From Alphaproteobacteria bacterium (GTDB lineage: Bacteria; Pseudomonadota; Alphaproteobacteria; UBA6615), in assembly GCA_021774575.1 (NCBI GenBank), contig JAJFIX010000009.1, positions 124,001 to 188,000 of the forward strand: DNA of 64,000 nt. The letters run 5' to 3'. Position numbers and translations under genes: made by a program. This document shows, piece by piece, positions 1 to 64,000 of the stretch. The notes under the pieces were generated by a model, which was given only the letters and a program-made list of their open reading frames with translations, was not told the origin of the DNA and searched no databases. Position 1 is the first letter of the stretch; each line of letters starts with the position of its first letter.

Positions 1-543
1 CTCTATGATACGAGGGCCAGCTGCTACGTAACCCTGGACAATCTCGCCTCCATGGTGCGCGACGATGAAGATTTCATTGTCGTCGATGCCAAGACCGGCG
101 AGGATTTAACTCGTTCGGTTTTGGCACAAATTATTTTTGAGGCCGAGGCCAAAGGCGCCAATATGCTGCCGACGAATTTTCTGCGGCACGTAATCGGGTT
201 TTATGGTGACAGCCTGCAATCAATGTTGCCGGATTATCTGGAACATTCCATGGCGGCCTTTTCCAACCATCAAAACCAGCTGCGCGATCAAATGAAAAAT
301 ATGGGCAGTGCCTTGGGCATGTCGCAATATGAGGAAATCGGCCGCCGAAATATGGCGATGTTTGAGCAAGCCGCAGAAATGTTTTCGCCTTTTGGGCCGG
401 GCTTTGGCGGTGGTGCATCGAAAGAAAACGAAGACGATGCACCGGCGGAGCAGGCCGCACCCGCAGATGATAAGAAATTCGACGCCCTTAAATCTCAGTT
501 AGACGCGCTCCAGCGTCAGCTAGACGGGCTGTCTTCCAAATAA
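1..543 (+). CDS. phaR: PHB/PHA synthesis regulator PhaR (5' end outside window)
   Basis: The reading frame is open from base 1, so the gene starts upstream and only about 180 C-terminal residues are seen. The first codons read LYDTRASCYVTLDNLA, which matches the end of the PhaR N-terminal DNA-binding domain; VVDAKTGEDLTRSVLAQIIF follows it closely. The PHB-accumulation regulatory domain follows (LPTNFLRHVIGFYGDSL), then an acidic, Ala-rich linker and a short heptad-like C-terminus (LKSQLDALQRQLDGL) that probably coils. PhaR binds PHB granules and represses phasin and PHA genes, so the cell probably stores polyhydroxyalkanoate. No PHA synthase gene is in the window. The stop lies 4 bases from the stop of convergent purF. 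An ATG at 52 is internal and is not the real start. Confidence 0.9.
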   Translation, partial: LYDTRASCYVTLDNLASMVRDDEDFIVVDAKTGEDLTRSVLAQIIFEAEAKGANMLPTNFLRHVIGFYGDSLQSMLPDYLEHSMAAFSNHQNQLRDQMKNMGSALGMSQYEEIGRRNMAMFEQAAEMFSPFGPGFGGGASKENEDDAPAEQAAPADDKKFDALKSQLDALQRQLDGLSSK

Positions 544-547
544 TTCT

Positions 548-2032
548 CTAGCGCCGGCCGATTTCGGCAAGCAATGAGAGCTGCGATTTTTCTGTTCCGT
601 CGGCCAGGTCGGTGAGCGAGGTTGGGTATTCGTCGGTAAAGCAGGCATCGCAAAATTGCGGTGAGGCTTTGTCTCGGGCTGCACCGCAGACGGCCTTATA
701 CAAGCCGTCAACAGAGACAAACGCCAGGCTGTCGGCCCCGACAAGGGCCCGCATGCCTTCGACATCGTGCTGGGCGGCGAGAAGTTCCCGGCGTTCAGGC
801 GTGTCGATACCGTAAAAACAGGATTGGGTCGTCGGCGGGCTGGAGATGCGTAAATGCACCTCTTTTGCCCCGGCCTGGCGGACCATTTCGACAATTTTTT
901 TAGCCGTTGTGCCGCGTACAATGCTGTCGTCGACCATCACCACCCGTTTGCCCATCAGCTGTTCGCGATTGGCATTGTGTTTCAATTTTACACCGAGATG
1001 GCGAATTTCGTCCCGTGGCTCGATAAAGGTGCGACCGACATAGTGATTTCGAATAAGCCCGAGTTCGAACGGCAAGCCGACTTCGCCGGCATAACCAATG
1101 GCCGCCGGGACACCGCTATCGGGAACGGGAATGACCATGTCGGCAGCGATATGGGATTCGCGCGCCAATTCAGCGCCAATGCGTTTGCGCACCTCATAAA
1201 CATTCCGGTCTTCGATCAGGCTGTCGGGGCGGGCGAAATAGACATATTCAAAAATACAAAAACGCTGTTTCATTTTCGGCAGCGGTTTTATGCTTTCCAG
1301 CCCGTTATCGTCGATGACGATCACTTCGCCGGGGTCGACGTCCCGGACGAAGTCGGCGCCGATAATGTCGAAGGCGCAGCTCTCGGACGTTACGATCCAG
1401 GAACTGCCCAGGCGGCCGAGGCTCAATGGTCGCACACCCAGCGGGTCACGGGCAGCAATCACCTTGCGCCGAGATAGGGCGACCAGGGAATAAGCCCCTT
1501 CGACCTGAGAAAGCGCATCGGTGAAGCGGTCGATTAATCGCCCCCCGGCAGAGGTGGCGATGAGATGTTGAAAAACTTCCGTATCGCTGGTCGACTGAAA
1601 CAAAGCGCCCCGGCTGACCAATTCTTGGCGCAGGGTCCGGGCGTTGGTTAGGTTTCCGTTGTGTGCCAGGGCCAGTCCGCCGAAGTGAAAATCCGCATAA
1701 AGTGGCTGCACGTTGCGCAAGGCCGGATCGCCGGAAGTCGAATAACGGACATGGCCGATCGCGGCCTCGCCTTTGAGCCGCTCAATGACCGAAGGGTCGC
1801 CAAAAATATCTCCGACCTGACCAAGGTCGCGATGCGGGTGGAAGTGATGCCCGTCGAAGGAAACGATGCCCGCTGCCTCCTGGCCGCGATGTTGCAGCGC
1901 GTGCAAACCCAGCGCGCTGAGGGCGGCGGCGTCTTGATTGCCATGGATAGCGAAGACGCCGCATTCTTCGCGCGGACGACCATTATCTAGCCATGGAATT
2001 ACTGGTTGATCTACTGGCGGCGAGTTGATCAT
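548..2032 (-). CDS. purF: Amidophosphoribosyltransferase
   Basis: First committed enzyme of purine synthesis: it transfers glutamine amide nitrogen to PRPP to make phosphoribosylamine. The 494-residue product has the class II glutamine amidotransferase nucleophile at C24 (EECGVFAIHG) after a short propeptide that would be cleaved, and the PRPP-binding motif VVMVDDSIVRGTT near residue 362. Four cysteines in FCIFEYVYF, SCFYGID and FCDACF match the [4Fe-4S]-containing Bacillus-type branch rather than the E. coli type. The start ATG overlaps the cvpA stop as ATGA (2029-2032), so translation is probably coupled. The cvpA-purF pair is a classical arrangement. The 3' end faces phaR with only 4 bases between. 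Confidence 0.97.
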   Translation of the reverse strand: MINSPPVDQPVIPWLDNGRPREECGVFAIHGNQDAAALSALGLHALQHRGQEAAGIVSFDGHHFHPHRDLGQVGDIFGDPSVIERLKGEAAIGHVRYSTSGDPALRNVQPLYADFHFGGLALAHNGNLTNARTLRQELVSRGALFQSTSDTEVFQHLIATSAGGRLIDRFTDALSQVEGAYSLVALSRRKVIAARDPLGVRPLSLGRLGSSWIVTSESCAFDIIGADFVRDVDPGEVIVIDDNGLESIKPLPKMKQRFCIFEYVYFARPDSLIEDRNVYEVRKRIGAELARESHIAADMVIPVPDSGVPAAIGYAGEVGLPFELGLIRNHYVGRTFIEPRDEIRHLGVKLKHNANREQLMGKRVVMVDDSIVRGTTAKKIVEMVRQAGAKEVHLRISSPPTTQSCFYGIDTPERRELLAAQHDVEGMRALVGADSLAFVSVDGLYKAVCGAARDKASPQFCDACFTDEYPTSLTDLADGTEKSQLSLLAEIGRR

Positions 2033-2688
2033 TGCTGGCTTTCAATTTCCCGAGTAAGTCGGTCGATGGTGGCGTTGTTGTAGCTCGCTTCTCCGTCGCT
2101 GTCGCTGCCTTCGATCGGCGGTATCGCGGTCAAGCGGTCAAGTTGGGTGTCGCTATCTGCGCGGTCGGTTTGTAAGTCACTGGTATCGGGTCGGAAATCG
2201 TCGGGAATGAGCTGCAGCAGCACCCCAGCAACGCGTTCAACGATCGGCCGCGTTTTTGCATTTTCGATCCAGTCGGGAAAGTCACCGTCGGACATATTGG
2301 CGCTGATCGGCAGGTAGAGGATAGACAGTACCGCGATCGCCAAGCAGCCACCGGCCAGCAAGCCCAGGGATCTATCGAGCATATTGAGCCGGCTTGATCG
2401 AACCAGCTTTGCAATAAAATGCGCCACCAGCAGCAATAGAAACAGACTGACCAAAAACGCCGATATGGCTGACGCTGCCATCGCTTTCCAACCGGGGTCG
2501 ACATAAGTTTCGGTTATCGGCAGAACCAGTGGATAGGCATAAAGAGCGATGACCATGGCCAATATCCACGAGCCCAGAAACAGGCCGCCGCGAATGAAAC
2601 CTGTCATCAATCCGATTAGGGCCGCCAAGCCGACGACACAGATGACCACCAGGTCGAATATGCTGATCCCGCCGAATTCCCCGGTCAT
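2029..2688 (-). CDS. cvpA: CvpA family inner-membrane protein (copy 2)
   Basis: A 219-residue CvpA-family protein: four hydrophobic segments occupy roughly residues 8-30, 33-53, 68-92 and 105-128, followed by a hydrophilic, acidic tail of about 90 residues. The N-terminus FDLVVICVVGLAALIGLMTG and the FIRGGLFLGSWILA stretch are typical of the family. CvpA proteins are linked to colicin V export and bile or envelope tolerance; the mechanism is unclear. It overlaps purF by ATGA and follows a second cvpA-like gene 45 bases upstream on the same strand. The two share the fold and the motif order but are clearly diverged. Confidence 0.85.
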   Translation of the reverse strand: MTGEFGGISIFDLVVICVVGLAALIGLMTGFIRGGLFLGSWILAMVIALYAYPLVLPITETYVDPGWKAMAASAISAFLVSLFLLLLVAHFIAKLVRSSRLNMLDRSLGLLAGGCLAIAVLSILYLPISANMSDGDFPDWIENAKTRPIVERVAGVLLQLIPDDFRPDTSDLQTDRADSDTQLDRLTAIPPIEGSDSDGEASYNNATIDRLTREIESQQ

Positions 2689-2733
2689 GTCCCCACCCGT
2701 TCTTTCCTATCAAATGCCAAAGCCTGCAATCCT

Positions 2734-3285
2734 TTAGTTGGTGGCGCGACCGATTTGCGCGGCGCGGCGATTGATCGGGTAATCTGATCTGTTGAACAGG
2801 TTTTCCGGCAAGACATCTTTTGCATAGGCCGAAAGTTGTTCGACAAATGGCTTTGACATCGCATTGCGCACCCAATCGGGTTCGGGCCTCTCGGTGTAAT
2901 GCGCCTCCAGCGGGATATAGGTCAGCGCCAGGATAGCTGCGCCAGCACCTAGGCCGACGACCATGCCCAATCCCCTGTCCAGCCCATTATGACGCCCAGC
3001 TTGAACCCGCTTACAGATCGATTGGCTGATAAAGCCAGAAACCGCAAGCACCGCGATAAACGGCACCAGTCCCGCGGTCAGCATGACCACCCAGTCCTTG
3101 GCGAAAAAATCACCGGCAAGGGCGACGGCGGTTGGATAGAAATAGAGCGTTGCCAAAATGGCCAAAAACCAAGACCCAATGAACAGGCTGCTACGGACGA
3201 TTCCTGTCGCCAGTCCGATAAGTGCCGTCAGGCTAAAAACGCCGAGTACAGCCAGGTCGAAAACGCTTATGCCTAAGATTTCCAA
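2734..3285 (-). CDS. CvpA family inner-membrane protein (copy 1)
   Basis: Paralogue of the downstream CvpA-family gene, with ISVFDLAVLGVFSLTALIGL at its N-terminus and the RSSLFIGSWFLAI segment matching the neighbour's RGGLFLGSWILAM. It has four predicted membrane segments and a short C-terminal tail. The frame stays open to 3336, but I chose the TTG at 3283-3285 because an AAAGAGGC Shine-Dalgarno-like sequence sits 5 bases before it and the family homology begins there (183 residues). It lies between radA and the second cvpA on the same strand, suggesting one transcript radA-cvpA-cvpA-purF. Function is unknown beyond the family. Confidence 0.75.
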   Translation of the reverse strand: MEILGISVFDLAVLGVFSLTALIGLATGIVRSSLFIGSWFLAILATLYFYPTAVALAGDFFAKDWVVMLTAGLVPFIAVLAVSGFISQSICKRVQAGRHNGLDRGLGMVVGLGAGAAILALTYIPLEAHYTERPEPDWVRNAMSKPFVEQLSAYAKDVLPENLFNRSDYPINRRAAQIGRATN

Positions 3286-3342
3286 TACGTGCCTCTTTCT
3301 TCGATCTAAGCCAGATCGCGGCACCCCCCAAACCAATTCTTT

Positions 3343-4731
3343 TTATTGGTTTTCCGTGAACTCGCCAACCAGTTCCGAAATATGACCTATTTCGCGCGCT
3401 TTTAGTCGTTCATGTCCATCTCCACGATGGCGGCTTTTTGGAGTTAAAGCGCGCGAAAACCCGAGTTTCGCTGCTTCTTTAAGGCGAAGGTCGGTTTGGG
3501 TGACGGCGCGAATTTCGCCACTCAGCCCCACCTCGCCGAAAACGACCATATCCGATGGCCCAGGCCTATCGGCGTACGCCGAAATGAGCGCCGCCGCAAC
3601 CGCCAAATCAGCGGCAGGCTCATTGATCCGAAGACCGCCAGCGACATTAAGATAAACGTCTCTGTCGGCAAAGGCCACACCGCATCGCGTTTCCAGGACG
3701 GCCAATATCATCGCTAATCTGGCGCTGTCCCAGCCAACGGTCGAACGGCGCGGCGTGCCCAGTGACGATGGCGCGACCAGGGCTTGAATTTCGACTAGCA
3801 CCGGTCTGGTTCCCTCGATGCCGGCAAACACAGCGGCGCCGCTGACGTCTTCGTGCCGGTCGGCGAGAAAAAGCGCCGATGGATTGGCAACCTCTGCCAG
3901 CCCGCCGCCGGTCATCTCGAAGACGCCTATTTCATCGGTCGGGCCATAGCGGTTTTTTACCGCCCGTAATATACGGAATTGGTGTGAGCGCTCGCCCTCG
4001 AAATATAGGACCGTATCGACCATGTGCTCTAAAACTTTGGGACCGGCGATAGACCCTTCCTTGGTTACGTGGCCGACAATGATCATGGTGATGCCGCGCC
4101 GCTTGGCGACTCGGATTAGTTCCTGGGCGCAGGCCCGGACCTGGCTGACCGTCCCCGGGGCGCTATCAAGCAGGTCGACATACATGGTCTGAATTGAATC
4201 GACGATGACCACCTGGGGCGGCGCCTCGGCGCCATTGTTCTTCGATGTGGCCCGATCCAGGCTGGCTAGAATATTGCGAATATTGGTTGCGGCAGCGAGT
4301 TCGACCGGCGCGTCGGCTAAGCCCAGCCGTTGCGCCCGCAGTCGCACCTGATCAACCGCTTCCTCGCCAGAAATATAGGCACAAATTTGGCCCGATCGTG
4401 CCAAGGCAGCAGCAACTTGCAATAAAATAGTCGATTTACCGATGCCCGGATCACCGGCGACAAGCAAGGCGGACCCAGGGACCATGCCGCCGCCGCAAAC
4501 CCGGTCAAACTCCTCAATGCCGGAGAGCCGGCGGACGAGATCGGCCGGCGCGCCGTCGAGGGAGACAAAGTCGATCTTGGCGCCCCCGCGCTTGCCGACG
4601 CTTTTGGGCACACGGGCGGTGGTTTCTTCGACAATGGAATTCCAGGCGCCGCAAGCTTCGCAGCGCCCGGCCCATTTGCCATGCACGCCGCCACATTCTT
4701 GGCAGGTATATTGGGTATCGGTCTTGGCCAT
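3343..4731 (-). CDS. radA: DNA repair protein RadA (Sms)
   Basis: RadA is a RecA-like, DnaB-related ATPase that extends D-loops during recombination. The 462-residue product shows all expected parts: a four-cysteine zinc finger (C10, C13, C24, C27), Walker A GDPGIGKST near residue 93, the RadA-specific KNRYG motif near residue 256, and a C-terminal Lon-protease-like domain ending close to the stop. Length is standard. The start is MAKTDTQYTC. It lies between the MlaF-type ATPase gene (22-base gap) and the tandem cvpA genes, all on the minus strand. The alr-radA-cvpA-purF neighbourhood is common in Rhodospirillales (recalled, not searched here). Confidence 0.97.
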   Translation of the reverse strand: MAKTDTQYTCQECGGVHGKWAGRCEACGAWNSIVEETTARVPKSVGKRGGAKIDFVSLDGAPADLVRRLSGIEEFDRVCGGGMVPGSALLVAGDPGIGKSTILLQVAAALARSGQICAYISGEEAVDQVRLRAQRLGLADAPVELAAATNIRNILASLDRATSKNNGAEAPPQVVIVDSIQTMYVDLLDSAPGTVSQVRACAQELIRVAKRRGITMIIVGHVTKEGSIAGPKVLEHMVDTVLYFEGERSHQFRILRAVKNRYGPTDEIGVFEMTGGGLAEVANPSALFLADRHEDVSGAAVFAGIEGTRPVLVEIQALVAPSSLGTPRRSTVGWDSARLAMILAVLETRCGVAFADRDVYLNVAGGLRINEPAADLAVAAALISAYADRPGPSDMVVFGEVGLSGEIRAVTQTDLRLKEAAKLGFSRALTPKSRHRGDGHERLKAREIGHISELVGEFTENQ

Positions 4732-4753
4732 GTCCGGCGCCTCTGGCGGTTAT

Positions 4754-5566
4754 TTAGCCGGTCACCTGCATCTGAATAGGTCCTTCGGACCGACCGTTGA
4801 TGAACTGCTCGACATGGGGGTTGCCCGAATTATCAATTTCGCTCACCGGACCATCCCAGATGATGCGACCCTCGTAAATCATAGCGACCCGGTCGGCGAT
4901 TCGCCGGGCGCTGGCCATATCATGGGTAATTGAAAGAGCTGTCGCGCCCAGCTCGCGGACACATTTCGAAATCAGGTCATCAATGACGCTGCCCATGATC
5001 GGATCGAGCCCGGTCGTCGGTTCGTCAAAAAATATGATCTCGGGTTCGGTGGCAATGGCGCGAGCAAGGCCGACGCGTTTTTGCATGCCGCCGGAAAGCT
5101 CTGACGGGGCAAGCTCACCGACATCGCTGCTGAGGCCGACCTGGGCCAAAGTCGCGATGGCCTTTTCCTTGGCCAGCCCACGGGCCATGCCACGCGCTTG
5201 AATGAGCCCGAAGGCGACGTTTTCCCAGACCGTGAGACTATCAAAGAGGGCGGCCCCTTGAAACAGCATGCCGAATTTTCCGGTAATCCGCTCACGTTCG
5301 GAGCCCGACATTCCGGTTACTGTTTCACCGTCGATTTTTATGGTCCCGGCATCGGGGTTGAGCAAGCCGATGATACTTTTGATCAGTACCGATTTGCCGG
5401 TTCCCGAACCGCCAATGACAACCAGGGACTCTTGTGCGCCGACATCTATGTCTAGACCCTGCAATACCTGTTTTTTGCCGAAGCTCTTGGTCAGGCCGCG
5501 TACGCTGATTTTCTTTGGGGCGGAATTGGCGCCGTTTTCACTCATAAATGGCTCCTCATTGCCCAA
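4754..5566 (-). CDS. MlaF-type ABC transporter ATP-binding protein
   Basis: ATPase of a lipid-transport ABC system of the Mla/MCE kind, expected to drive phospholipid movement between membranes. In 270 residues it carries Walker A (GGSGTGKS), the signature LSGGMQKRV with the Gln-Lys variant typical of MlaF, and Walker B IIFFDEPTTGLDP. The first few residues may be extra: MSENGANSAPKK at residue 8 is an alternative start. It overlaps the permease stop by 11 bases, so the two are surely co-translated. No MCE substrate-binding protein (MlaD) or MlaB/MlaC gene is nearby, so the partners must be elsewhere. Confidence 0.88.
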   Translation of the reverse strand: MGNEEPFMSENGANSAPKKISVRGLTKSFGKKQVLQGLDIDVGAQESLVVIGGSGTGKSVLIKSIIGLLNPDAGTIKIDGETVTGMSGSERERITGKFGMLFQGAALFDSLTVWENVAFGLIQARGMARGLAKEKAIATLAQVGLSSDVGELAPSELSGGMQKRVGLARAIATEPEIIFFDEPTTGLDPIMGSVIDDLISKCVRELGATALSITHDMASARRIADRVAMIYEGRIIWDGPVSEIDNSGNPHVEQFINGRSEGPIQMQVTG

Positions 5567-6329
5567 AAAATAGAGCGGTGATCACATAGTTGAACGACAG
5601 GATCAAAATGGCAGCCGAGACGACCGCATTGGTTGTTGCCTGACCAACGCCCTGCGCGCCGCCTTTGGAATAGTAACCGTGATAGCAGCCCATCAGGGAA
5701 ATTAGGAAGCCAAACACGGCTGCTTTGACCAACCCCGAAATGATGTCCGGGCTTTCGACAAAGTTCCAGGTGTTTCTGAGATAAGTCGTGGCATTAAAAT
5801 CAAGCAAATGCACCGACACTAAATAACCGCCCAGCACGCCGATTAGGTCGGCGACGAGAACGAGAATTGGCAGCATGGATAGGCCTGCCAGTAATCGCGG
5901 CGCAATGAGATATTTGAACGGGTTGGTCGACAATGTCGTCAACGCGTCAATTTGTTCGGTGACCCGCATCGTGCCAAGTTCGGCGGCCATGGCTGCGCCG
6001 ATGCGACCGGCAACCATGAGCCCGGCAAGAACCGGTCCCAATTCCCGGGTTATCGACAGGACGACGACATTCGGGATCGCCGATTCGGCTGAAAATCGGG
6101 AAAAACCGGTATAGCTTTGTAGAGCTAACACCATCCCGGTGAAGATGGCGGTCAATCCGACCACGGGCAGCGAGTAGTAGCCGATTTCGATCATTTGACG
6201 TAACACCAGCCTAGGGAAAAACGGCGGCCGGAAAATATGCGATACCCCGGTGAGGGCAAACAGCGACACCCGCCCGACGATGGAAAAAAAACCTAAGACG
6301 ACTTGGCCGATGAGGCGGAGAAAATTCAT
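5556..6329 (-). CDS. MlaE-type ABC transporter permease
   Basis: Integral membrane permease of the MlaE/Ttg2B family (257 residues, about six hydrophobic segments). The family core is visible as SITRELGPVLAGLMVAGRIGAAMAAELGTM and later as QATTNAVVSAAILIL before the C-terminal segment. An amphipathic N-terminal stretch (MNFLRLIGQVVLGFF) fits the interfacial helix of MlaE. It sits between alr (4-base ATGA-type overlap) and the ATPase (11-base overlap). With the ATPase it should form the inner-membrane part of a retrograde or anterograde phospholipid transporter. An MCE protein to complete the complex is not in the window. Confidence 0.88.
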   Translation of the reverse strand: MNFLRLIGQVVLGFFSIVGRVSLFALTGVSHIFRPPFFPRLVLRQMIEIGYYSLPVVGLTAIFTGMVLALQSYTGFSRFSAESAIPNVVVLSITRELGPVLAGLMVAGRIGAAMAAELGTMRVTEQIDALTTLSTNPFKYLIAPRLLAGLSMLPILVLVADLIGVLGGYLVSVHLLDFNATTYLRNTWNFVESPDIISGLVKAAVFGFLISLMGCYHGYYSKGGAQGVGQATTNAVVSAAILILSFNYVITALFFGQ

Positions 6330-7546
6330 GGGCTCGGGTTCCGGTCGGTATGGCTTTGAGTGGGCAAATAGACCCGGTGATACCGGCGTCCCAGGCGCGT
6401 CAGAATTTCATAGCCAATGGTGCTGGCGGTTTGGGCAACCTCGTCGATGCTCATTTGATCGCCAATGAGCTCAACGACGGCGCCTTCAACACAAAAAGGC
6501 GCTGGAATATCTGTGATGTCGAGCGTAATTAAATCCATAGAAATCCGTCCAACCATAGGCGCCGGGTGGCCGCCAAGATAAGCCGTGCCCGATCGGTACA
6601 GGCCCTCGCCCGATGAGGCGGCGCGATCCTCATCGGTTCGGCTACTAATGCGCAGGTAGCCATCTCCATAACCGGCGGAAATCGTCGCAATTCGGCGCTT
6701 TCCGTGCACTTTATGGACCGCACCGTATCCAACGGTCATAGGCGTGTCAACGTCCCGGATTTGCAGGATTTTAGCAAATAATTGAACGACTTGGCGCATG
6801 GGGTTTGGGGCGGAACCCGGTCCACCTTCTTGGGGCGCCAGCCCATAGAGCGCTGCACCGGCCCGTGCCATATCGAAATGATATTCTGTGCCGAGAAAAA
6901 TCCCTGCCGAATTGGCAAAAGAGGCGCGGGGCTCGCCGCCGACCAGTGGCCCTAACCTAGCTAAATTTTGATTGAACTGCGCAAGTTGTGCTGCATTAGC
7001 CGGGTCGGATGGCCGGTCTGCACAGGCAAGATGACTAATGATAGCGGTAACATTGAGGTCAGCGACTTGTGTCGGGTTTTTTTCGAGACCCGTGACATCG
7101 CCCGGGCTGAAGCCGAGGCGGTTCATGCCAGTGTCGATATGCAACATGCAGGGCAAGTTTGCCTTGCCCTCGTTTTTCCAGTTGAGAACCTGAAGGGGGC
7201 TGTTGAGCACCGGTGTCAGACGGTTGGAGAAAAAATACTCTCCTTCACCGGAGCAAAAGCCATTGAGAATACAAATCTCGCTGTCGGGCAAGACAGCGCG
7301 TAGCTCGCGCCCTTCATCGGGCGTCGCGACGAAGAACGTATTGCAGCCAGCAGATGCCAATGCATGGGCAACCTGGCAAACCCCCAGCCCATAGGCGTCG
7401 GCTTTGACCGACGCGGCAACCAACGCGCCTTCGGCACGGGCGCACAGCGCATTATAATTTCCAGCGATCGCCTCCAAATCGATGTAGAGAGCTGCGCCGA
7501 ATCCTGGTGGGATCTCGGGGGTGAGTTTATTGCCGGTTTGTACCAT
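6326..7546 (-). CDS. alr: Alanine racemase
   Basis: PLP enzyme that interconverts L- and D-alanine for peptidoglycan. The 406-residue product starts with AALYIDLEAIAGNYNAL, carries the PLP-lysine motif AASVKADAYGLG near residue 45, the second catalytic tyrosine in TVGYGAVHKV, and the C-terminal VGRISMDLITLDIT strand set. Length is normal with a slightly longer N-terminus (the family homology begins about residue 17). It lies 40 bases downstream of dnaB and overlaps the MlaE-type permease by 4 bases, all on the minus strand. The dnaB-alr pairing is widespread in Alphaproteobacteria. Confidence 0.96.
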   Translation of the reverse strand: MVQTGNKLTPEIPPGFGAALYIDLEAIAGNYNALCARAEGALVAASVKADAYGLGVCQVAHALASAGCNTFFVATPDEGRELRAVLPDSEICILNGFCSGEGEYFFSNRLTPVLNSPLQVLNWKNEGKANLPCMLHIDTGMNRLGFSPGDVTGLEKNPTQVADLNVTAIISHLACADRPSDPANAAQLAQFNQNLARLGPLVGGEPRASFANSAGIFLGTEYHFDMARAGAALYGLAPQEGGPGSAPNPMRQVVQLFAKILQIRDVDTPMTVGYGAVHKVHGKRRIATISAGYGDGYLRISSRTDEDRAASSGEGLYRSGTAYLGGHPAPMVGRISMDLITLDITDIPAPFCVEGAVVELIGDQMSIDEVAQTASTIGYEILTRLGRRYHRVYLPTQSHTDRNPSP

Positions 7547-7586
7547 CGCAGATGTCTATCATCGATGGGCAGAGTCGAGAGAGCGG

Positions 7587-9134
7587 CTAATGCTGGTCGG
7601 CCAGTCTTTCGGGGTCTGCATAATCGCTAAAGCGGGTGAAGTTGCCCTCGAATTCAAGGGTCACGGTGCCAATTGGCCCATGACGCTGTTTGGCGATGAT
7701 AACTTCCGCCTTGTTGGCAGCGCGGGCGAGAATTTCGGAGTGGCGATGCTGGCGTTCGTTGAATTTATCGTCGGTCTCACCATCACGCTGGGTCGGGGTT
7801 TCACGGGCGCGGTAATATTCCTCGCGATAGAGGAACATGACAGCATCCGCATCTTGCTCGATTGAGCCCGACTCACGCAGATCCGACAGTTGCGGGCGTT
7901 TATCTTCCCGCTGCTCAACGGCGCGCGAGAGCTGGCTCAGCGCGATAATGGGGACATTGAGTTCTTTGGCGACGGCTTTCAAGCCACGGGTGATTTCGGA
8001 AACTTCCTGTACCCGGTTTTCGTTTCTTGAAGATGTTGGCGGTGCCATGAGTTGCAAGTAATCGACCACAATCAAGCTCAGACCTTGTTGCCGTTTCAGC
8101 CGCCGGGCTCGGGTACGCAGGGCCGAAATTGATAGGGCGGGGGTGTCGTCGATAAACAGCGGCAGACTGTGCAGGGACTGGGATGTGGCAAAAATCCGAT
8201 CATATTCTTCCTGCCGGATATCGCCGCGCCGGATCGAATCGGACCGGACATTGGCCTCGGTCGAAATGATACGGGTTGCCAACTGCTCGGCCGACATTTC
8301 CAGCGAGAAAAAGGCCACGGTTTCGCGCGATGATATCTCCGTCCCGTCGGATTGTTTGTGCACCGTCTTGGTGTTTGCGGCGGCAAAGGCGAGGTTTGTC
8401 GCAAATGCCGTTTTACCCATTGAGGGACGACCGGCGACAATCAGCAAATCGGAATTATGAAGACCACCAAGCAGTCGGTCGAGATCGGTAAAGCCAGTGG
8501 AAATGCCGACCAGATGGCTGTCGCGCTTAAATGCCGCATCCGCCGACTTAAGCGCTTCGGTCACCGCGCCTCTGAAGTCGACCATAGCATTGGCGCCGGT
8601 GCCTTTTTCGGCGAGGGCAAACAGGCGTTCCTCGGCCTCTTCAATTTGATTGTCCGCCGACCGGTCAAGATCTTGCTCAAAAGCGCCGTTAACCACGTCC
8701 TCACCAATGTCGATTAGCTCACGGCGAAGAAAACAATCATAGACAATGCGGCCCAGATCCTGGGCGTTTTGGATGGTCGAAACGGAGCCGGCCAGGCGAG
8801 CGAGATAGAGCGGGCCGCCGACATCTTCGAGCGCGTCATCTTGCTCGAAATAGTTTTTTAGGGTTACCGGACTGGCGAGCTGTCCCCGGTCAATCAGTGT
8901 TTCGCAGGCTGCGTAAATTCGCGCATGGGCCGGGTCGGTGAATTGCTCGGCTCGGAGGAAATCCTGCACGCGCTCATAAGCCCGATTATTGGAGAGAACG
9001 GCACCGAGCAATCCCATCTCGGCCTCCACATTTTGCGGTGGGGTGCGGGGCGTGAGCTCGCCACCGAAATCGTCACTCCCTCCAGCCGATCCGGGGAGGT
9101 GCGCGATATTGTCGCTTGGCAGCATATCTGACAT
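7587..9134 (-). CDS. dnaB: Replicative DNA helicase DnaB
   Basis: Hexameric helicase of the replication fork. N-terminal DnaB domain (TPPQNVEAEMGLLGAVL, about residues 30-130), then a RecA-like ATPase domain with Walker A GRPSMGKTA near residue 235, the FFSLEMSAEQLATR element, Walker B LIVVDYLQLM and the conserved DLRESGSIEQDADAVMFLYR stretch. Length (about 515) is slightly above E. coli DnaB. The frame extends to an ATG at 9152, but the ATG at 9134 has GGGAAAC upstream and is preferred; the choice is uncertain. No intein or insertion is seen. Upstream 9135-9406 has no gene and should carry the promoter; rplI, often next to dnaB, is absent. Confidence 0.96.
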   Translation of the reverse strand: MSDMLPSDNIAHLPGSAGGSDDFGGELTPRTPPQNVEAEMGLLGAVLSNNRAYERVQDFLRAEQFTDPAHARIYAACETLIDRGQLASPVTLKNYFEQDDALEDVGGPLYLARLAGSVSTIQNAQDLGRIVYDCFLRRELIDIGEDVVNGAFEQDLDRSADNQIEEAEERLFALAEKGTGANAMVDFRGAVTEALKSADAAFKRDSHLVGISTGFTDLDRLLGGLHNSDLLIVAGRPSMGKTAFATNLAFAAANTKTVHKQSDGTEISSRETVAFFSLEMSAEQLATRIISTEANVRSDSIRRGDIRQEEYDRIFATSQSLHSLPLFIDDTPALSISALRTRARRLKRQQGLSLIVVDYLQLMAPPTSSRNENRVQEVSEITRGLKAVAKELNVPIIALSQLSRAVEQREDKRPQLSDLRESGSIEQDADAVMFLYREEYYRARETPTQRDGETDDKFNERQHRHSEILARAANKAEVIIAKQRHGPIGTVTLEFEGNFTRFSDYADPERLADQH

Positions 9135-9406
9135 CGATGAACAGTTTCCCATCGGGGTTAAATAAATTTACTCGACGAAGTCAGTTCGAATTGTTGGGCT
9201 CGGCCAGGAGCGTACAACGCGTCGATTAACAAGCCGTCACACTAGCAACAGCGGTGGCATTTTGTGGCGATTTAATTACGTGAGTTTGCTGAATAGCGAG
9301 GATAGAATCTGGTCTCCAAAGCTCACCGTCATTTTTGCAATCGGCACTTCCCACTAGCGTCATCTTAACCCTATTTTCGCATTTGGCGCGGAGGCCGCTT
9401 GTAACC

Positions 9407-10636
9407 CTAATCCGCAGCTTGGGAAACCATCGTCTCTTCGTTTTCCCAAGCTGAAATATAGTCGCGCGTCAAGGGGACCGCATCTTGTCGCTTGGCCAAT
9501 TGGATTTGAAATACCGTCTGATCGAGATAGCGGAAGGCGATCTCGCAGCCGACCAGGTAAAACTCCCACATGCGGCAAAATTTTTCATCGTAGATCTCAG
9601 CGGCTCTCGCCCGGTTTTTTTGGAAACGTTCGTTCCAATGGTGCAGCGTATCGGCGTAGTGCAGGCGCAATATCTCAATATCAGTGACCTTCAGCCCGGC
9701 TTTTTCGACGACCGACGTGATTTCAGATAATGCGGGCGTGTAGCCGCCGGGGAAAATATATTTTCGCATCCAAGCATTGGTTTGTCCTGGCGGCGCGTTG
9801 CGCCCAATCGTATGGATGAGGGCGACCCCATCGTCAGCAAGCAATTCGAATATTTTATCGAAATATTCTCGGTATCGACCGGCCCCGACATGCTCGAACA
9901 TACCAACCGAAACGATACGGTCGTAGGGGCCAGATTCGTGGCGATAATCACGTAACCGGAAATCGACAAGGTCGGATATTTGAAGCTCTGCGACCCGTTC
10001 GGCGCTTATCTTATGTTGTTGGGTGGAGAGGGTAACGCCAGTAACTTGGGTGCCGGTTTTTTGCGCGATATAGAGGCCCAGCCCGCCCCAGCCTGAACCG
10101 ATATCCAAGAGGCGTAAATGCGGCTTATCGAGCAGGAGTTTCGCCACAATATGGCGTTTTTTATTTTCCTGGGCGGTGTCTAAATCATCGCTCGGGTCCT
10201 TAAAATAGGCGCAGGAATATTGGCGATCTTCGTCTAAAAACAGGTCGTAGAGTTCGTCGGATAGATCGTAATGATGCGCCACGTTTCGCTGTGCCCGGCC
10301 GATCGGATTTCTCTGCTGAAAACGACGCAATGCGGTGCCCACGATCTTCATCATTTTTGGCAAAGGGCGCGCGTTGAAGGTCGCGATATTAATGCCGAAA
10401 ATACTGAGGAGGTCGTGCAAGCTCCCATCCTCGATGGTCAAAGTGCCGTTTATATAGGCTTCGCCGACGGCCAGACGCGGAAACAGCGCAAATTTCCAAT
10501 GCAGCGATTTATCGTGCAGGCGCATTGTGGCGCGCGGAGCAGTACCGTCGCCGAACGTCGATATTTGGCCTGACCCATCGATTAGCGTCAGGTCACCGGT
10601 CTTAATGCACTTTCTGAGAAGACGCTCAAAATGCAT
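9407..10636 (-). CDS. cfa: Cyclopropane-fatty-acyl-phospholipid synthase
   Basis: SAM-dependent enzyme that converts unsaturated acyl chains of membrane phospholipids to cyclopropane rings, usually in stationary phase or acid stress. The 409-residue product has an N-terminal lipid-binding half, the SAM motif LLDIGSGWGGLGLYIA followed by VTGVTLSTQQ near residue 190, the VGMFEHVG motif, YIFPGGYTP, and the family C-terminus with WEFYLVGCEIAFRY. The start ATG lies directly in the family N-terminus. It stands alone between dnaB (upstream region 9135-9406) and the repeat-bearing gap before yicC. No terminator was recognised downstream. Confidence 0.95.
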   Translation of the reverse strand: MHFERLLRKCIKTGDLTLIDGSGQISTFGDGTAPRATMRLHDKSLHWKFALFPRLAVGEAYINGTLTIEDGSLHDLLSIFGINIATFNARPLPKMMKIVGTALRRFQQRNPIGRAQRNVAHHYDLSDELYDLFLDEDRQYSCAYFKDPSDDLDTAQENKKRHIVAKLLLDKPHLRLLDIGSGWGGLGLYIAQKTGTQVTGVTLSTQQHKISAERVAELQISDLVDFRLRDYRHESGPYDRIVSVGMFEHVGAGRYREYFDKIFELLADDGVALIHTIGRNAPPGQTNAWMRKYIFPGGYTPALSEITSVVEKAGLKVTDIEILRLHYADTLHHWNERFQKNRARAAEIYDEKFCRMWEFYLVGCEIAFRYLDQTVFQIQLAKRQDAVPLTRDYISAWENEETMVSQAAD

Positions 10637-10973
10637 TTACTGGCCTCCGCTTCTGCGCGGCAATAGCAGCCGGTCGTGGCTCATAATCATCCAGCAAGCC
10701 CATGGGGCCGACAGTGGGGCCGACAGTGGGCCCGACTGTGGGCCCGACTGTGGGTCGGACCACGCGCGGCAGAGCTTGCAAATGGTACTACGCCGTGTTC
10801 ATCGGTGCACTCGTCTTGATTTTACCCGATTCGCGGCTGCCGACAAGGGTTAGGCCTGGTGGGTGGGCTTATTGAGTGGACATTGTGGGCGGACTTGGCG
10901 GCCTATCGATTGCCCGGTATAAGGGGCGCGAGCGAACAATTGGGTTCAGCATTTTTTTGAAGAAAGGGACGTC
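10637..10973. other. Divergent intergenic region between cfa and yicC
   Basis: This 337-base gap separates divergently transcribed cfa and yicC. Its only notable content is the 12-base GC-rich repeat block at 10704-10758. The last bases hold AAAGGGAC as the ribosome-binding site for the GTG start of yicC. I see no credible small gene. An open frame crossing it on the plus strand overlaps cfa antisense and encodes the repeat as a low-complexity stretch. Confidence 0.6.
10704..10758. repeat. Tandem 12-base repeat, two inverted-like variants
   Basis: Four head-to-tail 12-base units are seen directly: GGGGCCGACAGT twice (10704-10727), then GGGCCCGACTGT twice (10728-10751), ending in GGGTCGG. The two variants differ so that ACAGT of the first pair is complementary to ACTGT of the second pair, which lets the block fold into a hairpin centred near 10733. 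It lies between divergent cfa and yicC. Confidence 0.85.
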
Positions 10974-11861
10974 GTGGCACTTGTCAGCATGACGGGCTTT
11001 GCCCGGGCCCAGGGTAGGAGCGAGACCTATTCTTGGGTATGGGAGGCAAAAAGCGTTAATGGCAAGGCGCTGGATATTAGGTGCCGGGTGCCGTCGGGTT
11101 TTGACCGGCTTGAAATGGCCGCGCGCAAGGTTGTTGGCGCAAAACTGGGCCGTGGCAATGTGAACTTGCTGTTGACCGTCGACGCGCAAGCAACGCAAGG
11201 AAAATATCGGATCAATCGTGATCTGCTCGAACAAATATTGGCCCTCCGGGAAGATTTATCCGGGACGGTTGCCGACGGTCCGCCGACCCTGGAAGGGCTA
11301 CTCGGCGTTCGAGGTATGGTTGAAGTGATTGAGCCCGAGGAAGATGGGGCGGACATTGCGACACGCGACACACAAATCTTGGAGACTTTGGAAGGGGTGA
11401 TCGACGCTCTGGCCGCTATGCGGGTCGAAGAGGGATTGCGGCTGACACAAACTGTGGTCGGCCACCTGGATCGTATCGAAACGTTACTCGAACAGGCTCA
11501 AACGGCTGCAGCGGCGCAGCCCGAGGCAATCTATCTGCATTTGCAGACAATGATCGACGAATTGCTCGCTGGCCGGACGGATTTGCCCGAAGACCGGCTG
11601 GCCCAGGAGGCGGCACTGATCGTCAACCGGGCCGATGTCCGCGAAGAGCTGGACCGGCTGGTCGCTCACCTAGCGTCGGCCCGTACCCTTATCGGCACCG
11701 CTGGCCCGGTGGGTCGAAAATTGGATTTTTTGTGCCAGGAGTTCAATCGTGAGGCCAATACCCTGTGCTCGAAGGCGTCTGATATGGTGCTTCACGGTGC
11801 CGGGCTTGAGCTAAAGTCGGTCATTGATCAGCTGCGTGAGCAAATTCAGAATTTCGAATAG
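10974..11861 (+). CDS. yicC: YicC family protein (endoribonuclease-like)
   Basis: A 295-residue YicC/YloC-family protein. The N-terminus SMTGFARAQG and the VNGKALDIRCRVPSGFDRLE stretch are diagnostic, as is the C-terminal half with DFLCQEFNREANTLCSKASD. E. coli YicC (287 residues) is a hexameric endoribonuclease that targets small RNAs. The start is GTG at 10974 with AAAGGGAC five bases upstream. It is followed after 11 bases by gmk on the same strand; the yicC-gmk pairing is common in Alphaproteobacteria and suggests an operon. Confidence 0.92.
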   Translation: MALVSMTGFARAQGRSETYSWVWEAKSVNGKALDIRCRVPSGFDRLEMAARKVVGAKLGRGNVNLLLTVDAQATQGKYRINRDLLEQILALREDLSGTVADGPPTLEGLLGVRGMVEVIEPEEDGADIATRDTQILETLEGVIDALAAMRVEEGLRLTQTVVGHLDRIETLLEQAQTAAAAQPEAIYLHLQTMIDELLAGRTDLPEDRLAQEAALIVNRADVREELDRLVAHLASARTLIGTAGPVGRKLDFLCQEFNREANTLCSKASDMVLHGAGLELKSVIDQLREQIQNFE

Positions 11862-11872
11862 GTCGACACGTC

Positions 11873-12517
11873 ATGGATAGCGGTGCAGGTTCAATTAGGC
11901 GGCGCGGGCTGATGCTGGTGCTGTCTTCGCCTTCTGGGGCAGGCAAAACATCGATTTCACGGGCCTTGCTTGAGCGAAACAAGAACCTGTCACTGTCAAT
12001 TTCGATTACCACGAGGGCCAAACGCCCCGGCGAAACCTCCGGCGATGATTATATTTTCGTCACGCCTACTGACTTTAACCTGATGGTTAATCGCCGTGAA
12101 CTACTCGAACATGCCAAGGTTTTCGGACATTATTACGGTACTCCGGAAAAGGCGGTGATTGATTGTTTGAATGAAGGACAGGATGTGCTTTTTGACATCG
12201 ACTGGCAGGGCACCCAGCAAATTGCCGATAAGGTCGGCGATGATTTGGTCAGCGTATTCATTTTGCCGCCATCGACTGGCGAACTCGAAGACCGTTTGCG
12301 CCGCCGGGCCCAAGATAAAGCGGACGTTATCGCCGAACGAATGGCCAAGGCCGCAGATGAAATGACCCATTGGGACGCCTATCAATATGTCGTAGTCAAC
12401 GAAGATTTCGAGACGAGCGTTGCCAGGGTTGAGGCGATATTGGTTGCCGAACGCTTAAAGCGAACGCGCCAATCGGGCCTGGTCGATTTTGTTACGCGCT
12501 TGCGCCAAGGGTATTAG
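11873..12517 (+). CDS. gmk: Guanylate kinase
   Basis: Phosphorylates GMP to GDP with ATP. The 214-residue product has the P-loop SSPSGAGKTS near residue 18, the SITTRAKRPGE GMP-binding segment, GDDYIFV, and HYYGTP followed by VLFDIDWQGTQQI, all in order and at normal spacing. The first 13 residues before MLVLSSPSG may be extra; an internal ATG at 11912 is a possible start. The gene follows yicC at 11 bases. Its last 26 bases overlap the end of convergent rsmA, so no terminator can lie between them. Confidence 0.96.
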   Translation: MDSGAGSIRRRGLMLVLSSPSGAGKTSISRALLERNKNLSLSISITTRAKRPGETSGDDYIFVTPTDFNLMVNRRELLEHAKVFGHYYGTPEKAVIDCLNEGQDVLFDIDWQGTQQIADKVGDDLVSVFILPPSTGELEDRLRRRAQDKADVIAERMAKAADEMTHWDAYQYVVVNEDFETSVARVEAILVAERLKRTRQSGLVDFVTRLRQGY

Positions 12518-13364
12518 TCCGCTCAACTTCCAGCGACCGAGCCAACGCGCAGAAACCCGAAATGGAAATTTCCTCGGCGCGGGATGTTGCTTTGATGCCC
12601 GCTCTTTCAAGCAGGGATAATGGATCGGCGCTAATCTGTTTCAAGCTCGACCGCAGCATTTTTCGGCGCTGGCCGAATGCGGCGGCGGTTACCTGCTCCA
12701 ATATGGGTAGTGAAGCTTTGAATTCCGGTTTGGCTCGTGGCGTCAAAGAGACCAGGGTTGAGGCGATTTTCGGTGGTGGGGTGAAGGCGCTGGGCGAAAT
12801 ATCGAACAGGGTTTTTGCCTCGCACAGCCATTGGGTCAATATAGAAAGCCTCCCATAGATCTTACTGCCCGGCGCCGCGACCAGGCGATCAGCGACCTCT
12901 TTTTGAAACATCAAAATCAACCCGTCAAATTCGCTGGCCTGCCCAAGCCAAGTGATGAGCAGTTTTGTCGAAATATTATACGGGAGATTGGCGACAATAT
13001 GGCGTGGCCGCGGGCACAATTGAACGGGGTCGATGGCCAGAGCATCGTCTTCAATGACCGATAATTTGCCGGGAAAAAGAGCGGCTATTTCGGCCAGGGC
13101 CGGAATACAGCGTCGGTCGCGCTCGACGGCAAAGACCTGCGCCGCTCCCGCTTCCAATAGCGCCCAAGTCAATCCTCCCGGGCCCGGCCCGATTTCGATG
13201 ACGCTGCAGTTTGAAAGATCGCCCGCCGCCCGAGCAATTCGACGGATGAGGTTGTAGTCGAGCAAAAAATGCTGACCGAGAGATTTGCGCGTCGCCAAGC
13301 CGTGCCGCGCGATTACGTCGCGGAGACGAGGCGGCAGGGGCGGCTGAATCTGGTCGGAATTCAA
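12492..13364 (-). CDS. rsmA: 16S rRNA dimethyladenosine transferase
   Basis: KsgA/RsmA dimethylates two adjacent adenosines in helix 45 of 16S rRNA late in small-subunit assembly. The 290-residue product shows KSLGQHFLLDYNLIRRI, the SAM motif VIEIGPGPGGLTWALLEAG, the catalytic NLPYNIST motif, and the C-terminal PPPKIASTLVSLTPR. The start overlaps the pdxA stop (4 bases), and the pdxA-rsmA order is conserved in Proteobacteria. The 3' end overlaps gmk by 26 bases tail to tail. Confidence 0.96.
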   Translation of the reverse strand: MNSDQIQPPLPPRLRDVIARHGLATRKSLGQHFLLDYNLIRRIARAAGDLSNCSVIEIGPGPGGLTWALLEAGAAQVFAVERDRRCIPALAEIAALFPGKLSVIEDDALAIDPVQLCPRPRHIVANLPYNISTKLLITWLGQASEFDGLILMFQKEVADRLVAAPGSKIYGRLSILTQWLCEAKTLFDISPSAFTPPPKIASTLVSLTPRAKPEFKASLPILEQVTAAAFGQRRKMLRSSLKQISADPLSLLERAGIKATSRAEEISISGFCALARSLEVERTNTLGASA

Positions 13365-14437
13365 GGCGAATTCGATTTGCTATGGCGCTGCTGGGCAAGG
13401 TCGGCTGCTTGGCGCAAAGCGGCAATGAAGCTTGATGGCTGGGCCGTGCCGGTACCGGCGATATCGAGACCGGTGCCGTGACCCGGTGAGGTGCGAATAA
13501 ACGGCAGGCCGAGGGTTATGTTGACACTATTCCAGAAATCCAAGGTTTTAACCGGGATCAGGGCTTGATCATGATACATGCAAATGACCGCATCCCACAT
13601 TTTCCGCTTGGCTTCCGCAAAGATCGAATCTGCGGCAAACGGCCCGGAGACGGATATGCCTTCGCGACTTAAGTCCGCGATTGCCGGATAAATAATGTGG
13701 CTCTCCTCGTGCCCCAAGGAACCGTCTTCTCCGGCATGGGGATTGAGGCCAGTCACGGCGATCCGAGGCTCCGATATGCCAAAATCTTTCACTAGAGCCT
13801 GATAGACCGCTCGGCCGCATTTGACAATTGACTGACGATCAATGGCCGCTATCGCCGTGCTGAGAGAAACGTGAATTGTAACAGGCACGGTTCGCAAGCC
13901 AGGTACAGCCATCATCATTATCGGTGCATTGGTCACTTCCGCCGGGCGCTGCTTATGGGCGAGGGCGGCGAGGAAATCGGTATGGCCGGTATAGGTGAAG
14001 CCGGCGTCATACAGGGTCTTTTTTTGTATCGGATTGGTGACGATTGCCGAGGCTGTATTCGAAAATACGCAATCGACTGCAGTATCGATGGCTCCGATAA
14101 CATCTGGCGCATTTTCCGATGTTGGTTGGCCGAAGTCGACGGGACACGATAAGGGGCGGGTGAGCACAGGTAGGGCCTGATCCCAACACTCACATGCTTC
14201 GTTTGGGTGCGCAATTTCGGCTAGGTCGATTTTCAGGCCGAGATGTGCCGATAAGATCCTGAGGCGTTGTGGGTTGTCGATGGCAAAAAAGGGTGGGATC
14301 GCCTCGGATTTGCGTCGCATCCATGCCAGCAGTGTCAATTCACCTCCAATCCCAGACGGCTCTCCCATTGTTACAGCGATGGGGGGAACGGCAAAAGGGG
14401 TGGTGACGGTGGATCGTATAGGTCTTGGCTCAGGCAT
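13361..14437 (-). CDS. pdxA: 4-hydroxythreonine-4-phosphate dehydrogenase
   Basis: NAD-dependent enzyme of the DXP-dependent pyridoxal phosphate pathway. In 358 residues it shows TMGEPSGIGGELTL near the N-terminus, TNPIQKKTLYDAGFTYTGHTDFLA, the metal-binding GLNPHAGEDGSLGHEE, and the C-terminal MYHDQALIPVKTLDF and RTSPGHGTGLDIAGTG blocks. All expected metal-binding histidines are visible. The start may be slightly later than the first ATG because about 17 residues precede the homology. It lies between surA (26 bases upstream) and rsmA (overlap), as in many Proteobacteria. Confidence 0.96.
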   Translation of the reverse strand: MPEPRPIRSTVTTPFAVPPIAVTMGEPSGIGGELTLLAWMRRKSEAIPPFFAIDNPQRLRILSAHLGLKIDLAEIAHPNEACECWDQALPVLTRPLSCPVDFGQPTSENAPDVIGAIDTAVDCVFSNTASAIVTNPIQKKTLYDAGFTYTGHTDFLAALAHKQRPAEVTNAPIMMMAVPGLRTVPVTIHVSLSTAIAAIDRQSIVKCGRAVYQALVKDFGISEPRIAVTGLNPHAGEDGSLGHEESHIIYPAIADLSREGISVSGPFAADSIFAEAKRKMWDAVICMYHDQALIPVKTLDFWNSVNITLGLPFIRTSPGHGTGLDIAGTGTAQPSSFIAALRQAADLAQQRHSKSNSP

Positions 14438-14463
14438 TTGAAAAAACGATCTTCGTGGCCGGT

Positions 14464-15777
14464 CTATTCGCGGAATTCAATAAAAGCGGCACGGCGCAAG
14501 TCGCGAAGTCTCCGAGACGACACGGTCTCAATACGCTCACGAACCAATGAGGTTCGTATTTCGGCACGTGAGGGCAAATTGGTGACGATCTCACGTTCAC
14601 AGACCATGACTAGTTGGAGACCAATATTGGTTGGCAATGGCTCGCTAATACCGCCTTCTGCTAACCCGGCGATAATCGCCCGCATTTGCGGGTTGATGTC
14701 GCCAAATTTAAACTGGTTCGGTTGATCTGGTTGGGGGGTGCCGAGTGCCGCCGCTTGCCGTCGAAAATCATCGCAGCTCGTAATTGTAGTGCGGATTTCA
14801 TTGGCCTCTTGGAGTTTTGCCTGGACTTGGGCCTGGGTGGCGGTCTCCGGCAATCGCAAAAACATCACGCGCAATCCAACCTGGGTATCATTGCTATCGA
14901 CGGCGTTGGCAATACGGCGCCCAACCAGGGCGATGATGCGAATTCCCTGTTCGTCCTCAATCGGCGGACTAATGCTCCCGAGGCTCATGGAAAGCACAGT
15001 GGAGACAAGAGAGGGGGAAATTTCCCCCGCTAGTTTCCAGCCAAGATCTCCGCCTGTTGCCGCCGTAGCGCTGTCGCTAAATTGGCTCGCTATGCTTTGA
15101 AAGTCTGCTTCACGACTGCGCATTTGGGCAATTAATCGTTCGGCAAGCGCGCGTATGTCGGCCATGCTCACACCGCCGCGCTCGTCGGCAAGTAACACAA
15201 TTTCGGCCAGGTGATATTCGGTTTGGCCTTCACCGGCTTCAATACGCGACATCACTTCGTCGATTTGATCGGCGTCGATCCGAATATCGCCGCGCTCGGT
15301 TTGGGCCAACAGCTTTTGCCAGGTCAGATCCGCTCTAATTTGGCCGAACAATGCTTCCGGCGCGATATTATTTTGCCGGGCAAATTCGGGAACACCGCCG
15401 GCTGCCAAGCCATTTTGCCGTTCCAGGCCCGAAATCGCATTGTCCAGCTCTTCTTGGGTGAGGGAAATTCCAAGTCGCCTAGCTTCTTGCAGTTTTAGTC
15501 TCTCGTCGATCAGCGCCTGGGTAACCCGCGGTGTAAGCCGCTCTCGCTCGTCGGCGGTATCTTGCAGACCCGTAGTCAGGAGCAGCATGCTGACACGTTG
15601 CTGGATGTCAAAGCTTGTGATTGCGTCCTCGTTGACAATAACAACAATTGATTGCCTGACCTGCCCGTCGGCGGTCCGAGGATGGGCTATGGCGGCCGTG
15701 GCGAGAAGCAGGGCGCCGCTAACGAAAATATGGAATGCTCGTCGGCGAAACAGCGACGCAGCAATTGCTGAGTTCAT
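14464..15777 (-). CDS. surA: Periplasmic chaperone/peptidyl-prolyl isomerase SurA
   Basis: A 437-residue SurA-like protein that would escort outer-membrane proteins, including LptD, through the periplasm. An N-terminal signal segment (residues about 13-32, ending in an Ala-rich stretch) precedes the SurA N-domain (SIVVIVNEDAITSFDIQQRV). A parvulin-type domain with EYHLAEIVLL, FSDSATAATGGDLGW and GIRIIALVGRR follows, and a C-terminal helix ends the protein. Only one clear parvulin domain is recognised. It is downstream of lptD (170-base gap) and upstream of pdxA on the same strand, the classical lptD-surA-pdxA-rsmA order. Confidence 0.9.
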   Translation of the reverse strand: MNSAIAASLFRRRAFHIFVSGALLLATAAIAHPRTADGQVRQSIVVIVNEDAITSFDIQQRVSMLLLTTGLQDTADERERLTPRVTQALIDERLKLQEARRLGISLTQEELDNAISGLERQNGLAAGGVPEFARQNNIAPEALFGQIRADLTWQKLLAQTERGDIRIDADQIDEVMSRIEAGEGQTEYHLAEIVLLADERGGVSMADIRALAERLIAQMRSREADFQSIASQFSDSATAATGGDLGWKLAGEISPSLVSTVLSMSLGSISPPIEDEQGIRIIALVGRRIANAVDSNDTQVGLRVMFLRLPETATQAQVQAKLQEANEIRTTITSCDDFRRQAAALGTPQPDQPNQFKFGDINPQMRAIIAGLAEGGISEPLPTNIGLQLVMVCEREIVTNLPSRAEIRTSLVRERIETVSSRRLRDLRRAAFIEFRE

Positions 15778-15947
15778 TTGCGATTACCTTCGCACTTGGT
15801 TGAATTCTATCAAAAAGCGTCCATGGAATCGGTGCGCCGAAAATGAAACGCCAAATTACAATAATTGCGCCGACCCTAACCCGTCAGTGCCACTTGATCA
15901 ATCCTCGCCCAGTCTCCCTATTCAGGTTTATCGATATTTAATCGAGT

Positions 15948-18194
15948 TCAAAAGACCTGGCTTTGGAGCTGTCCCAGATGCTTCAGAGTGGCTTTCAAAA
16001 AGATGGTGGTTTCCGGGGCTACATCGCGGTCGCGGGTGAATTCGCGGCGCCACGCAATTTCTGCATCAAGGCAGTCACAGGTGTATCGCAAGGACGCACC
16101 GTAATAAATTGTATCCCCGGCACTGGTTAAATCGCTGCGCCATTCTGCACCGGCGCTCCATCGGTCGTTAAGCTGGGACCGTAGGGTTGCTGTAATTTCT
16201 TCACGCTCGGGAAATTCGTCTATTGGCTCAAAGAACAAATAGTTAAATCCAACATTAAATATGGGCAGGCCAACATTGCCTTGGGTTTCAATGCGTCTTG
16301 CTTCCAATGTATCCTTATCAAGCCGCGCTTTCCAAAGCAGGTCGATATAGCGCGTTGGCGCCAAATCCACTCGGACGACGTAATCAGAAAATGAATCTTC
16401 GATACCCGTGCCGGTGAGGTCGGCTCTGTTTTCACGGAATTGGAAGGATTGACCGATGAAGGCCGTGGCCGTGCCGCCACCAAGGCCAAACACGCCGAAA
16501 TTTACGCCGAACGAGAAATGCTTTCCGTCCTCGACCACATCTAGTCCGGGAAAGCGATTGCCCGAGAAAAGGGATGTTTCGTCTAGTTCGAACAAAGTGC
16601 TGTCTTGGTTTGGAATATTGGCGTCATTGACGCCGTTGGGCGCGATGACCAATTGGCCGACGGGCTCGATAAATTGCTGAATATTGCGACTAACAGAACG
16701 AACCAGGGGCAGGCGCCAGTCTATTTTGAGTTGGGGGCGAAAACGACCGCGAATACCGTCGAATGGGACCATTGTATCGCGATTAATAGAGTTTTCGATG
16801 TGATAGAGGTCCCCGCGCACCGAGGCTTCAATCGTCGTCAAATCTCCGATCAGGCCGGTGATCGGCAACTCCCATCCGCCGGAAATCGATAGTCGCTGGC
16901 TGTCGATACTTTGTTCACTGGTGAGCGCCTGAATATTGAGGTCGGCTTCGTAGCGGCCGCCGAGAAAATTGCCAAAATATTGCGGTTGTCCAATCAGTGC
17001 GATGTCAATATTTGGCGCAACAATCGGCGTTATTCCTTGGTCATCGGCTCGCTCCAGCCCTTGGAAACTCCGCGCCTCAATTGTCGCATAATTGCGGCTG
17101 GTGAAGCCCTCGGCATAAAGGTGGCTGCGTAACGTATCTGAACTATCGATGCCATACCGGTCGAGAAATGTGTCGTCGCTGGCAATTTTTATGTCGCCGC
17201 CGAAACGCCAATAATCGTTTACGTCAAAATTGAACTCGGTATCTAAATGGCTTCGAATACGGTCTGAAGCTTGGCGTTCCTTGGTCACGCCGGTACGCAA
17301 TCGAAATTGACCGTTATTAAAGCGTTTGCGAAATTCGCCGGTAATGAGCGCTGTTTCACGCGAAGTTGCCATCGGGTCGAATAGGATATCAGCGCTGGGA
17401 CCTAAGGTCACAAACAAGGGCGTTCTGATCGTTAAGCCAAGATCGGCATTGGACCCAATCGACGGGGCAAGTAAACCGGTACGGCGTCTAACGGTCGGAT
17501 CGGGATGGCTAAGGAAGGGGGTGTAGAAAACCGGCACGCCGAAAAGTTCAAACCGCGCATGTCGATAAATAACATTGCCGGTTTCACTGTTATGGGTAAC
17601 CCGCGATGCCTTGATTTGCCACAGTGGTGCTCTGTTGCCCGAACATTCACGGCAAGGCGACGCGACGACCCTGTTCAATTCGAGTTCGACACCGCCAACT
17701 CGCTGGCCGCTGACCGCCGCAATTCTCATATCGTCGGCAAGCAGCACCGAAATTGCGCGGACAAAACCCTCGCTGAAATCATTCGTTAGTTCTGCTGTTC
17801 GGCCGAATATGACCTGCCCACCGGGTTGCACCAGGACGATATTTCCGTCGGCGCGAATTCTGTTTTCGCGCTGAAAGACAGTTATCTCGTCGGCCATCAG
17901 GATTTGCTCACCCTGGATCACCTCGACATTGCCTCGGGCGATGATGAGGTCGTTTTCCTGGTCGTATTCAAGTTCGTCGGCAACCAGCATGACCGGTTCG
18001 TCACCGTCGGGAGCTTGCTGAGCGTAAGCCGAAGGAGCGAAAGTCACCATTGCTCCAAGGCCGAGCAAGGCGACAAAGGTGAATAGCAAATATGATAGGC
18101 TGGGCACGCGCGCGAAACGGCCTCCGGTTTGTTTGCGCCGGTCACCAATATTATTTTGTATGTTTTCTGGACTGGACGTCCTTGCTCGGATCAT
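15948..18194 (-). CDS. lptD: LPS-assembly protein LptD
   Basis: Outer-membrane beta-barrel that inserts lipopolysaccharide into the outer leaflet. The 748-residue product has a hydrophobic signal segment near residues 33-58, then the periplasmic OstA/LptA-like jellyroll (MLVADELEYDQENDLIIARGNVEV), a Cys pair in VASPCRECSG, and a long barrel with YTCDCLDAEIAWRREF near the C-terminus, giving cysteines at both ends for the usual disulfide pairing. It ends in Phe, normal for a barrel. The start overlaps the lptG stop by ATGA (18191-18194). Lpt genes F, G and D plus surA together form an LPS-export block. Confidence 0.95.
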   Translation of the reverse strand: MIRARTSSPENIQNNIGDRRKQTGGRFARVPSLSYLLFTFVALLGLGAMVTFAPSAYAQQAPDGDEPVMLVADELEYDQENDLIIARGNVEVIQGEQILMADEITVFQRENRIRADGNIVLVQPGGQVIFGRTAELTNDFSEGFVRAISVLLADDMRIAAVSGQRVGGVELELNRVVASPCRECSGNRAPLWQIKASRVTHNSETGNVIYRHARFELFGVPVFYTPFLSHPDPTVRRRTGLLAPSIGSNADLGLTIRTPLFVTLGPSADILFDPMATSRETALITGEFRKRFNNGQFRLRTGVTKERQASDRIRSHLDTEFNFDVNDYWRFGGDIKIASDDTFLDRYGIDSSDTLRSHLYAEGFTSRNYATIEARSFQGLERADDQGITPIVAPNIDIALIGQPQYFGNFLGGRYEADLNIQALTSEQSIDSQRLSISGGWELPITGLIGDLTTIEASVRGDLYHIENSINRDTMVPFDGIRGRFRPQLKIDWRLPLVRSVSRNIQQFIEPVGQLVIAPNGVNDANIPNQDSTLFELDETSLFSGNRFPGLDVVEDGKHFSFGVNFGVFGLGGGTATAFIGQSFQFRENRADLTGTGIEDSFSDYVVRVDLAPTRYIDLLWKARLDKDTLEARRIETQGNVGLPIFNVGFNYLFFEPIDEFPEREEITATLRSQLNDRWSAGAEWRSDLTSAGDTIYYGASLRYTCDCLDAEIAWRREFTRDRDVAPETTIFLKATLKHLGQLQSQVF

Positions 18195-19288
18195 CCGTCC
18201 TCCAAATGAAGTAGCATGCTGACTCCCAGCATTAAAGTAACCCCCGCAGGCGTCCAGGCGGCCAATGTAATTGGCAGTGTTGCGCCGAGACCAAGTGCAT
18301 GGATGATTTCGGTAAATACAAACACACTAAAGCCAGCGGCGATGCCGGATCCAGCCAAAATCATGACACCGCCATGACGGGTAAATCGCAAGGAGACCGT
18401 TGCCGCGATAAGGACCATGGCGAGCAGAAGAAATGGCTCGGCTAGCAGGGCGTTCCACTGCAAGCGGTGGCCGAGGGCTGAAAAACCTGTCGCCTCCAAT
18501 GCGCTAATGAACGCTGAAAGCTCCCAAAACGAGACTGTGTCAGGACTGGCGAAACTTTCCTGGATTTTTTCCGGGGTGAGATCGGTTGGCAGGCTGTACT
18601 GGTCGTGAAATTCAGGCACTGTATTTGCCATGGCAAGCCAGGCGTCGAACAAAATCCAAGCCCCGTTTCCAAGGCGAGCGCGGGCAGCGTCAATCCGACC
18701 TTCGAATTTGTTTTCGGAACTGAGGAGTGTGACCTCCACGCGGTCAAGGACCAGTCGGTCCGGGTTTACCGCAGACGCATATATCACCGCTTGCTCGCCC
18801 TGCTGGCCGACCTGTCGAAGCCACAAGGAACCGCCGGTCGAGAGTTCGAGCAAGGAAGAATTGTTTGTTAGATGCTCGCCTTCCATTTCTTCGTACATCG
18901 CCAGGGTAAAGGCACTAATGGGGTTGATAATTGTGACTTTGGCGGCACCGATTGCACCGGCAAGAAACAAAGCTGGCATCAGGAACTGCCAAACTGAAAT
19001 CCCCGCCGACCGAAAAATCACCAGCTCGTGCCGGCGCGTTAGGCGAATAAATGTCATGATGGAGCCGAATAGGACTGAAAATGCGGCCAGTTCTTGGCTG
19101 AGGAACGGTAGCCGAAGTAGCGACATCGAAAATACCGTGCCGATTCCGACATCTCTGCCGGCAGCCCGGCGCAGGAGTTCTATCGCGTCGATAAAGCCGA
19201 CTAAAACCAGCAGGCCCAAAAACGCAATTATGAACCACAGCAAGAATTGCTTGCCGACATAAATCCATATGGTTCGCAGGGTTAGCAT
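18191..19288 (-). CDS. lptG: LPS export ABC transporter permease LptG
   Basis: One of the two permeases of the LptB2FG machine that extracts LPS from the inner membrane. About 365 residues: three hydrophobic segments at the N-terminal side, a periplasmic jellyroll domain in the middle, and three near the C-terminus, typical of YjgP/YjgQ proteins. The N-terminus is LTLRTIWIYVGKQFLLWF. I chose the ATG at 19288, one base after the lptF stop, over a TTG at 19300 that lies inside lptF. The 3' end overlaps lptD by ATGA. LptB, LptC and LptA are not in the window. Confidence 0.93.
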   Translation of the reverse strand: MLTLRTIWIYVGKQFLLWFIIAFLGLLVLVGFIDAIELLRRAAGRDVGIGTVFSMSLLRLPFLSQELAAFSVLFGSIMTFIRLTRRHELVIFRSAGISVWQFLMPALFLAGAIGAAKVTIINPISAFTLAMYEEMEGEHLTNNSSLLELSTGGSLWLRQVGQQGEQAVIYASAVNPDRLVLDRVEVTLLSSENKFEGRIDAARARLGNGAWILFDAWLAMANTVPEFHDQYSLPTDLTPEKIQESFASPDTVSFWELSAFISALEATGFSALGHRLQWNALLAEPFLLLAMVLIAATVSLRFTRHGGVMILAGSGIAAGFSVFVFTEIIHALGLGATLPITLAAWTPAGVTLMLGVSMLLHLEDG

Positions 19289-19289
19289 A

Positions 19290-20429
19290 TCAGCTTGCAA
19301 GACCTTCGGTTTGGAGCGAGGTGGGCATCGATTGTCGCGATGCCTTTGGGCGAAGGCCGTGCATAATTACGCCGATTGATAGAGCTGAGATAAAGAGTGG
19401 GATCCCATAGAGGGCCGGCACAAATGCGAGAGACTTGGAAACCATGGACATGGTGCCAATTGTTGCCACCTGCAAAGCGATGGCGGCACAAACTGCACCT
19501 AATACGCGTAGCGACATTCCTCTTCGGCCATGCTGGCCGGTCAGCAGGAAGGCGAGAGAAATAAAGGCAAGAGCCAGAATGGCCAGGGGTTCCGACAGTC
19601 GTCGGTGACCTTCCGCGATTAGCAGGGATCGAAATTGAATTTCACTTGGAGTATCGCCGGGGCGGAGTAACTCGTCGATAAATCGCTCTTTGTCATCTCG
19701 ATACCGAGCACGTAATTCTGGGATTTCGGCGTCGAAGCCGACCGAATACTGATTGAAGTAAAGGAGGGTAAGTCGCCCGGTTTCCGGGTCGACTTCTTGC
19801 CTGTTGCCGTCGAACAGAACAACCCTTGGGCTGTCGCCGTCCTGGGCCAAGATACCGCGCTCCGCCAAAATTGTTATCGGATGATCCGGGTCACGGGCAT
19901 CGCGGATCAATATGCCTTGCAATTCAGCGGTGCCGACGCGCTCGCGGACATAGACGGTCAGTGTGTCGGTTGGGGTGTTGAAGCGTCCAGCTTGCAGCAT
20001 AACGGTGCCATAGGCGTTCCGATATTCATATTCGCGCGACTTGTACTGACCAAAACTGACCGGCAGCAGATAAAGGTTAACACCATAAGCCGCGGCCATC
20101 ACGATTAACGCCGCAAATATTGCTGGTCGAGCGACCTTCATTTCGCTCATTCCTACCGCGCGCATTATGACCAATTCACTATCGCCCTGCATTTTTGTGT
20201 ACGTGAAAAGAAGCGCCATAAAAAACGAAATCGGCAACACCACCGTCATAAATGACGGTGTTCGGAGCGCGAGAAGTTCGAAAACAACGGTCGACGGCAG
20301 CCCGCGATTTACCACGAACTCCACCATTCGCAGCGACTGGATCACTGCGATGAAGGCCACCAACACAGCAGACGTAAACACCGTCGCCACGATGATTTGG
20401 CGTGTCATATACTGGTGCAGCGCCAACAT
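19290..20429 (-). CDS. lptF: LPS export ABC transporter permease LptF
   Basis: Partner permease of LptG. About 379 residues with the YjgP/YjgQ layout: N-terminal membrane segments beginning LHQYMTRQIIVATVF, a central periplasmic domain (residues roughly 110-270), and C-terminal membrane segments with FISLAFLLTGQHGRRG. The open frame reaches 20465, but the ATG at 20429 places the family N-terminus at residue 1 and has GGGGGCGA upstream; the ATG at 20408 is a weaker alternative. It is the first gene of the minus-strand lptF-lptG-lptD run and is divergent from pepA. Confidence 0.93.
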   Translation of the reverse strand: MLALHQYMTRQIIVATVFTSAVLVAFIAVIQSLRMVEFVVNRGLPSTVVFELLALRTPSFMTVVLPISFFMALLFTYTKMQGDSELVIMRAVGMSEMKVARPAIFAALIVMAAAYGVNLYLLPVSFGQYKSREYEYRNAYGTVMLQAGRFNTPTDTLTVYVRERVGTAELQGILIRDARDPDHPITILAERGILAQDGDSPRVVLFDGNRQEVDPETGRLTLLYFNQYSVGFDAEIPELRARYRDDKERFIDELLRPGDTPSEIQFRSLLIAEGHRRLSEPLAILALAFISLAFLLTGQHGRRGMSLRVLGAVCAAIALQVATIGTMSMVSKSLAFVPALYGIPLFISALSIGVIMHGLRPKASRQSMPTSLQTEGLAS

Positions 20430-20773
20430 CGTTGGTTGTCGCCCCCATGCCCAATTATTCTGCACTCTCGCCGTGGACCCTGCCTGCCCACCCCAATCCG
20501 TTATCGCCAGTCGGGAGGGGCAAAACGATGGCCCAATCTCAGGACTTTTCTTATATCAGCTCCGCTGCGTCGATGAAACAAAAAGAACGCGTTTCAATCG
20601 CTAAAAAAACCGGAGAAATCCGCGAGACAAGCCTACGTTCTCGACGACATTTAACGTCACTCTAAATTGCAAAGACGAGTTTGATCGTCGCGGGCTATCG
20701 ACTTGAAGTGGAAGATGATAGTGTCAGTCGCGAACGAGATCTGGCACGAATGTGCGAAAAAATAAATGGGTGA
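20430..20773. other. Divergent intergenic region between lptF and pepA
   Basis: About 340 bases between divergently transcribed lptF and pepA. It must hold promoters for both directions. I see no repeat, no terminator hairpin and no open frame with a convincing ribosome-binding site. The frames crossing it overlap lptF antisense and look like shadows. Confidence 0.5.
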
Positions 20774-22252
20774 ATGAAGATGAAAGTGACCTTTGCCGAA
20801 CCGAAGCAGCCGACCAGCGGTGTCGTTTTTATCGGCGTGGCGGCCGGTGAAAAACTATCGCCGACGGCCAAGGTGTTGGATGGAATAACCAAGGGCGCGC
20901 TCGGGCGGGCGGCATCGATGGGCCGATTTTCGGGCAAGCTCGGCGAAACCGTGCCGGTATTGGCGCCGGCCGGACTGGAAAAACTCACAATTATTCTAAT
21001 CGGTACGGGGGATCCGAAAAACCATGACGATCTCGCCATGCGCAAGCTGGGAGCAAAGCTGGTTCGATACATGCGTGGCACAGACCGGCGCGATGCGACG
21101 TTCGCCTTCGATTTGACCGGTGCTGAAAAGGTGGCGCAGGTCGCCTATGGCGCTGTTCTGGGTCGGTATCGTTTCGATAAATATTTCACCAAAAAAGATA
21201 AGGAAAAGCAGTCGGCGCCGGCAAAACTGGTCATTTCGGTTAAAGATGCAGCGGCAGCGCGCCGGGCCTATAAGCCCCTCGAAAGCCTCGGCCAGGCGAT
21301 GAATTTTACCCGGGATTTGGTCTCCGAGCCGGCGAATATTATTTATCCGGAAAGTTTGGCCGAAGCCTGCGTGGGATTGCGTAAGCTCGGAGTTGGTGTC
21401 CAGGTTCTCGGCGAACCGCAAATGGAAAAACTCGGCATGGGAGCCCTGCTCGGTGTTGGGCAGGGGAGCGCCAGAGGGTCGCGACTTGTCGTTATGAAGT
21501 GGAACGGCGCGGCCAAAAGCAAAAAACCAGTGGCCTTTATTGGTAAAGGTGTGACCTTCGATACCGGTGGAATTTCAATCAAGCCTTCCGGTGGCATGGA
21601 AGATATGAAATGGGATATGGGCGGTTCGGCGGCGGTCATCGGGGCGATGCACGCGATTGCGGCCCGTAAGGCCAAAGCCAATGTCGTTGGCGTGGTTGGA
21701 TTGGTCGAAAACATGCCCTCTTCGACGGCCCAGCGGCCCGGCGATATTGTGACGTCGATGTCCGGGCAGACGATTGAGGTCATTAATACCGACGCCGAAG
21801 GTCGGCTGGTGCTCGCCGATGCGCTTTGGTACACGCAGAGCAAGTTTAAGCCGCAAATCATGGTTGATTTGGCCACTTTGACCGGGGCCATCATGGTCGC
21901 GCTCGGCCACGAATATGCCGGGCTGTTTTCCGGCGATGACGGCTTGGCGGGGAAATTGCTGAAAGCCGGTGAGGAGGTGGGAGAGCCACTTTGGCGGATG
22001 CCGCTGAACGACAGCTTTGATAAGCAAATTAATAGCGATGCCGCCGATATGAAGAATGTTGGGGCCGGCCGCTGGGGCGGCAGCACCACGGCTGCCCAAT
22101 TCCTGCAGCGTTTCACCAATGACGTGCCGTGGGCCCATCTCGATATAGCCGGCATGGCTTGGGCTTATAAAACAAAGGATACGATGGGCAAGGGGGCCAC
22201 CGGATTTGGCGTGCAGTTGCTTGACCGGTTGGTGGCGGATAATTACGAGTGA
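20774..22252 (+). CDS. pepA: Leucyl aminopeptidase (M17 family)
   Basis: Cytosolic dimetal aminopeptidase of about 492 residues. The C-terminal catalytic domain has the invariant signature NTDAEGRLVLADAL, the metal-lysine region GKGVTFDTGGISIKPS, and MKWDMGGSAAVIG; the smaller N-terminal domain is present. The start may be ATG 20774 or ATG 20780; GGGTGA is better spaced for the second. The 3' end overlaps holC by 4 bases (ATGA-like GTGA, 22249-22252). The pepA-holC pair is conserved across Proteobacteria. E. coli PepA also binds DNA at cer sites; no evidence bears on that here. Confidence 0.96.
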   Translation: MKMKVTFAEPKQPTSGVVFIGVAAGEKLSPTAKVLDGITKGALGRAASMGRFSGKLGETVPVLAPAGLEKLTIILIGTGDPKNHDDLAMRKLGAKLVRYMRGTDRRDATFAFDLTGAEKVAQVAYGAVLGRYRFDKYFTKKDKEKQSAPAKLVISVKDAAAARRAYKPLESLGQAMNFTRDLVSEPANIIYPESLAEACVGLRKLGVGVQVLGEPQMEKLGMGALLGVGQGSARGSRLVVMKWNGAAKSKKPVAFIGKGVTFDTGGISIKPSGGMEDMKWDMGGSAAVIGAMHAIAARKAKANVVGVVGLVENMPSSTAQRPGDIVTSMSGQTIEVINTDAEGRLVLADALWYTQSKFKPQIMVDLATLTGAIMVALGHEYAGLFSGDDGLAGKLLKAGEEVGEPLWRMPLNDSFDKQINSDAADMKNVGAGRWGGSTTAAQFLQRFTNDVPWAHLDIAGMAWAYKTKDTMGKGATGFGVQLLDRLVADNYE

Positions 22253-22707
22253 CGGAAATCCGCTTTTACCACCTGACCAGCGGAACTCTGGAACATACCT
22301 TGCCGATCATGCTCGATCGGGCTGTCGGGCGCGATGGGCGCAGGGCAGTGGTGATGGCGAATTCGCCGGACCGTGTTGAGGCGTTGAACGCTCATCTATG
22401 GACGTTTGACGATCGGTCGTTTCTGGCCCATGGCAGTGCCAAGGACGGTTTTGCGCCAGACCAGCCCGTCTGGCTGACCGATCGTGATGAAAACCTGAAC
22501 GGGGCCAGCGTCTGCTTCCTCACCGAAGGTGCCGCCATCGGCGATCCGTCAGGTTTCGAACTCGTTTGCGAGCTCTTTGACGGCAATGACGAGGCCGCTG
22601 TTGCAGAGGCAAGAACGCGCTGGCGGCACTATCGCGAAGATGGGCACCAAATCACCTATTTCCAGCAGGATGAAGGCGGTCGCTGGCAGAAAAAGACGCG
22701 GGATTAA
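22249..22707 (+). CDS. holC: DNA polymerase III chi subunit
   Basis: Clamp-loader accessory subunit that links the replisome to single-strand-binding protein. At 152 residues it is standard length; EIRFYHLTSGTLEHTLPIML at the start, LWTFDDRSFLAHG, PVWLTD and the C-terminal YREDGHQITYFQQDE match the HolC family. The start codon is GTG overlapping the pepA TGA stop. Psi (HolD) is not seen. The following methyltransferase gene begins 36 bases later, so the three genes may share a transcript. Confidence 0.92.
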   Translation: MTEIRFYHLTSGTLEHTLPIMLDRAVGRDGRRAVVMANSPDRVEALNAHLWTFDDRSFLAHGSAKDGFAPDQPVWLTDRDENLNGASVCFLTEGAAIGDPSGFELVCELFDGNDEAAVAEARTRWRHYREDGHQITYFQQDEGGRWQKKTRD

Positions 22708-22721
22708 GCGGGAGCGGCATT

Positions 22722-22761
22722 TGATGGCGAAAGAAGAATGGTGATGGCGAAAGAAGAATGG
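22722..22761 (+). repeat. Perfect 20-base tandem duplication over a start codon
   Basis: Bases 22722-22741 and 22742-22761 are identical (TGATGGCGAAAGAAGAATGG). The repeat covers the translation start of the methyltransferase gene. The first copy gives an ATG at 22724 that encodes only MAKEEW before a TGA, and that TGA overlaps the ATG of the second copy as TGATG. Confidence 0.95.
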
Positions 22762-23415
22762 CACCGATATTATTCAGAAAAGCGCATCATTCACCAATGG
22801 ATGCAGCTAAATTTGCTGAAAAATTTACCGGTCCAAAAGGTGCTGGAAATTGGCCCGTATCTTGGTGCGGTAACGGCCATGTTGGCCAATGCCGGATATT
22901 CGCCGACAGTTTACGACATTGACGACGACTATGGTTTCGATAGCCCGAAGGTCGATAAAATCGTTGGCGATGTTCGCGATTTCGAGAGCACGGCGATTGC
23001 CCAGCGACAGTTCGACGCAATCGTCTGCTGCGAAACCTTGGAGCATATTCCCTACGAGGATGTGGATGCCGTGGTGGCGAAATTTGCTGCGAGCGGGGCG
23101 CCTTATTTACTGTTATCGGTCCCCTATAAAGGTGCCCAATTAAGCATCAACTTATATTTAAACCGCCATATTTTTCGCAAAAGCACTTCCTTCTTGAAAT
23201 TCAAAAACTTGAAGGATTTCCCAAAGCCAGATGAGGGGGGCGGCTGGGAGCCCCATAAATGGGAAATTGGATTTCGGGATAGGAAGCTGGCGGACTTCAC
23301 GCGAATGATTGAAGCCCATTACACGATTAACCGCACAGAGTTTACCGGTGGCTGCAAATCGGTCTTTTTGCTGTGTGAAAATAAAAGCCCGGCCGACATT
23401 GGTTCGATGGGGTGA
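22744..23415 (+). CDS. Class I SAM-dependent methyltransferase
   Basis: A 223-residue methyltransferase of unknown substrate. Motif I is VLEIGPYLGAVTAML (about residue 35), followed by an acidic strand end VYDIDDDYG, a motif II-like FDAIVCCETLEHIPYEDV, and LLSVPYKG; this is a methyltransf_11/25-like fold. No leader or membrane segment. Start: the ATG at 22744 is the second copy of a tandem duplication; an in-frame ATG at 22738 is also possible but lies inside the first copy. The gene follows holC and ends 21 bases before the convergent ABC-F gene. Confidence 0.8.
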   Translation: MAKEEWHRYYSEKRIIHQWMQLNLLKNLPVQKVLEIGPYLGAVTAMLANAGYSPTVYDIDDDYGFDSPKVDKIVGDVRDFESTAIAQRQFDAIVCCETLEHIPYEDVDAVVAKFAASGAPYLLLSVPYKGAQLSINLYLNRHIFRKSTSFLKFKNLKDFPKPDEGGGWEPHKWEIGFRDRKLADFTRMIEAHYTINRTEFTGGCKSVFLLCENKSPADIGSMG

Positions 23416-23436
23416 CTAGTCCGGGATTGATCGGTC

Positions 23437-25323
23437 CTAGGTTTCGAGCTCTTGCTGCGCCTCCAGCCAACTCTCCTCTGTGGTGGAAATTTCTTCGCTC
23501 AGCCGTGTGTGAATTTGGGTGAGTTCGGCAATGCGGGCCGTTTGGTCGGTTTTCTCGGCCGTATATAGACCTAGATTGGTCAGTGCCGCTTCAATCTTGA
23601 GCCGGGCGGCGTTGAGTTCTGCAAGCCGCTTCTCCGCTTTTTCCACCGCTTTCTTTTGGGTCGTCAGGTCGGCGTTCTCGCGCCGCCGCTTGGTCGCGGG
23701 TTGCTTGCCTTCCTTTGTCTTGGGGGTTGATTTATCTGTACCGCTCTTGGCCGATGATTGGCGGCGAGATTTCAGTGTCACCCGGCGATAATCGGCCATA
23801 TCGCCGTCATAGGGTACGACCTTCCCGTCGGCGACCAACCATAAATGATCGGCGATTAATTCCACCAGATGGGGGTCATGGGTGACCAGTATGACCGCCC
23901 CGGAATATGTGTTGAGCGCCTGAACGAGGGCATCGCGACGGTCGATATCGAGATGGTTGGTCGGTTCATCCAAGACCAGAATATGGGGGGCGTCGTGGGT
24001 GATCAAGGCCAGCATTAGTCGCGCTTTTTCACCACCCGATAGGTCACCGACTTTGGTGTCGGCCTGGGCTTTGCCAAAATCAAAGCGCCCGAGTTGAGCC
24101 CGGATCGCCGGTTCAAATGATTTCGGCATCAGGGCGGCCATATGATCATACGGCGTTTCGTTCATTCGAAGCTCGTCGAGCTGGTGCTGGGCAAAATAGC
24201 CGACGCGCAATTTTCGGTGGCGCGACAGGGTTCCGGTTTCGAGTTTTAGCCGCCCGGAAATTATTTTTGCCAAGGTCGATTTGCCGTTGCCGTTGGCGCC
24301 GAGCAGGGCAATCCGATCATCCATATCAATTCGGAGATTAAGGCCCTTTAAGACCGGTGGCCCGCCATAACCGGCGGTTGCTTTTTCCAGGGAAATTAGG
24401 GGTGGCGCCAGCTCGGCAGGTTCCGGGAAGTCAAAATTTACCGGGCGATCCTCGACGACAGGCTCCAGGGTTTCCATGCGTGCCAGCGCCTTTAGCTTAC
24501 TTTGTGCTTGGCGGGCTTTGTTAGCTTTATAACGGAACCGCTCGACATAAGATTCCATATGTTTGCGCTGGGCGGCTTGTTTTGTGAATGCGTTGGCGGC
24601 GAATTGGCGGTGTTCTCGCCGGTTTTTTTCGAAAATGTCGTAGTTGCCGCCATAGAGGGTGAGCTGGTTCCCAGTGAGGTGGAGGATATGCTTGGGTACC
24701 GAATTTAAGAGATTTCGATCATGGCTGACCAACAGCAATGTATGCGGCCATTTGGCGAGATAACTTTCCAGCCATAATGCGGCTTCAAGGTCCAAATGGT
24801 TGGTCGGCTCATCAAGCAGTAAGATGTCGGGTTCGGAAAAAAGGGCGGCCGCCAACGCCACCCGCATCCGCCAGCCGCCGGAAAGCCCGCTGACAGGGCT
24901 CTGCTGTTCGGTTTCGGAAAATCCGAGGCCAGCCAAAATTGACGCCGCCCGTGCCGGCGCTTGGTAGGCGCCAATGTCTGCCAGCCGATGGTGGATTTCG
25001 GCGATGCGGTTCGGGTCGGTCACATGTTCGGCTTCGTGCTCCAACGCGGCGCGTTCGGTATCGGCGGCGAGCACCGTGTCGATCAAACTGGCCGGTCCCG
25101 ATGGCGCTTCTTGAGCAATAAAACCGAGGCGCGATGCTTTCGGCTTCGAAATTTTACCGCCATCGGCCTCAATTTCGCCGGCGATAAGGCGCAGCAATGT
25201 CGATTTTCCAGAGCCATTTCGGCCGACCAGACCCACCTTGTGGCCCGCCGGAATGGATGCCGACGTGCCGTCGAGCAGGACCCGCCCCTCAATTCGGTAA
25301 GACAGATTATCAATCCGCAACAT
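23437..25323 (-). CDS. ABC-F family ATPase (Uup/YheS-like)
   Basis: Soluble ABC-F protein with two nucleotide-binding domains and no membrane segments (628 residues), the group that acts on ribosomes. Domain 1 has GRNGSGKSTLLRLI, LSGGWRMRVALA and ILLLDEPTNHLDLEA; domain 2 has GANGNGKSTLAKII, LSGGEKARLMLAL and ILVLDEPTNHLDIDR. The inter-domain linker is Lys/Arg-rich (ANAFTKQAAQRKHMESYV). A C-terminal basic and coiled-coil extension of about 110 residues (KRLAELNAARLKIEAAL) resembles the Uup/YheS tail. Convergent to the methyltransferase and divergent from ndk. Confidence 0.93.
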   Translation of the reverse strand: MLRIDNLSYRIEGRVLLDGTSASIPAGHKVGLVGRNGSGKSTLLRLIAGEIEADGGKISKPKASRLGFIAQEAPSGPASLIDTVLAADTERAALEHEAEHVTDPNRIAEIHHRLADIGAYQAPARAASILAGLGFSETEQQSPVSGLSGGWRMRVALAAALFSEPDILLLDEPTNHLDLEAALWLESYLAKWPHTLLLVSHDRNLLNSVPKHILHLTGNQLTLYGGNYDIFEKNRREHRQFAANAFTKQAAQRKHMESYVERFRYKANKARQAQSKLKALARMETLEPVVEDRPVNFDFPEPAELAPPLISLEKATAGYGGPPVLKGLNLRIDMDDRIALLGANGNGKSTLAKIISGRLKLETGTLSRHRKLRVGYFAQHQLDELRMNETPYDHMAALMPKSFEPAIRAQLGRFDFGKAQADTKVGDLSGGEKARLMLALITHDAPHILVLDEPTNHLDIDRRDALVQALNTYSGAVILVTHDPHLVELIADHLWLVADGKVVPYDGDMADYRRVTLKSRRQSSAKSGTDKSTPKTKEGKQPATKRRRENADLTTQKKAVEKAEKRLAELNAARLKIEAALTNLGLYTAEKTDQTARIAELTQIHTRLSEEISTTEESWLEAQQELET

Positions 25324-25440
25324 TATTTAAATTGGCCTCATTTTTGCTGATCTCATTGCTTGGCCGCCTTGGGGGCTTGCGGGGGTGCCGAGGGGCGGAT
25401 ATAAGCCTGCCCGACGGAATTTAAATAAAAGGAACGCCCG

Positions 25441-25863
25441 ATGGCAATCGAACGCACATTCTCCATTATCAAACCGGATGCGACCCGACGCAATCTGACC
25501 GGGCAAATCAATGCCCGTTTCGAAGAGGCTGGCCTGCGCATTGTCGCGCAACGCCGTATTCGCCTGACCAAGGAACGGGCTGAAGAGTTTTATGGCATCC
25601 ATCGTGAGCGGCCGTTTTTTAACGACCTCGTGGCGTTTATGACGTCGGGACCCGTTGTCACCCAAGTTCTTGAGGGTGAAAATGCGATTGCCCGAAATCG
25701 TGAAGTGATGGGGGCAACTAACCCCGAAGATGCCGATCCGGGCACAATCCGCAAAGATTTTGCCGAATCAATAGAGGCAAATTCGGTCCACGGATCCGAC
25801 GCGCCGGAAACGGCCGCCGAGGAAATCGCCTTTTTCTTCGCAGCCGATGAAATCGTCGGCTGA
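25441..25863 (+). CDS. ndk: Nucleoside diphosphate kinase
   Basis: Equalises NTP pools through a phosphohistidine intermediate. The 140-residue product has [18 protein letters not shown] at the N-terminus, the loop [30 protein letters not shown], and the active-site histidine in [12 protein letters not shown]. Length and order are standard. AAAGGAAC lies upstream of the ATG. It is divergent from the ABC-F gene and converges on the small candidate cytochrome-oxidase gene, with stops two bases apart. Confidence 0.97.
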
Positions 25864-25865
25864 AC

Positions 25866-25991
25866 TCAGACGAGAAAGATCCACATCAGCGCCAAGGTCA
25901 ACATTATGACGGCGCTGGATCTGATCCAGAGTTTTTGAAAAATGTCCCATATCTCGGTATGGGGCTTTAGGTCATGCTGATCGGTGGCCAT
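25866..25991 (-). CDS. Candidate aa3-type cytochrome c oxidase subunit IV (41 aa)
   Basis: A small gene found by translating the gap by eye. It encodes 41 residues: a polar N-terminus (MATDQHDLKPHTEIWDIF), a short KLWIR stretch and one hydrophobic segment (about residues 25-41) ending LMWIFLV. The H-T-x-x-W-x-x-F-x-K-L pattern followed by a single membrane helix resembles the tiny subunit IV of bacterial aa3 oxidases common in Alphaproteobacteria (Pfam COX4_pro_2, from memory). The ribosome-binding site is weak (AGCGGA). The gene converges on ndk. No other oxidase genes are in the window, so function rests on resemblance only. Confidence 0.5.
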   Translation of the reverse strand: MATDQHDLKPHTEIWDIFQKLWIRSSAVIMLTLALMWIFLV

Positions 25992-26095
25992 TTTTTTGTC
26001 CGCTAATTGAGGCTGTGAGAGATCTTATAGCCGGGTGGTATCGCCGGGCAAAGAGCCTCGTGACATAATGCCGCCGATCAGCTTTTCGCTCCATT

Positions 26096-26713
26096 TCATT
26101 TTGGGTCGTCGATTTCGGTTTTCTCATCGATCACCCGAACGCGCCCCTCGGCGATTAGGCGCACGGCGCGGGGGTAAATTTCGTGCTCGGCCTGGCGAAT
26201 ACGTGCCGAGAGCTGTGCTTCGTCGTCGCCGGGGTGCACCGGTACCGCCGTCTGGGCAATAATTGGGCCGCTATCCATTGCGGCCCGGACGAAATGCAGC
26301 GTACAGCCGGTTACCTTGACCCCCGCGGCCAAGGCGTCGCCAATGGCGTTGGCGCCTTTAAAAGATGGCAACAGCGCGGGGTGAATATTTATCAGTCGGT
26401 CGTGCCAGGCTTCCACAAAGGTGGCTCCGAGAAGTCGCATAAATCCGGCAAGACATACTAGATCTGGGTGGTGGGCGCGGATAACCGTATCAATCTCGGC
26501 GTCGAAATCGGCGCGGTTTGGGAAGCCAGTATGACTGACGATGGCTGTCGCAATGCCGGCCTTGGCGGCCTTTTCCAGTCCCGACGCATCGGTTTTATTT
26601 GAAAGTACCAGAGCAATTTCGGCCGGAAACTCTGGATCTGCACAGGCCTTGATCAAGGATTGTAAGTTCGACCCTCGGCCGGAAATTAAGACTGCGAGGC
26701 GTAGTTTTCTCAT
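26096..26713 (-). CDS. purN: Phosphoribosylglycinamide formyltransferase
   Basis: Third step of purine synthesis, using 10-formyltetrahydrofolate to formylate GAR. The 205-residue product begins [20 protein letters not shown], has CLAGFMRLL and the catalytic [11 protein letters not shown] with Asn-His-Asp partners ([24 protein letters not shown]). The start overlaps the purM stop as ATGA. A glycinamide-binding arrangement identical to E. coli PurN is visible; length is normal. The purM-purN pair is conserved. Confidence 0.96.
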
Positions 26714-27765
26714 GTTTCGAAAGTCAAATTTTCAACGATCGCCGCGTTCCCGTCGGCGGGGCGTTTTTCAAGGGTGCCGATAGTGAAAACCTCTTCGCCC
26801 GCTTGGGCTAAAATATCACTAACATCCGGCGCGTCGGCGGCGGCGACAATAAGCGTCATCCCGATACCGCAATTATAGACCCGCGCCATCTCCTTGGCTT
26901 CAACTTGCCCGGCTCGGGCCAGCCAGGAAAAGACCGGCGGCATGGTCCAGAGGTCTGCATCCAACCGGGCATGACACGTCTCGGGTAGAATGCGGGCGAG
27001 GTTTTCCGCCAATCCACCGCCGGTAATATGGGCAAGCCCTTTAACCTTGCCCGTTCCGATCGCCTTGAGACAGCTCGCCACATAGATGCGGGTCGGTGTT
27101 AGCAAGATGTCGGCAAGAGATGTGTCCGTGGAAAATGGGGCCGGGGCCTCTATGTCGGAGTTGGTGTCGGCAAGGATCCGATTGACCAGGGAAAATCCGT
27201 TGGAATGAACACCCGAAGCTCCCAACCCAAGTACGATGTCGCCTGGTTCGATACTATTGCTCGGCAGGACAGCCCCGCGTTCGACGGCGCCGACGGAAAA
27301 TCCGGCAAGGTCAAAATCGCGGCCATGGTAGAGGCCAGGCATTTCGGCTGTTTCGCCACCGATAAGGGCGCAGCCCGCCTGCTGACAACCTTCGGCGATG
27401 CCCTCAATCACCTCACGGGCAATGGCGATATCGAGTTTTCCGGTTGCGAAATAGTCGAGAAAGAACAGCGGCTCGGCGCCTTGAACAATTAAGTCATTGA
27501 CGCACATTGCGACGAGGTCAATGCCAATTGAACGGTGAGAATTGGCAGCAAGGGCGAGCTTAAGTTTGGTGCCGACACCGTCGGTGGCGGCAACCAGGAT
27601 CGGGTCCTGATAATTGGTTGCGGCGAGGTCGAAAAGGCCGCCAAAACCACCGATACCACCGAGAACCCCCGGACGGTTAGTGGCGTTAACTGCGGGTTTG
27701 ATCGTCTCGATCAGAGCATTGCCTTGGTCGATATCGACCCCGGCCTGTTTGTATGTGGAGGCGAT
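26710..27765 (-). CDS. purM: Phosphoribosylformylglycinamidine cyclo-ligase, apparent ATC start
   Basis: AIR synthetase of purine synthesis. Family homology begins at [20 protein letters not shown] and continues with the ATP-binding [41 protein letters not shown] and the C-terminal [10 protein letters not shown]. With the start used here the product is 351 residues, near E. coli's 345. No ATG, GTG or TTG lies at the expected start. The codon there is ATC (27763-27765), with AAGGAG exactly 7 bases upstream. The only canonical in-frame start is a TTG at 27849, which would add 28 atypical residues and has no good ribosome-binding site. The 3' end overlaps purN by ATGA. Confidence 0.9.
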
Positions 27766-27778
27766 GCTTGCTCTCCTT
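27763..27778 (-). promoter_or_regulatory. purM ribosome-binding site facing an ATC codon
   Basis: Read on the minus strand, AAGGAG (27773-27778) is followed by a 7-base spacer and then ATC (27763-27765), which is where PurM homology starts. This geometry is ideal for initiation and is the reason for the non-canonical start choice. Confidence 0.6.
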
Positions 27779-27957
27779 GACAGATAAGCGGCTTGACGAA
27801 AGGGGGGTGACGCCCCCAGATGCCGGGTGCATAGTTGTTTTTCAACCAATTTTCAACGCTTATGACTATGGCGCCAAAATGGGAACTTTTGAGAGTGTCT
27901 AATTTCGGTTCAAAATTTGTGACGTATAGATTGTCGTATGGAATGTTGAGGTGCCGA

Positions 27958-29097
27958 ATGTGGCGTGTATTTGCCCTTGCCGCCCTATGTGGCCTGATTT
28001 GGTCGGGGCCCGTTGCCCCGGCGCTGGCCCAGGACGAGAACTCCGTCTATTTGGTTTCGGGAATTTCGGTTGATGTCACGGCGGCAACGGCTGCCGCCGC
28101 ACGGGAACAGGCGCTTGATGATGGCCAGGCGCGGGCCCTTATTTTGATGACCCGGCGTTTAACCCGAGCAACGGATTGGCCTCGTCTGCCCTCAACCCGG
28201 CCAGAAGATGCCGAGCGTTTTGTGCTCGATTTTGAGATTGAAGACGAGCGAAGCTCCGACGTTCGATATCTGGCGACAATCAAAGTACGGTTTCGCCCCG
28301 ATGCGGTGCGCGACCTTTTGCGAAGCTCAGGCATTCCTTTTGTCGAAACAGCATCATTGCCGGTGGTCGTTGTGCCGGTCCTGCGGCGGGGTGGCGAGGA
28401 CCTCTTGTGGGAAGAAGATAATCAGTGGCGGGATGCTTGGTCGGGACTGCCCGGTGCCGCCGGGCTGGTGCCACTATTGGCGCCGTTCGGTGATATTTCA
28501 GATATTCAGTCGGTGTCGGCGACCGATGCCCAGCGCGGGGACCGGACCAGCCTGGATCGACTAGCAAGAAATTATGGCGCCCAAGATAGTCTGGTCGCTG
28601 TCGCGACCTTAAGCGGCGGCGATCGTCCGAACGTTGATGTCAGCCTGACGCGGGTCGGTGCGACGCGCCAATCGCCGATTAATTTTACGGTGCGGGCGGC
28701 TTCGGGGCAGGGGGTCGGCTCTTTGCTACGCGAAGCGGCGACCACCGCTGCGGCACGAATGCAGGATGCGTGGATTGCCGCCAACGCCCCTCAATTTGGC
28801 CGCGAACAACGGATGATGGTTGAAGTTCAATATGATGGATTGGCCGGCTGGGTTGCGGTCAATGAAAGACTGGGTCGGGTCGCCGCGGTGACAAGGTCAC
28901 AGGTGCGCATGCTAAGCCGACGCACGGCGCAGATCGAGATATCGTTTGCTGGAAATTTTGACCAGCTATCGACCGCCATTGCTCAGGTGGGGCTGAGTTT
29001 GACGAGGCCGAGAAAACAACCGGAGCGACGTCAGTTTGGGGCACGCCAACCTGTTTCCCAGAGTTTGCCGGTCCTAGAGCTGGCGGCTCGTTTGTAG
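27958..29097 (+). CDS. DUF2066 domain-containing exported protein
   Basis: A 379-residue protein of unknown function. It has a signal peptide (MWRVFALAALCGLIWSG, cleavage likely after ALAQ), then a conserved region GISVDVTAATAAAAREQALD and GQARALILMTRRLTRATDWP typical of DUF2066 proteins in Alphaproteobacteria. A later Ala/Arg-rich segment includes MMVEVQYDGLAGWVAVNERLG. The open frame extends to 27835, but the ATG at 27958 has GAGG six bases upstream and gives the clean signal peptide. It is divergent from purM and followed by the AI-2E family gene after 14 bases; this neighbourhood (purN-purM-DUF2066-permease-hdaA) recurs in Alphaproteobacteria. Confidence 0.82.
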   Translation: MWRVFALAALCGLIWSGPVAPALAQDENSVYLVSGISVDVTAATAAAAREQALDDGQARALILMTRRLTRATDWPRLPSTRPEDAERFVLDFEIEDERSSDVRYLATIKVRFRPDAVRDLLRSSGIPFVETASLPVVVVPVLRRGGEDLLWEEDNQWRDAWSGLPGAAGLVPLLAPFGDISDIQSVSATDAQRGDRTSLDRLARNYGAQDSLVAVATLSGGDRPNVDVSLTRVGATRQSPINFTVRAASGQGVGSLLREAATTAAARMQDAWIAANAPQFGREQRMMVEVQYDGLAGWVAVNERLGRVAAVTRSQVRMLSRRTAQIEISFAGNFDQLSTAIAQVGLSLTRPRKQPERRQFGARQPVSQSLPVLELAARL

Positions 29098-29111
29098 CGG
29101 GAGACTGAACG

Positions 29112-30284
29112 ATGGTCACGCAAAACGATCAAGACGACGCGCTCAGCGAAGAGGGCATTAAATCGGCGCCGAGCCCGGCACCAACCCTTGTTTCTTCGCT
29201 AAGTTCGGGGCGGCAATGGCTGTTTTGGTCCATCTTTACCGTCGTCTTCATTTTCTTGCTCTACACGCTTCGCTCGGTTCTCCTGCCCTTTGTCGCGGGC
29301 ATAGCGATCGCCTATCTACTCGATCCAATTGCCGATAAATGCGAGAAACAAGGGGTCGGGCGGGCCTGGGCAACCCTTGGCATTCTGTTTGGTGCACTAC
29401 TGGTTTTTATCGCAACTTTTATCCTGCTGTTCCCGCTGCTCCAGGGTCAGGTTCTCGCGGTTGCCGAGCTGGCGGTCGAATATTCCGAGAAGGCGCCCGG
29501 CCTAATTGAACGGGTCATGGCGGTGCTGCAGGACCGGGTTTCACCCGAAGATATGGCGCGGTTGCGCGAGGGGATGGGGGCAATTATTGGGCAAATCGCC
29601 GGCGGGTTGAGGAATATGGTTGTCGGCATTATTAGCGGTGGACTCGCTTTTATCAGCCTGATGTCGCTGGTCTTTATTACGCCGATTGTCGCTTTTTACC
29701 TTATTCGAGATTGGGACAAATTGGTCGAGACTCTTGATGGGTTGTTACCTCCGGACCATGCGCCGGAAATTCGCGCCCAGATAACCAAGATTGATAAGAA
29801 GCTCGCCGGATTTATCCGAGGCCAGACAATGGTCGCGGCGATACAGGGCGTTTTTTATGCCGTTGCCCTGACGATGGTCGGTCTCGATTTCGGCTTGGTC
29901 ATAGGAGTTGGCGCCGGGCTTGCCTCGTTCATTCCCTTTGTCGGTTCAATCGGCGGTTTGATCGTCTCAGTGGGCATGGCCATTTTTCAGTTTGGCGAGG
30001 TTGTACCGGTGCTCATCGTCGCGGCGATATTCTTTGCCGGACAGATTATTGAAGGAAATTTTCTGACGCCAAAACTGGTCGGCGATCAAGTAGGGCTGCA
30101 TCCGGTTTGGATGATTTTCGCGCTACTGACCGGGGGCGCGTTGCTCGGTGTTCTGGGCATGCTGTTGGCCGTCCCCATTGCCGCCGTTATCTCGGTGTTA
30201 GTTGAATTTGGTGCGGAGCGGTATCGCAATAGCGGCCTCTATCAGAACGGAAACAATGCCGTTTCTGCGGACGATGCTGACTAA
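29112..30284 (+). CDS. AI-2E family transporter (PerM-like permease)
   Basis: A 390-residue membrane protein of the AI-2E/PerM family. An N-terminal polar region of about 35 residues precedes WLFWSIFTVVFIFLLYTL and YLLDPIADKCEKQGVGRAWA, both typical. Six to eight hydrophobic segments follow, with the conserved FITPIVAFYLIRDWDKL and the C-terminal LTPKLVGDQVGLHPVWMIFALL and LLAVPIAAVISVL blocks. Substrates differ across the family (autoinducer-2, Na+/H+ exchange), so no substrate is assigned. It lies between the DUF2066 gene and hdaA, 14 bases from each, likely one operon. Confidence 0.9.
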   Translation: MVTQNDQDDALSEEGIKSAPSPAPTLVSSLSSGRQWLFWSIFTVVFIFLLYTLRSVLLPFVAGIAIAYLLDPIADKCEKQGVGRAWATLGILFGALLVFIATFILLFPLLQGQVLAVAELAVEYSEKAPGLIERVMAVLQDRVSPEDMARLREGMGAIIGQIAGGLRNMVVGIISGGLAFISLMSLVFITPIVAFYLIRDWDKLVETLDGLLPPDHAPEIRAQITKIDKKLAGFIRGQTMVAAIQGVFYAVALTMVGLDFGLVIGVGAGLASFIPFVGSIGGLIVSVGMAIFQFGEVVPVLIVAAIFFAGQIIEGNFLTPKLVGDQVGLHPVWMIFALLTGGALLGVLGMLLAVPIAAVISVLVEFGAERYRNSGLYQNGNNAVSADDAD

Positions 30285-30298
30285 GTTTGCCAGCTGAT

Positions 30299-30982
30299 AT
30301 GCGCCAGCTTCCACTCGATCTCGGTCACCGTCCCGCCCTTAACCGTGAAGACTTCCTCGTCGCGCCGTGCAATCGCGATGCCGTCGCTTGGGTCGATAAA
30401 TGGCCCAATTGGCCTGGGCCGGGCAAGCTCGGGGGGCTGATCCTGTGGGGGCCAACGGGTAGCGGCAAAACTCACCTGGCTCATGTGTGGCGCCAGAATA
30501 GTAAAGCGCTAGCCTTGACTGTCGGTGATTTGAGCGAAACAAACGTCGCCGATTTGCTCGGCGATGCTGCCCATGTTTTGGTTGAAGATTTTCTGTCTGA
30601 ATCTGGCAAAACGAAGTCGGCGGAAATTTGTTTATTCAATATCCATAATCACTTGTCCCGGGTTGGTGGGTCGTTGTTGGTAACCGGGACAATGCCGCCG
30701 GCCCGCAGTGCCCTTACTTTGGCGGATTTGCGCTCGCGGCTTAATGCGTTTAGCGCGGCGCCTATCCGCGAGCCCGATGATCGGTTGATCGAGGCCGTTC
30801 TGCTCAAATTATTTCGCGATCGTCAGCTTAATGTCGGAGAAGACGTAATTGCCTATTTGTTGGCTCGCATGGAGCGGTCATTTGCCGCCGCCGCTGCTCT
30901 GGTGGAGGCGCTTGATAAGGCTGCGCTGGCCAATCATCGCCAGGTGACCAAGCCGTTGGCTCGCAGCATTATGGAGCCCTAG
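30299..30982 (+). CDS. hdaA: HdaA-type DnaA inactivator (DnaA-homologous AAA+ protein)
   Basis: A 227-residue DnaA-like AAA+ protein without the DnaA C-terminal DNA-binding domain, the form of Hda/HdaA that with the sliding clamp promotes DnaA-ATP hydrolysis. The N-terminal RQLPLDLGHRPAL contains a QLPLDL clamp-binding-like motif, followed by LILWGPTGSGKTHLAHVW (Walker A), ALVLVEDFLSE-like Walker B (HVLVEDFLSE) and the sensor region LADLRSRLNAF. Start: ATG 30299 is preferred over TTG 30287 because homology starts at RQLPLDL. It directly follows the AI-2E gene and converges with the Bax-like gene (4-base overlap). Confidence 0.9.
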   Translation: MRQLPLDLGHRPALNREDFLVAPCNRDAVAWVDKWPNWPGPGKLGGLILWGPTGSGKTHLAHVWRQNSKALALTVGDLSETNVADLLGDAAHVLVEDFLSESGKTKSAEICLFNIHNHLSRVGGSLLVTGTMPPARSALTLADLRSRLNAFSAAPIREPDDRLIEAVLLKLFRDRQLNVGEDVIAYLLARMERSFAAAAALVEALDKAALANHRQVTKPLARSIMEP

Positions 30983-32112
30983 TTGCTGGCGATTTCCACG
31001 CGAACCGGTACTTCGTCGCGCAACGAGATATCGTCGACCTTAGTCAATTCATTCTCGGCAATTATCGCCCGCAAAGTGTTGGCGTATGTGAGGCCGCTAT
31101 CCGAATACATTCCCAGTGCCTCTGCCAGGCGGTAACCGTCGAGGCGGCCATCGGCCTGGCGCATGACAGCGCGTTCTTCGCGGAATTCTAAATAGGCATC
31201 ATCGGTGTTCAGGTTAAGAATATAGGCGCGGGTGGAGGCAAGTGGCGTCGCATAACGTGTGTTTTCGTTGCCGGAAAAAGCGGCTCTGCGACCCCGTGGG
31301 CGCAAGCCGTCACCATCGCGCCATTGACCGAAAAGCCCATTTTCTCCGGTTGCCAGCCGCGACGTCGCATATCCGCTTTCATAGGCTGCTTGACCCAAGG
31401 CCATCGAAACCGGCACAGCATCAACTCTGAGGAAAAGTTCCTTCAGGTCTGCCGATGAGAGTTCCGGGGTGAATGCCTTGCCTTTATCCGGCGCCTCAAT
31501 AACGCCGTAGGTGGCCGCGATCCCACCGAGACGGGCCAGTGTTTCCGGGCTGCTCGGGCGGCCGACGGATCGGTCTTCCATATAGGTCAGGAGCAAATGC
31601 CTATCGGTTGTGACCTCCTCGTTGACCACGAGGATAAGGGGTAAAATTGCTCGAAAAAATAGGTTTTTCTTCGACGTGGCATCAAGCGCATTTGACCATG
31701 ATTCGGGAATTTCAGAGACGAAAACCGGCGGCACGCCAGCGTTTGAATCGCGCCAGTGATGGGCGTCAAAATTAATTGTGTCATAAAATGTTTGCAGTTC
31801 ATTGAGTGAGCCCACATCCAGCCCTACCACATCATGCAGGTCATATCTGTGGCCCTGCGCCGGCATCGAAACGGTGGTCGCCGGTTGCGTTAATCTGATT
31901 GGTTGAACAAGTCCGGATGCCCGCAGTGTCCCGGCGCGCGCTGGTGGTACTGGTATCGCAGATCCTTGGCGGCTGACCTCTTGAGGGCGCGCGCCATTTG
32001 GGGTGGTCGCAATAGCGGTGGCCCCATAGGGGCCGGTATAAAGCGTGGAATAAATGAACAAAGCGGCCGAGAATACCACGGCAACAAGCGATGCCGCCAA
32101 AATCTTGGACAT
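30979..32112 (-). CDS. Bax-like glucosaminidase-domain protein
   Basis: A 377-residue exported protein with an N-terminal hydrophobic segment (SKILAASLVAVVFSAALF), a Pro/Ala-rich linker to about residue 75, and a C-terminal glucosaminidase-fold domain. The catalytic glutamate context is seen in MALGQAAYESGYATSRLA followed by NGLFGQW, as in E. coli Bax. It would cleave peptidoglycan in the periplasm, anchored or secreted. The longer open frame to 32175 was rejected in favour of the ATG at 32112, which has GGAGGGG upstream and a clean membrane segment. It converges with hdaA by a 4-base overlap; its upstream region is shared with ggt and carries the DnaA boxes. Confidence 0.83.
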   Translation of the reverse strand: MSKILAASLVAVVFSAALFIYSTLYTGPYGATAIATTPNGARPQEVSRQGSAIPVPPARAGTLRASGLVQPIRLTQPATTVSMPAQGHRYDLHDVVGLDVGSLNELQTFYDTINFDAHHWRDSNAGVPPVFVSEIPESWSNALDATSKKNLFFRAILPLILVVNEEVTTDRHLLLTYMEDRSVGRPSSPETLARLGGIAATYGVIEAPDKGKAFTPELSSADLKELFLRVDAVPVSMALGQAAYESGYATSRLATGENGLFGQWRDGDGLRPRGRRAAFSGNENTRYATPLASTRAYILNLNTDDAYLEFREERAVMRQADGRLDGYRLAEALGMYSDSGLTYANTLRAIIAENELTKVDDISLRDEVPVRVEIASN

Positions 32113-32189
32113 GTTGGGTTCCCCTCCCCAGGGCGTCTCCCGCCAACGGGACCGCCAATATTGCCAGTGGGCCACGCCAGATGGCCCAT

Positions 32190-32217
32190 TTTCTTATCGC
32201 CAATTTCTTATCGCCAA
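32190..32217. repeat. Perfect 14-base tandem duplication
   Basis: TTTCTTATCGCCAA occurs twice head to tail (32190-32203 and 32204-32217). Each copy contains TTATCGCCA, which matches the DnaA box TTATCCACA at 7 of 9 positions. It lies in the divergent gap between the Bax-like gene and ggt, 34 bases before a perfect DnaA box. Confidence 0.9.
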
Positions 32218-32250
32218 TGTGCCCTTATGAATTTTGTGGGCATCTCTTAG

Positions 32251-32280
32251 TTATCCACAGTATAGGCAGACTTATCCACA
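32251..32280 (+). promoter_or_regulatory. Two perfect DnaA boxes, 21 bases apart
   Basis: TTATCCACA is present at 32251-32259 and again at 32272-32280, both on the plus strand with start-to-start spacing of 21 bases, two helical turns. Perfect consensus boxes are rare by chance. They lie 86 bases upstream of the ggt start and 140 bases upstream of the Bax-like start, so they could be a DnaA-regulated promoter or a DnaA titration site. Confidence 0.7.
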
Positions 32281-32365
32281 ATCTCAAGCAATCAGTTTTG
32301 CGCGCGCCCGAACCCGCCTGTACAAAGGGCAACTGGGGTTTCACGAGTTTGAGGGGCAGGGCATT

Positions 32366-34162
32366 ATGGGCGACGCATTTTGGAAAACTGGGCGGCAGGC
32401 TGGACGGAAACTTGGCCTCAAGCACGGGCTGGGGAAAGCGGCCCTGACGATCTCGGCGATTTTGGGCGTTGGTTTGCTCTCAAGTAATTGCGCCCGGAAT
32501 GGCGGCCTGGACAGTGATAGTTTTTCCGGCCCACCGGCGGGGAAATACATGGTGACCGCCGCCAATCCCCTGGCCGTGGAAGCGGGTGCCGCGGTGCTGG
32601 AAGCGGGTGGCACTGCCGCCGATGCGATGATAGCCGTTCAGTTGGTGCTTAATTTGGTCGAGCCACAGAGTTCGGGGATCGGTGGCGGCGCATTCGCTCT
32701 CTATTACGATGGGGCAGCGGGCCAGTTGACCGCTTATGACGGCCGTGAGACGGCACCAATGGAGGCGGGCGAAGATCTCTTTCTCGACGCGTCGGGAGAA
32801 ACGGTCGGATTTTGGGATGCTGTGGTCGGGGGCCGGTCCGTCGGGACACCGGGGACGGTGGCGTTGATGGCGGAAATTCATAAACGTCATGGTGTCGCTG
32901 CTTGGGCCGATTTATTTAAGCCGGCAATCGAGTTGGCGGAGAACGGCTTTGAAGTTTCACCGCGCCTTGCCGGCATGTTGACGGGTACCGGTGCGGAACG
33001 CTTGGCGACCTATGCTACGGCGCGAGATTATTTTTTCCCCAATGGCACGCCGTTGGCGGCAGGTGAATTACTGAAAAATCCAGACTTTGGCGAGACGCTG
33101 CGTGCGATCGCCGCCGGTGGGCAGGCGGCATTCTATAACGGCCCCATTGCGGCCGATATCGTTGCGGCCGTTCGCGGCGCATCGGGTAATCCGGGGCTCC
33201 TTGCGGCGGCCGACATGGAGGCTTACCGGGTCATAATGCGCCAGCCGGTTTGTCACTCTTATCACGAAAACACCGTATGCGGCATGGGGCCACCAAGTTC
33301 CGGGGCACTGACCGTTGGTCAGATTTTGGGAATGCTCGAGCAATTCGACCTCGCGTCGATGGCGCCGCAATCGGCCGAGGCCTGGCATCTATTCGCTGAA
33401 GCGTCGAAGCTCGCCTATGCTGATCGTGGTCGATATATGGCCGACAGCGATTATGTGTCGGTGCCGGTTGAAGGCCTATTGGATGCCGACTATCTGCGCT
33501 CAAGGGCAGCTCTCATCGATCTTCAAACTGCGGGCGAGACGCCGGTCGATGCCGGTCATCCGCCGTCCAAGACCGCCCTTGACTTTGGTGATGATGTTTC
33601 TCGGGAATTACCCGGAACCAGCCATATCGCCATTGTTGATGGTTGGGGAAACGCGATATCGATGACGACGACCATTGAAAGCGCGTTTGGCTCCCAGGTG
33701 ATGGTGCGCGGGTTTTTGCTAAATAATGAGCTTACCGATTTTTCCTTTCGAGCCGAACGGGACGGCGCACCTGTCGCCAATCGTGTTGAGCCGGGAAAAC
33801 GCCCGCGTAGTTCAATGGCGCCGACGATCGTGTTTGGACCGGACGGCGGTTTAAAATTGGCTATTGGGTCGCCCGGTGGCAGCCGCATCATCGAATATGT
33901 AGCCCAAAGCTTGGTCGGTATTCTCGATTGGGAGATGGATATTCAGGCGGCAATTTCCATGGGCCATGTCGCAAATCGAAATGGTGGCACCGATCTTGAG
34001 GAAGGGACCGGCGCGGCAGGGCATGCGGCGGAGCTCGAGAGCCTCGGGCACGAAGTCACGATACGGCCGATGACCAGTGGTTTGCACGGTATTTTGGTCA
34101 CCCCCAGCGGTCTTTCCGGTGCCGCCGATCCTCGCCGGGAAGGGATTGTTGCGCGCAATTAG
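32366..34162 (+). CDS. ggt: Gamma-glutamyltransferase (glutathione hydrolase)
   Basis: Cleaves glutathione and other gamma-glutamyl compounds in the periplasm. The roughly 598-residue precursor shows MVTAANPLAVEAGAAVLEAGGTAADAM, ESSGIGGGAF-type SSGIGGGAFALYYDG, and the autocleavage/nucleophile threonine in PGTSHIAIVDGWGNAISMTTTIES, plus GKRPRSSMAPTIVF and IGSPGGSRII. The N-terminal segment GLLSSNCAR could be a lipoprotein site, although Asn before the Cys is unusual. ATG 32366 is chosen because GAGGGG precedes it and the open frame before it has no family similarity. It has two perfect DnaA boxes upstream. The final ORF stops just before the long intergenic gap. Confidence 0.92.
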   Translation: MGDAFWKTGRQAGRKLGLKHGLGKAALTISAILGVGLLSSNCARNGGLDSDSFSGPPAGKYMVTAANPLAVEAGAAVLEAGGTAADAMIAVQLVLNLVEPQSSGIGGGAFALYYDGAAGQLTAYDGRETAPMEAGEDLFLDASGETVGFWDAVVGGRSVGTPGTVALMAEIHKRHGVAAWADLFKPAIELAENGFEVSPRLAGMLTGTGAERLATYATARDYFFPNGTPLAAGELLKNPDFGETLRAIAAGGQAAFYNGPIAADIVAAVRGASGNPGLLAAADMEAYRVIMRQPVCHSYHENTVCGMGPPSSGALTVGQILGMLEQFDLASMAPQSAEAWHLFAEASKLAYADRGRYMADSDYVSVPVEGLLDADYLRSRAALIDLQTAGETPVDAGHPPSKTALDFGDDVSRELPGTSHIAIVDGWGNAISMTTTIESAFGSQVMVRGFLLNNELTDFSFRAERDGAPVANRVEPGKRPRSSMAPTIVFGPDGGLKLAIGSPGGSRIIEYVAQSLVGILDWEMDIQAAISMGHVANRNGGTDLEEGTGAAGHAAELESLGHEVTIRPMTSGLHGILVTPSGLSGAADPRREGIVARN

Positions 34163-34453
34163 GTTTTCGCTCACTTTTTGGGGCTAAGGCGCATCAATAT
34201 GTCTCCAGGTATGCGGCAAATTGATGCCTGTGGATGATTCGTTATATTTGTCAAATTATTTTGCGTGTTTTGTCTGGCATTAATCCCGTTGGCCGCTATA
34301 GTGCGCGCCGCAAGGTCGACCTGGCAGTCACTTTCACGACATAACTGGCGGTTTACAGGCAGTTTGTTGCGATGGCTTTGGTTGGCTTACGCTTTAGTTT
34401 GTGCGCTGGGTTGCGGAAAACATGCCACACGGGTGCTCTCCAGAAACCTTGTT

Positions 34454-34472
34454 CTGCCTAAATATTGGGCAG
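34454..34472. promoter_or_regulatory. Inverted repeat, possible enhancer-binding-protein site
   Basis: CTGCC and GGCAG are separated by nine AT-rich bases (34454-34472). It lies about 100 bases before the sigma-54 promoter core, the usual distance for an upstream activator site. No specific activator can be named. Confidence 0.3.
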
Positions 34473-34554
34473 GTCGCATGTTGCACGTCGAACAGTTAGG
34501 CAATCGATCGTACCCTGAGTTGCAATCCCCCCTGAAATTCGGTGGTTTCACACT

Positions 34555-34569
34555 TGGCACGGTATTTGC
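34555..34569 (+). promoter_or_regulatory. Sigma-54 (RpoN) promoter, -24/-12
   Basis: TGGCAC (34555-34560), five bases, then TTGC (34566-34569) matches the TGGCAC-N5-TTGC consensus exactly, preceded by T and followed by T. The GG and GC doublets are the required 12 bases apart. The predicted start of transcription is near 34581, giving an 80-base leader before the TorF-like gene at 34661. Confidence 0.7.
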
Positions 34570-34660
34570 TTTGATTGGTACGTCATAGGTTGGGATTGCG
34601 GCGGGTTTGGGGTTAATGCCCGATTACTCGGCGCTGATATTTATTTTGGAAGGACATAGA

Positions 34661-35461
34661 ATGTTCAATAAGTTGTTGTTGGTTGCGGCGACGGCGCTGC
34701 CGCTGACGATCGGTACGACCGGTGCCGCCTCGGCAAAAGGTCTACTGGATAATTTCGATATTGGCGCTTTTTCTGCCAATATTAGTGTGATCACAGATTA
34801 TGCGTTCCGCGGTTTGTCGCAGACGAACGAAGCCGCAGCGGTTCAGGGCGGTATCGATTGGGAGCGTGGCCTCATCGGCGAAGACGGCCTGCTCGGTGTC
34901 TATTTGGGAGTCTGGGGTTCAAATGTGAACTTCGTCGGAATGACCGAGTCCGCTGAGATTGATTTGTACGGCGGGTTTGCCGGCGAATTTATGAACTTCT
35001 CCTACGATATCGGACTTCTCTATTATTATTATCCTGGTGCCACCGATGACCTGGAGCTCGATTTTCTCGAGACTTATGGCTCCCTTGGCTATGATTTCGG
35101 CTTCGCTCAGGTAACAGGCGCGATCAATTATTCCTCTGATTTCTTTTTGGATAGCGGAGAAGCCATCTATTATCAGGCTGATATCTCTGTGCCGCTGCCA
35201 TTTGGCGTTACCGCCGGTGCGTTGGTCGGATATCAGAACATAGAGGAAAATGATTTCTTCGGCCTCCCCGATTATTTGACCTGGGGTGCCAGCGCCGATC
35301 TTGATCTTGGAACCATCCATTCTAGATTGGGCGGCATGGCGGTAGGCGTCTCCTATACAGACACCAATATCGACGATTTCCAGTGTGGCGGCGGTCAGAT
35401 TTGTGACGCACGCTTCATGTTGGGTGTATCTGCTGAAATCGGTGTCGGCGAAGAGTCCTAA
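34661..35461 (+). CDS. TorF-family putative outer-membrane porin
   Basis: An exported beta-barrel protein of 266 residues. Signal peptide MFNKLLLVAATALPLTIG with cleavage likely after GAASA. The mature N-terminus FSANISVITDYAFRGLSQTN is the hallmark of the TorF/TIGR02001 family; alternating aromatic/Gly strands (YDIGLLYYYYPGA) fit a barrel. Substrates are unknown for most members. ATG 34661 has GGAAGGAC upstream; the frame before it is not signal-like. The gene sits behind a sigma-54 promoter and before a strong terminator, so it is probably monocistronic and activator-dependent. Confidence 0.86.
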   Translation: MFNKLLLVAATALPLTIGTTGAASAKGLLDNFDIGAFSANISVITDYAFRGLSQTNEAAAVQGGIDWERGLIGEDGLLGVYLGVWGSNVNFVGMTESAEIDLYGGFAGEFMNFSYDIGLLYYYYPGATDDLELDFLETYGSLGYDFGFAQVTGAINYSSDFFLDSGEAIYYQADISVPLPFGVTAGALVGYQNIEENDFFGLPDYLTWGASADLDLGTIHSRLGGMAVGVSYTDTNIDDFQCGGGQICDARFMLGVSAEIGVGEES

Positions 35462-35505
35462 AACTGGGCCCTGTCCGTTTGGACAGCTGACATACTTTCG
35501 AATTG

Positions 35506-35543
35506 ATCGGCCTCTCGTATCACGCGGGAGGCCGATTTTTTTT
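35506..35543 (+). terminator. Rho-independent terminator after the TorF-like gene
   Basis: A 12-base-pair stem (ATCGGCCTC pairing with GAGGCCGAT, extended by three pairs including one G-U) with a 7-base loop, followed by eight T residues (35536-35543). Plus-strand orientation, 45 bases after the TorF-like stop. The convergent dioxygenase gene ends at 35546. Confidence 0.93.
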
Positions 35544-35545
35544 GT

Positions 35546-36577
35546 CTAGGTTTCGCCCTCGTGAAATTCCTCGTAGTGAGGATATGTGTTGGCCATATAC
35601 CATTTGTAAAAATCCCAATAAGATTCATCGGGATATTGGGGCGGGTTGTCCGGCCCGTGACAGGTTGGCAGGCAGGTGGCAATCGGCTCGAAATCGGGAT
35701 TGACGAAACAGGCAACCGAATAGCGGTCCTGCGCCTTTGGCGGGATCACCCGATGGGGTGTTGCCCGAAAACGACCATTGCTCCACCGTTCAAGAAATTG
35801 GCCGGTATTTAACAAAAGACAGTCATATAACTTGGGGGGACGGAACCAAACCCCTTCGGTATCAAGAATTTCCAGCCCATCGACATCGGTCTGGGGTAAA
35901 AATGTCATGAAACCGGTATCAGCATGGGCCCCCAGGCCGAATTCATTGTCACCTAACTCAGCCACTGGCGGATAATGAGCCATCCTGAAATAGGTGTAGC
36001 TGGTTTCGCCAAAATGCGGGGCGAAATAATCTTCGTTCAAGTCTAGGGCGAGGGCCCAGATCGGTAGCATTTGTTTGCCCAGCGCCGTTATGTCGGCCAT
36101 GTATTCGAGCACGGTTTCGCGAAATCCGGGTAAACCGTCGGGCCATTGATTTTTCGCGTAAAAGCGCTTTCCCGCTTGAGCGTGAGGGTTTTCCGGGCCG
36201 AATTCGGTGGCGAACACCATTGTTTCGTTGCTGTCATATTTGGTGTTCTTGTTATAGGTCGAATGCTTCGGCAGGGTTGCACCGGGTTGCACGTAGCCGC
36301 GTTGGTTCTGGTTAACCTTCAACGCCAGCTTTCCTTCCATTGGTAAAGAATGAAAGCGCTCGGTTTCGGCAAAAATTCGGTCGATCAATTGTTGGGGTAC
36401 ACCATGGTTTCGAACCGCCATGAAGCCGATATTTTCACAAGCAAAGCGCAATTCTGCGGCGAGTTTTTCTGTTGCCCCGGGTTTGCCGGCACGAAACTCG
36501 GCGAGGTCGAGAATGGGTAGATCCCTTGTCTCGGCCGTCCCCTCTGCCGTTGTGACATCAACTGTTTTGAGATTCAT
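35546..36577 (-). CDS. 2-oxoglutarate/Fe(II)-dependent dioxygenase (isopenicillin N synthase-like)
   Basis: A 343-residue non-haem iron oxygenase. N-terminal DIOX_N-like part (IPILDLAEF-type LPILDLAEFRAGK) and the catalytic domain with HADTGFMTFLPQTDVDGLEI, giving the HxD pair, the distal histidine in TPHRVIPP, and the 2OG-binding R-x-S in RYSVACF. It would hydroxylate or desaturate a small molecule; substrate unknown. The upstream neighbour (21 bases away, same strand) encodes a dihaem cytochrome c. ORF start at 36577 has TGAGGAG upstream. Confidence 0.88.
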   Translation of the reverse strand: MNLKTVDVTTAEGTAETRDLPILDLAEFRAGKPGATEKLAAELRFACENIGFMAVRNHGVPQQLIDRIFAETERFHSLPMEGKLALKVNQNQRGYVQPGATLPKHSTYNKNTKYDSNETMVFATEFGPENPHAQAGKRFYAKNQWPDGLPGFRETVLEYMADITALGKQMLPIWALALDLNEDYFAPHFGETSYTYFRMAHYPPVAELGDNEFGLGAHADTGFMTFLPQTDVDGLEILDTEGVWFRPPKLYDCLLLNTGQFLERWSNGRFRATPHRVIPPKAQDRYSVACFVNPDFEPIATCLPTCHGPDNPPQYPDESYWDFYKWYMANTYPHYEEFHEGET

Positions 36578-36598
36578 GGCGTGCTCCTCACATTTGAC

Positions 36599-37474
36599 CT
36601 ACAGGGTCCTGAGATACGCGACCAATGCGCTCAGGTCTTCCTTCGTCATGCGGTTATAGTAATGAAATCCCATGGGGGGCATTAAGTGCCGCCCGTCGGG
36701 ACGCCCGCCTTGGGTGATTGCTGTAACGATATCTTGGTCGGACCAAGCGCCAATACCGAAATCGGAGTCGCCTGCCCTAATATCGGCGGAGATCGATACA
36801 CCCCACGGTCCAGGGAACTCCTGTCCTCCGGCGGCGGTCAAATCTTTCAGTTCTAGGTGGCCATCTTCGCCGCGCGGGGTGTGGCATTCGATGCAATGTC
36901 CAACCGGACCGGCGAGGTAAGCGCCATATTCGGCAGTCGTGTCCTGTGGAACGTCGACTACGCGATCCACCTGCGGCCCGTAGGACTCTGGCAGTGGTAC
37001 TATATAGTCGGACGCGGCGACTTCATTGGACACAGGCTCAACGCTCATCATCAGGTAGGACGCGATGGCATAGGCGTCGCTATCTGAAAGATCGCGATAA
37101 AACTCAAATGGCATTGGCGGGCCGATCAGGCTGCCATCGGGGCGCACTCCATTGCGGATTCCATCGACGATTTCATCGATCGACCAGTTGCCGATACCGG
37201 TCTTCATGTCGGGGGTGATGTTCGAGGCGATAGCGCCCAGGTCCGGAAACGGCTGGCCGCCGGCCAGGGTCAATTCGGCGATTTCTCCGTCGGGGCCCTT
37301 GGGTGTGTGGCAGTTGCCGCACCCGGCAATGCTGGTGACCAAATATTCACCCCGGGCAAGCTCGGCGGCGACCTCGCGACCGCCATCCATCTCGTCATGC
37401 TGGCTTGCCGTGCAACCGGCAATACTCAGTAAGAGGGTCGAAAATGCGAGACTTCTAATCGAAACTCCAGACAT
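36599..37474 (-). CDS. Dihaem cytochrome c, likely lipoprotein
   Basis: A 291-residue c-type cytochrome with two haem motifs: CGNCH at residues 52-56 and CIECH near 193. It has a signal with a lipobox ending SIAGC at residue 21, so it should be lipid-anchored in the periplasm. The two halves repeat the pattern GEYLV-CxxCH-TPxG and end in methionine-rich stretches (GPPMPFEFYRDLSD and MPPMGFHYYNRM) suggesting Met as distal ligand. This layout is like the cytochrome subunit that takes electrons from alcohol or aldehyde dehydrogenases. It precedes the 2OG dioxygenase by 21 bases, same strand; no dehydrogenase lies next to it. Confidence 0.87.
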   Translation of the reverse strand: MSGVSIRSLAFSTLLLSIAGCTASQHDEMDGGREVAAELARGEYLVTSIAGCGNCHTPKGPDGEIAELTLAGGQPFPDLGAIASNITPDMKTGIGNWSIDEIVDGIRNGVRPDGSLIGPPMPFEFYRDLSDSDAYAIASYLMMSVEPVSNEVAASDYIVPLPESYGPQVDRVVDVPQDTTAEYGAYLAGPVGHCIECHTPRGEDGHLELKDLTAAGGQEFPGPWGVSISADIRAGDSDFGIGAWSDQDIVTAITQGGRPDGRHLMPPMGFHYYNRMTKEDLSALVAYLRTL

Positions 37475-37573
37475 CGAACATCCCCTATATATCCGTAAAA
37501 ATTACTAACGAGGGATACTAACCGAGTTGCAAGCTGGACGGCCAGCGCGAAATTTTATCTATTTCTTCATGGG

Positions 37574-38500
37574 TTAGACGGTGTCGCGCCCGTCTTTGCT
37601 CAGTTTTAGCAGGTTAAAAACGAGGTCGTAAAACGGCGTTGGGACACCTAACTCAGCGCCTGCTTTTGCCAAATATCCGGCAAGCCAATCGAGTTCGGTA
37701 CGATTGCCAGCATCCAGGTCCATGGCCAGTGACGTGGTCATCCCAAAAGGGAGTTTGTCAGTAAAACTCATGCGCTCGTTTGGAACCTGATCGTCCAAGG
37801 CGACCCCCTTTGCCCGGCCGATGGCGAAGGCTTCGGCATAGGCTTGAGCCAGCAGGGCTCTTGTTTTTGGGGCCTCGCGCACCGCACCGATAGGCTGACG
37901 GGCCAACGCCGTTAGACTGGTGGTACCGGCTATGAGGATAAATTTGAGCCATAATAGCCGGCTTATGTCGCTCGATAGCTCCGCTTCAATGCCAGCCCCT
38001 TCCAGCCTATCGCGAAGCTGTTCGGCGCGTTTGGTGGTTTTTCCGTCGAGTTCGCCGAACCGGATGCGTGCAAAATCGCCGCCATGGGCAATAACGCCGG
38101 GCCGGGCAATGAACGAGGAGATTTCTGCGACCCCGCCAAAGACATGATCGGGTCCAAATATGTCCGCCAGATCATCTTCTGCACTGACACCGTTATGCAG
38201 CGAAACGATAGCGGTTTCCGGGCCGATCAATGGCTGGCAAGCGTCGGCGGCCGCCGGTAAATCCCATAATTTTGTCGTGAATAAAATATAGTCGACTTGG
38301 CCGATCGTTGCCGGATCGTCGGTTGCCTGAACCTCGGGCAGGTGGAGGTCACCAAGGGGGCTTTCGACTTTTAATCCATCGGCGCGCATTGCCGTTAAAT
38401 GCTCACCACGAGCAATAAAATGGGTGTTATTTCCGGCCTCTGCCAACCGGGCGCCAAAATATCCGCCGATACCGCCACTGCCCATAATCGCAAATTTCAT
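37574..38500 (-). CDS. Ketopantoate reductase family protein (PanE/ApbA)
   Basis: A 308-residue NAD(P)-dependent reductase: Rossmann motif FAIMGSGGIGGYFGARLAEAG at the N-terminus, VDYILFTTKLWD and SLHNGV, then the catalytic lysine/asparagine region KFILIAGTTSLTALAR and the C-terminal helical domain with RTELDWLAGYLAKAG. It may make pantoate for CoA or act on another 2-keto acid; the family has many non-PanE members. It lies alone between the cytochrome gene (99-base gap) and the divergent glycine-zipper gene. Confidence 0.85.
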   Translation of the reverse strand: MKFAIMGSGGIGGYFGARLAEAGNNTHFIARGEHLTAMRADGLKVESPLGDLHLPEVQATDDPATIGQVDYILFTTKLWDLPAAADACQPLIGPETAIVSLHNGVSAEDDLADIFGPDHVFGGVAEISSFIARPGVIAHGGDFARIRFGELDGKTTKRAEQLRDRLEGAGIEAELSSDISRLLWLKFILIAGTTSLTALARQPIGAVREAPKTRALLAQAYAEAFAIGRAKGVALDDQVPNERMSFTDKLPFGMTTSLAMDLDAGNRTELDWLAGYLAKAGAELGVPTPFYDLVFNLLKLSKDGRDTV

Positions 38501-38655
38501 TGTCCTGCCTTTTTATGCCTTTGTTTCGCCGTGCCGCCCGGTCTCTGTCACAAAACTGGTCTCTAGCACGAAATTTGCCAATTTTGGAACCTGAACGCCA
38601 GATGAACGAGGGTTTCAGAAATCGTTCAGCCGCGCTCGGCCATTATACAGGCATA

Positions 38656-38683
38656 TCGAGCCACGAGGGTCGAGCCACGAGGA
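38656..38683. repeat. 14-base tandem duplication (13/14 identical)
   Basis: TCGAGCCACGAGGG (38656-38669) is followed by TCGAGCCACGAGGA (38670-38683). It lies directly upstream of the AGGAGG ribosome-binding site of the glycine-zipper gene. Confidence 0.85.
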
Positions 38684-38701
38684 CGGGAATAGGAGGCCAA
38701 C

Positions 38702-39307
38702 ATGGCCAAGAAATTATTTATAGCATCGGTTTTCTCAGCATCATTAATGGCGGCGGCGGCATTTGGTAGCGCGCCTGCTGCGGCAGAACATTTTGGCACG
38801 AGCGGTGGAAGCTGCAGCTATGGCGGTTCGACGCTCAATGCCGGAACATTACTGGGCGGCGCTCTGGGCGGATTTGCCGGGTCGCAAATTGGCGGCGGCA
38901 GTGGCCGGCTTGCGGCAACGGCGCTGGGCGTATTTCTCGGCTCGGCAATTGGTACCGGCGCAGGGTCCGGCTGCCAGTCCGCGACGGCCCCCCAATACCA
39001 GCCTCAGTATCAGCCGAATTATCAACCCAGACGCCAAACACGTCGTCATACCCGGCGCCATCGCCACAACAAGAATGCGAGTTTCCGGGACAACTCGTCA
39101 TATTACTATCAACAGCCGACCCGAATTGCCGCACCGCCGAGCTTTGTCACACCGGTGATGGATATTCAGGAAGAGGGTCTCTGTCGGGAATACACGTCCG
39201 AGGCGGTGATCGGCGGCGAATTGCAGCCGGTATTTGGCACCGCGTGCCTCCAGGATGACGGGTCTTGGCGCATTGTCAGCCAGGAATACAGCCAGGAATA
39301 TCGCTAG
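38702..39307 (+). CDS. 17-kDa-antigen-like surface protein with glycine zipper
   Basis: A 201-residue exported protein. Signal peptide MAKKLFIASVFSASLMAAAA, cleavage likely after PAAA. A glycine-zipper membrane hairpin follows (GTLLGGALGGFAGSQIGGG and GVFLGSAIGTGAG), then a Gln/Tyr/Arg/His-rich basic linker with QPQYQPNYQP repeats, and a C-terminal domain LCREYTSEAVIGGE and GTACLQDDGSWRIV resembling the 17-kDa surface antigen family of Rickettsiales and relatives. Such proteins are outer-membrane lipoproteins; here no lipobox cysteine is seen. AGGAGG precedes the ATG, and a terminator follows the gene. Confidence 0.8.
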   Translation: MAKKLFIASVFSASLMAAAAFGSAPAAAEHFGTSGGSCSYGGSTLNAGTLLGGALGGFAGSQIGGGSGRLAATALGVFLGSAIGTGAGSGCQSATAPQYQPQYQPNYQPRRQTRRHTRRHRHNKNASFRDNSSYYYQQPTRIAAPPSFVTPVMDIQEEGLCREYTSEAVIGGELQPVFGTACLQDDGSWRIVSQEYSQEYR

Positions 39308-39345
39308 GCGACATTATTCTACCATTCTTCCTCCCAAACAGACTT

Positions 39346-39378
39346 TAAGCCTCCGGCAATTAGCCGGGGGCTTGTTTT
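39346..39378 (+). terminator. Rho-independent terminator after the glycine-zipper gene
   Basis: AAGCCTCCGGC pairs with GCCGGGGGCTT (11 base pairs, one G-U) around an AATTA loop, followed by G and five T residues. It lies 39 bases after the stop, on the plus strand. Confidence 0.88.
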
Positions 39379-39432
39379 TGTCCGGGCCATATCCGATCAT
39401 CGCGCCCTAAAAAATTTATGGGGTTGTGGCAG

Positions 39433-40776
39433 ATGGCTGACTATCTAACGACATTGGCTGAATTTATTGAAAACGTACAGGTGTCTGATCTGCCCGACGA
39501 GGTGATTGAGCGGACAAAGTTGGTGCTTGCCGACAGTGTCGCGGCCATTGTCGGTGGCGCTGCAGAGCCGGAAATGCAGGCCCTGACCAAGCGAATGGTC
39601 GGTGAAGGCGGGAGTGGCTCGGCCACCGTGATTGGACGAGGGCTAAAAACCGACCCGGCCAAGGCGGCGTTTCTGAATGGCGCCGCCGGAACGTTTTTGG
39701 AAATGGATGAAGGCAATCAATATGCGCGGGGCCATCCCGGCATTCATGTTGTCCCTGCCGTTCTTGCCGATATTGAGGCCGGTTCGAGCAATGATTTTTC
39801 GGATTTATTGGTTGCGGTCGCTCTTGGCTATGAGGTCGGGTCGCGGATCGGAATCGCCTGTAAAATCCGTATGTCGATGCACCCGCACGGAACCTGGGGC
39901 ACTGTCGGCGCGGCTGTCGCGCTGGCCAAGTTGAAAGGGTGGGGGGCATCCCAAATTTCTGAAATTATCAATGTGTCGTCGACCTTGGGGCTGGCGACGA
40001 GCCGCAAAACGATGCTCGAAGGTGGGACCGTGCGCAATGTTTACGCCGGTATTTCCAATCAAATGGGTTTTATGGCGCGCGACCTCGTCGACGCCGGGTT
40101 TACCGGCGAGCGGGACGGATTGGCGACGGTTTTCGGTCGGGTCATCTCCGACAGCTTCGAACCGGCAGAAATGATCGACGATCTGGGGGACCGGTGGGAA
40201 ATTGCGCGCAATTATTTTAAACGCCATTCCTGCTGCCGGTATAATCATGGTGCCCTCGATGCGTTGGCAAAAATTTCCGGGGACCGGGACCTTCTGCCGC
40301 AAGATATTGAGCGGGTCGAGGTGCAGTCTTATTCTCTGGCCGCCGAACTCAGCGACCAAAGCCCAAAAAACACCCTGGCGGCGAAATTTTCCCTACCCTT
40401 TGCGATCGCCAGCACGATCGTACATGGCAGTAGCGGTGTTCTCAGCTTCACTTGGGACGCAGTACGCGATGACGAGGTGCAAAGCTTGGCTAAACGCGTG
40501 ACGGTTGTTGAAGACCCCGCGCTAACGGCAAAAATGCCGGCTTACCGTCCGGCCAAGGTAACGGTCCAATTTAGGAACGGCACTTCGGCGGTGGCTGAAA
40601 CCCTGACCAACAAGGGCGATAGCGAGGATCCATATAACGCGAGCGATTTGGAAGAAAAATTCATCGAGCTAACGTCGCGTCTCTGGTCACGGGATCAATC
40701 CGATGCCGCCTATGCTGCCGCAGTGCATGGTGAAGGTTCTGTCGAGGCTATGTTTACCGCTCTGTCGGCGGCTTAA
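39433..40776 (+). CDS. MmgE/PrpD family protein
   Basis: A 447-residue member of the MmgE/PrpD family (2-methylcitrate dehydratase, cis-aconitate decarboxylase, iminodisuccinate epimerase and others). Typical segments: LPDEVIERTKLVLADSVAA, GAAGTFLEMDEGN, HPGIHVVPAVLA, RISCRYNHGALDAL-type HSCCRYNHGALDALAKI, and SLPFAIASTIVHG. These do not fix the reaction. The ATG at 39418 is also possible; the one at 39433 gives the family N-terminus MADYLTTLAEFI. It converges on the flavoprotein gene with a 23-base overlap of 3' ends. Confidence 0.85.
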   Translation: MADYLTTLAEFIENVQVSDLPDEVIERTKLVLADSVAAIVGGAAEPEMQALTKRMVGEGGSGSATVIGRGLKTDPAKAAFLNGAAGTFLEMDEGNQYARGHPGIHVVPAVLADIEAGSSNDFSDLLVAVALGYEVGSRIGIACKIRMSMHPHGTWGTVGAAVALAKLKGWGASQISEIINVSSTLGLATSRKTMLEGGTVRNVYAGISNQMGFMARDLVDAGFTGERDGLATVFGRVISDSFEPAEMIDDLGDRWEIARNYFKRHSCCRYNHGALDALAKISGDRDLLPQDIERVEVQSYSLAAELSDQSPKNTLAAKFSLPFAIASTIVHGSSGVLSFTWDAVRDDEVQSLAKRVTVVEDPALTAKMPAYRPAKVTVQFRNGTSAVAETLTNKGDSEDPYNASDLEEKFIELTSRLWSRDQSDAAYAAAVHGEGSVEAMFTALSAA

Positions 40777-42172
40777 CGCGGCCAAGTTGGCGCGCCGCCG
40801 CCAAACCGGCGAGCCGTCCTAGGGTCGTCGCGGTGAGCAGGCCGTTGCCCGATAAATAGCCCGAGGGCTCCGGGCCCGAAACACCGCAAGCCGCTCCCCC
40901 CCCGGCAAAAAGGTTGGGCAGAGCGCTGCCATCGTCGCGCAGGACCCGCGCATTTTCATCGATCACCAGGCCGCCCTGAGTATGGAATAGAGCCCCTGTG
41001 ACCCGCACGGCCTTGTATGGCGCCCGCAGCTGCGCTTTGCCGGTGAAATCTCGGCCATAAGGGCATTGCGCTGTTCCGGAAATGAAGGTTTCGACTTCGG
41101 TTACCGTTTGGCGCATGGCGTCTTGTGGCAGGCCGAGCGTTTCGGCCAGGGCTTCAATCGTGTCGGCGGTCTTGATGGCGCCACTTGCCTTGGCTTGAAT
41201 GTAGTCGGCGAACTCGGCCATTGGTGCCTCGCGCGCCTCGTCATAGATACACCAGGCGGCATGGGCGGGCTGGCGCAATACTTCGGCGGCCTGCTCTGAA
41301 TACCCCAGATGCTCGTTGGAAAAACGACGGCCAGACTGATTGACTTGAAAGCCGCCTTCCATCATTGGCGCCCAAGAAATAAGAATACCGTGGGGGTGGG
41401 CGACGGACCCGTGCCCCTGATACCCCGTGAGGTGGCGCGACGCCGCGCCCAAGGCGGTACCCCAGAGCACCGCGTCCCCTTGATTGCCGGGATGGCCAAA
41501 ATATAAGGCATCGGCCATTTCCGGAATATGCTCGGCCACCAATTGGGCATTTCCGCCATAGCCGTTGCACGCAAGGATAAGGGCCTTGCAGCCAATGGTT
41601 TCCTCGGTGCCGTCGGGGCGGCGAAATCGCAATCCATATATCTGGCCGTTATTATCGGCATAAAGGCCGGTGACATGCGCGTCACAAATGAGATCGACAT
41701 TTCGCTCGGAGAATTTCGATGTCAGGTCGCCAACTAGATCGACCCCCGCCCGCCGAGGCGGCGCATGCATGCGTAGGCGTGAAAATCCTGGGTAGAGGAA
41801 CCCTTCGACCAGGGTGAGGTCGATACCCAGGTCCTGGGTCAGCCAATCCACCGTCGGGCCGGAGATTTGCGCAACCGCGCGCACGAGCGCTGGGTCCGCC
41901 CTGTTTTTGTTTTTGCCCATCAGATCGGCGATCAGCAATTCTGCCGTGTCGTTGATACAAGCTGCGGCTTGGATCGCGGTTCCAGCGGCCGGGATCATGC
42001 CGGCGGACAAAGATGTGCTGCCCGCAGGAACTGGGTCGCGTTCCAGAACCAGGGTTTCGATGCCCGCTTGGGCGGCGCTGAGCGCGGCAATGGCGCCACA
42101 TGCGCCCGCGCCGATTACGGCCAATTCGACGGTGACCGGGAACGTGGTGTTTTCGGCAGGTAGTATGGTCAT
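40754..42172 (-). CDS. FAD-dependent oxidoreductase (fumarate reductase/ketosteroid dehydrogenase-like)
   Basis: A 472-residue flavoprotein of the FAD_binding_2 family: dinucleotide motif AVIGAGACGAIAALSAAQAG near residue 15, an internal SLSAGMIPAAGTA loop, FHTQGGLVIDENARVL and the C-terminal NLFAGGGAACGVSGPE with YLSGNGLLTATTLGR. It resembles the flavin subunit of soluble fumarate reductases and 3-ketosteroid dehydrogenases; no haem or Fe-S part is fused. ATG 42172 is preferred to the upstream one because AAGGAA lies 8 bases before it. Its 3' end overlaps the MmgE/PrpD gene by 23 bases, tail to tail, and its start is divergent from the TylF-like methyltransferase. Confidence 0.85.
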   Translation of the reverse strand: MTILPAENTTFPVTVELAVIGAGACGAIAALSAAQAGIETLVLERDPVPAGSTSLSAGMIPAAGTAIQAAACINDTAELLIADLMGKNKNRADPALVRAVAQISGPTVDWLTQDLGIDLTLVEGFLYPGFSRLRMHAPPRRAGVDLVGDLTSKFSERNVDLICDAHVTGLYADNNGQIYGLRFRRPDGTEETIGCKALILACNGYGGNAQLVAEHIPEMADALYFGHPGNQGDAVLWGTALGAASRHLTGYQGHGSVAHPHGILISWAPMMEGGFQVNQSGRRFSNEHLGYSEQAAEVLRQPAHAAWCIYDEAREAPMAEFADYIQAKASGAIKTADTIEALAETLGLPQDAMRQTVTEVETFISGTAQCPYGRDFTGKAQLRAPYKAVRVTGALFHTQGGLVIDENARVLRDDGSALPNLFAGGGAACGVSGPEPSGYLSGNGLLTATTLGRLAGLAAARQLGRVKPPTER

Positions 42173-42306
42173 TTGTCTCGTTCCTTGGGGCACGCAAGGG
42201 GGTGCGCAAGTTTGCTTTGATCTCCGGGGTTGTTCCCCCTATACCAGCCTCCTATACCAGTTCAGCGTATATTTGGCCCGATGATGTATCTGGGGGAAGG
42301 TTCGGG

Positions 42307-42999
42307 ATGGCGAAGAAGAGCATGACAGAGCGGCTTGTCCGCCGCGTGTACTATAAATATTTTGCCCGTAATCTGTTGTACGAACTGCAGATGCGCGCCC
42401 GCACGGACTCGGCCGATTATGTGCAAAACTTCATGGGCGAAGCAGTCATCCTAGAACGCCACGAAGACTTGTTGCGCCATGCGGTGGCTCAGGCACCGGG
42501 CGACGGGTTGGTGCTCGAATTCGGTGTTGCTAGCGGAACGTCGATCAATGTCATTGCCGATGCGACGGAAAGGTCGGTTTTCGGCTTTGATAGTTTTGAA
42601 GGACTGCCTTGGGCCTGGGGCGGCGCGCTGGAACTCACGGGCGCATTCTCCAAAAAGGGCGCCGAACCTAAAGTGCGGTCCAATGTCGAGCTGGTAAAAG
42701 GCCTGTTTTCCGACACGATCGCCCCCTTTGCCGCCGATCACCTCGGCCAAATTGCCTTGCTGCATGTTGATTGCGATTTATACCGGTCGACGGTCGATAT
42801 TCTTGACGGGCTCGGCGACCGGCTGGTGGCGGGCAGTGTCATATTGTTTGACGAATATCTGAATTACCCAGGTTGGCGGCACCACGAATACAAAGCTTGG
42901 CAGGAATTTGTGAAGGCCCGCAGCGTGACCTATGAGTACCTCGCTTTTTCCGCTCGCGACGGTAAGGCGCTGGTGAAAATCACCAATATCAAGGTCTAA
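42307..42999 (+). CDS. TylF/macrocin O-methyltransferase-like class I methyltransferase
   Basis: A 230-residue methyltransferase with TylF-like features: LEFGVASGTSINVIAD (motif I), VFGFDSFEGLPWAWGG, VKGLFSDTIAPF, LLHVDCDLYRSTVDIL and ILFDEYLNYPGWRHHE with the metal-binding Asp pair of this family. Substrates of relatives are sugars or macrolides, but many are uncharacterised. The ATG at 42307 has GGGGGAAGG upstream, and the upstream open frame is not conserved. It converges with the acyl-CoA ligase (11-base 3' overlap). Confidence 0.8.
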   Translation: MAKKSMTERLVRRVYYKYFARNLLYELQMRARTDSADYVQNFMGEAVILERHEDLLRHAVAQAPGDGLVLEFGVASGTSINVIADATERSVFGFDSFEGLPWAWGGALELTGAFSKKGAEPKVRSNVELVKGLFSDTIAPFAADHLGQIALLHVDCDLYRSTVDILDGLGDRLVAGSVILFDEYLNYPGWRHHEYKAWQEFVKARSVTYEYLAFSARDGKALVKITNIKV

Positions 43000-44548
43000 A
43001 ACGCGCGCTTAGAATATGCCGTTGGGCCTTGCCTGCAGCAGTACGCGGTATTGCATCGACGAAGAAAATTTTTGCTAGGCGCTTATGAGCCGCGACCTTG
43101 GACAGACAGAGATCGATGAGGGTCTGCTCGCCAATTGAACCGGCGGGAGTTCGTACGACGGCGGCAACTGGCACCTCGCCCCATTTGGCGTTGGGTAACC
43201 CGAAGACGGCGCAATCGGCGATATCGGGCTCAGCATTTAAAATGGCTTCTAGCTCGCCGGGGTAAATATTCATTCCTCCGGAGATGATTAAATCTTTTAG
43301 CCGACCGGTGAGGGTAATCTGTCCATCGGTTTCAATGCGTCCTAAGTCACCGGTCCAGCCCCACCCGTCGTCGGATTTAAAAAAAGCCGATGTTTCTTCC
43401 GGTGCGTCGAGATAGTGACTCATCAGGTGGGGACCTCTGGTCGCAACCTCGCCAATCTCCCCTTGGTCGGCTGGAGTACCGGGGGCGCGAAACACAGAAA
43501 TATCGATGTACGGGCTTGGGGCCCCGGTTGCGTCCGGAGAGATAGCGCGTTGTGCCGGGCTTTGGGACAAGAGATGGCCCGTCTCGGTACTGCCATAGGC
43601 CCGATATAGTGCCACTTGCGGCAAAAACTCTTGGGTCTGGGCAATGAGGTCTTCTGGAAGCGGCGCGCCGCCGCAGGCGATCAAGCGGAGTGTACGCAAT
43701 TTGGACGAAGAAAATTCCGGGTCGTCGAGCAGCATACGCAATTGTGTCGGGACGACAAAGGCGCATGTAATACCCAAATCTTCGACCAATTGTGCGAATT
43801 GATTTACCTGCCAACGAGCGATCGGGACACATGCGGCACCGGCGTGCAGAGCAGGCTGGAACCAAGAAAACAGTCCGGCCGCATGGCACATCGGCGTGGT
43901 CACCGCAGCGATATCGTTTGCGGTCAGGCCAAAATCTTGCGCCGAGGCCAGGGCCGAGACGGCGCGGGCGCGATGGGACGAAATGGCGCCTTTGGGTCGG
44001 CCGGTTGTTCCCCCTGTATAATTGATGGCAAAGGCCTGGTGCGGATCGACAGATCGCGCCAAAGGGTCGATGTGCTTAGGCGTAAAAAAATTAGTATAGG
44101 CTTGGCTTTGGGCCGTTTGATCATGTCCGACGTCCAGTCGGATTACCTGGGGCTCGAGGCCCGAACGTTCGCACAGATCGAGGCACGGCGGGTCGGCGAC
44201 TAAAATATCCGGGTCGGTTTGGGCTAAAATTTGCGCGACTTCATGTGAGCTCGCCCGAGGTGAAATATGGACTGATAAGCCGCCAGCCCGCACCATACCA
44301 AGAAAAGTGATCGCATATTCGATTGAGTTACGACACATGATGGCCGCGACCGGGGCGTGCTCCGCCCTAGCCACATTCGTTGTTAACGCATGGGCAAAGT
44401 GATTGGCCGCATCGTCATAGGCGCGATAACTATATTTTCTTTGCTCGCTGATTATTGCCATCGCGTCGCCCTTTGTCTGGGCAAGGCGGGCGATGACGTC
44501 GGAAAAAAGCTCGGCGCTGTCGGCGCTACTTGGCATGATCGGTGGCAT
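42989..44548 (-). CDS. AMP-forming acyl-CoA synthetase/ligase
   Basis: A 519-residue ANL-superfamily enzyme that activates a carboxylic acid to its CoA thioester. P-loop-like NYTGGTTGRPKGAISS, YRAYGSTETGHLLS (A5), WTGDLGRIETDGQITLTGRLKDLIISGG (A7/A8), IYPGELEAIL, and the catalytic lysine in GKAQRHIL near the C-terminus. Its start lies 23 bases inside the end of the reductive-dehalogenase-like gene, so the two are almost certainly translated from the same mRNA, downstream of the MarR gene. Substrate unknown; the pairing suggests an aromatic or halogenated acid, which is only inference. Confidence 0.88.
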   Translation of the reverse strand: MPPIMPSSADSAELFSDVIARLAQTKGDAMAIISEQRKYSYRAYDDAANHFAHALTTNVARAEHAPVAAIMCRNSIEYAITFLGMVRAGGLSVHISPRASSHEVAQILAQTDPDILVADPPCLDLCERSGLEPQVIRLDVGHDQTAQSQAYTNFFTPKHIDPLARSVDPHQAFAINYTGGTTGRPKGAISSHRARAVSALASAQDFGLTANDIAAVTTPMCHAAGLFSWFQPALHAGAACVPIARWQVNQFAQLVEDLGITCAFVVPTQLRMLLDDPEFSSSKLRTLRLIACGGAPLPEDLIAQTQEFLPQVALYRAYGSTETGHLLSQSPAQRAISPDATGAPSPYIDISVFRAPGTPADQGEIGEVATRGPHLMSHYLDAPEETSAFFKSDDGWGWTGDLGRIETDGQITLTGRLKDLIISGGMNIYPGELEAILNAEPDIADCAVFGLPNAKWGEVPVAAVVRTPAGSIGEQTLIDLCLSKVAAHKRLAKIFFVDAIPRTAAGKAQRHILSARFRP

Positions 44549-45866
44549 CTCTCGATTTTAAATCGGCGAGATTTTTCTCGGCCAACTTGGTTTGGCGTAG
44601 CGCTTGGGCGCGGTCGACGGCCCTGGTTTCCTTCTGGTCGGCCGTCGGCAATGTTTCCCAGGAGTAATGAGCTATTTTCTCATTATCATCGCGGATAGCA
44701 CGATCCAAGGTCAGGTCACGTTCGTTGGTGCCATCAGGAACGACGACGCGTTTTTCGACGGTTTCGAGGTCGAGCCACCAACGTTTGATCGGATTGCGCC
44801 GACCATATCTTAAGAGATCATCGAGCAGGATCAGCGGGCGTCGAGAAAAAGGCAATTTGATTGCCGCCCATAGGGCGAGGCGATGGGTCATCAGCCCTTC
44901 TTTGTTAAATGGGCACATTTTCATGCAGCGACCGCAGGCCGACCCTTTGGGATTGGTTACCCGGTATTTCGTGCATTTTTCAACATCGGGTTTCCAGATT
45001 TCATAGCCATTATAGAGCACCTTGTCGCCGAACGGGATCGCTTGGGCGGGGCATTCGCGGGCGCATTTTCGGCATTTGGAGCAAAAATCTTGAAGGCCGA
45101 AATCGATCGGCTTGTCGACTTCGAGGGGCAGGTCGGTGGTGATGACCGCCGTCTTGTGGCGCGGACCGATAAAAGGATTGAGCACGAGTTCGCCAATGCG
45201 ACTCAACTCCCCCAGACCGGCCAGCAGCATCAATGGCACCTGCAACACGTCGCCGTCGGCGTTGGAATGGGACTGGGCCGGGTAACCAAGGCGGCGAATA
45301 TAGTCGGCAACGATTGTCGAACAGGTCGAGCTGTTGAGATAGGCGCGATAGCTGAGGGCGCCGCTCACCCAATCGTCACCCGACGACGCGTCGAGCGTGT
45401 CCCAGCCTTGATCAACAACCACCACCACAGCATATTTATGGCGGGTGGTAATCGGCTTTCCGTCGCTGTCGTGGGAATACCAGGCATATTGCGGCATTTC
45501 GCAAATGCCCACCATATCGGCGTCGAGAAAATAACAGAGTGACTTGATATGTTCGGCGAGGGCCTTCGGGTCATTCGACACTGGCGCCTTTTCCGGTGCG
45601 GGTTCACCGCGGTGGATCGGGACTTGCTTCCAATGAAGGTGACCGATCGCCGCATTGAGCGGGTTTTTGGTAATAAAACGCCGTATTTCCTTGCCGGCTT
45701 TTGGGCCGAGATCACCGTAAAAGGCGCGCACAAAAAACCCCGCCCGTTTTGGCACTTGCTTGACTTTGTCGGTGATAAGGGTGGTCGGCTTGTCGACCCG
45801 CTTAATTTTCTCCATTGGGTATGAGCCCAAATGCTTCGGGCGCTTTTTTGTCGAAAAAAACCGCAT
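44526..45866 (-). CDS. Reductive dehalogenase-like Fe-S protein (RdhA family)
   Basis: A 446-residue protein. The segment AGLGELSRIGELVLNPF followed by AVITTDLPLEVDKPIDFG and FCSKCRKCARECPAQAI matches RdhA catalytic subunits, which use cobalamin and two [4Fe-4S] clusters. Cluster motifs: CxxCxxCxxxCP, then CTKYRV followed 13 residues later by CGRCMKMCPF. There is no Tat signal and no NAD(P)H-reductase fusion, so it is cytosolic and short. The ligase gene overlaps its 3' end; MarR lies upstream. No RdhB membrane anchor is nearby. GGAGG precedes the ATG. It might instead be a quinone/ferredoxin reductase relative. Confidence 0.75.
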   Translation of the reverse strand: MRFFSTKKRPKHLGSYPMEKIKRVDKPTTLITDKVKQVPKRAGFFVRAFYGDLGPKAGKEIRRFITKNPLNAAIGHLHWKQVPIHRGEPAPEKAPVSNDPKALAEHIKSLCYFLDADMVGICEMPQYAWYSHDSDGKPITTRHKYAVVVVVDQGWDTLDASSGDDWVSGALSYRAYLNSSTCSTIVADYIRRLGYPAQSHSNADGDVLQVPLMLLAGLGELSRIGELVLNPFIGPRHKTAVITTDLPLEVDKPIDFGLQDFCSKCRKCARECPAQAIPFGDKVLYNGYEIWKPDVEKCTKYRVTNPKGSACGRCMKMCPFNKEGLMTHRLALWAAIKLPFSRRPLILLDDLLRYGRRNPIKRWWLDLETVEKRVVVPDGTNERDLTLDRAIRDDNEKIAHYSWETLPTADQKETRAVDRAQALRQTKLAEKNLADLKSRDATDHAK

Positions 45867-45938
45867 TCTATCGAGCCTCCTCTGAGTTGCAGAGCTGGAA
45901 TGCGGGATCGAAAACCGCGCTCTATCTCAAGAGAGTGT

Positions 45939-45950
45939 TATCATATGATA
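45939..45950. promoter_or_regulatory. Palindrome TATCATATGATA upstream of the RdhA-like gene
   Basis: TATCATATGATA is a perfect 12-base palindrome embedded in an AT-rich tract (TATCATATGATATGATATA). It lies in the 108-base gap between the marR stop and the RdhA-like start, 73 bases upstream of that start. MarR proteins bind such palindromes, so this is a candidate operator of the adjacent MarR protein. Confidence 0.45.
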
Positions 45951-45974
45951 TGATATATGCAAAATCACCCGGGG

Positions 45975-46472
45975 TTATTCTTCGTCCTGAGCAAGGGCGA
46001 TTGCCCGCTTGTTGAGCTTTTCGAGGCTCTTCCTGAGTGATGCTATTTCGGTGGAACTCAGGCTCGACAGCAACTCGTGGTAACGCGCATTAGCGTGGGG
46101 CAACACCTGATGATAGGCGCGCTTGCCTTTTGGCGTCAGGCTGAGGCTGTAGCTGCGCCGGTCTTTAGCGTTCTTTTTACGATGAACGAACCCCCGTTCC
46201 TCTAATCGCGCGACGGCCCGGCTGATCGCCATTTTGTCCATGGCCCAGCTATTGATAATTGCAACTGACGTCGCGCCCGGGTCGAGGGCCAGAGTCATCA
46301 TGACCCGCCATTCGGCGAGGCTAAGGCCGAATTTGATTTCAATTTTTTTGTCGAAGGCACGCCCAATCTGATTTGACAAGACATGTGTTAGGGCCAGAAT
46401 ATTGCCAAGTATCGGATGATCGGCAACTTTTTTGGATGCGGTGGCGGGCCGATTTTTACTTATTTTTGGCAA
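45975..46472 (-). CDS. MarR family transcriptional regulator
   Basis: A 165-residue winged-helix regulator. An N-terminal polar stretch precedes the dimerisation helices (HPILGNILALTHVLSNQIG), the DNA-recognition region LSLAEWRVMMTLALDPGA, the wing with LEERGFVHRKKNAKDRRSYSLSLTPKG, and C-terminal helices. MarR proteins often repress catabolic genes for phenolic compounds and release DNA on binding the ligand or its CoA ester. The start is TTG with no clear Shine-Dalgarno, so it may be shorter or poorly expressed. It lies 29 bases after the histidine kinase stop and 108 bases before the RdhA-like gene; that gap carries a perfect palindrome. Confidence 0.85.
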   Translation of the reverse strand: MPKISKNRPATASKKVADHPILGNILALTHVLSNQIGRAFDKKIEIKFGLSLAEWRVMMTLALDPGATSVAIINSWAMDKMAISRAVARLEERGFVHRKKNAKDRRSYSLSLTPKGKRAYHQVLPHANARYHELLSSLSSTEIASLRKSLEKLNKRAIALAQDEE

Positions 46473-46501
46473 AGGAGTTGATCCAAATTCTTGCGTGTCG
46501 C

Positions 46502-48799
46502 CTAGGCGATAGCCGAGACCGGCCCATTGCCGTTACCAGATCTGTCACCGTCGCCATCGGCGTTCAAGACTGCGCCGGGACGAAGTCGCGATTTTGGCAG
46601 GTTAATGGTCACCTTAGTGCCATTGTTGGGGCTACTCTGTATATCCAACGTACCATCGTGCATTTTGACATGAGATGCGACGAGCGCCAGCCCCAACCCA
46701 GCGCCCCCATGACTTCGAGCAAGAGCGCCTTCGACTTGATAAAACGGCTTGGTTAGCTCCGGAATGATATGTTCCTCAATGCCGATACCATCATCGGTAA
46801 CTTCAATTGTCGGTCGGCCTTCTTTGTTTAAAAATGCATGCAGGGTAATTAATCCGTCCGGAGCGGTAAACTTAACTGCATTGGATAGCAAATTGATCGC
46901 GATCTGCCTAATTAATCGTGGATCAGCATAGATGAGCGGTATGTTGTCATCGATTACGCAGGTTGCCTTCTTCGGCAAGTTGGCAATGGTTCCGGCAATA
47001 ATTTGCTGGCATGTCATGAGTATCTGACCAAGGTCAAACAGTTCTTCACTCAAGCGGTATGTACCTGATTCGACTTTAGAAATATCGAGTATATCATTGA
47101 TGACAGCGAGCAAATGATGGCCGCTACTCTCGATGTCATTCGCATATTCGGTATATTTTTGGGTGCCGACCGGGCCGAGCTGTTCGGTGCCGATGATTTC
47201 TGAAAACCCAATGATGGCATTGAGTGGTGTGCGCAATTCGTGACTCATATTGGCGAGAAATTCCGACTTTGCCCGATTGGCTTCAAGAGCCTGGATGGTC
47301 GCCTCCTTGATCGCCTTTTCAGTCTGTTTGCGTTCCGTGATGTCGCGCAATTTATAGACGTTTATCTGGCGGGACGGGGTTGTTTTCCGGGCGTTTGAGG
47401 CGCGCTCAGGTAATTGAGACTCGCTCAATATTAGTTCAACAACAACAGGGTGGTCGGTGTCGGTGTCGGGGGCAAGTTCCAGCTCAACAGGGACATGGTG
47501 CGATGTAACGTGATTATCGACTTCCTGGATGGCTTTTGGTTCGTCGGCAAATATCGGGTTGCCCGGTTGTGGTAAAATCCCGTCCAAAGACGATCCGGTC
47601 ATTTGGCCGGGGTCCAATCCTAGAATTTCGGCTGCCGATGCGTTGGCAAATTCGATTTTGCCGTCTGCATCGGTAACGACAATACCTTCGAATGAACCTT
47701 CGAAAACCGAATTAATCATCACGGCACGGTTGGTGTTAACCATTTTTTCATGAATAATTTCAACGGCTTGTGTTTCAATTTCGCGAATGAGTTCGGCGGC
47801 GAAAATCAATATGATGACCGCCATCCACGCAGCGGTATTCAGGCTGGTCGGGAGTGTTGCCTGCACAATGACGGCGAGGCCCTGGATGAGGGCCAGACTA
47901 AAAAATCCGACAATAGCCGCCCTCTGCCAGCTTATGGCCCGGAAATACCAATGAAATAGGAGGGACAAGATCAGGGCAATGGATAGGGTTAAGACTATAT
48001 CACTTTCCTGAATTGTCCGCTCTTGAATGAGCGACTCGTAGGCCAGCGCCTGGAGAATTGGGCCCGGCAGTATTTTGCCATTGGGTACTGCGTGCCGGTC
48101 TCCCAATTCATCGGCGGTCGCGCCAACTATAATTTTTTTGCCGGCAATATCCGGTACATCAAAATTTCCCGTGAGAATATCGGCATATGAAATTTGCGGA
48201 ATACTGTCCGTATCTATCGAGAAATCGATAAAATACTCGCCGTTAAAAACCGGACGGTCAATGGCGGCAAGCATGACGGCCATTGACGTCGGATAGAGGC
48301 CGTCGCTTGGCAGTTGGCTCCTACCGACACTGTCTTGACCCGTGCCGATATTTGCATTTCCCTGGGTGGTAAATTGTCCGAAAAGCTCTAGCGGATTGAT
48401 TTCAACACGCTCGGAATTGGGTTCTCCTGGGACCGACTCCCGGAGAAAAGACGGCAAAATAACCGTGCCGTTCGACCGCTCCAAGGCGGCGGCGAAGGCC
48501 GCGTCGGAACTCGGCGTTGAACTGGCGGAAAATTCGATGGTGAACGCAATTTGCGTGGCGCCAGCCGCGAGAAGTTGATCGACCAACGCACCATGATATT
48601 CGCGTGGCCATGGCCAACCGTTTAGCGCCTGAAGACTGGGCGAATCGACTTTGACAACGACGAGGGTCTGGCTGGCCTCGCGTTCCAGAACCCGGAACCG
48701 GAGATCAGTCAACGCCCGATCAATGGGCTTGAGCAGCCCGCCGAAAATTAAGCTGCCAACCGCCAAAAAAATAGCGATGGGCAATAGCCACTTTTTCAT
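46502..48799 (-). CDS. CHASE2-PAS sensor histidine kinase
   Basis: A 765-residue membrane sensor. A first hydrophobic segment (KKWLLPIAIFLAVGSLIFGG) precedes a CHASE2 extracellular sensor (KPIDRALTDLRFRVLEREAS onward, residues about 25-300), then two or three more membrane segments near residues 300-355. A PAS domain (SVFEGSFEGIVVTDADGKIEF, about 365-480), HisKA dimerisation with the phosphoacceptor histidine in FLANMSHELRTPLNAI near residue 517, and a HATPase domain (DDGIGIEEHIIPELTKPF; GAGLGLALVASHV) follow. The C-terminus ends in a Gly/Asp/Asn-rich tail (GDGDRSGNGNGP). No response regulator lies nearby. The ATG at 48799 is chosen because the extra 41 upstream residues are not conserved-looking. 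Confidence 0.9.
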   Translation of the reverse strand: MKKWLLPIAIFLAVGSLIFGGLLKPIDRALTDLRFRVLEREASQTLVVVKVDSPSLQALNGWPWPREYHGALVDQLLAAGATQIAFTIEFSASSTPSSDAAFAAALERSNGTVILPSFLRESVPGEPNSERVEINPLELFGQFTTQGNANIGTGQDSVGRSQLPSDGLYPTSMAVMLAAIDRPVFNGEYFIDFSIDTDSIPQISYADILTGNFDVPDIAGKKIIVGATADELGDRHAVPNGKILPGPILQALAYESLIQERTIQESDIVLTLSIALILSLLFHWYFRAISWQRAAIVGFFSLALIQGLAVIVQATLPTSLNTAAWMAVIILIFAAELIREIETQAVEIIHEKMVNTNRAVMINSVFEGSFEGIVVTDADGKIEFANASAAEILGLDPGQMTGSSLDGILPQPGNPIFADEPKAIQEVDNHVTSHHVPVELELAPDTDTDHPVVVELILSESQLPERASNARKTTPSRQINVYKLRDITERKQTEKAIKEATIQALEANRAKSEFLANMSHELRTPLNAIIGFSEIIGTEQLGPVGTQKYTEYANDIESSGHHLLAVINDILDISKVESGTYRLSEELFDLGQILMTCQQIIAGTIANLPKKATCVIDDNIPLIYADPRLIRQIAINLLSNAVKFTAPDGLITLHAFLNKEGRPTIEVTDDGIGIEEHIIPELTKPFYQVEGALARSHGGAGLGLALVASHVKMHDGTLDIQSSPNNGTKVTINLPKSRLRPGAVLNADGDGDRSGNGNGPVSAIA

Positions 48800-48851
48800 G
48801 TTCGATCTGGTTTCGAGCTCATATTTACTGAGCCCGAGAGACCATATCCTC

Positions 48852-48879
48852 CTGGATTTGCCTATCTGGATTTGCCCAT
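48852..48879. repeat. 14-base tandem duplication (13/14 identical)
   Basis: CTGGATTTGCCTAT (48852-48865) is followed by CTGGATTTGCCCAT (48866-48879). It lies between the fecR-downstream terminator and the histidine-kinase start, where the kinase promoter should be. Confidence 0.85.
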
Positions 48880-48890
48880 GACAAACCACC

Positions 48891-48925
48891 AAAAAACTTG
48901 TGGCGGACAAGACGTCCGCCACAAG
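48891..48925 (-). terminator. Strong rho-independent terminator downstream of the FecR gene
   Basis: On the minus strand, CTTGTGGCGGAC and GTCCGCCACAAG form a perfect 12-base-pair stem with a 5-base loop, followed by six T residues (the A run at 48891-48896 on the plus strand). It lies 78 bases after the FecR-domain gene stop and 92 bases before the histidine-kinase start, so the two are likely separate transcripts. Confidence 0.92.
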
Positions 48926-49002
48926 CGTTTAGTTTAGACTTTATACCGGGTTCAGAACGAAAACTCCAAATAAATCGGCTCTTTCCCGCTTGTGTCCGGC
49001 GA

Positions 49003-50085
49003 TCAGAAACCCCTGCCGCCATGGCCGCCGCCACCTTGATCTTCTTCAATGGGGGGGGCAGGCGGCTGTCCGGAACCACCAGGTCTGGGAATGGCATGAG
49101 TATTGTAAGCGGCGCCACCGCCGCTGGGATTCTCGCCGACATCGGCGACAAAAGTTGGGGCATTATTGGCGCCGTTATCGATACTGCGACCGCGCTCGCT
49201 GTCATCGCCAAGAAACCTGTTTGCCGGGCCATTGTCACCGTCATCATTGCCGCTATTGGAGGCAGAATTCCCCGACCCCTGGCCGGCAGGGTTGTTGTCA
49301 CGGTCGACGGAATTCCGATTGTCGTCGAGAGTTCTATCCCGTCCGTCGTTATCCAAGGCAACACCTGCAGTTTGACCGGATTCGATCAAAAACTCAGAAC
49401 CCATGGGCAAAATCTGTGCATCATCATCAATCTCTATCGGGTCTATGACCGCCGGGCCGTGCAAGGCAAACGGGTCAAAACCGGCATCCGGATCATCGTC
49501 GATAAACATCACTGCGAGGTCGGAACGATCCCCGGCGCGGTCGGCGCCGCTGCTTGGCTCGGAGACACGGACGGCACCCTCGAAAACGTGAACTTTCGAG
49601 CGCTGGTCCTCAACCGTTGTGGTGAATGTCGTGCCTTTAACGACAGCCGTTAAAAACGGCGTGATTACCTGAAAATGCGGGTCGGCTTTCCGATCCACGC
49701 TGAGCAATATCGAACCCAGTGAGTGCATGATCGTTGTGCTCAACCCGTCGCGGGCGACGGTCGGCAGGCCCATACGGCTGTTTGGTGCAACAATGATGGT
49801 CTCGTTCCCGCGAACCAGCAGCGCCCGGGAATCGTCTGGGGTGACGATCCACATGCCTGGCTCCAAAATGTCGCCGATCTGCATTGTTTCGACTTGTTCA
49901 ACCGATTCGCTGTTGCCCAGGGAAACGGGAACAATGCCGCTATTCGAAACAAAGGGGCGTCCGGAGATTGCCGCTACTCGCCATTCGTCTTGTGTGTCCG
50001 CCACGGCCCGAGAAGTAGCGCCTGTCATCGCCGAAACCACAATAACAGCGGCTGCAAGGCTGGCCTTCATTAATCCAATATTCAT
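49003..50085 (-). CDS. FecR-domain exported protein with Asn/Asp/Gly-rich tail
   Basis: A 360-residue exported protein. Signal peptide MNIGLMKASLAAAVIVVSAM, then a FecR-like domain (TMQIGDILEPGMWIVTPDDS, RGNETIIVAPNSRM, TPFLTAVVKGTTFTTTVED, KVHVFEGAVRV) of the kind found in FecR/iron-regulation and in CHASE2-associated proteins. After about residue 215 the sequence becomes acidic and low in complexity, ending GGGGHGGRGF. The ATG at 50085 has AGGG upstream; 50070 is an alternative. The gene precedes the CHASE2 kinase, but a strong terminator separates them. A CtrA-like site lies 98 bases upstream. Confidence 0.8.
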   Translation of the reverse strand: MNIGLMKASLAAAVIVVSAMTGATSRAVADTQDEWRVAAISGRPFVSNSGIVPVSLGNSESVEQVETMQIGDILEPGMWIVTPDDSRALLVRGNETIIVAPNSRMGLPTVARDGLSTTIMHSLGSILLSVDRKADPHFQVITPFLTAVVKGTTFTTTVEDQRSKVHVFEGAVRVSEPSSGADRAGDRSDLAVMFIDDDPDAGFDPFALHGPAVIDPIEIDDDAQILPMGSEFLIESGQTAGVALDNDGRDRTLDDNRNSVDRDNNPAGQGSGNSASNSGNDDGDNGPANRFLGDDSERGRSIDNGANNAPTFVADVGENPSGGGAAYNTHAIPRPGGSGQPPAPPIEEDQGGGGHGGRGF

Positions 50086-50603
50086 GTCAAATACCCTATA
50101 AACACTACGCATACTTGCATTGACCAACGGACCCTATCTGGGAACCAAAACCGAGGCCGACTGCCATCATTCACATACGGTGTTAACAAACTGTTAATAT
50201 AAAAATCGACTGTCGCTAAAATACCTTCTTGGACGTAAAGTACCTGAAATATAGGGGTTTGAGAAGTATTTTCTGAGAAAATTATACAATGAATAATAGT
50301 AATGCATAGGATATAGGCAACTGGTATATAAATATGGGCTATACGAAAAATTCGACATAATGAATAATATGCTGAAAAAACAGCTTTATTCTAAGGGCGC
50401 TACCCAAATGGGCTATATCAGTTGGTGGTTGTATTCGAGCTGCCTTTGCGGACAGATAAACCCTTTGGGACTGTTGCCCGCGCCGCAGGCCTGCTTTCCA
50501 TGGGTAAAACACGCTTGATCTGGACCATTTCAGGTAAAGACTCAGGCGCCTCTTTTCTGCTAAGCTGACGCCTCGAATTGTTATGACTTTGGTGGAGGTA
50601 GAA
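50086..50603. other. AT-rich divergent intergenic region
   Basis: About 520 bases between the divergent FecR-domain gene and the exported 50.6-kb gene. The stretch 50180-50400 is clearly AT-richer than anything around it. It holds a CtrA-like box at 50183-50197, the perfect 6-base-arm inverted repeat ATTTTC-TGA-GAAAAT at 50268-50282, and the decamer ATGGGCTATA twice (50334-50343 and 50408-50417). I see no credible gene; short frames lack ribosome-binding sites. Confidence 0.6.
50183..50197. promoter_or_regulatory. CtrA-like box TTAA-N7-TTAA
   Basis: TTAACAAACTGTTAA matches the CtrA full-site consensus TTAA-N7-TTAA exactly. It lies 98 bases upstream of the FecR-domain gene start on the opposite strand and 400 bases from the plus-strand neighbour. 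CtrA is the cell-cycle regulator of Alphaproteobacteria; no ctrA gene is in this window. Confidence 0.5.
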
Positions 50604-51251
50604 ATGCCAAAATCATTACGTACCTATCGAGCATCAAACATATTCAGCTTATTTGGTCGGCTTTGTGTTGGCACATCCGCTGTTTTGGCCTTCGCGACGC
50701 TGGTTGGACATACCGGTCCGGCAGAGGCCGGGAATTTCAGTATCAGCCTACATTTTGGATCTGGTACCTATTATGCCCGTCAGCATAACAACAGCTTTTA
50801 TGATATCAGCCAGCGACACGGACGATTTTCCCCGTTCGGTCATTTTCTCGGCACTGAGCGTCACGTGACACACCATTTTGCCTATGGCGGTCAACCAAGG
50901 GGTTACTCCCGAGCATTCGGGTATTTCGGCGGGCATTATTTGGGCACAGGTCATGGCAGCGTGGAGCATGATCGTATTCAGGGCGGTATATATGCCTACC
51001 CACCGGTCCATGTTCAGCCACAGCGATCCTATCAGCGGCAGGCGGTTGTCCCGTATAGCCCGAGGCCATTGCCGCCGGGAATGGGAATTGCGCCACCGGC
51101 CGCGGCTCCTGATTACGGTCGACAACCGACTGCCGCATTGGCGTTGGTTTCAGCCGACGGGCCAATAATTGCGCCGCCCCCGGTGCTCGCCAAAATTACA
51201 GTGCCAGCCACGCCTATTTCTGGTGATGCCGGTCTAATTTTTGATTTTTAG
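50604..51251 (+). CDS. Exported Tyr/His/Pro-rich protein of unknown function
   Basis: A 215-residue protein with a signal peptide (hydrophobic core VGTSAVLAFATLVG, cleavage likely after GPAEA). The mature N-terminus is strand-like and aromatic (FSISLHFGSGTYYARQ), followed by a Gly/Tyr/His-rich middle (YFGGHYLGTGHG) and a Pro-rich C-terminal third (PYSPRPLPPGMGIAPPAAAP). I do not recognise a family; it may sit on the cell surface or in the outer membrane. GGTGGAGG precedes the ATG at 50604, which is chosen over an ATG at 50583. It has an AT-rich, divergent upstream region and converges on the Gfo/Idh/MocA gene with 26 bases between stops. Confidence 0.65.
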   Translation: MPKSLRTYRASNIFSLFGRLCVGTSAVLAFATLVGHTGPAEAGNFSISLHFGSGTYYARQHNNSFYDISQRHGRFSPFGHFLGTERHVTHHFAYGGQPRGYSRAFGYFGGHYLGTGHGSVEHDRIQGGIYAYPPVHVQPQRSYQRQAVVPYSPRPLPPGMGIAPPAAAPDYGRQPTAALALVSADGPIIAPPPVLAKITVPATPISGDAGLIFDF

Positions 51252-51277
51252 CCGATATCGCAATTGCCCCTTGGGGC

Positions 51278-52273
51278 TTATCCGACCGTTTCCTGGGCGC
51301 CGTTGTTTGCGGAGGATTTGACTATTGCTTCGAGGATTTCGACATTGTGGAGTTTTTCGGCGTCGCTGAAGCGGTAAACGCTGTGTCCGGCGGCGACGTC
51401 CGCCCATGCATGGAGGTTGGCACGTACTGAATCCGTGGCGTCGAAAGTGCGATAGTGAATTTCCATGTCGACACCCCGCCAAGTTAGGTGCGCTGGCGCC
51501 GGGTCGTCGACATTGGTTGTTTCTCTGACTTCCGCCCAGGCTTTATCGCCAAAGACGCTAATGCGCTGATAAAACGGCGTGGTGGCCATGCTGACGAGAC
51601 TAGCGGTGACCCCCGATGCATATTCAAACTGGATCGCGATGACATCGTTGCCGGGATAGGTCGGTGATCGGTCGGCCATCTGGGCCGTTAAATGGGCCAC
51701 AGGCCCGGCCAAGGTTTGGCAATAGTCGGTGATGTGGACGCCCAGGGCCGTCATCGTGCCAGCCGGGGCCTGAGTTGGGTCCAGACGCCAGCCCGAAGCC
51801 GGATTATCGGCAAAAAGATTATGCGACGCATTGACTTCAAGGTGCAAAATTGTGCCCAGCTCTTCCGACTTTACCATCCGCAATAGCTCTTCCAAGGCGC
51901 CGTCATAGCGGCGCTCGTGGCCGATTCCCAATGTGACTCCCGCCTCAGTGCAGGCTGTGATCATCCGTCGCGCGGCTGCCGAGGAGAGAGCAAGAGGTTT
52001 TTCGCAAAAAACCTCTTTCCCGGCGGCAGCTGCCGCCAGCACTTGCTCCTCGTGCAAGCCGTGGGGGGTCGCCAGGATAACGGCGTCAATCGCTGGGTCC
52101 GACAGTGCTTGCGCATAGTCTGGCGTGAGCGCCAAATTATTGGCCTCTGCAAAATCTTTGGCGCCGCTTGGATTGAGGTCAACCCCTAGGGTGATTTCGA
52201 TCCGATCACTACCAGCCAAACAAGTGGTGATTTGGCGACCCCACCACCCGAGTCCAACAATGGCGGTCCGCAT
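51278..52273 (-). CDS. Gfo/Idh/MocA family oxidoreductase
   Basis: A 331-residue NAD(P)-dependent oxidoreductase with Rossmann motif RTAIVGLGWWGRQITTCLAG at the N-terminus and the family's middle motif FCEKPLALSSAAARRMI, followed by the C-terminal beta-sheet domain (GTMTALGVHITDYCQTLAG). Substrates in this family are sugars, inositol, or reaction intermediates; none is assigned. The frame is open back to 52411, but the segment before the ATG at 52273 has no homology; no clear ribosome-binding site fixes the start. It is divergent from the Fe-S/ThDP fusion gene, whose start lies 166 bases away, so they may share a control region. Confidence 0.8.
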   Translation of the reverse strand: MRTAIVGLGWWGRQITTCLAGSDRIEITLGVDLNPSGAKDFAEANNLALTPDYAQALSDPAIDAVILATPHGLHEEQVLAAAAAGKEVFCEKPLALSSAAARRMITACTEAGVTLGIGHERRYDGALEELLRMVKSEELGTILHLEVNASHNLFADNPASGWRLDPTQAPAGTMTALGVHITDYCQTLAGPVAHLTAQMADRSPTYPGNDVIAIQFEYASGVTASLVSMATTPFYQRISVFGDKAWAEVRETTNVDDPAPAHLTWRGVDMEIHYRTFDATDSVRANLHAWADVAAGHSVYRFSDAEKLHNVEILEAIVKSSANNGAQETVG

Positions 52274-52438
52274 AACGGAGCTTGATTTCGGCTCGGATTT
52301 GATTGTGGGCAAGGCTTTAATCCTCATCGGTTCAATTTGGGGCAACGGGCGGTCAGGTAGCGGCAATTTGACTTGGCTGATGGCGGCGCGGGGCGCAGAA
52401 TAGTTTGTCACTTAACCGCCAGGATAGGGCATACCATA

Positions 52439-55042
52439 ATGGCCGAAAAGCCGACTAGAGATCTTCCCGTTATTAACTGTGCGGAGAATGGACCGTATCT
52501 GGTGCGGGGGTTAAACCAATTTGAAAAATCCGATGGGTCCCCTCTGCAAACTAAAAATGTCATGGCATTGTGCCGTTGCGGCGCTTCGTCAACCAAACCA
52601 TTCTGCGACGGCACCCATGCAAAAATTGGCTTTACCGATGAGAAGCAAGAGGGCCGCATAGGTGACAAGCGCGACGATTATCGTGGCAAGGAGATTGTCA
52701 TTCACGACAATCGCGGTATCTGCTCGCACGCCGGTCATTGCACGGACGGTCTTCCCGAGGTTTGGAAGTTGGGGGTTGAGCCGTGGATTGATCCCGATGG
52801 TGCCTTGGTCGAGAAAATCATTGAGACAATTGATAAATGCCCGTCGGGGGCGCTGAGCTACTCGATCGGCGAAGCCGATTTTGGTGACCGGGCAGGAGAG
52901 CCGAAAATCAAACTGTCGAAGGACGGCCCCTATCTCGTCTCGGGCGGCGTTGGTTTGGAGGGCGTGGCGCGCGGTGAAGGGGCGTCCCAGGAACATTTCA
53001 CGCTCTGTCGTTGTGGAGGCTCGAAAAACAAGCCCTTTTGCGATGGTAGCCATTGGTACAATGAGTTCAGCGATGATGAAGGGCAGGCACAGGACGTCCC
53101 GGCGGATCAAGGCTGGCACAAGGTAGCTGAGCCTGGCGAACTCGCCGATGGTGATGTCAAATCCGTTGCCGCCGGAGGGGTGCAGCTGGCATTGACGCGA
53201 TGCGGTAATGACTATGGTGCACTCGACGGAAGTTGCCCCCACCAAGGCGGTCCCCTCGGCGAAGGCACCACGGCTGAATGCCGCCTGCGATGCCCTTGGC
53301 ATGGTTGGGAATTTGATGCGCTGACCGGTAAATCCGCGCCGGGGCAGGAAGGCGGCAACGTTGCGACCTATCCCGTCGAAATTCGCGATGACGGAATTTA
53401 TGTTGCTATAGAGGCGCCGGCGGCTGCGCCCCATACGATTTCCGACGTCATGATCGAGACCATGGTCAATTGGGGGGTCACCCATGTCTTTGGGATGGTC
53501 GGCCATTCCAATCTCGGGGTTGCCGAGGCGGTGCGTCTGCAGGAAGTCGGTGGCAAGTTACAATTCATTGGCATTCGTCACGAAGGCGCGGCGTCTTTTG
53601 CTTGCTCCGGCTATGCCAAAGTGAGTGGCCGACCGGCCGCTTGCCTGACCATTGCCGGACCAGGTGCGACCAATTTGCTGACCGGCTTGTGGGATGCCAA
53701 GGTTGATCGGGCGCCGGTCATTGCCCTGACCGGCCAGGTTGCCACTCAGGTTTTGGGACCTGGTGCTTTTCAGGAAATTGATCACGCGTCGGCATTTGAT
53801 GCGGTGACTGTTTTTTCCCAAACGGTTCTTCCGTCCAGTCGGCATGCCGAGCTGATGACTCTGGCGGTCAAGCACGCAATTGTCGAGCAGGGGGTGGCGC
53901 ATTTGATCTTCCCCGACGAAGTGCAGGGGATGGCGATCGAGTCCGATGCCCCGGTTTCGGGGCCGGAGGGAAGGGTCGGGCCGACCGGGATCGCCCCACC
54001 GCGCTCAAGTTTGGCCACGGCGGTGGTCAAAATTGCTGCAGCACGAAGACCGGCAATCATTGTTGGCTATGGCGCGCGCCACCATATGGGGCATGTCCAA
54101 ACCCTGGCCAAGCGGCTAAATGCGCCGGTCCTCACCACCTTCAAGGCGAAAGGTCAAATCGCCGATAGCCATCCCTTGGCCGCAGGGGTGCTGGGGCGTA
54201 GTGGCACGCCGGTGGCCAGCACAGCGATGGCAAATGCCGATATGCTGATCGTTTTTGGCGCCTCGTTTGCCAATCACACCGGTATCGATAAAGGCAAACA
54301 GATCGTCCAAATCGACCGAGACCGCATGGCGTTGGGCAAATTTCATCCAGTTGATGTGCCGGTCTGGGGAGACGTCGGTGTAACGGCGAGGGCGTTGACC
54401 AAGGCTCTGCCGGAGCAAATCGCTGGCGTCGACCAACGCGAGGAAATTGCCGCCTCCTGGGCAGCTTGGCGAGAGGAAAAATCACGGCGGGCCGCCGAAA
54501 ATCGTGGCAAGGGTCTGAGTTCGGCGAAGATATTTGAAGTACTGACCTCTGTTGCGCCGGAAAACGCGATCATTCCTGTCGATGTCGGCAACAACACTTA
54601 TTCGTTCGGCAGATATTTCGAGTGCAATCGCCAAACCGTCATTATGTCCGGCTATCTCGGGTCGATCGGCTTTGCTTTTCCTGCGGCGATGGGGGCTTGG
54701 GCGGTGGCGGAAGGGCGCCCGGTGCTTTCAATTAGTGGCGACGGTGGTTTCGGGCAATATATGGGTGAGTTCACCACAGCGGTAAAATACGGAATGAACA
54801 TCACCCACCTCCTGCTCAATAATTCCGAGCTTGGAAAAATTTCGAAGGAACAGCGAGATGGGCATTGGCAGGTCTGGCAGACCTCTATGCATAATCCAAA
54901 TTTTGCTGAATACGCGAAACTCTGCGGTGGCCTTGGTATCCGTGTCGAGACGGTGGAAGATTTGGCCCCGGCCCTGAAGGCAGCGCTGGTTTATGATGGC
55001 CCGGCACTGGTCGAGGTTATTTCCGATGTGGCGCTAGTTTGA
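52439..55042 (+). CDS. CDGSH/mono-cluster/CDGSH/Rieske/thiamine-diphosphate enzyme fusion
   Basis: An 867-residue single protein with five modules. (1) CDGSH Fe-S finger: C45, C47, C56 and H60 in CRCGASSTKPFCDGTH. (2) A divergent 4Fe-4S mono-cluster (Fer4_19-like) part with YRGKEIVIHDNRGIC, HCTDGLPEVW and IDKCPSGALSY, residues about 81-142. (3) A second CDGSH: C190, C192, C201, H205. (4) A Rieske [2Fe-2S] domain: C266-x-H268 and C285-x2-H288. (5) From about residue 333, an acetolactate-synthase/pyruvate-oxidase-like ThDP enzyme: GIRHEGAASFACSGYAK with the catalytic Glu382, AGPGATNLLTGLWDA, and the ThDP motif GDGG…LLLNN. It may feed electrons from a decarboxylation into Fe-S carriers; the substrate is unknown. 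Confidence 0.88.
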   Translation: MAEKPTRDLPVINCAENGPYLVRGLNQFEKSDGSPLQTKNVMALCRCGASSTKPFCDGTHAKIGFTDEKQEGRIGDKRDDYRGKEIVIHDNRGICSHAGHCTDGLPEVWKLGVEPWIDPDGALVEKIIETIDKCPSGALSYSIGEADFGDRAGEPKIKLSKDGPYLVSGGVGLEGVARGEGASQEHFTLCRCGGSKNKPFCDGSHWYNEFSDDEGQAQDVPADQGWHKVAEPGELADGDVKSVAAGGVQLALTRCGNDYGALDGSCPHQGGPLGEGTTAECRLRCPWHGWEFDALTGKSAPGQEGGNVATYPVEIRDDGIYVAIEAPAAAPHTISDVMIETMVNWGVTHVFGMVGHSNLGVAEAVRLQEVGGKLQFIGIRHEGAASFACSGYAKVSGRPAACLTIAGPGATNLLTGLWDAKVDRAPVIALTGQVATQVLGPGAFQEIDHASAFDAVTVFSQTVLPSSRHAELMTLAVKHAIVEQGVAHLIFPDEVQGMAIESDAPVSGPEGRVGPTGIAPPRSSLATAVVKIAAARRPAIIVGYGARHHMGHVQTLAKRLNAPVLTTFKAKGQIADSHPLAAGVLGRSGTPVASTAMANADMLIVFGASFANHTGIDKGKQIVQIDRDRMALGKFHPVDVPVWGDVGVTARALTKALPEQIAGVDQREEIAASWAAWREEKSRRAAENRGKGLSSAKIFEVLTSVAPENAIIPVDVGNNTYSFGRYFECNRQTVIMSGYLGSIGFAFPAAMGAWAVAEGRPVLSISGDGGFGQYMGEFTTAVKYGMNITHLLLNNSELGKISKEQRDGHWQVWQTSMHNPNFAEYAKLCGGLGIRVETVEDLAPALKAALVYDGPALVEVISDVALV

Positions 55043-55894
55043 TGTTTGAGCCAAATCTGCCGCTTCGACTTCCCCCATATAAACATAACCGGTCGCTGCA
55101 ACCGAATCGGCGTTGACATATAAGCCGACGACCTCGATCGGGTCGGTTTCACTGAGATTGTGCAGCCAATGTTCGACGCCGCGCGGGATGTAATGAAATT
55201 GGCCCGTCCGGACTTCCGTCCGGTCGTTGCCTGCACCGGCCAATCCGTGACCAGAAATGATATAATAAATTTCATCGCAATGGTCGTGGCGATGTTTTTT
55301 ATGGATGGCTCCCGGGAAAAAACGGGCGCGGAACAGGGTCGAGCTACTGGCATTATGGCCGGAAATTGGCAGTCGAAAATCGGTAATTGACCAGCCGTCG
55401 CCAGCATTCATGTTTTCTTGGGCGACATCGCCTAGGTGAACCGCTACGCCAGGAAAATCCGCATCGTCGGCCTGTGCATTCGGGACAGGACCGGCCGGGT
55501 CGACCGGGCCCAATATGTCGAAATCAGCGCTAATTTCAGCGACACCCGGCAGAAAACCGATCAGGACTGTGTCCTCGGAATTTGCATCGGCGACGTATGA
55601 ATGAGGCACGCCTTTTGGAATGAGGCGGCAGTGGCCCGGTCGTGTGGCGATTTGTTTTTCACCTTGGGTCGCGATGCCTGATCCCGAAAGGTGAAATATG
55701 ATTTCATCGCATTCGTTGTGGCGGTGAGAAAGGCCGGGTTGGCCGGCACGTGACAAAAGATGCCAGGCGGCGGTGCCGCTACCCTCGAGCGCGCCGATCC
55801 CTTGGCGCATTTCGGTCACCTTTTCGCCGGTGCCAGTTGGTCCGCCAACCGGCGTCACGCCCAGAATATCGATCAGTGGAAATTCCAGTGCCAT
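55034..55894 (-). CDS. Bicupin (two-cupin) protein
   Basis: A 286-residue protein with two cupin domains. Domain 1: HRHNECDEIIFHLSGSGIAT, with two His and Glu as metal ligands, and a distal GHCRLIPKGVPHSYV. Domain 2: HKKHRHDHCDEIYYIISGHG with GQFHYIPRGVEHWL. Each has the H-x-H(x)4-E and distal His pattern, so both could bind a metal ion. Bicupins include oxalate decarboxylase, dioxygenases and isomerases. The start ATG at 55894 has GAGGGAC upstream and is preferred to the frame's longer start at 55975. It converges on the fusion gene with a 9-base 3' overlap. Confidence 0.82.
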   Translation of the reverse strand: MALEFPLIDILGVTPVGGPTGTGEKVTEMRQGIGALEGSGTAAWHLLSRAGQPGLSHRHNECDEIIFHLSGSGIATQGEKQIATRPGHCRLIPKGVPHSYVADANSEDTVLIGFLPGVAEISADFDILGPVDPAGPVPNAQADDADFPGVAVHLGDVAQENMNAGDGWSITDFRLPISGHNASSSTLFRARFFPGAIHKKHRHDHCDEIYYIISGHGLAGAGNDRTEVRTGQFHYIPRGVEHWLHNLSETDPIEVVGLYVNADSVAATGYVYMGEVEAADLAQTSN

Positions 55895-56078
55895 CAACTG
55901 TCCCTCGAATGGATTTGAATTAAAATGGGGCAGACCTGTTGCCGCAGACTTATTGCCCTTGTATGGATATATCAACTATTGACTATACCGACCAGTTGTC
56001 TCGGTTCCTACGTCAATATAACTTTGGTTTGCGGGCAATTTCTGAGCGCCCAGCGGGAAAAGGACCTAAGAGATTACC

Positions 56079-57923
56079 ATGACTTCATCCGGTGGAACGA
56101 TGTCCGGCACTGATCGGACATCGAATAAGGTGTTACTGGCGTGGGTCGAAGACTACGCCGCCCTGACCAAACCAAAAGATATTTATTGGTGCGATGGCAG
56201 CGAGGACGAATATCAACGTCTTTGTGCCGAGATGGTGGACGCCGGAACGTTGATCCCGCTGAATCCGGATAAGCGCCCGGGAAGCTTTCTCGCCCGATCC
56301 CATCCAAAGGATGTGGCACGGGTCGAGGGTAGAACCTACATTTGCTCCGATAGCCCGGAGGAGGCAGGGCCGACAAATAATTGGATGGCCCCGGATGAAA
56401 TGCGTGGCACCCTTGATGGATTATTCGACGGCTGCATGGCAGGACGAACGCTCTACGTCGTCCCGTTTTCAATGGGGCCCCTTGGGTCGCCGATCGCCCA
56501 TATCGGCGTTGAACTAACGGATTCGCCCTACGTTGCGGTGAGCATGAAGGTGATGACCCGCATGGGGCAAAAGGTGCTCGACACGCTGGGCGATGATGGC
56601 GTGTTCGTACCGTGCCTGCATTCGGTCGGGGCGCCATTGGCAGCTGGTGAGGCCGACAGCGCCTGGCCCTGCAATGAAACGAAATATATCGTCCATTTTC
56701 CCCAAGATCGGTCGATCTGGTCGTTTGGATCGGGCTATGGCGGCAATGCGTTGTTAGGTAAAAAATGCCTGGCCCTGCGCATCGCCTCGATGATGGCCCA
56801 TGACGAAGGGTGGCTGGCCGAACATATGTTGATCCTTGGGCTCGAATCGCCCGAGGCCGAAACGACCTATGTTGCCGCAGCCTTTCCCAGCGCCTGCGGC
56901 AAAACCAATTTGGCGATGATGGTTCCTCCGGCAGGTTTCGACGGCTGGAAGGTTAAAACCGTCGGCGATGATATTGCCTGGATAAAAAAGGGTCCAGATG
57001 GGGATTTACGGGCGATTAATCCTGAGGCGGGATATTTCGGCGTCGCGCCGGGGACGTCAATGCAGTCAAACCCGAATGCGATGAAGTCGCTGGTCAAAGA
57101 TTGCATCTTTACCAATGTCGCGCTGACCGATGATGGCGATGTCTGGTGGGAAGGAATGGACGGCGATCCACCGGCCCATGCTATCGACTGGCAGGGCAAT
57201 GACTGGACGCCGGATGCCGGGCGGCTTGCGTCGCATCCCAATGCCCGTTTTACCGTTTCGGCAAAACAATGCCCGAGTTTCGATCCGGCCTGGGACGATC
57301 CGAACGGCGTTCCGATCTCGGCCTTTATCTTTGGCGGGCGTCTGTCGGAGACCTTCCCGCTGGTTTACGGAGCAGATAGCTGGGAACACGGCGTCTATAT
57401 GGCGGCGACCATGGGATCTGAGGCGACGGCAGCGGCGGATGATCAGGCGGCGATCCGGCGCGATCCAATGGCGATGTTGCCGTTCTGTGGATATAATATG
57501 GCCGATTATTGGTCCCATTGGCTGGAATTGGGCCAGTCTTTGAAGGCACCGCCCAAGGTTTTTCGGGTCAACTGGTTCCGTAAAGACGCGGCCGGAAAAT
57601 TTATCTGGCCCGGCTTCGGCGATAATATGCGGGTGATTAAATGGATCGTAGACCGGGTTCATGGTCAGGTTGAGGCGGTTGATCACCCACTCGGCCAGAC
57701 ACCTCACTATAACGATTTAACATGGACCGGCCTCGATTTCTCCGAGGCAGCGTTTAATGAATTGATGAGTTTGAAAAAGGCGGCCGGGCTGGTCGAAGTT
57801 GAAGAACAGGCCGAGTATTTTTCCCGCTTTGGCGGCAGATTACCGGCTGAATTGGCCAATGAGCGCAAGCGCCAAGCTGAACGCTTCATGGCCAGTCCAG
57901 ATGTTTGGCGGGCGGACGCATAA
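56079..57923 (+). CDS. pckG: GTP-dependent phosphoenolpyruvate carboxykinase
   Basis: Converts oxaloacetate plus GTP to phosphoenolpyruvate. The 614-residue product is the GTP-type: N-terminal [21 protein letters not shown], the hyper-reactive Cys loop [30 protein letters not shown], and the C-terminal [18 protein letters not shown]. Most Alphaproteobacteria use the ATP-type enzyme (family knowledge), so the type is notable. Start ATG 56079 is used; ATG 56100 is possible. Its neighbours are the bicupin (divergent) and the racemase-fold gene (126 bases downstream, same strand). Confidence 0.95.
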
Positions 57924-58049
57924 GTTAAACTGAAATTCAATTGAAGTTTGGCCGTGCTTAGGGTTGGTTGGGCATGCTAACAATCGCGCGCCTGAACTGT
58001 CGCTATGGCTGTTCGGGTCAAATGATAACAGAATTTGAGAGGCGATTTC

Positions 58050-58772
58050 ATGGCTGACCGGTTTGGCCCACGCGGTGTTTTCGCCGTCATCATACCGCTG
58101 CAAAATGCCAATCAGCAGCCGGAATATGAATTGATGCGTCCTGAGGGCGTCAATAATCAGGTTTATCGGTTCGATATTTCCGATCAAACCCGGGTTCCCG
58201 AGGCAATGATCGAGGCGGCAAGCGGCACGCTGGGTTGCTGGCCCGACATGGTTGTTTGCGGAAATTCGGTAGAAATGCGCGATTGGTCAGTTGAAAAACA
58301 CACGGCCTACAAGGCGCGTTTGTCCGAAGAGATCGACGGCAAGCCGTTGGTGACGGCAACCGATGCCTGCCATGCCGCCCTGAAGACGCTCGGTGCCAAA
58401 AAAATTGCCATTCTGACGCCAATGGTCGCCCATCATGCAAAAAGTGCACAAGGATATTACGAGGAGGCAGGGTTTGAGGTTGTTGGCTCGACTTGGCTCC
58501 ATGTAAAGGAATCGATCGATATCATTCATGTCACCGTCGACGATATCCTCGGGGCGTTCGATGAGATAGATCGAGATAATATCGACGCGGTTCTTCACTT
58601 GGGTGGTGCCCTCGGCATTATTTCCATGCTTGAGGAATTGGAGGAGAAACTTGGCAAGCCTATCGTTTCGGTCAATGCAGCGGCGTATTGGTATGCACTA
58701 CGCACCCATGGGATTACCGATCCGATACTGGGATTTGGTCAATTGCTGATGCGCGAAGCAATCGGCGACTGA
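58050..58772 (+). CDS. Asp/Glu racemase-fold protein (maleate isomerase/arylmalonate decarboxylase-like)
   Basis: A 240-residue two-lobe protein. Related proteins are aspartate racemase, maleate isomerase and arylmalonate decarboxylase. Visible family parts are VFAVIIPLQNANQQPEYELM, DMVVCGNSVEMRDW (first-lobe Cys), ATDACHAALKTLGAKKIAILTP and IVSVNAAAYWYALRTHGI at the end. The second-lobe cysteine normal for racemases is not at the corresponding LHLGGALGII, so a plain two-base racemase is doubtful. The ATG at 58050 has GAGAGGCG upstream. It is followed 12 bases later by the AMACR-like gene and could be in one operon with it and DUF1330. Confidence 0.78.
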   Translation: MADRFGPRGVFAVIIPLQNANQQPEYELMRPEGVNNQVYRFDISDQTRVPEAMIEAASGTLGCWPDMVVCGNSVEMRDWSVEKHTAYKARLSEEIDGKPLVTATDACHAALKTLGAKKIAILTPMVAHHAKSAQGYYEEAGFEVVGSTWLHVKESIDIIHVTVDDILGAFDEIDRDNIDAVLHLGGALGIISMLEELEEKLGKPIVSVNAAAYWYALRTHGITDPILGFGQLLMREAIGD

Positions 58773-58784
58773 GGCCGGGCTCGA

Positions 58785-59948
58785 ATGGGGCCGCTAAACG
58801 GATATCGTATCGTAGAATTTGCTGGCGTTGGGCCGAGCGCCCATTGCGCAATGTTATTGGCCGAAATGGGCGCCGAAGTGATCCGGATTGATCGGCCGGG
58901 ACCCGGTGGATTGGAGCGGGAGGCCCTGGGCGGCGACCCGTCGCGCAATATCCTTAATCGGTCGCGCCCGTCTATCGCAATCGACCTCAAGCATGAAGGC
59001 GGGATTGAAACGGCGTTGCGTTTGGTCGATCAGGCTGACGCGCTGATTGAGGGCTATCGCCCTGGTGTAATGGAACGTCTGGGCTTGGGGCCGGAGGTGG
59101 TGCGAGCCCGCAATCCAAAACTCGTCTATGGCCGTGTTACCGGGTGGGGGCAGGACGGTCCGCTGGCCAAGGTCGCTGGGCACGATTTGAACTATACCGC
59201 TCTTTCCGGCGCCCTAGCGGCAATCGGTCCGGGTGATGCAATACCGGTGCCGCCGCTCAATTTGGTCGCCGATATGGGCGGCGGGGCTCTTTATCTTGCT
59301 CTTGGTCTCGTCGCGGGGCTGCTTGAGGCGCAAAAATCGGGCAAAGGTCAAATTGTTGATGCAGCGATGGTCGACGGCGCGGCTTCGTTGATGAGTTTTG
59401 TCTGCGGGATGCAGGCGATGGGTCAATGGTCGAAAAGGCCCGAGGAAAATTTTCTGGCGGGGAGGGCGCCCCATTATCAGGTTTATCAGACCCGCGACGG
59501 CAAATATGTTTCGGTGGCCCCTTTGGAAGAAAAATTCTTCAATATTTTACTGGAGTTGCTGGGGCTTGACGCGCCGACCTATGACCGTCGTTCCGACCCC
59601 CTGACGTGGCCAGAACTTTCGGGTAAATTGGCGGCAAAATTTGCCACACGGACCCGCGACGAATGGTGCGCCCTGTTGGAAGGCAGCGATGCCTGTTTTG
59701 CGCCGGTACTTGAATTGGACGAGGCACCCGACCATCCTCATAACAAGGCCAGGGGCAGTTATGTCGTTGTCGACGGCGTGGCGCAGCCGGGCCCGGCACC
59801 TCGGTTCAGCCGAACCCCCGCCCGGATCGGCAATTTGCCGCCGGCGGCCGGTACCCATAGTGTTGAAATTCTCGCTGATTGGGGTTTCGATGGCGCCGAA
59901 ATCGATGACTTGATTAAGAACAACTGTGTGGTTTCCTTTGATCCATAG
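58785..59948 (+). CDS. Alpha-methylacyl-CoA racemase-like CoA transferase (CaiB/BaiF)
   Basis: A 387-residue class III CoA-transferase-family protein. The N-terminal YRIVEFAGVGPSAHCAML with AEMGAEVIRIDRPG, and YGRVTGWGQDGPLAKVAGHDLNYTALSGAL, matches alpha-methylacyl-CoA racemase, in which the His and Asp in and after this region are catalytic. Class III transferases have Asp at a position where this protein reads differently, favouring racemase. It would invert the alpha-methyl centre of branched acyl-CoAs during degradation of branched lipids, sterols or aryl-propionates. It follows the racemase-fold gene at 12 bases and precedes the DUF1330 gene by 72 bases, all on the plus strand. Confidence 0.83.
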   Translation: MGPLNGYRIVEFAGVGPSAHCAMLLAEMGAEVIRIDRPGPGGLEREALGGDPSRNILNRSRPSIAIDLKHEGGIETALRLVDQADALIEGYRPGVMERLGLGPEVVRARNPKLVYGRVTGWGQDGPLAKVAGHDLNYTALSGALAAIGPGDAIPVPPLNLVADMGGGALYLALGLVAGLLEAQKSGKGQIVDAAMVDGAASLMSFVCGMQAMGQWSKRPEENFLAGRAPHYQVYQTRDGKYVSVAPLEEKFFNILLELLGLDAPTYDRRSDPLTWPELSGKLAAKFATRTRDEWCALLEGSDACFAPVLELDEAPDHPHNKARGSYVVVDGVAQPGPAPRFSRTPARIGNLPPAAGTHSVEILADWGFDGAEIDDLIKNNCVVSFDP

Positions 59949-60020
59949 GTGCTGAAATGGACAGGGTATTCCAGCAAGAGACGACTCGTCTGGAGCAACT
60001 TTTAAAAAGGGATGAATGAT

Positions 60021-60614
60021 ATGGTTGGTTATTGTGTGGCGTATTCGGATGTCCGGGACGCGGAAGCCTACGGTAAATATTCCGCCAATGCACCGGGAGT
60101 CATCAAACAGTATGGGGGCGGCATCCTTGTCCGCGGTGGTCGAAATCAATTGCTCGAGGGACCGGTGGCCGCTGATCGCATTATTATGCTGGCGTTCAAA
60201 AGCGTCGAGCAAACTCAGTCTTGGTACAATTCGGCTGAATATCAGGATATATCGAAGGATCGATACGGGGCTGCGGACTTGTCTCTTGCCGTTGTCGAGG
60301 GAGATGATATCGCCGCCGATGTGCCGGAAAAGGCCGGGTTTGTCATCGTAAAGGCGGCTGTTTCCGATTGGGGCGCGTTGAAGGCCTATGGCGCTGCGGC
60401 GACGCCGACGGTCAAACAATTCGGCGGCCGTATGTTTGCCAACGGCACGTTGGTTGCCTTGGAGGGCGAGCAGCCGGGCGAACATATGGTGATGCTGTAT
60501 TTCCCCACATTCGAGACCGCGGTCGAGTGGTACAATTCAGCCGATTATAAAATCGCCTGTAAGGCCCGGGAAGGGGCGGCGGATATGCAATTTGTCGCCG
60601 TCGAAGGGGCCTGA
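60021..60614 (+). CDS. Tandem DUF1330 protein
   Basis: A 197-residue protein made of two DUF1330 (dimeric alpha-beta barrel) copies. Copy 1: MVGYCVAYSDVRDAEAYGKYSANAPGV with GGILVRGGRN and MLAFKSVEQTQSWYNSAEYQ. Copy 2: GFVIVKAAVSDWGALKAYGAAA, GGRMFANGTLVALEGEQPGEHM and LYFPTFETAVEWYNSADYK. The conserved SWYNSAEYQ / EWYNSADYK motif is plain in both. Function is unknown. Start: ATG 60021 has AAGGG nine bases upstream; ATG 60012 touches that site, so the later one is chosen. It follows the AMACR-like gene. Confidence 0.88.
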   Translation: MVGYCVAYSDVRDAEAYGKYSANAPGVIKQYGGGILVRGGRNQLLEGPVAADRIIMLAFKSVEQTQSWYNSAEYQDISKDRYGAADLSLAVVEGDDIAADVPEKAGFVIVKAAVSDWGALKAYGAAATPTVKQFGGRMFANGTLVALEGEQPGEHMVMLYFPTFETAVEWYNSADYKIACKAREGAADMQFVAVEGA

Positions 60615-60650
60615 TCGCACGTCATATTGCCCGACAATTATTGTGTCGAA

Positions 60651-60664
60651 TTGATTTCGATCAA
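60651..60664. promoter_or_regulatory. FNR/FixK-type box TTGAT-N4-ATCAA
   Basis: TTGATTTCGATCAA is a perfect match to the FNR/FixK consensus. It is 37 bases after the DUF1330 stop and 228 bases before the IpdC-like start. If it is an activator site centred near -41.5, transcription would start near 60699 and leave a leader of about 190 bases. Confidence 0.55.
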
Positions 60665-60891
60665 TGCGGCGTCTGGCTGGGTTAGGCATTATCGTCATCA
60701 AGAGAGCGGGGACATTCGGTATCCAAACCTCCCGAATCAACACCCTCCCCCCAGAGCCGTTGATTGAAGGCGCGCCCCCGTTCTCTTTTTTCTCTTATCT
60801 GATGGCTGTTTCTTGGCTCCCACTGGCCATTATTACATATATTTTGCATTTATTTTATCTGGGGCCGAATCTCTTATTATAAAGGGTCATT

Positions 60892-62661
60892 ATGCGGGAG
60901 GGGCCACATTTCACGGAGTTGATTTTGTCCAAGTTGAGTCAGCCTCACGATCAGCCCGGTCTCGAACAAAATTCGGATTTCCTGCCGTGCGGCGAATTGC
61001 TGCTGACGATGCTCCGCGAGTGGGGGGCGGGTCAGATATTTGGGATACCCGGCGATTTTATCCTGCCGTTTTTTAAGGTTGTCGAAGAGAGCGGTATTCT
61101 TCCGCTCTATACCTTGAGCCATGAGCCAGGCTTGGGGTTTGCAGCGGACGCGGCGGCGCGCTTCAATAAATCCATTGGCGTTGTTGCGGTTACTTATGGG
61201 GCGGGCAGTCTCAATCTGGTCAATGCCATTGCCGGTGCCTATGCGGAAAAATCGCCGGTGGTGGTTATCTCTGGGGCGCCCAGTATTGCTGAACGTGAGC
61301 GCGGGTTATTGCTCCACCACCAAGTTCGATCCCTCGACGGGCCGATGACGATTTTCCAGGAAGTAACCTGTGCACAGGCGCGTCTCGATGACCCGACGAC
61401 AGCTATCAGTGAAATATCCAGAGTGTTAACGCAGGCGGTAACCCAGTCGCTGCCTGTATATATAGAATTGCCGCGAGACATGGTGATGGGCCCGGTCCCG
61501 GTTGCGTTACAGGCGGACGGTGCGGTCGATGTGAGTTGCTATGGGCGGGGCGCCAAACCGGTTGATGCGGCAACCGAGCCGTCGACGATATTAGCCGTTG
61601 AGACTTGTGCGGCGGAGCTTGTGAGGCGTTTGTCGGAGGCTGAGAAACCGGTGATAATGGCCGGAATTGAAGTTCGACGATATGGCGTTGAAGCCGAGCT
61701 TGCAAACTTAGCCTTACGCCTTGGCGTTCCTGTGGTGACGAGCTTTATGGGGGGTGGCCTGCTGGCCAACACGGTGGTCGAGCCGCGCGGAACCTATTTG
61801 GGCCAAGCGGGTGATCCGGTAATTGCCCATTTGGTCGAAACGTCAGACACCTTATTGATGGTCGGGGTTATTCCCAGCGATACAAATTTTGTCGCGGGCG
61901 GCGACCGGCTCGATTTTTCTAAAGCGATCCAAATCTTCGAACGATCAGTTCGTATGGGAGAAGTCACCCACTCTCCGATCCCATTACCGGCGTTACTTGG
62001 CGCCATGTCTAAGCTGGTTGGGAGTGGCTTGGTTGCGGTGCCGCCGTTGCGTGAACGAGTGGAGCCGGAGATTCCGCTTAGAGACAGCCGACTTTGCACT
62101 GGCGACGTCATCACCGCGGTCAATGCGCTGTTCGATGAAATAGGCGGGCCGATGCCGATTGCGTCGGATACCGGCGACTGTCTGTTCGCCGCGGTGGATA
62201 TGGAAAATGCCGGCATAATAGGTCCGGGATATTATGCGTCGATGGGATTTGGGGTACCTGCCGGAATCGGCATTCAGGCCGCTTCGGGGGTGCGTCCGCT
62301 AATATTGGTTGGCGATGGCGCTTTTCAAATGACTGGTTGGGAGTTGGGCAATTGCCGTCGCTATGGTTTCGACCCGATCGTCCTCTTATTCAATAACCGT
62401 TCCTGGGCGATGTTGGAGGCGATCCAGCCGGGCTCTTCTTTTAACGAACTTGATGATTGGCATTTTGCCGACATGGCCCCCCAACTGGGTGGCGGCGGCG
62501 AACGCGTGTCAACTCGACACGGATTGAAAGCGGCGTTGACGCGGGCGGTGGCGGCGAAAGGGCAGTTTTATCTCATTGAAATTATGCTGGCCTCGCATGA
62601 GATTTCGACGACATTGAACCGGTTTGTCGAGGCGGTGACCGGTCGACAAAAGTCCGGCTGA
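60892..62661 (+). CDS. ipdC: Phenylpyruvate/indole-3-pyruvate decarboxylase-like ThDP enzyme
   Basis: A 589-residue ThDP-dependent decarboxylase. It closely resembles the Azospirillum phenylpyruvate/indolepyruvate decarboxylase in IFGIPGDFILPFFKVVEESG, TLSHEPGLGFAADAAARF, VTYGAGSLNLVNAIAGAYAEKSPVVVIS and LLLHHQVRSLDGPM; the ThDP motif is GDGAFQMTGWELG…NN. Enzymes of this type turn aromatic 2-oxo acids to aldehydes (first step toward phenyl- or indole-acetate). AAAGGGTC precedes the ATG. About 280 bases upstream lie a DUF1330 gene and a FixK-like box, so expression may respond to low oxygen. The gene's 3' end faces the porin, whose terminator lies at 62696-62731. Confidence 0.82.
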   Translation: MREGPHFTELILSKLSQPHDQPGLEQNSDFLPCGELLLTMLREWGAGQIFGIPGDFILPFFKVVEESGILPLYTLSHEPGLGFAADAAARFNKSIGVVAVTYGAGSLNLVNAIAGAYAEKSPVVVISGAPSIAERERGLLLHHQVRSLDGPMTIFQEVTCAQARLDDPTTAISEISRVLTQAVTQSLPVYIELPRDMVMGPVPVALQADGAVDVSCYGRGAKPVDAATEPSTILAVETCAAELVRRLSEAEKPVIMAGIEVRRYGVEAELANLALRLGVPVVTSFMGGGLLANTVVEPRGTYLGQAGDPVIAHLVETSDTLLMVGVIPSDTNFVAGGDRLDFSKAIQIFERSVRMGEVTHSPIPLPALLGAMSKLVGSGLVAVPPLRERVEPEIPLRDSRLCTGDVITAVNALFDEIGGPMPIASDTGDCLFAAVDMENAGIIGPGYYASMGFGVPAGIGIQAASGVRPLILVGDGAFQMTGWELGNCRRYGFDPIVLLFNNRSWAMLEAIQPGSSFNELDDWHFADMAPQLGGGGERVSTRHGLKAALTRAVAAKGQFYLIEIMLASHEISTTLNRFVEAVTGRQKSG

Positions 62662-62695
62662 CCGAAGCCGCTGGCTGAACTTGGAGTGCTCCAAC

Positions 62696-62731
62696 AAAAA
62701 AGGACGACCGGTTCTACGGAAACCGGTCGTC
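62696..62731 (-). terminator. Rho-independent terminator of the porin gene
   Basis: GACGACCGGTT (62703-62713) and AACCGGTCGTC (62721-62731) form an 11-base-pair perfect stem with a 7-base loop. On the minus strand it is followed by six T residues (A run 62696-62701). It ends the minus-strand porin gene 42 bases after its stop. Confidence 0.9.
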
Positions 62732-62772
62732 AGGATCATGAAGAAGATTTTGGTTTTAAAAACGCGCCTTTG

Positions 62773-64000
62773 TCAGAACGTTACCTGCGTTGACAAAGTG
62801 AACGTTGTCGCTTCGTTGTCCCCGCGTTGCGGTGCGGGTCCGCCGAATAGTGCTGCATTGGCCAATGAGTCCGGGTCCCCATTGTGCAGAGTATTATCGA
62901 GAATGAAGTGGGTCACGCCACCCATCAGTGAGAGGCCCGGCGCAATATTGTAATTGAATGACCCGGAATAGACGTAAGCCTCACCGATAACACCAGCGCC
63001 TTCCTCATCCTCTAGATAAAGGGCGCCGCCGGAAAAACCCCAGGCGCCATATTCATAGGTCAATGCGACGTCGATCCATTGACGGTCATTTTCCAGGCCG
63101 ATCGGTCGGTCGTGTTTGGCATAGCCATACCCGGCGCCAAACCCGGTCCCCATAGCGGTCACCTTGGCGCCGACGGAAACAAGCTGTTGTCCGTTGGCAT
63201 CTTCGGGTGTGTTCTTGTCGTTGCGATTACTATATTCGTAACCGGCGTAAAGGACCGTCGTATAGGGCCCATAAGTCGATACATGCTGACCGGCCAGGGA
63301 GACAATGTCTTCACTGCCGATCCATTGGAAGCCGAGGCCGTGGTTTGACTGCACCACCTGGTTGAAGGCGACCGCACCGTCAATCATGTCGATATCGGAT
63401 TCTTCTGTGTAACTGGCCGAGAGCGTAATGCCGCCATATGTCGGTGTGGTGTAGCGGACGGTCCCCCCCTGGCCGCGATAGGAAACAACCCGCGCACCGG
63501 CAAGGGATCCAAAATTGACATTTTTTCCGCCACCGCGGGCATAATGCCCAGTTCCGACCATGACGCTGCCGCCATCGACGCGGAGCGACTGTGTTGCCGA
63601 ACGCGTATCACCAAGACTTAGGCGGCCATAGGAATTGGACATATAAACTTGCCCGCGCCCGGCGCCGACATCAATGGCAAAGCCATAACTAAGGCCCGTA
63701 TCCGCCGTGCCGCCGCCCAGAACGAAAAAGTCACGGCGATTATCAAATATGGAAAGACCAGGGCGCATGGCTCGGAAATCTTGGTCCACGACCTGAACGT
63801 CGGTTCTAACGACACCGGCGAGCCTGATCTCCAAATTCGGGATGATACCTCGCCCCGGGGTTTCACGGTCCAGATATTGCGAGCTGAACTCGGCAAATTC
63901 TCCGCCCTGACTGCGCGCGCCCAATAGTTCGGGCGTTTCGGCGACTGCATATCCTGCCGAAACAATGGCTGCGGAGATAATGGTCGCCGAAAAGGCGGTT
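62773..64000 (-). CDS. Outer-membrane porin (5' end outside window)
   Basis: A Gram-negative porin whose frame stays open past the ATG at 63924 to the window edge. In the same frame, before LLGARSQGGEFAEFSS, the sequence reads ATIISAAIVSAGYAVAETPE, a signal-peptide end with cleavage likely after AVA, so the true start is outside the window. The mature part has the strand pattern of 16-strand porins (RGIIPNLEIRLAGVVRTD; VGTGHYARGG; ITLSASYTEES) and ends TLSTQVTF with C-terminal Phe for BAM recognition. Substrate cannot be said. A terminator follows it. Confidence 0.82.
   Translation of the reverse strand, partial: TAFSATIISAAIVSAGYAVAETPELLGARSQGGEFAEFSSQYLDRETPGRGIIPNLEIRLAGVVRTDVQVVDQDFRAMRPGLSIFDNRRDFFVLGGGTADTGLSYGFAIDVGAGRGQVYMSNSYGRLSLGDTRSATQSLRVDGGSVMVGTGHYARGGGKNVNFGSLAGARVVSYRGQGGTVRYTTPTYGGITLSASYTEESDIDMIDGAVAFNQVVQSNHGLGFQWIGSEDIVSLAGQHVSTYGPYTTVLYAGYEYSNRNDKNTPEDANGQQLVSVGAKVTAMGTGFGAGYGYAKHDRPIGLENDRQWIDVALTYEYGAWGFSGGALYLEDEEGAGVIGEAYVYSGSFNYNIAPGLSLMGGVTHFILDNTLHNGDPDSLANAALFGGPAPQRGDNEATTFTLSTQVTF

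Follow-up and report, generated by a model that had tools for sequence, protein, structure and literature searches.

A single gene in the window (the whole stretch of DNA that was analysed, 64,000 nucleotides) appears to place four Fe-S modules ahead of a ThDP enzyme in one polypeptide. This raises the questions of whether such a protein is real, to which family its catalytic unit belongs, and what the N-terminal modules might contribute to the enzyme.

Gene and domain organization

The gene is an 867-aa open frame which runs from an ATG to a stop codon without an internal stop. From the N- to the C-terminus, CDGSH, Fer4_19, CDGSH, Rieske and TPP_enzyme N, M and C domains were identified, all above their Pfam gathering scores (Table 1), in agreement with the modules and the order that had been proposed in a sequence-only reading of this DNA. 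That reading had also described as intact the ligands of the CDGSH pairs and of the Rieske domain (C266-x-H268, C285-x2-H288) together with Glu382, and all of these residues were found by direct count.

Table 1. Coordinates (window positions) and supporting evidence for the fusion gene and its modules
Feature	Position	Strand	Evidence
Whole fusion gene (P0001, 867 aa)	52439..55042	+	ORF, Pfam; full-length homologues in G206, G253, G152, G107; split in G366
CDGSH (NEET) domain 1, residues 17-61	52487..52621	+	PF09360 (two copies 116.7 bits, cut-off 29.5); ligand residues C45 C47 C56 H60
Fer4_19 divergent mono-cluster domain, residues 81-142	52679..52864	+	PF06902, 79.9 bits (cut-off 24); C95, C101, C134
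CDGSH (NEET) domain 2, residues 162-206 (about)	52922..53056	+	PF09360; ligand residues C190 C192 C201 H205
Rieske [2Fe-2S] domain, residues 226-312, dioxygenase-ferredoxin type	53114..53374	+	PF00355, 61.6 bits (cut-off 20.3)
ThDP catalytic unit, residues 333-860	53435..55018	+	Pfam (TPP_enzyme_N 333-451, M 526-653, C 715-860; about 110-118 bits each), alignment, AF2/Foldseek; E382, K800

Both CDGSH motifs (C-x-C...C-D-G-x-H) are complete and, with the ligand residues in place, each domain is a putative site of a 3Cys-1His [2Fe-2S] cluster. The Rieske ligands are invariant across 49 aligned homologues. Because the Fer4_19 domain contains just three Cys (CSHAGHC...CP, pattern CxxAxxC...CP), a motif kept in the other fusions, its cluster is predicted to be either [3Fe-4S]-like or [4Fe-4S] with a non-Cys ligand. 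The middle domain of the catalytic unit matched PF00205 with 109.9 bits.

Both flanking genes, encoding a Gfo/Idh/MocA protein upstream and a double cupin downstream (ends overlapping by 9 bases), lie on the opposite strand, and the fusion therefore appears to be monocistronic. Comparison of loci revealed no window neighbour that is conserved beside other five-module fusions. Further downstream are an arylmalonate-decarboxylase-like (Amdase) gene (58035-59948, +), followed by a class III CoA-transferase gene, and, 6 kb from the fusion, a second ThDP enzyme (60892-62661, +) identified as an indolepyruvate/phenylpyruvate decarboxylase (TIGR03394, 704 vs 554.5 bits). A substrate guess based on window neighbours (PEPCK and this decarboxylase) was judged too indirect.

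Recurrence of the five-module protein

Among 385 genomes of the class that were searched, four more complete five-module proteins were found, each encoded in a single frame and showing 65% (G206), 60% (G253 and G152) and 55% (G107) identity to the window fusion. In a fifth genome (G366) the coding sequence is divided between two contigs, the ends of which share an exact 83-base overlap; the first carries the CDGSH-Fer4_19-CDGSH-Rieske part together with the beginning of the ThDP unit, and the second the remainder of that unit. Conservation of the architecture had been suggested as a check, and the full order is found in the window genome (G000) and in these five genomes, which belong to four other families of the class.

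The sequence-only reading had named a frameshift near residue 330 as one finding that would speak against it. None was detected, all 49 aligned homologues being continuous in one frame over the Rieske/ThDP junction, and a frameshift or assembly fusion of two genes was ruled out by the homologues with the full architecture in the four other families. Since the five-module layout is repeated in distantly related genomes of the class (55-65% identity), it is real and not an assembly artefact.

The catalytic unit

The ThDP unit has the fold and the catalytic Glu of the pyruvate-oxidase/AHAS group. E382, located in the motif RHE, corresponds to E59 of LpPOX in the alignment and is near-invariant among the 49 core members, and the ThDP-binding motif GDG(767)...NN is present. 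An AF2 model of the core, with pLDDT mostly 80-97, was compared to solved structures using Foldseek, and the closest folds were 2-hydroxyacyl-CoA lyase/synthase (HACL), PoxB, POX, AHAS and PQO; by sequence, the best solved relatives were PoxB and LpPOX. The N-terminal module (first 221 residues) was modelled with pLDDT of 30-56 from an alignment of just three sequences.

The likeness to pyruvate oxidase and acetolactate synthase noted earlier is thus borne out by the fold, the catalytic Glu and the best solved relatives, while an assignment to pyruvate oxidase proper is not. The scores lie far from the NCBIfam cut-offs for this enzyme (NF006377, 390.6 vs 742 bits; TIGR02720, 278.6 vs 637.85 bits), and Phe479 is replaced by Lys throughout the family, from which we conclude that the unit is not a pyruvate oxidase in the strict sense. 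The score for the biosynthetic large subunit of acetohydroxyacid synthase (AHAS) was likewise below its cut-off (TIGR00118, 277 vs 538.35 bits). The lysine, K800 in the motif LGKIS.EQ, is near-invariant among the 49 members and occupies the position of LpPOX Phe479 and PoxB Phe465, the aromatic residue which in POX is found at the ThDP/FAD interface. Because of this exchange POX chemistry is not simply transferable to the fusion.

The Rieske-ThDP core family

For most relatives in public genomes the match is confined to residues 223-867, i.e. the Rieske-ThDP unit. Based on a 49-member alignment and tree, we define here a core family by a Rieske domain attached to a ThDP unit that bears the LGKIS.EQ signature, and both features are present in the fusion. 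Core proteins were found in Bacteroidota, Pseudomonadota, Acidobacteriota, Chloroflexota, Binatota and Myxococcota, as well as on plasmids from haloarchaea and on a single mycobacterial one; covalent linkage of the Rieske domain to the ThDP unit extends over at least five phyla. The core is an old and widespread family which is so far unnamed. The earlier view of the fused modules as one enzyme holds for the architecture, but is refined in that the natural unit is Rieske-ThDP and CDGSH-Fer4_19-CDGSH is an add-on in one subclade.

A ThDP-only protein from Opitutales (L031) lacks the Rieske domain and already has the same lysine, so the lysine is probably older than the Rieske fusion. The window genome contains a second, CDGSH-free Rieske-ThDP copy on the same contig (C45:6843-8810), with 61% identity. 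On the haloarchaeal plasmids and the Mycobacteroides abscessus subsp. bolletii plasmid (L068, L069, L070), the core is found near TauE, mercuric reductase, cation antiporter or dihydrolipoyl-dehydrogenase-like genes.

Gain of the CDGSH modules

In the maximum-likelihood core tree, the five intact five-module proteins, the G366 half and a protein from G024 (L056) form one alphaproteobacterial group with 91/92 support. The core of G361, without CDGSH, adjoins this group, and the window genome's own paralogue was placed in the other group of Pseudomonadota. The G024 protein shares with the window fusion the core subclade and the presence of a CDGSH pair, but its tandem is CISD3-like and Fer4_19 is absent. 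Compared with stand-alone CISD3-like proteins from related genomes, this tandem shows 48-56% identity over 79 aa, whereas its alignment to the CDGSH-Fer4_19-CDGSH modules spans 21-45 aa only. CDGSH domains were acquired at least twice, N-terminally, within one alphaproteobacterial subclade of the core. The independent joining of two kinds of CDGSH protein to the same enzyme argues strongly for a functional link.

The CDGSH-Fer4_19-CDGSH block is attached to the Rieske-ThDP enzyme in half (6/12) of the block-bearing genomes of the class sample. It also occurs as a stand-alone protein (L033, G087, G273 and G587) and, in G027, in a 666-aa protein with a Ferritin-like domain (PF12902; L081:2060-4057, -). 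The fused pair is the sole CDGSH protein of G000, G206, G253, G152, G107 and G366, and nearly all of the related genomes with a bare core possess a stand-alone CDGSH protein. When the core-only loci L004-L032 were screened by tblastn, up to ~6 kb on each side, for a CDGSH gene that might share an operon with the bare core, none was found. The best plasmid matches listed from a plasmid collection were to the core only, the five-module form being absent among them, and neither these matches nor a pattern-based scan showed the fusion outside Alphaproteobacteria.

Neighbourhood of the core and a recurring partner

A Rieske-Glu_synthase (FMN-type) protein is the neighbour found most often beside the bare core, at 27 loci. 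Of the 11 genomes of the CDGSH-free subclade 10 possess it, as compared to 0/20 class genomes without the core (Fisher 2.5e-7) and 0/5 CDGSH-fused genomes (G206, G253, G152, G107 and G024; Fisher 1.4e-3), values which ignore shared ancestry. Replacement of the partner by CDGSH is not strict, since G366 has the fusion plus a GltB-like gene cut by the contig end and the CDGSH-less G361 has no partner; G026, too, has neither partner nor CDGSH fusion. In the window genome the partner is located beside the CDGSH-free paralogue. This locus (L060, G000:C45:1-16810) carries, with the paralogue, a divergent Rieske-Glu_synthase, DUF5996, TauE, malic enzyme and two small genes whose L064 relatives encode an ECF sigma factor and a zf-HC2 protein.

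Also found repeatedly beside the core are DUF5996, cation antiporters, Ferric_reduct-Rieske, TauE, malic enzyme and ECF sigma/anti-sigma pairs. Malic enzyme, which makes pyruvate, was found near the core in four loci. These neighbours suggest that the core acts in a redox or stress context, and they point weakly to pyruvate as the substrate. The Ferric_reduct-Rieske protein (L004:8626-9675, +, and related loci) combines a Rieske domain with a ferric-reductase membrane domain that resembles MsrQ. At L052 and L053 (G253 and G152, of the same family) a gene for IlvD (dihydroxy-acid dehydratase) is located directly upstream of the five-module gene.

Proposed function and alternatives

We propose that the fusion is an oxidative, 2-oxoacid-processing ThDP enzyme from which electrons exit via its own Rieske domain, and that the NEET block is a relay or docking unit which replaces an external partner; we consider the chances of this proposal to be even. 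More tentatively, and at somewhat less than an even chance, electrons would pass from the ThDP intermediate through the Rieske and NEET/mono-cluster centres and on to an acceptor outside the enzyme, and the NEET block would have taken the place of the separate Rieske/FMN glutamate-synthase-like partner.

According to this scheme ThDP would attack a 2-oxo acid, most likely pyruvate, and CO2 would leave to give an enamine. The Rieske cluster would receive the two enamine electrons one by one, with FAD in the middle domain as the probable intermediary. In most relatives this cluster would then reduce the separately encoded Rieske/FMN glutamate-synthase-like protein, and in the fusion the CDGSH - mono-cluster - CDGSH block may be the next station or the docking site in place of that protein. 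A reverse flow, with the clusters supplying electrons to the ThDP enzyme, is possible. Whole-cluster transfer or sensor roles are also possible for CDGSH proteins.

An unlikely alternative is a switch, in which the NEET and mono-cluster domains would sense redox, iron or nitric oxide and gate the enzyme while standing off the catalytic path. This would be consistent with CDGSH clusters being redox-active and transferable (family knowledge; PMC5859297), with the stress-type neighbours of the core (ECF sigma/anti-sigma, TauE, cation antiporters, merA), and with the joining of the block to other enzymes (ferritin-like, G027); but the partner which was apparently replaced is a Rieske/FMN redox protein, which points to electron transfer rather than sensing. 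Of the electron wire and the redox switch that the sequence-only reading had considered, neither is clearly preferred, although the partner co-occurrence and the fact that fusion took place twice independently speak somewhat for the NEET block as a redox partner.

It is improbable that the fusion merely joins the cell's only CDGSH protein, with a general Fe-S/iron role, to an enzyme from its regulon, each half acting on its own. Although the pair is the sole CDGSH protein in the five-module genomes and the block is also found alone, two different CDGSH proteins were fused independently to the N-terminus of the same enzyme subclade, and the fusion was retained for long, over five families. Finally, a non-redox, acetolactate-synthase-like carboligase with structural or vestigial clusters is very improbable in spite of the AHAS/ALS similarity of the catalytic unit and the IlvD gene in G253 and G152, as the AHAS cut-off was missed (277 vs 538 bits), a higher-scoring ~600-aa ThDP gene, probably the standard AHAS, is found elsewhere in G000, G253 and G152, and the Fe-S ligands are all conserved.

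If the electron-relay proposal is true, a CDGSH domain would have a defined catalytic electron-transfer role inside an enzyme. The function of bacterial CDGSH (NEET) proteins is poorly known, and two such domains joined to a Rieske domain and an assayable enzyme turn it into a testable question. The fusion also draws attention to the Rieske-linked ThDP enzymes as an uncharacterised family which is widespread, has an unusual lysine in its active site and is accompanied by a recurring partner protein.

Comparison with known systems

The CDGSH-Fer4_19-CDGSH-Rieske-ThDP fusion is a real redox enzyme design which is apparently undescribed. Its individual modules are known, as are fusions of CDGSH to other Fe-S or flavin domains; it is for the combination with ThDP that a description was not found. 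The architecture had not been recognized as a described enzyme from the sequence, and the literature searched, mostly open-access papers, likewise contained no description of a CDGSH-Rieske-ThDP protein or of any CDGSH-ThDP or Rieske-ThDP enzyme.

The N-terminal block is that of the class II CDGSH/Fer4_19 proteins of Sengupta et al. 2018 (PMC5859297), the difference being that here it heads a Rieske-ThDP enzyme. These authors also report CDGSH together with Glu_synthase, Ferritin-like and Rieske_2 domains, including CDGSH pairs fused to Glu_synthase, and their main text makes no mention of thiamine/TPP. In view of the fusions with Glu_synthase and Rieske_2, the CDGSH and Rieske modules seem to be exchangeable on both enzymes. 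WP_258303504.1 from Haloferax larsenii, annotated as 'thiamine pyrophosphate-binding protein', has the Rieske-ThDP arrangement of the window fusion without a CDGSH or mono-cluster domain; core proteins of this kind are about 52-68% identical to the fusion over the shared region.

The closest solved chains to the Rieske domain are the dioxygenase ferredoxins CarAc (1VCK) and NDO ferredoxin (2QPZ), which are stand-alone electron carriers, unlike the fused domain described here. With E. coli PoxB (3EY9/3EYA), L. plantarum pyruvate oxidase (LpPOX, 1POX) and the pyruvate:quinone oxidoreductase PQO of C. glutamicum (9EV3-6) the catalytic unit shares the N/M/C ThDP fold, the catalytic Glu in RHE, a Phe-Gln pair (F444, Q445) and E804 (equivalent to LpPOX E483). 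It differs from these enzymes in its low identity (~26%), in the near-invariant Lys at the position of Phe479/Phe465, and in the four Fe-S modules which precede the enzyme.
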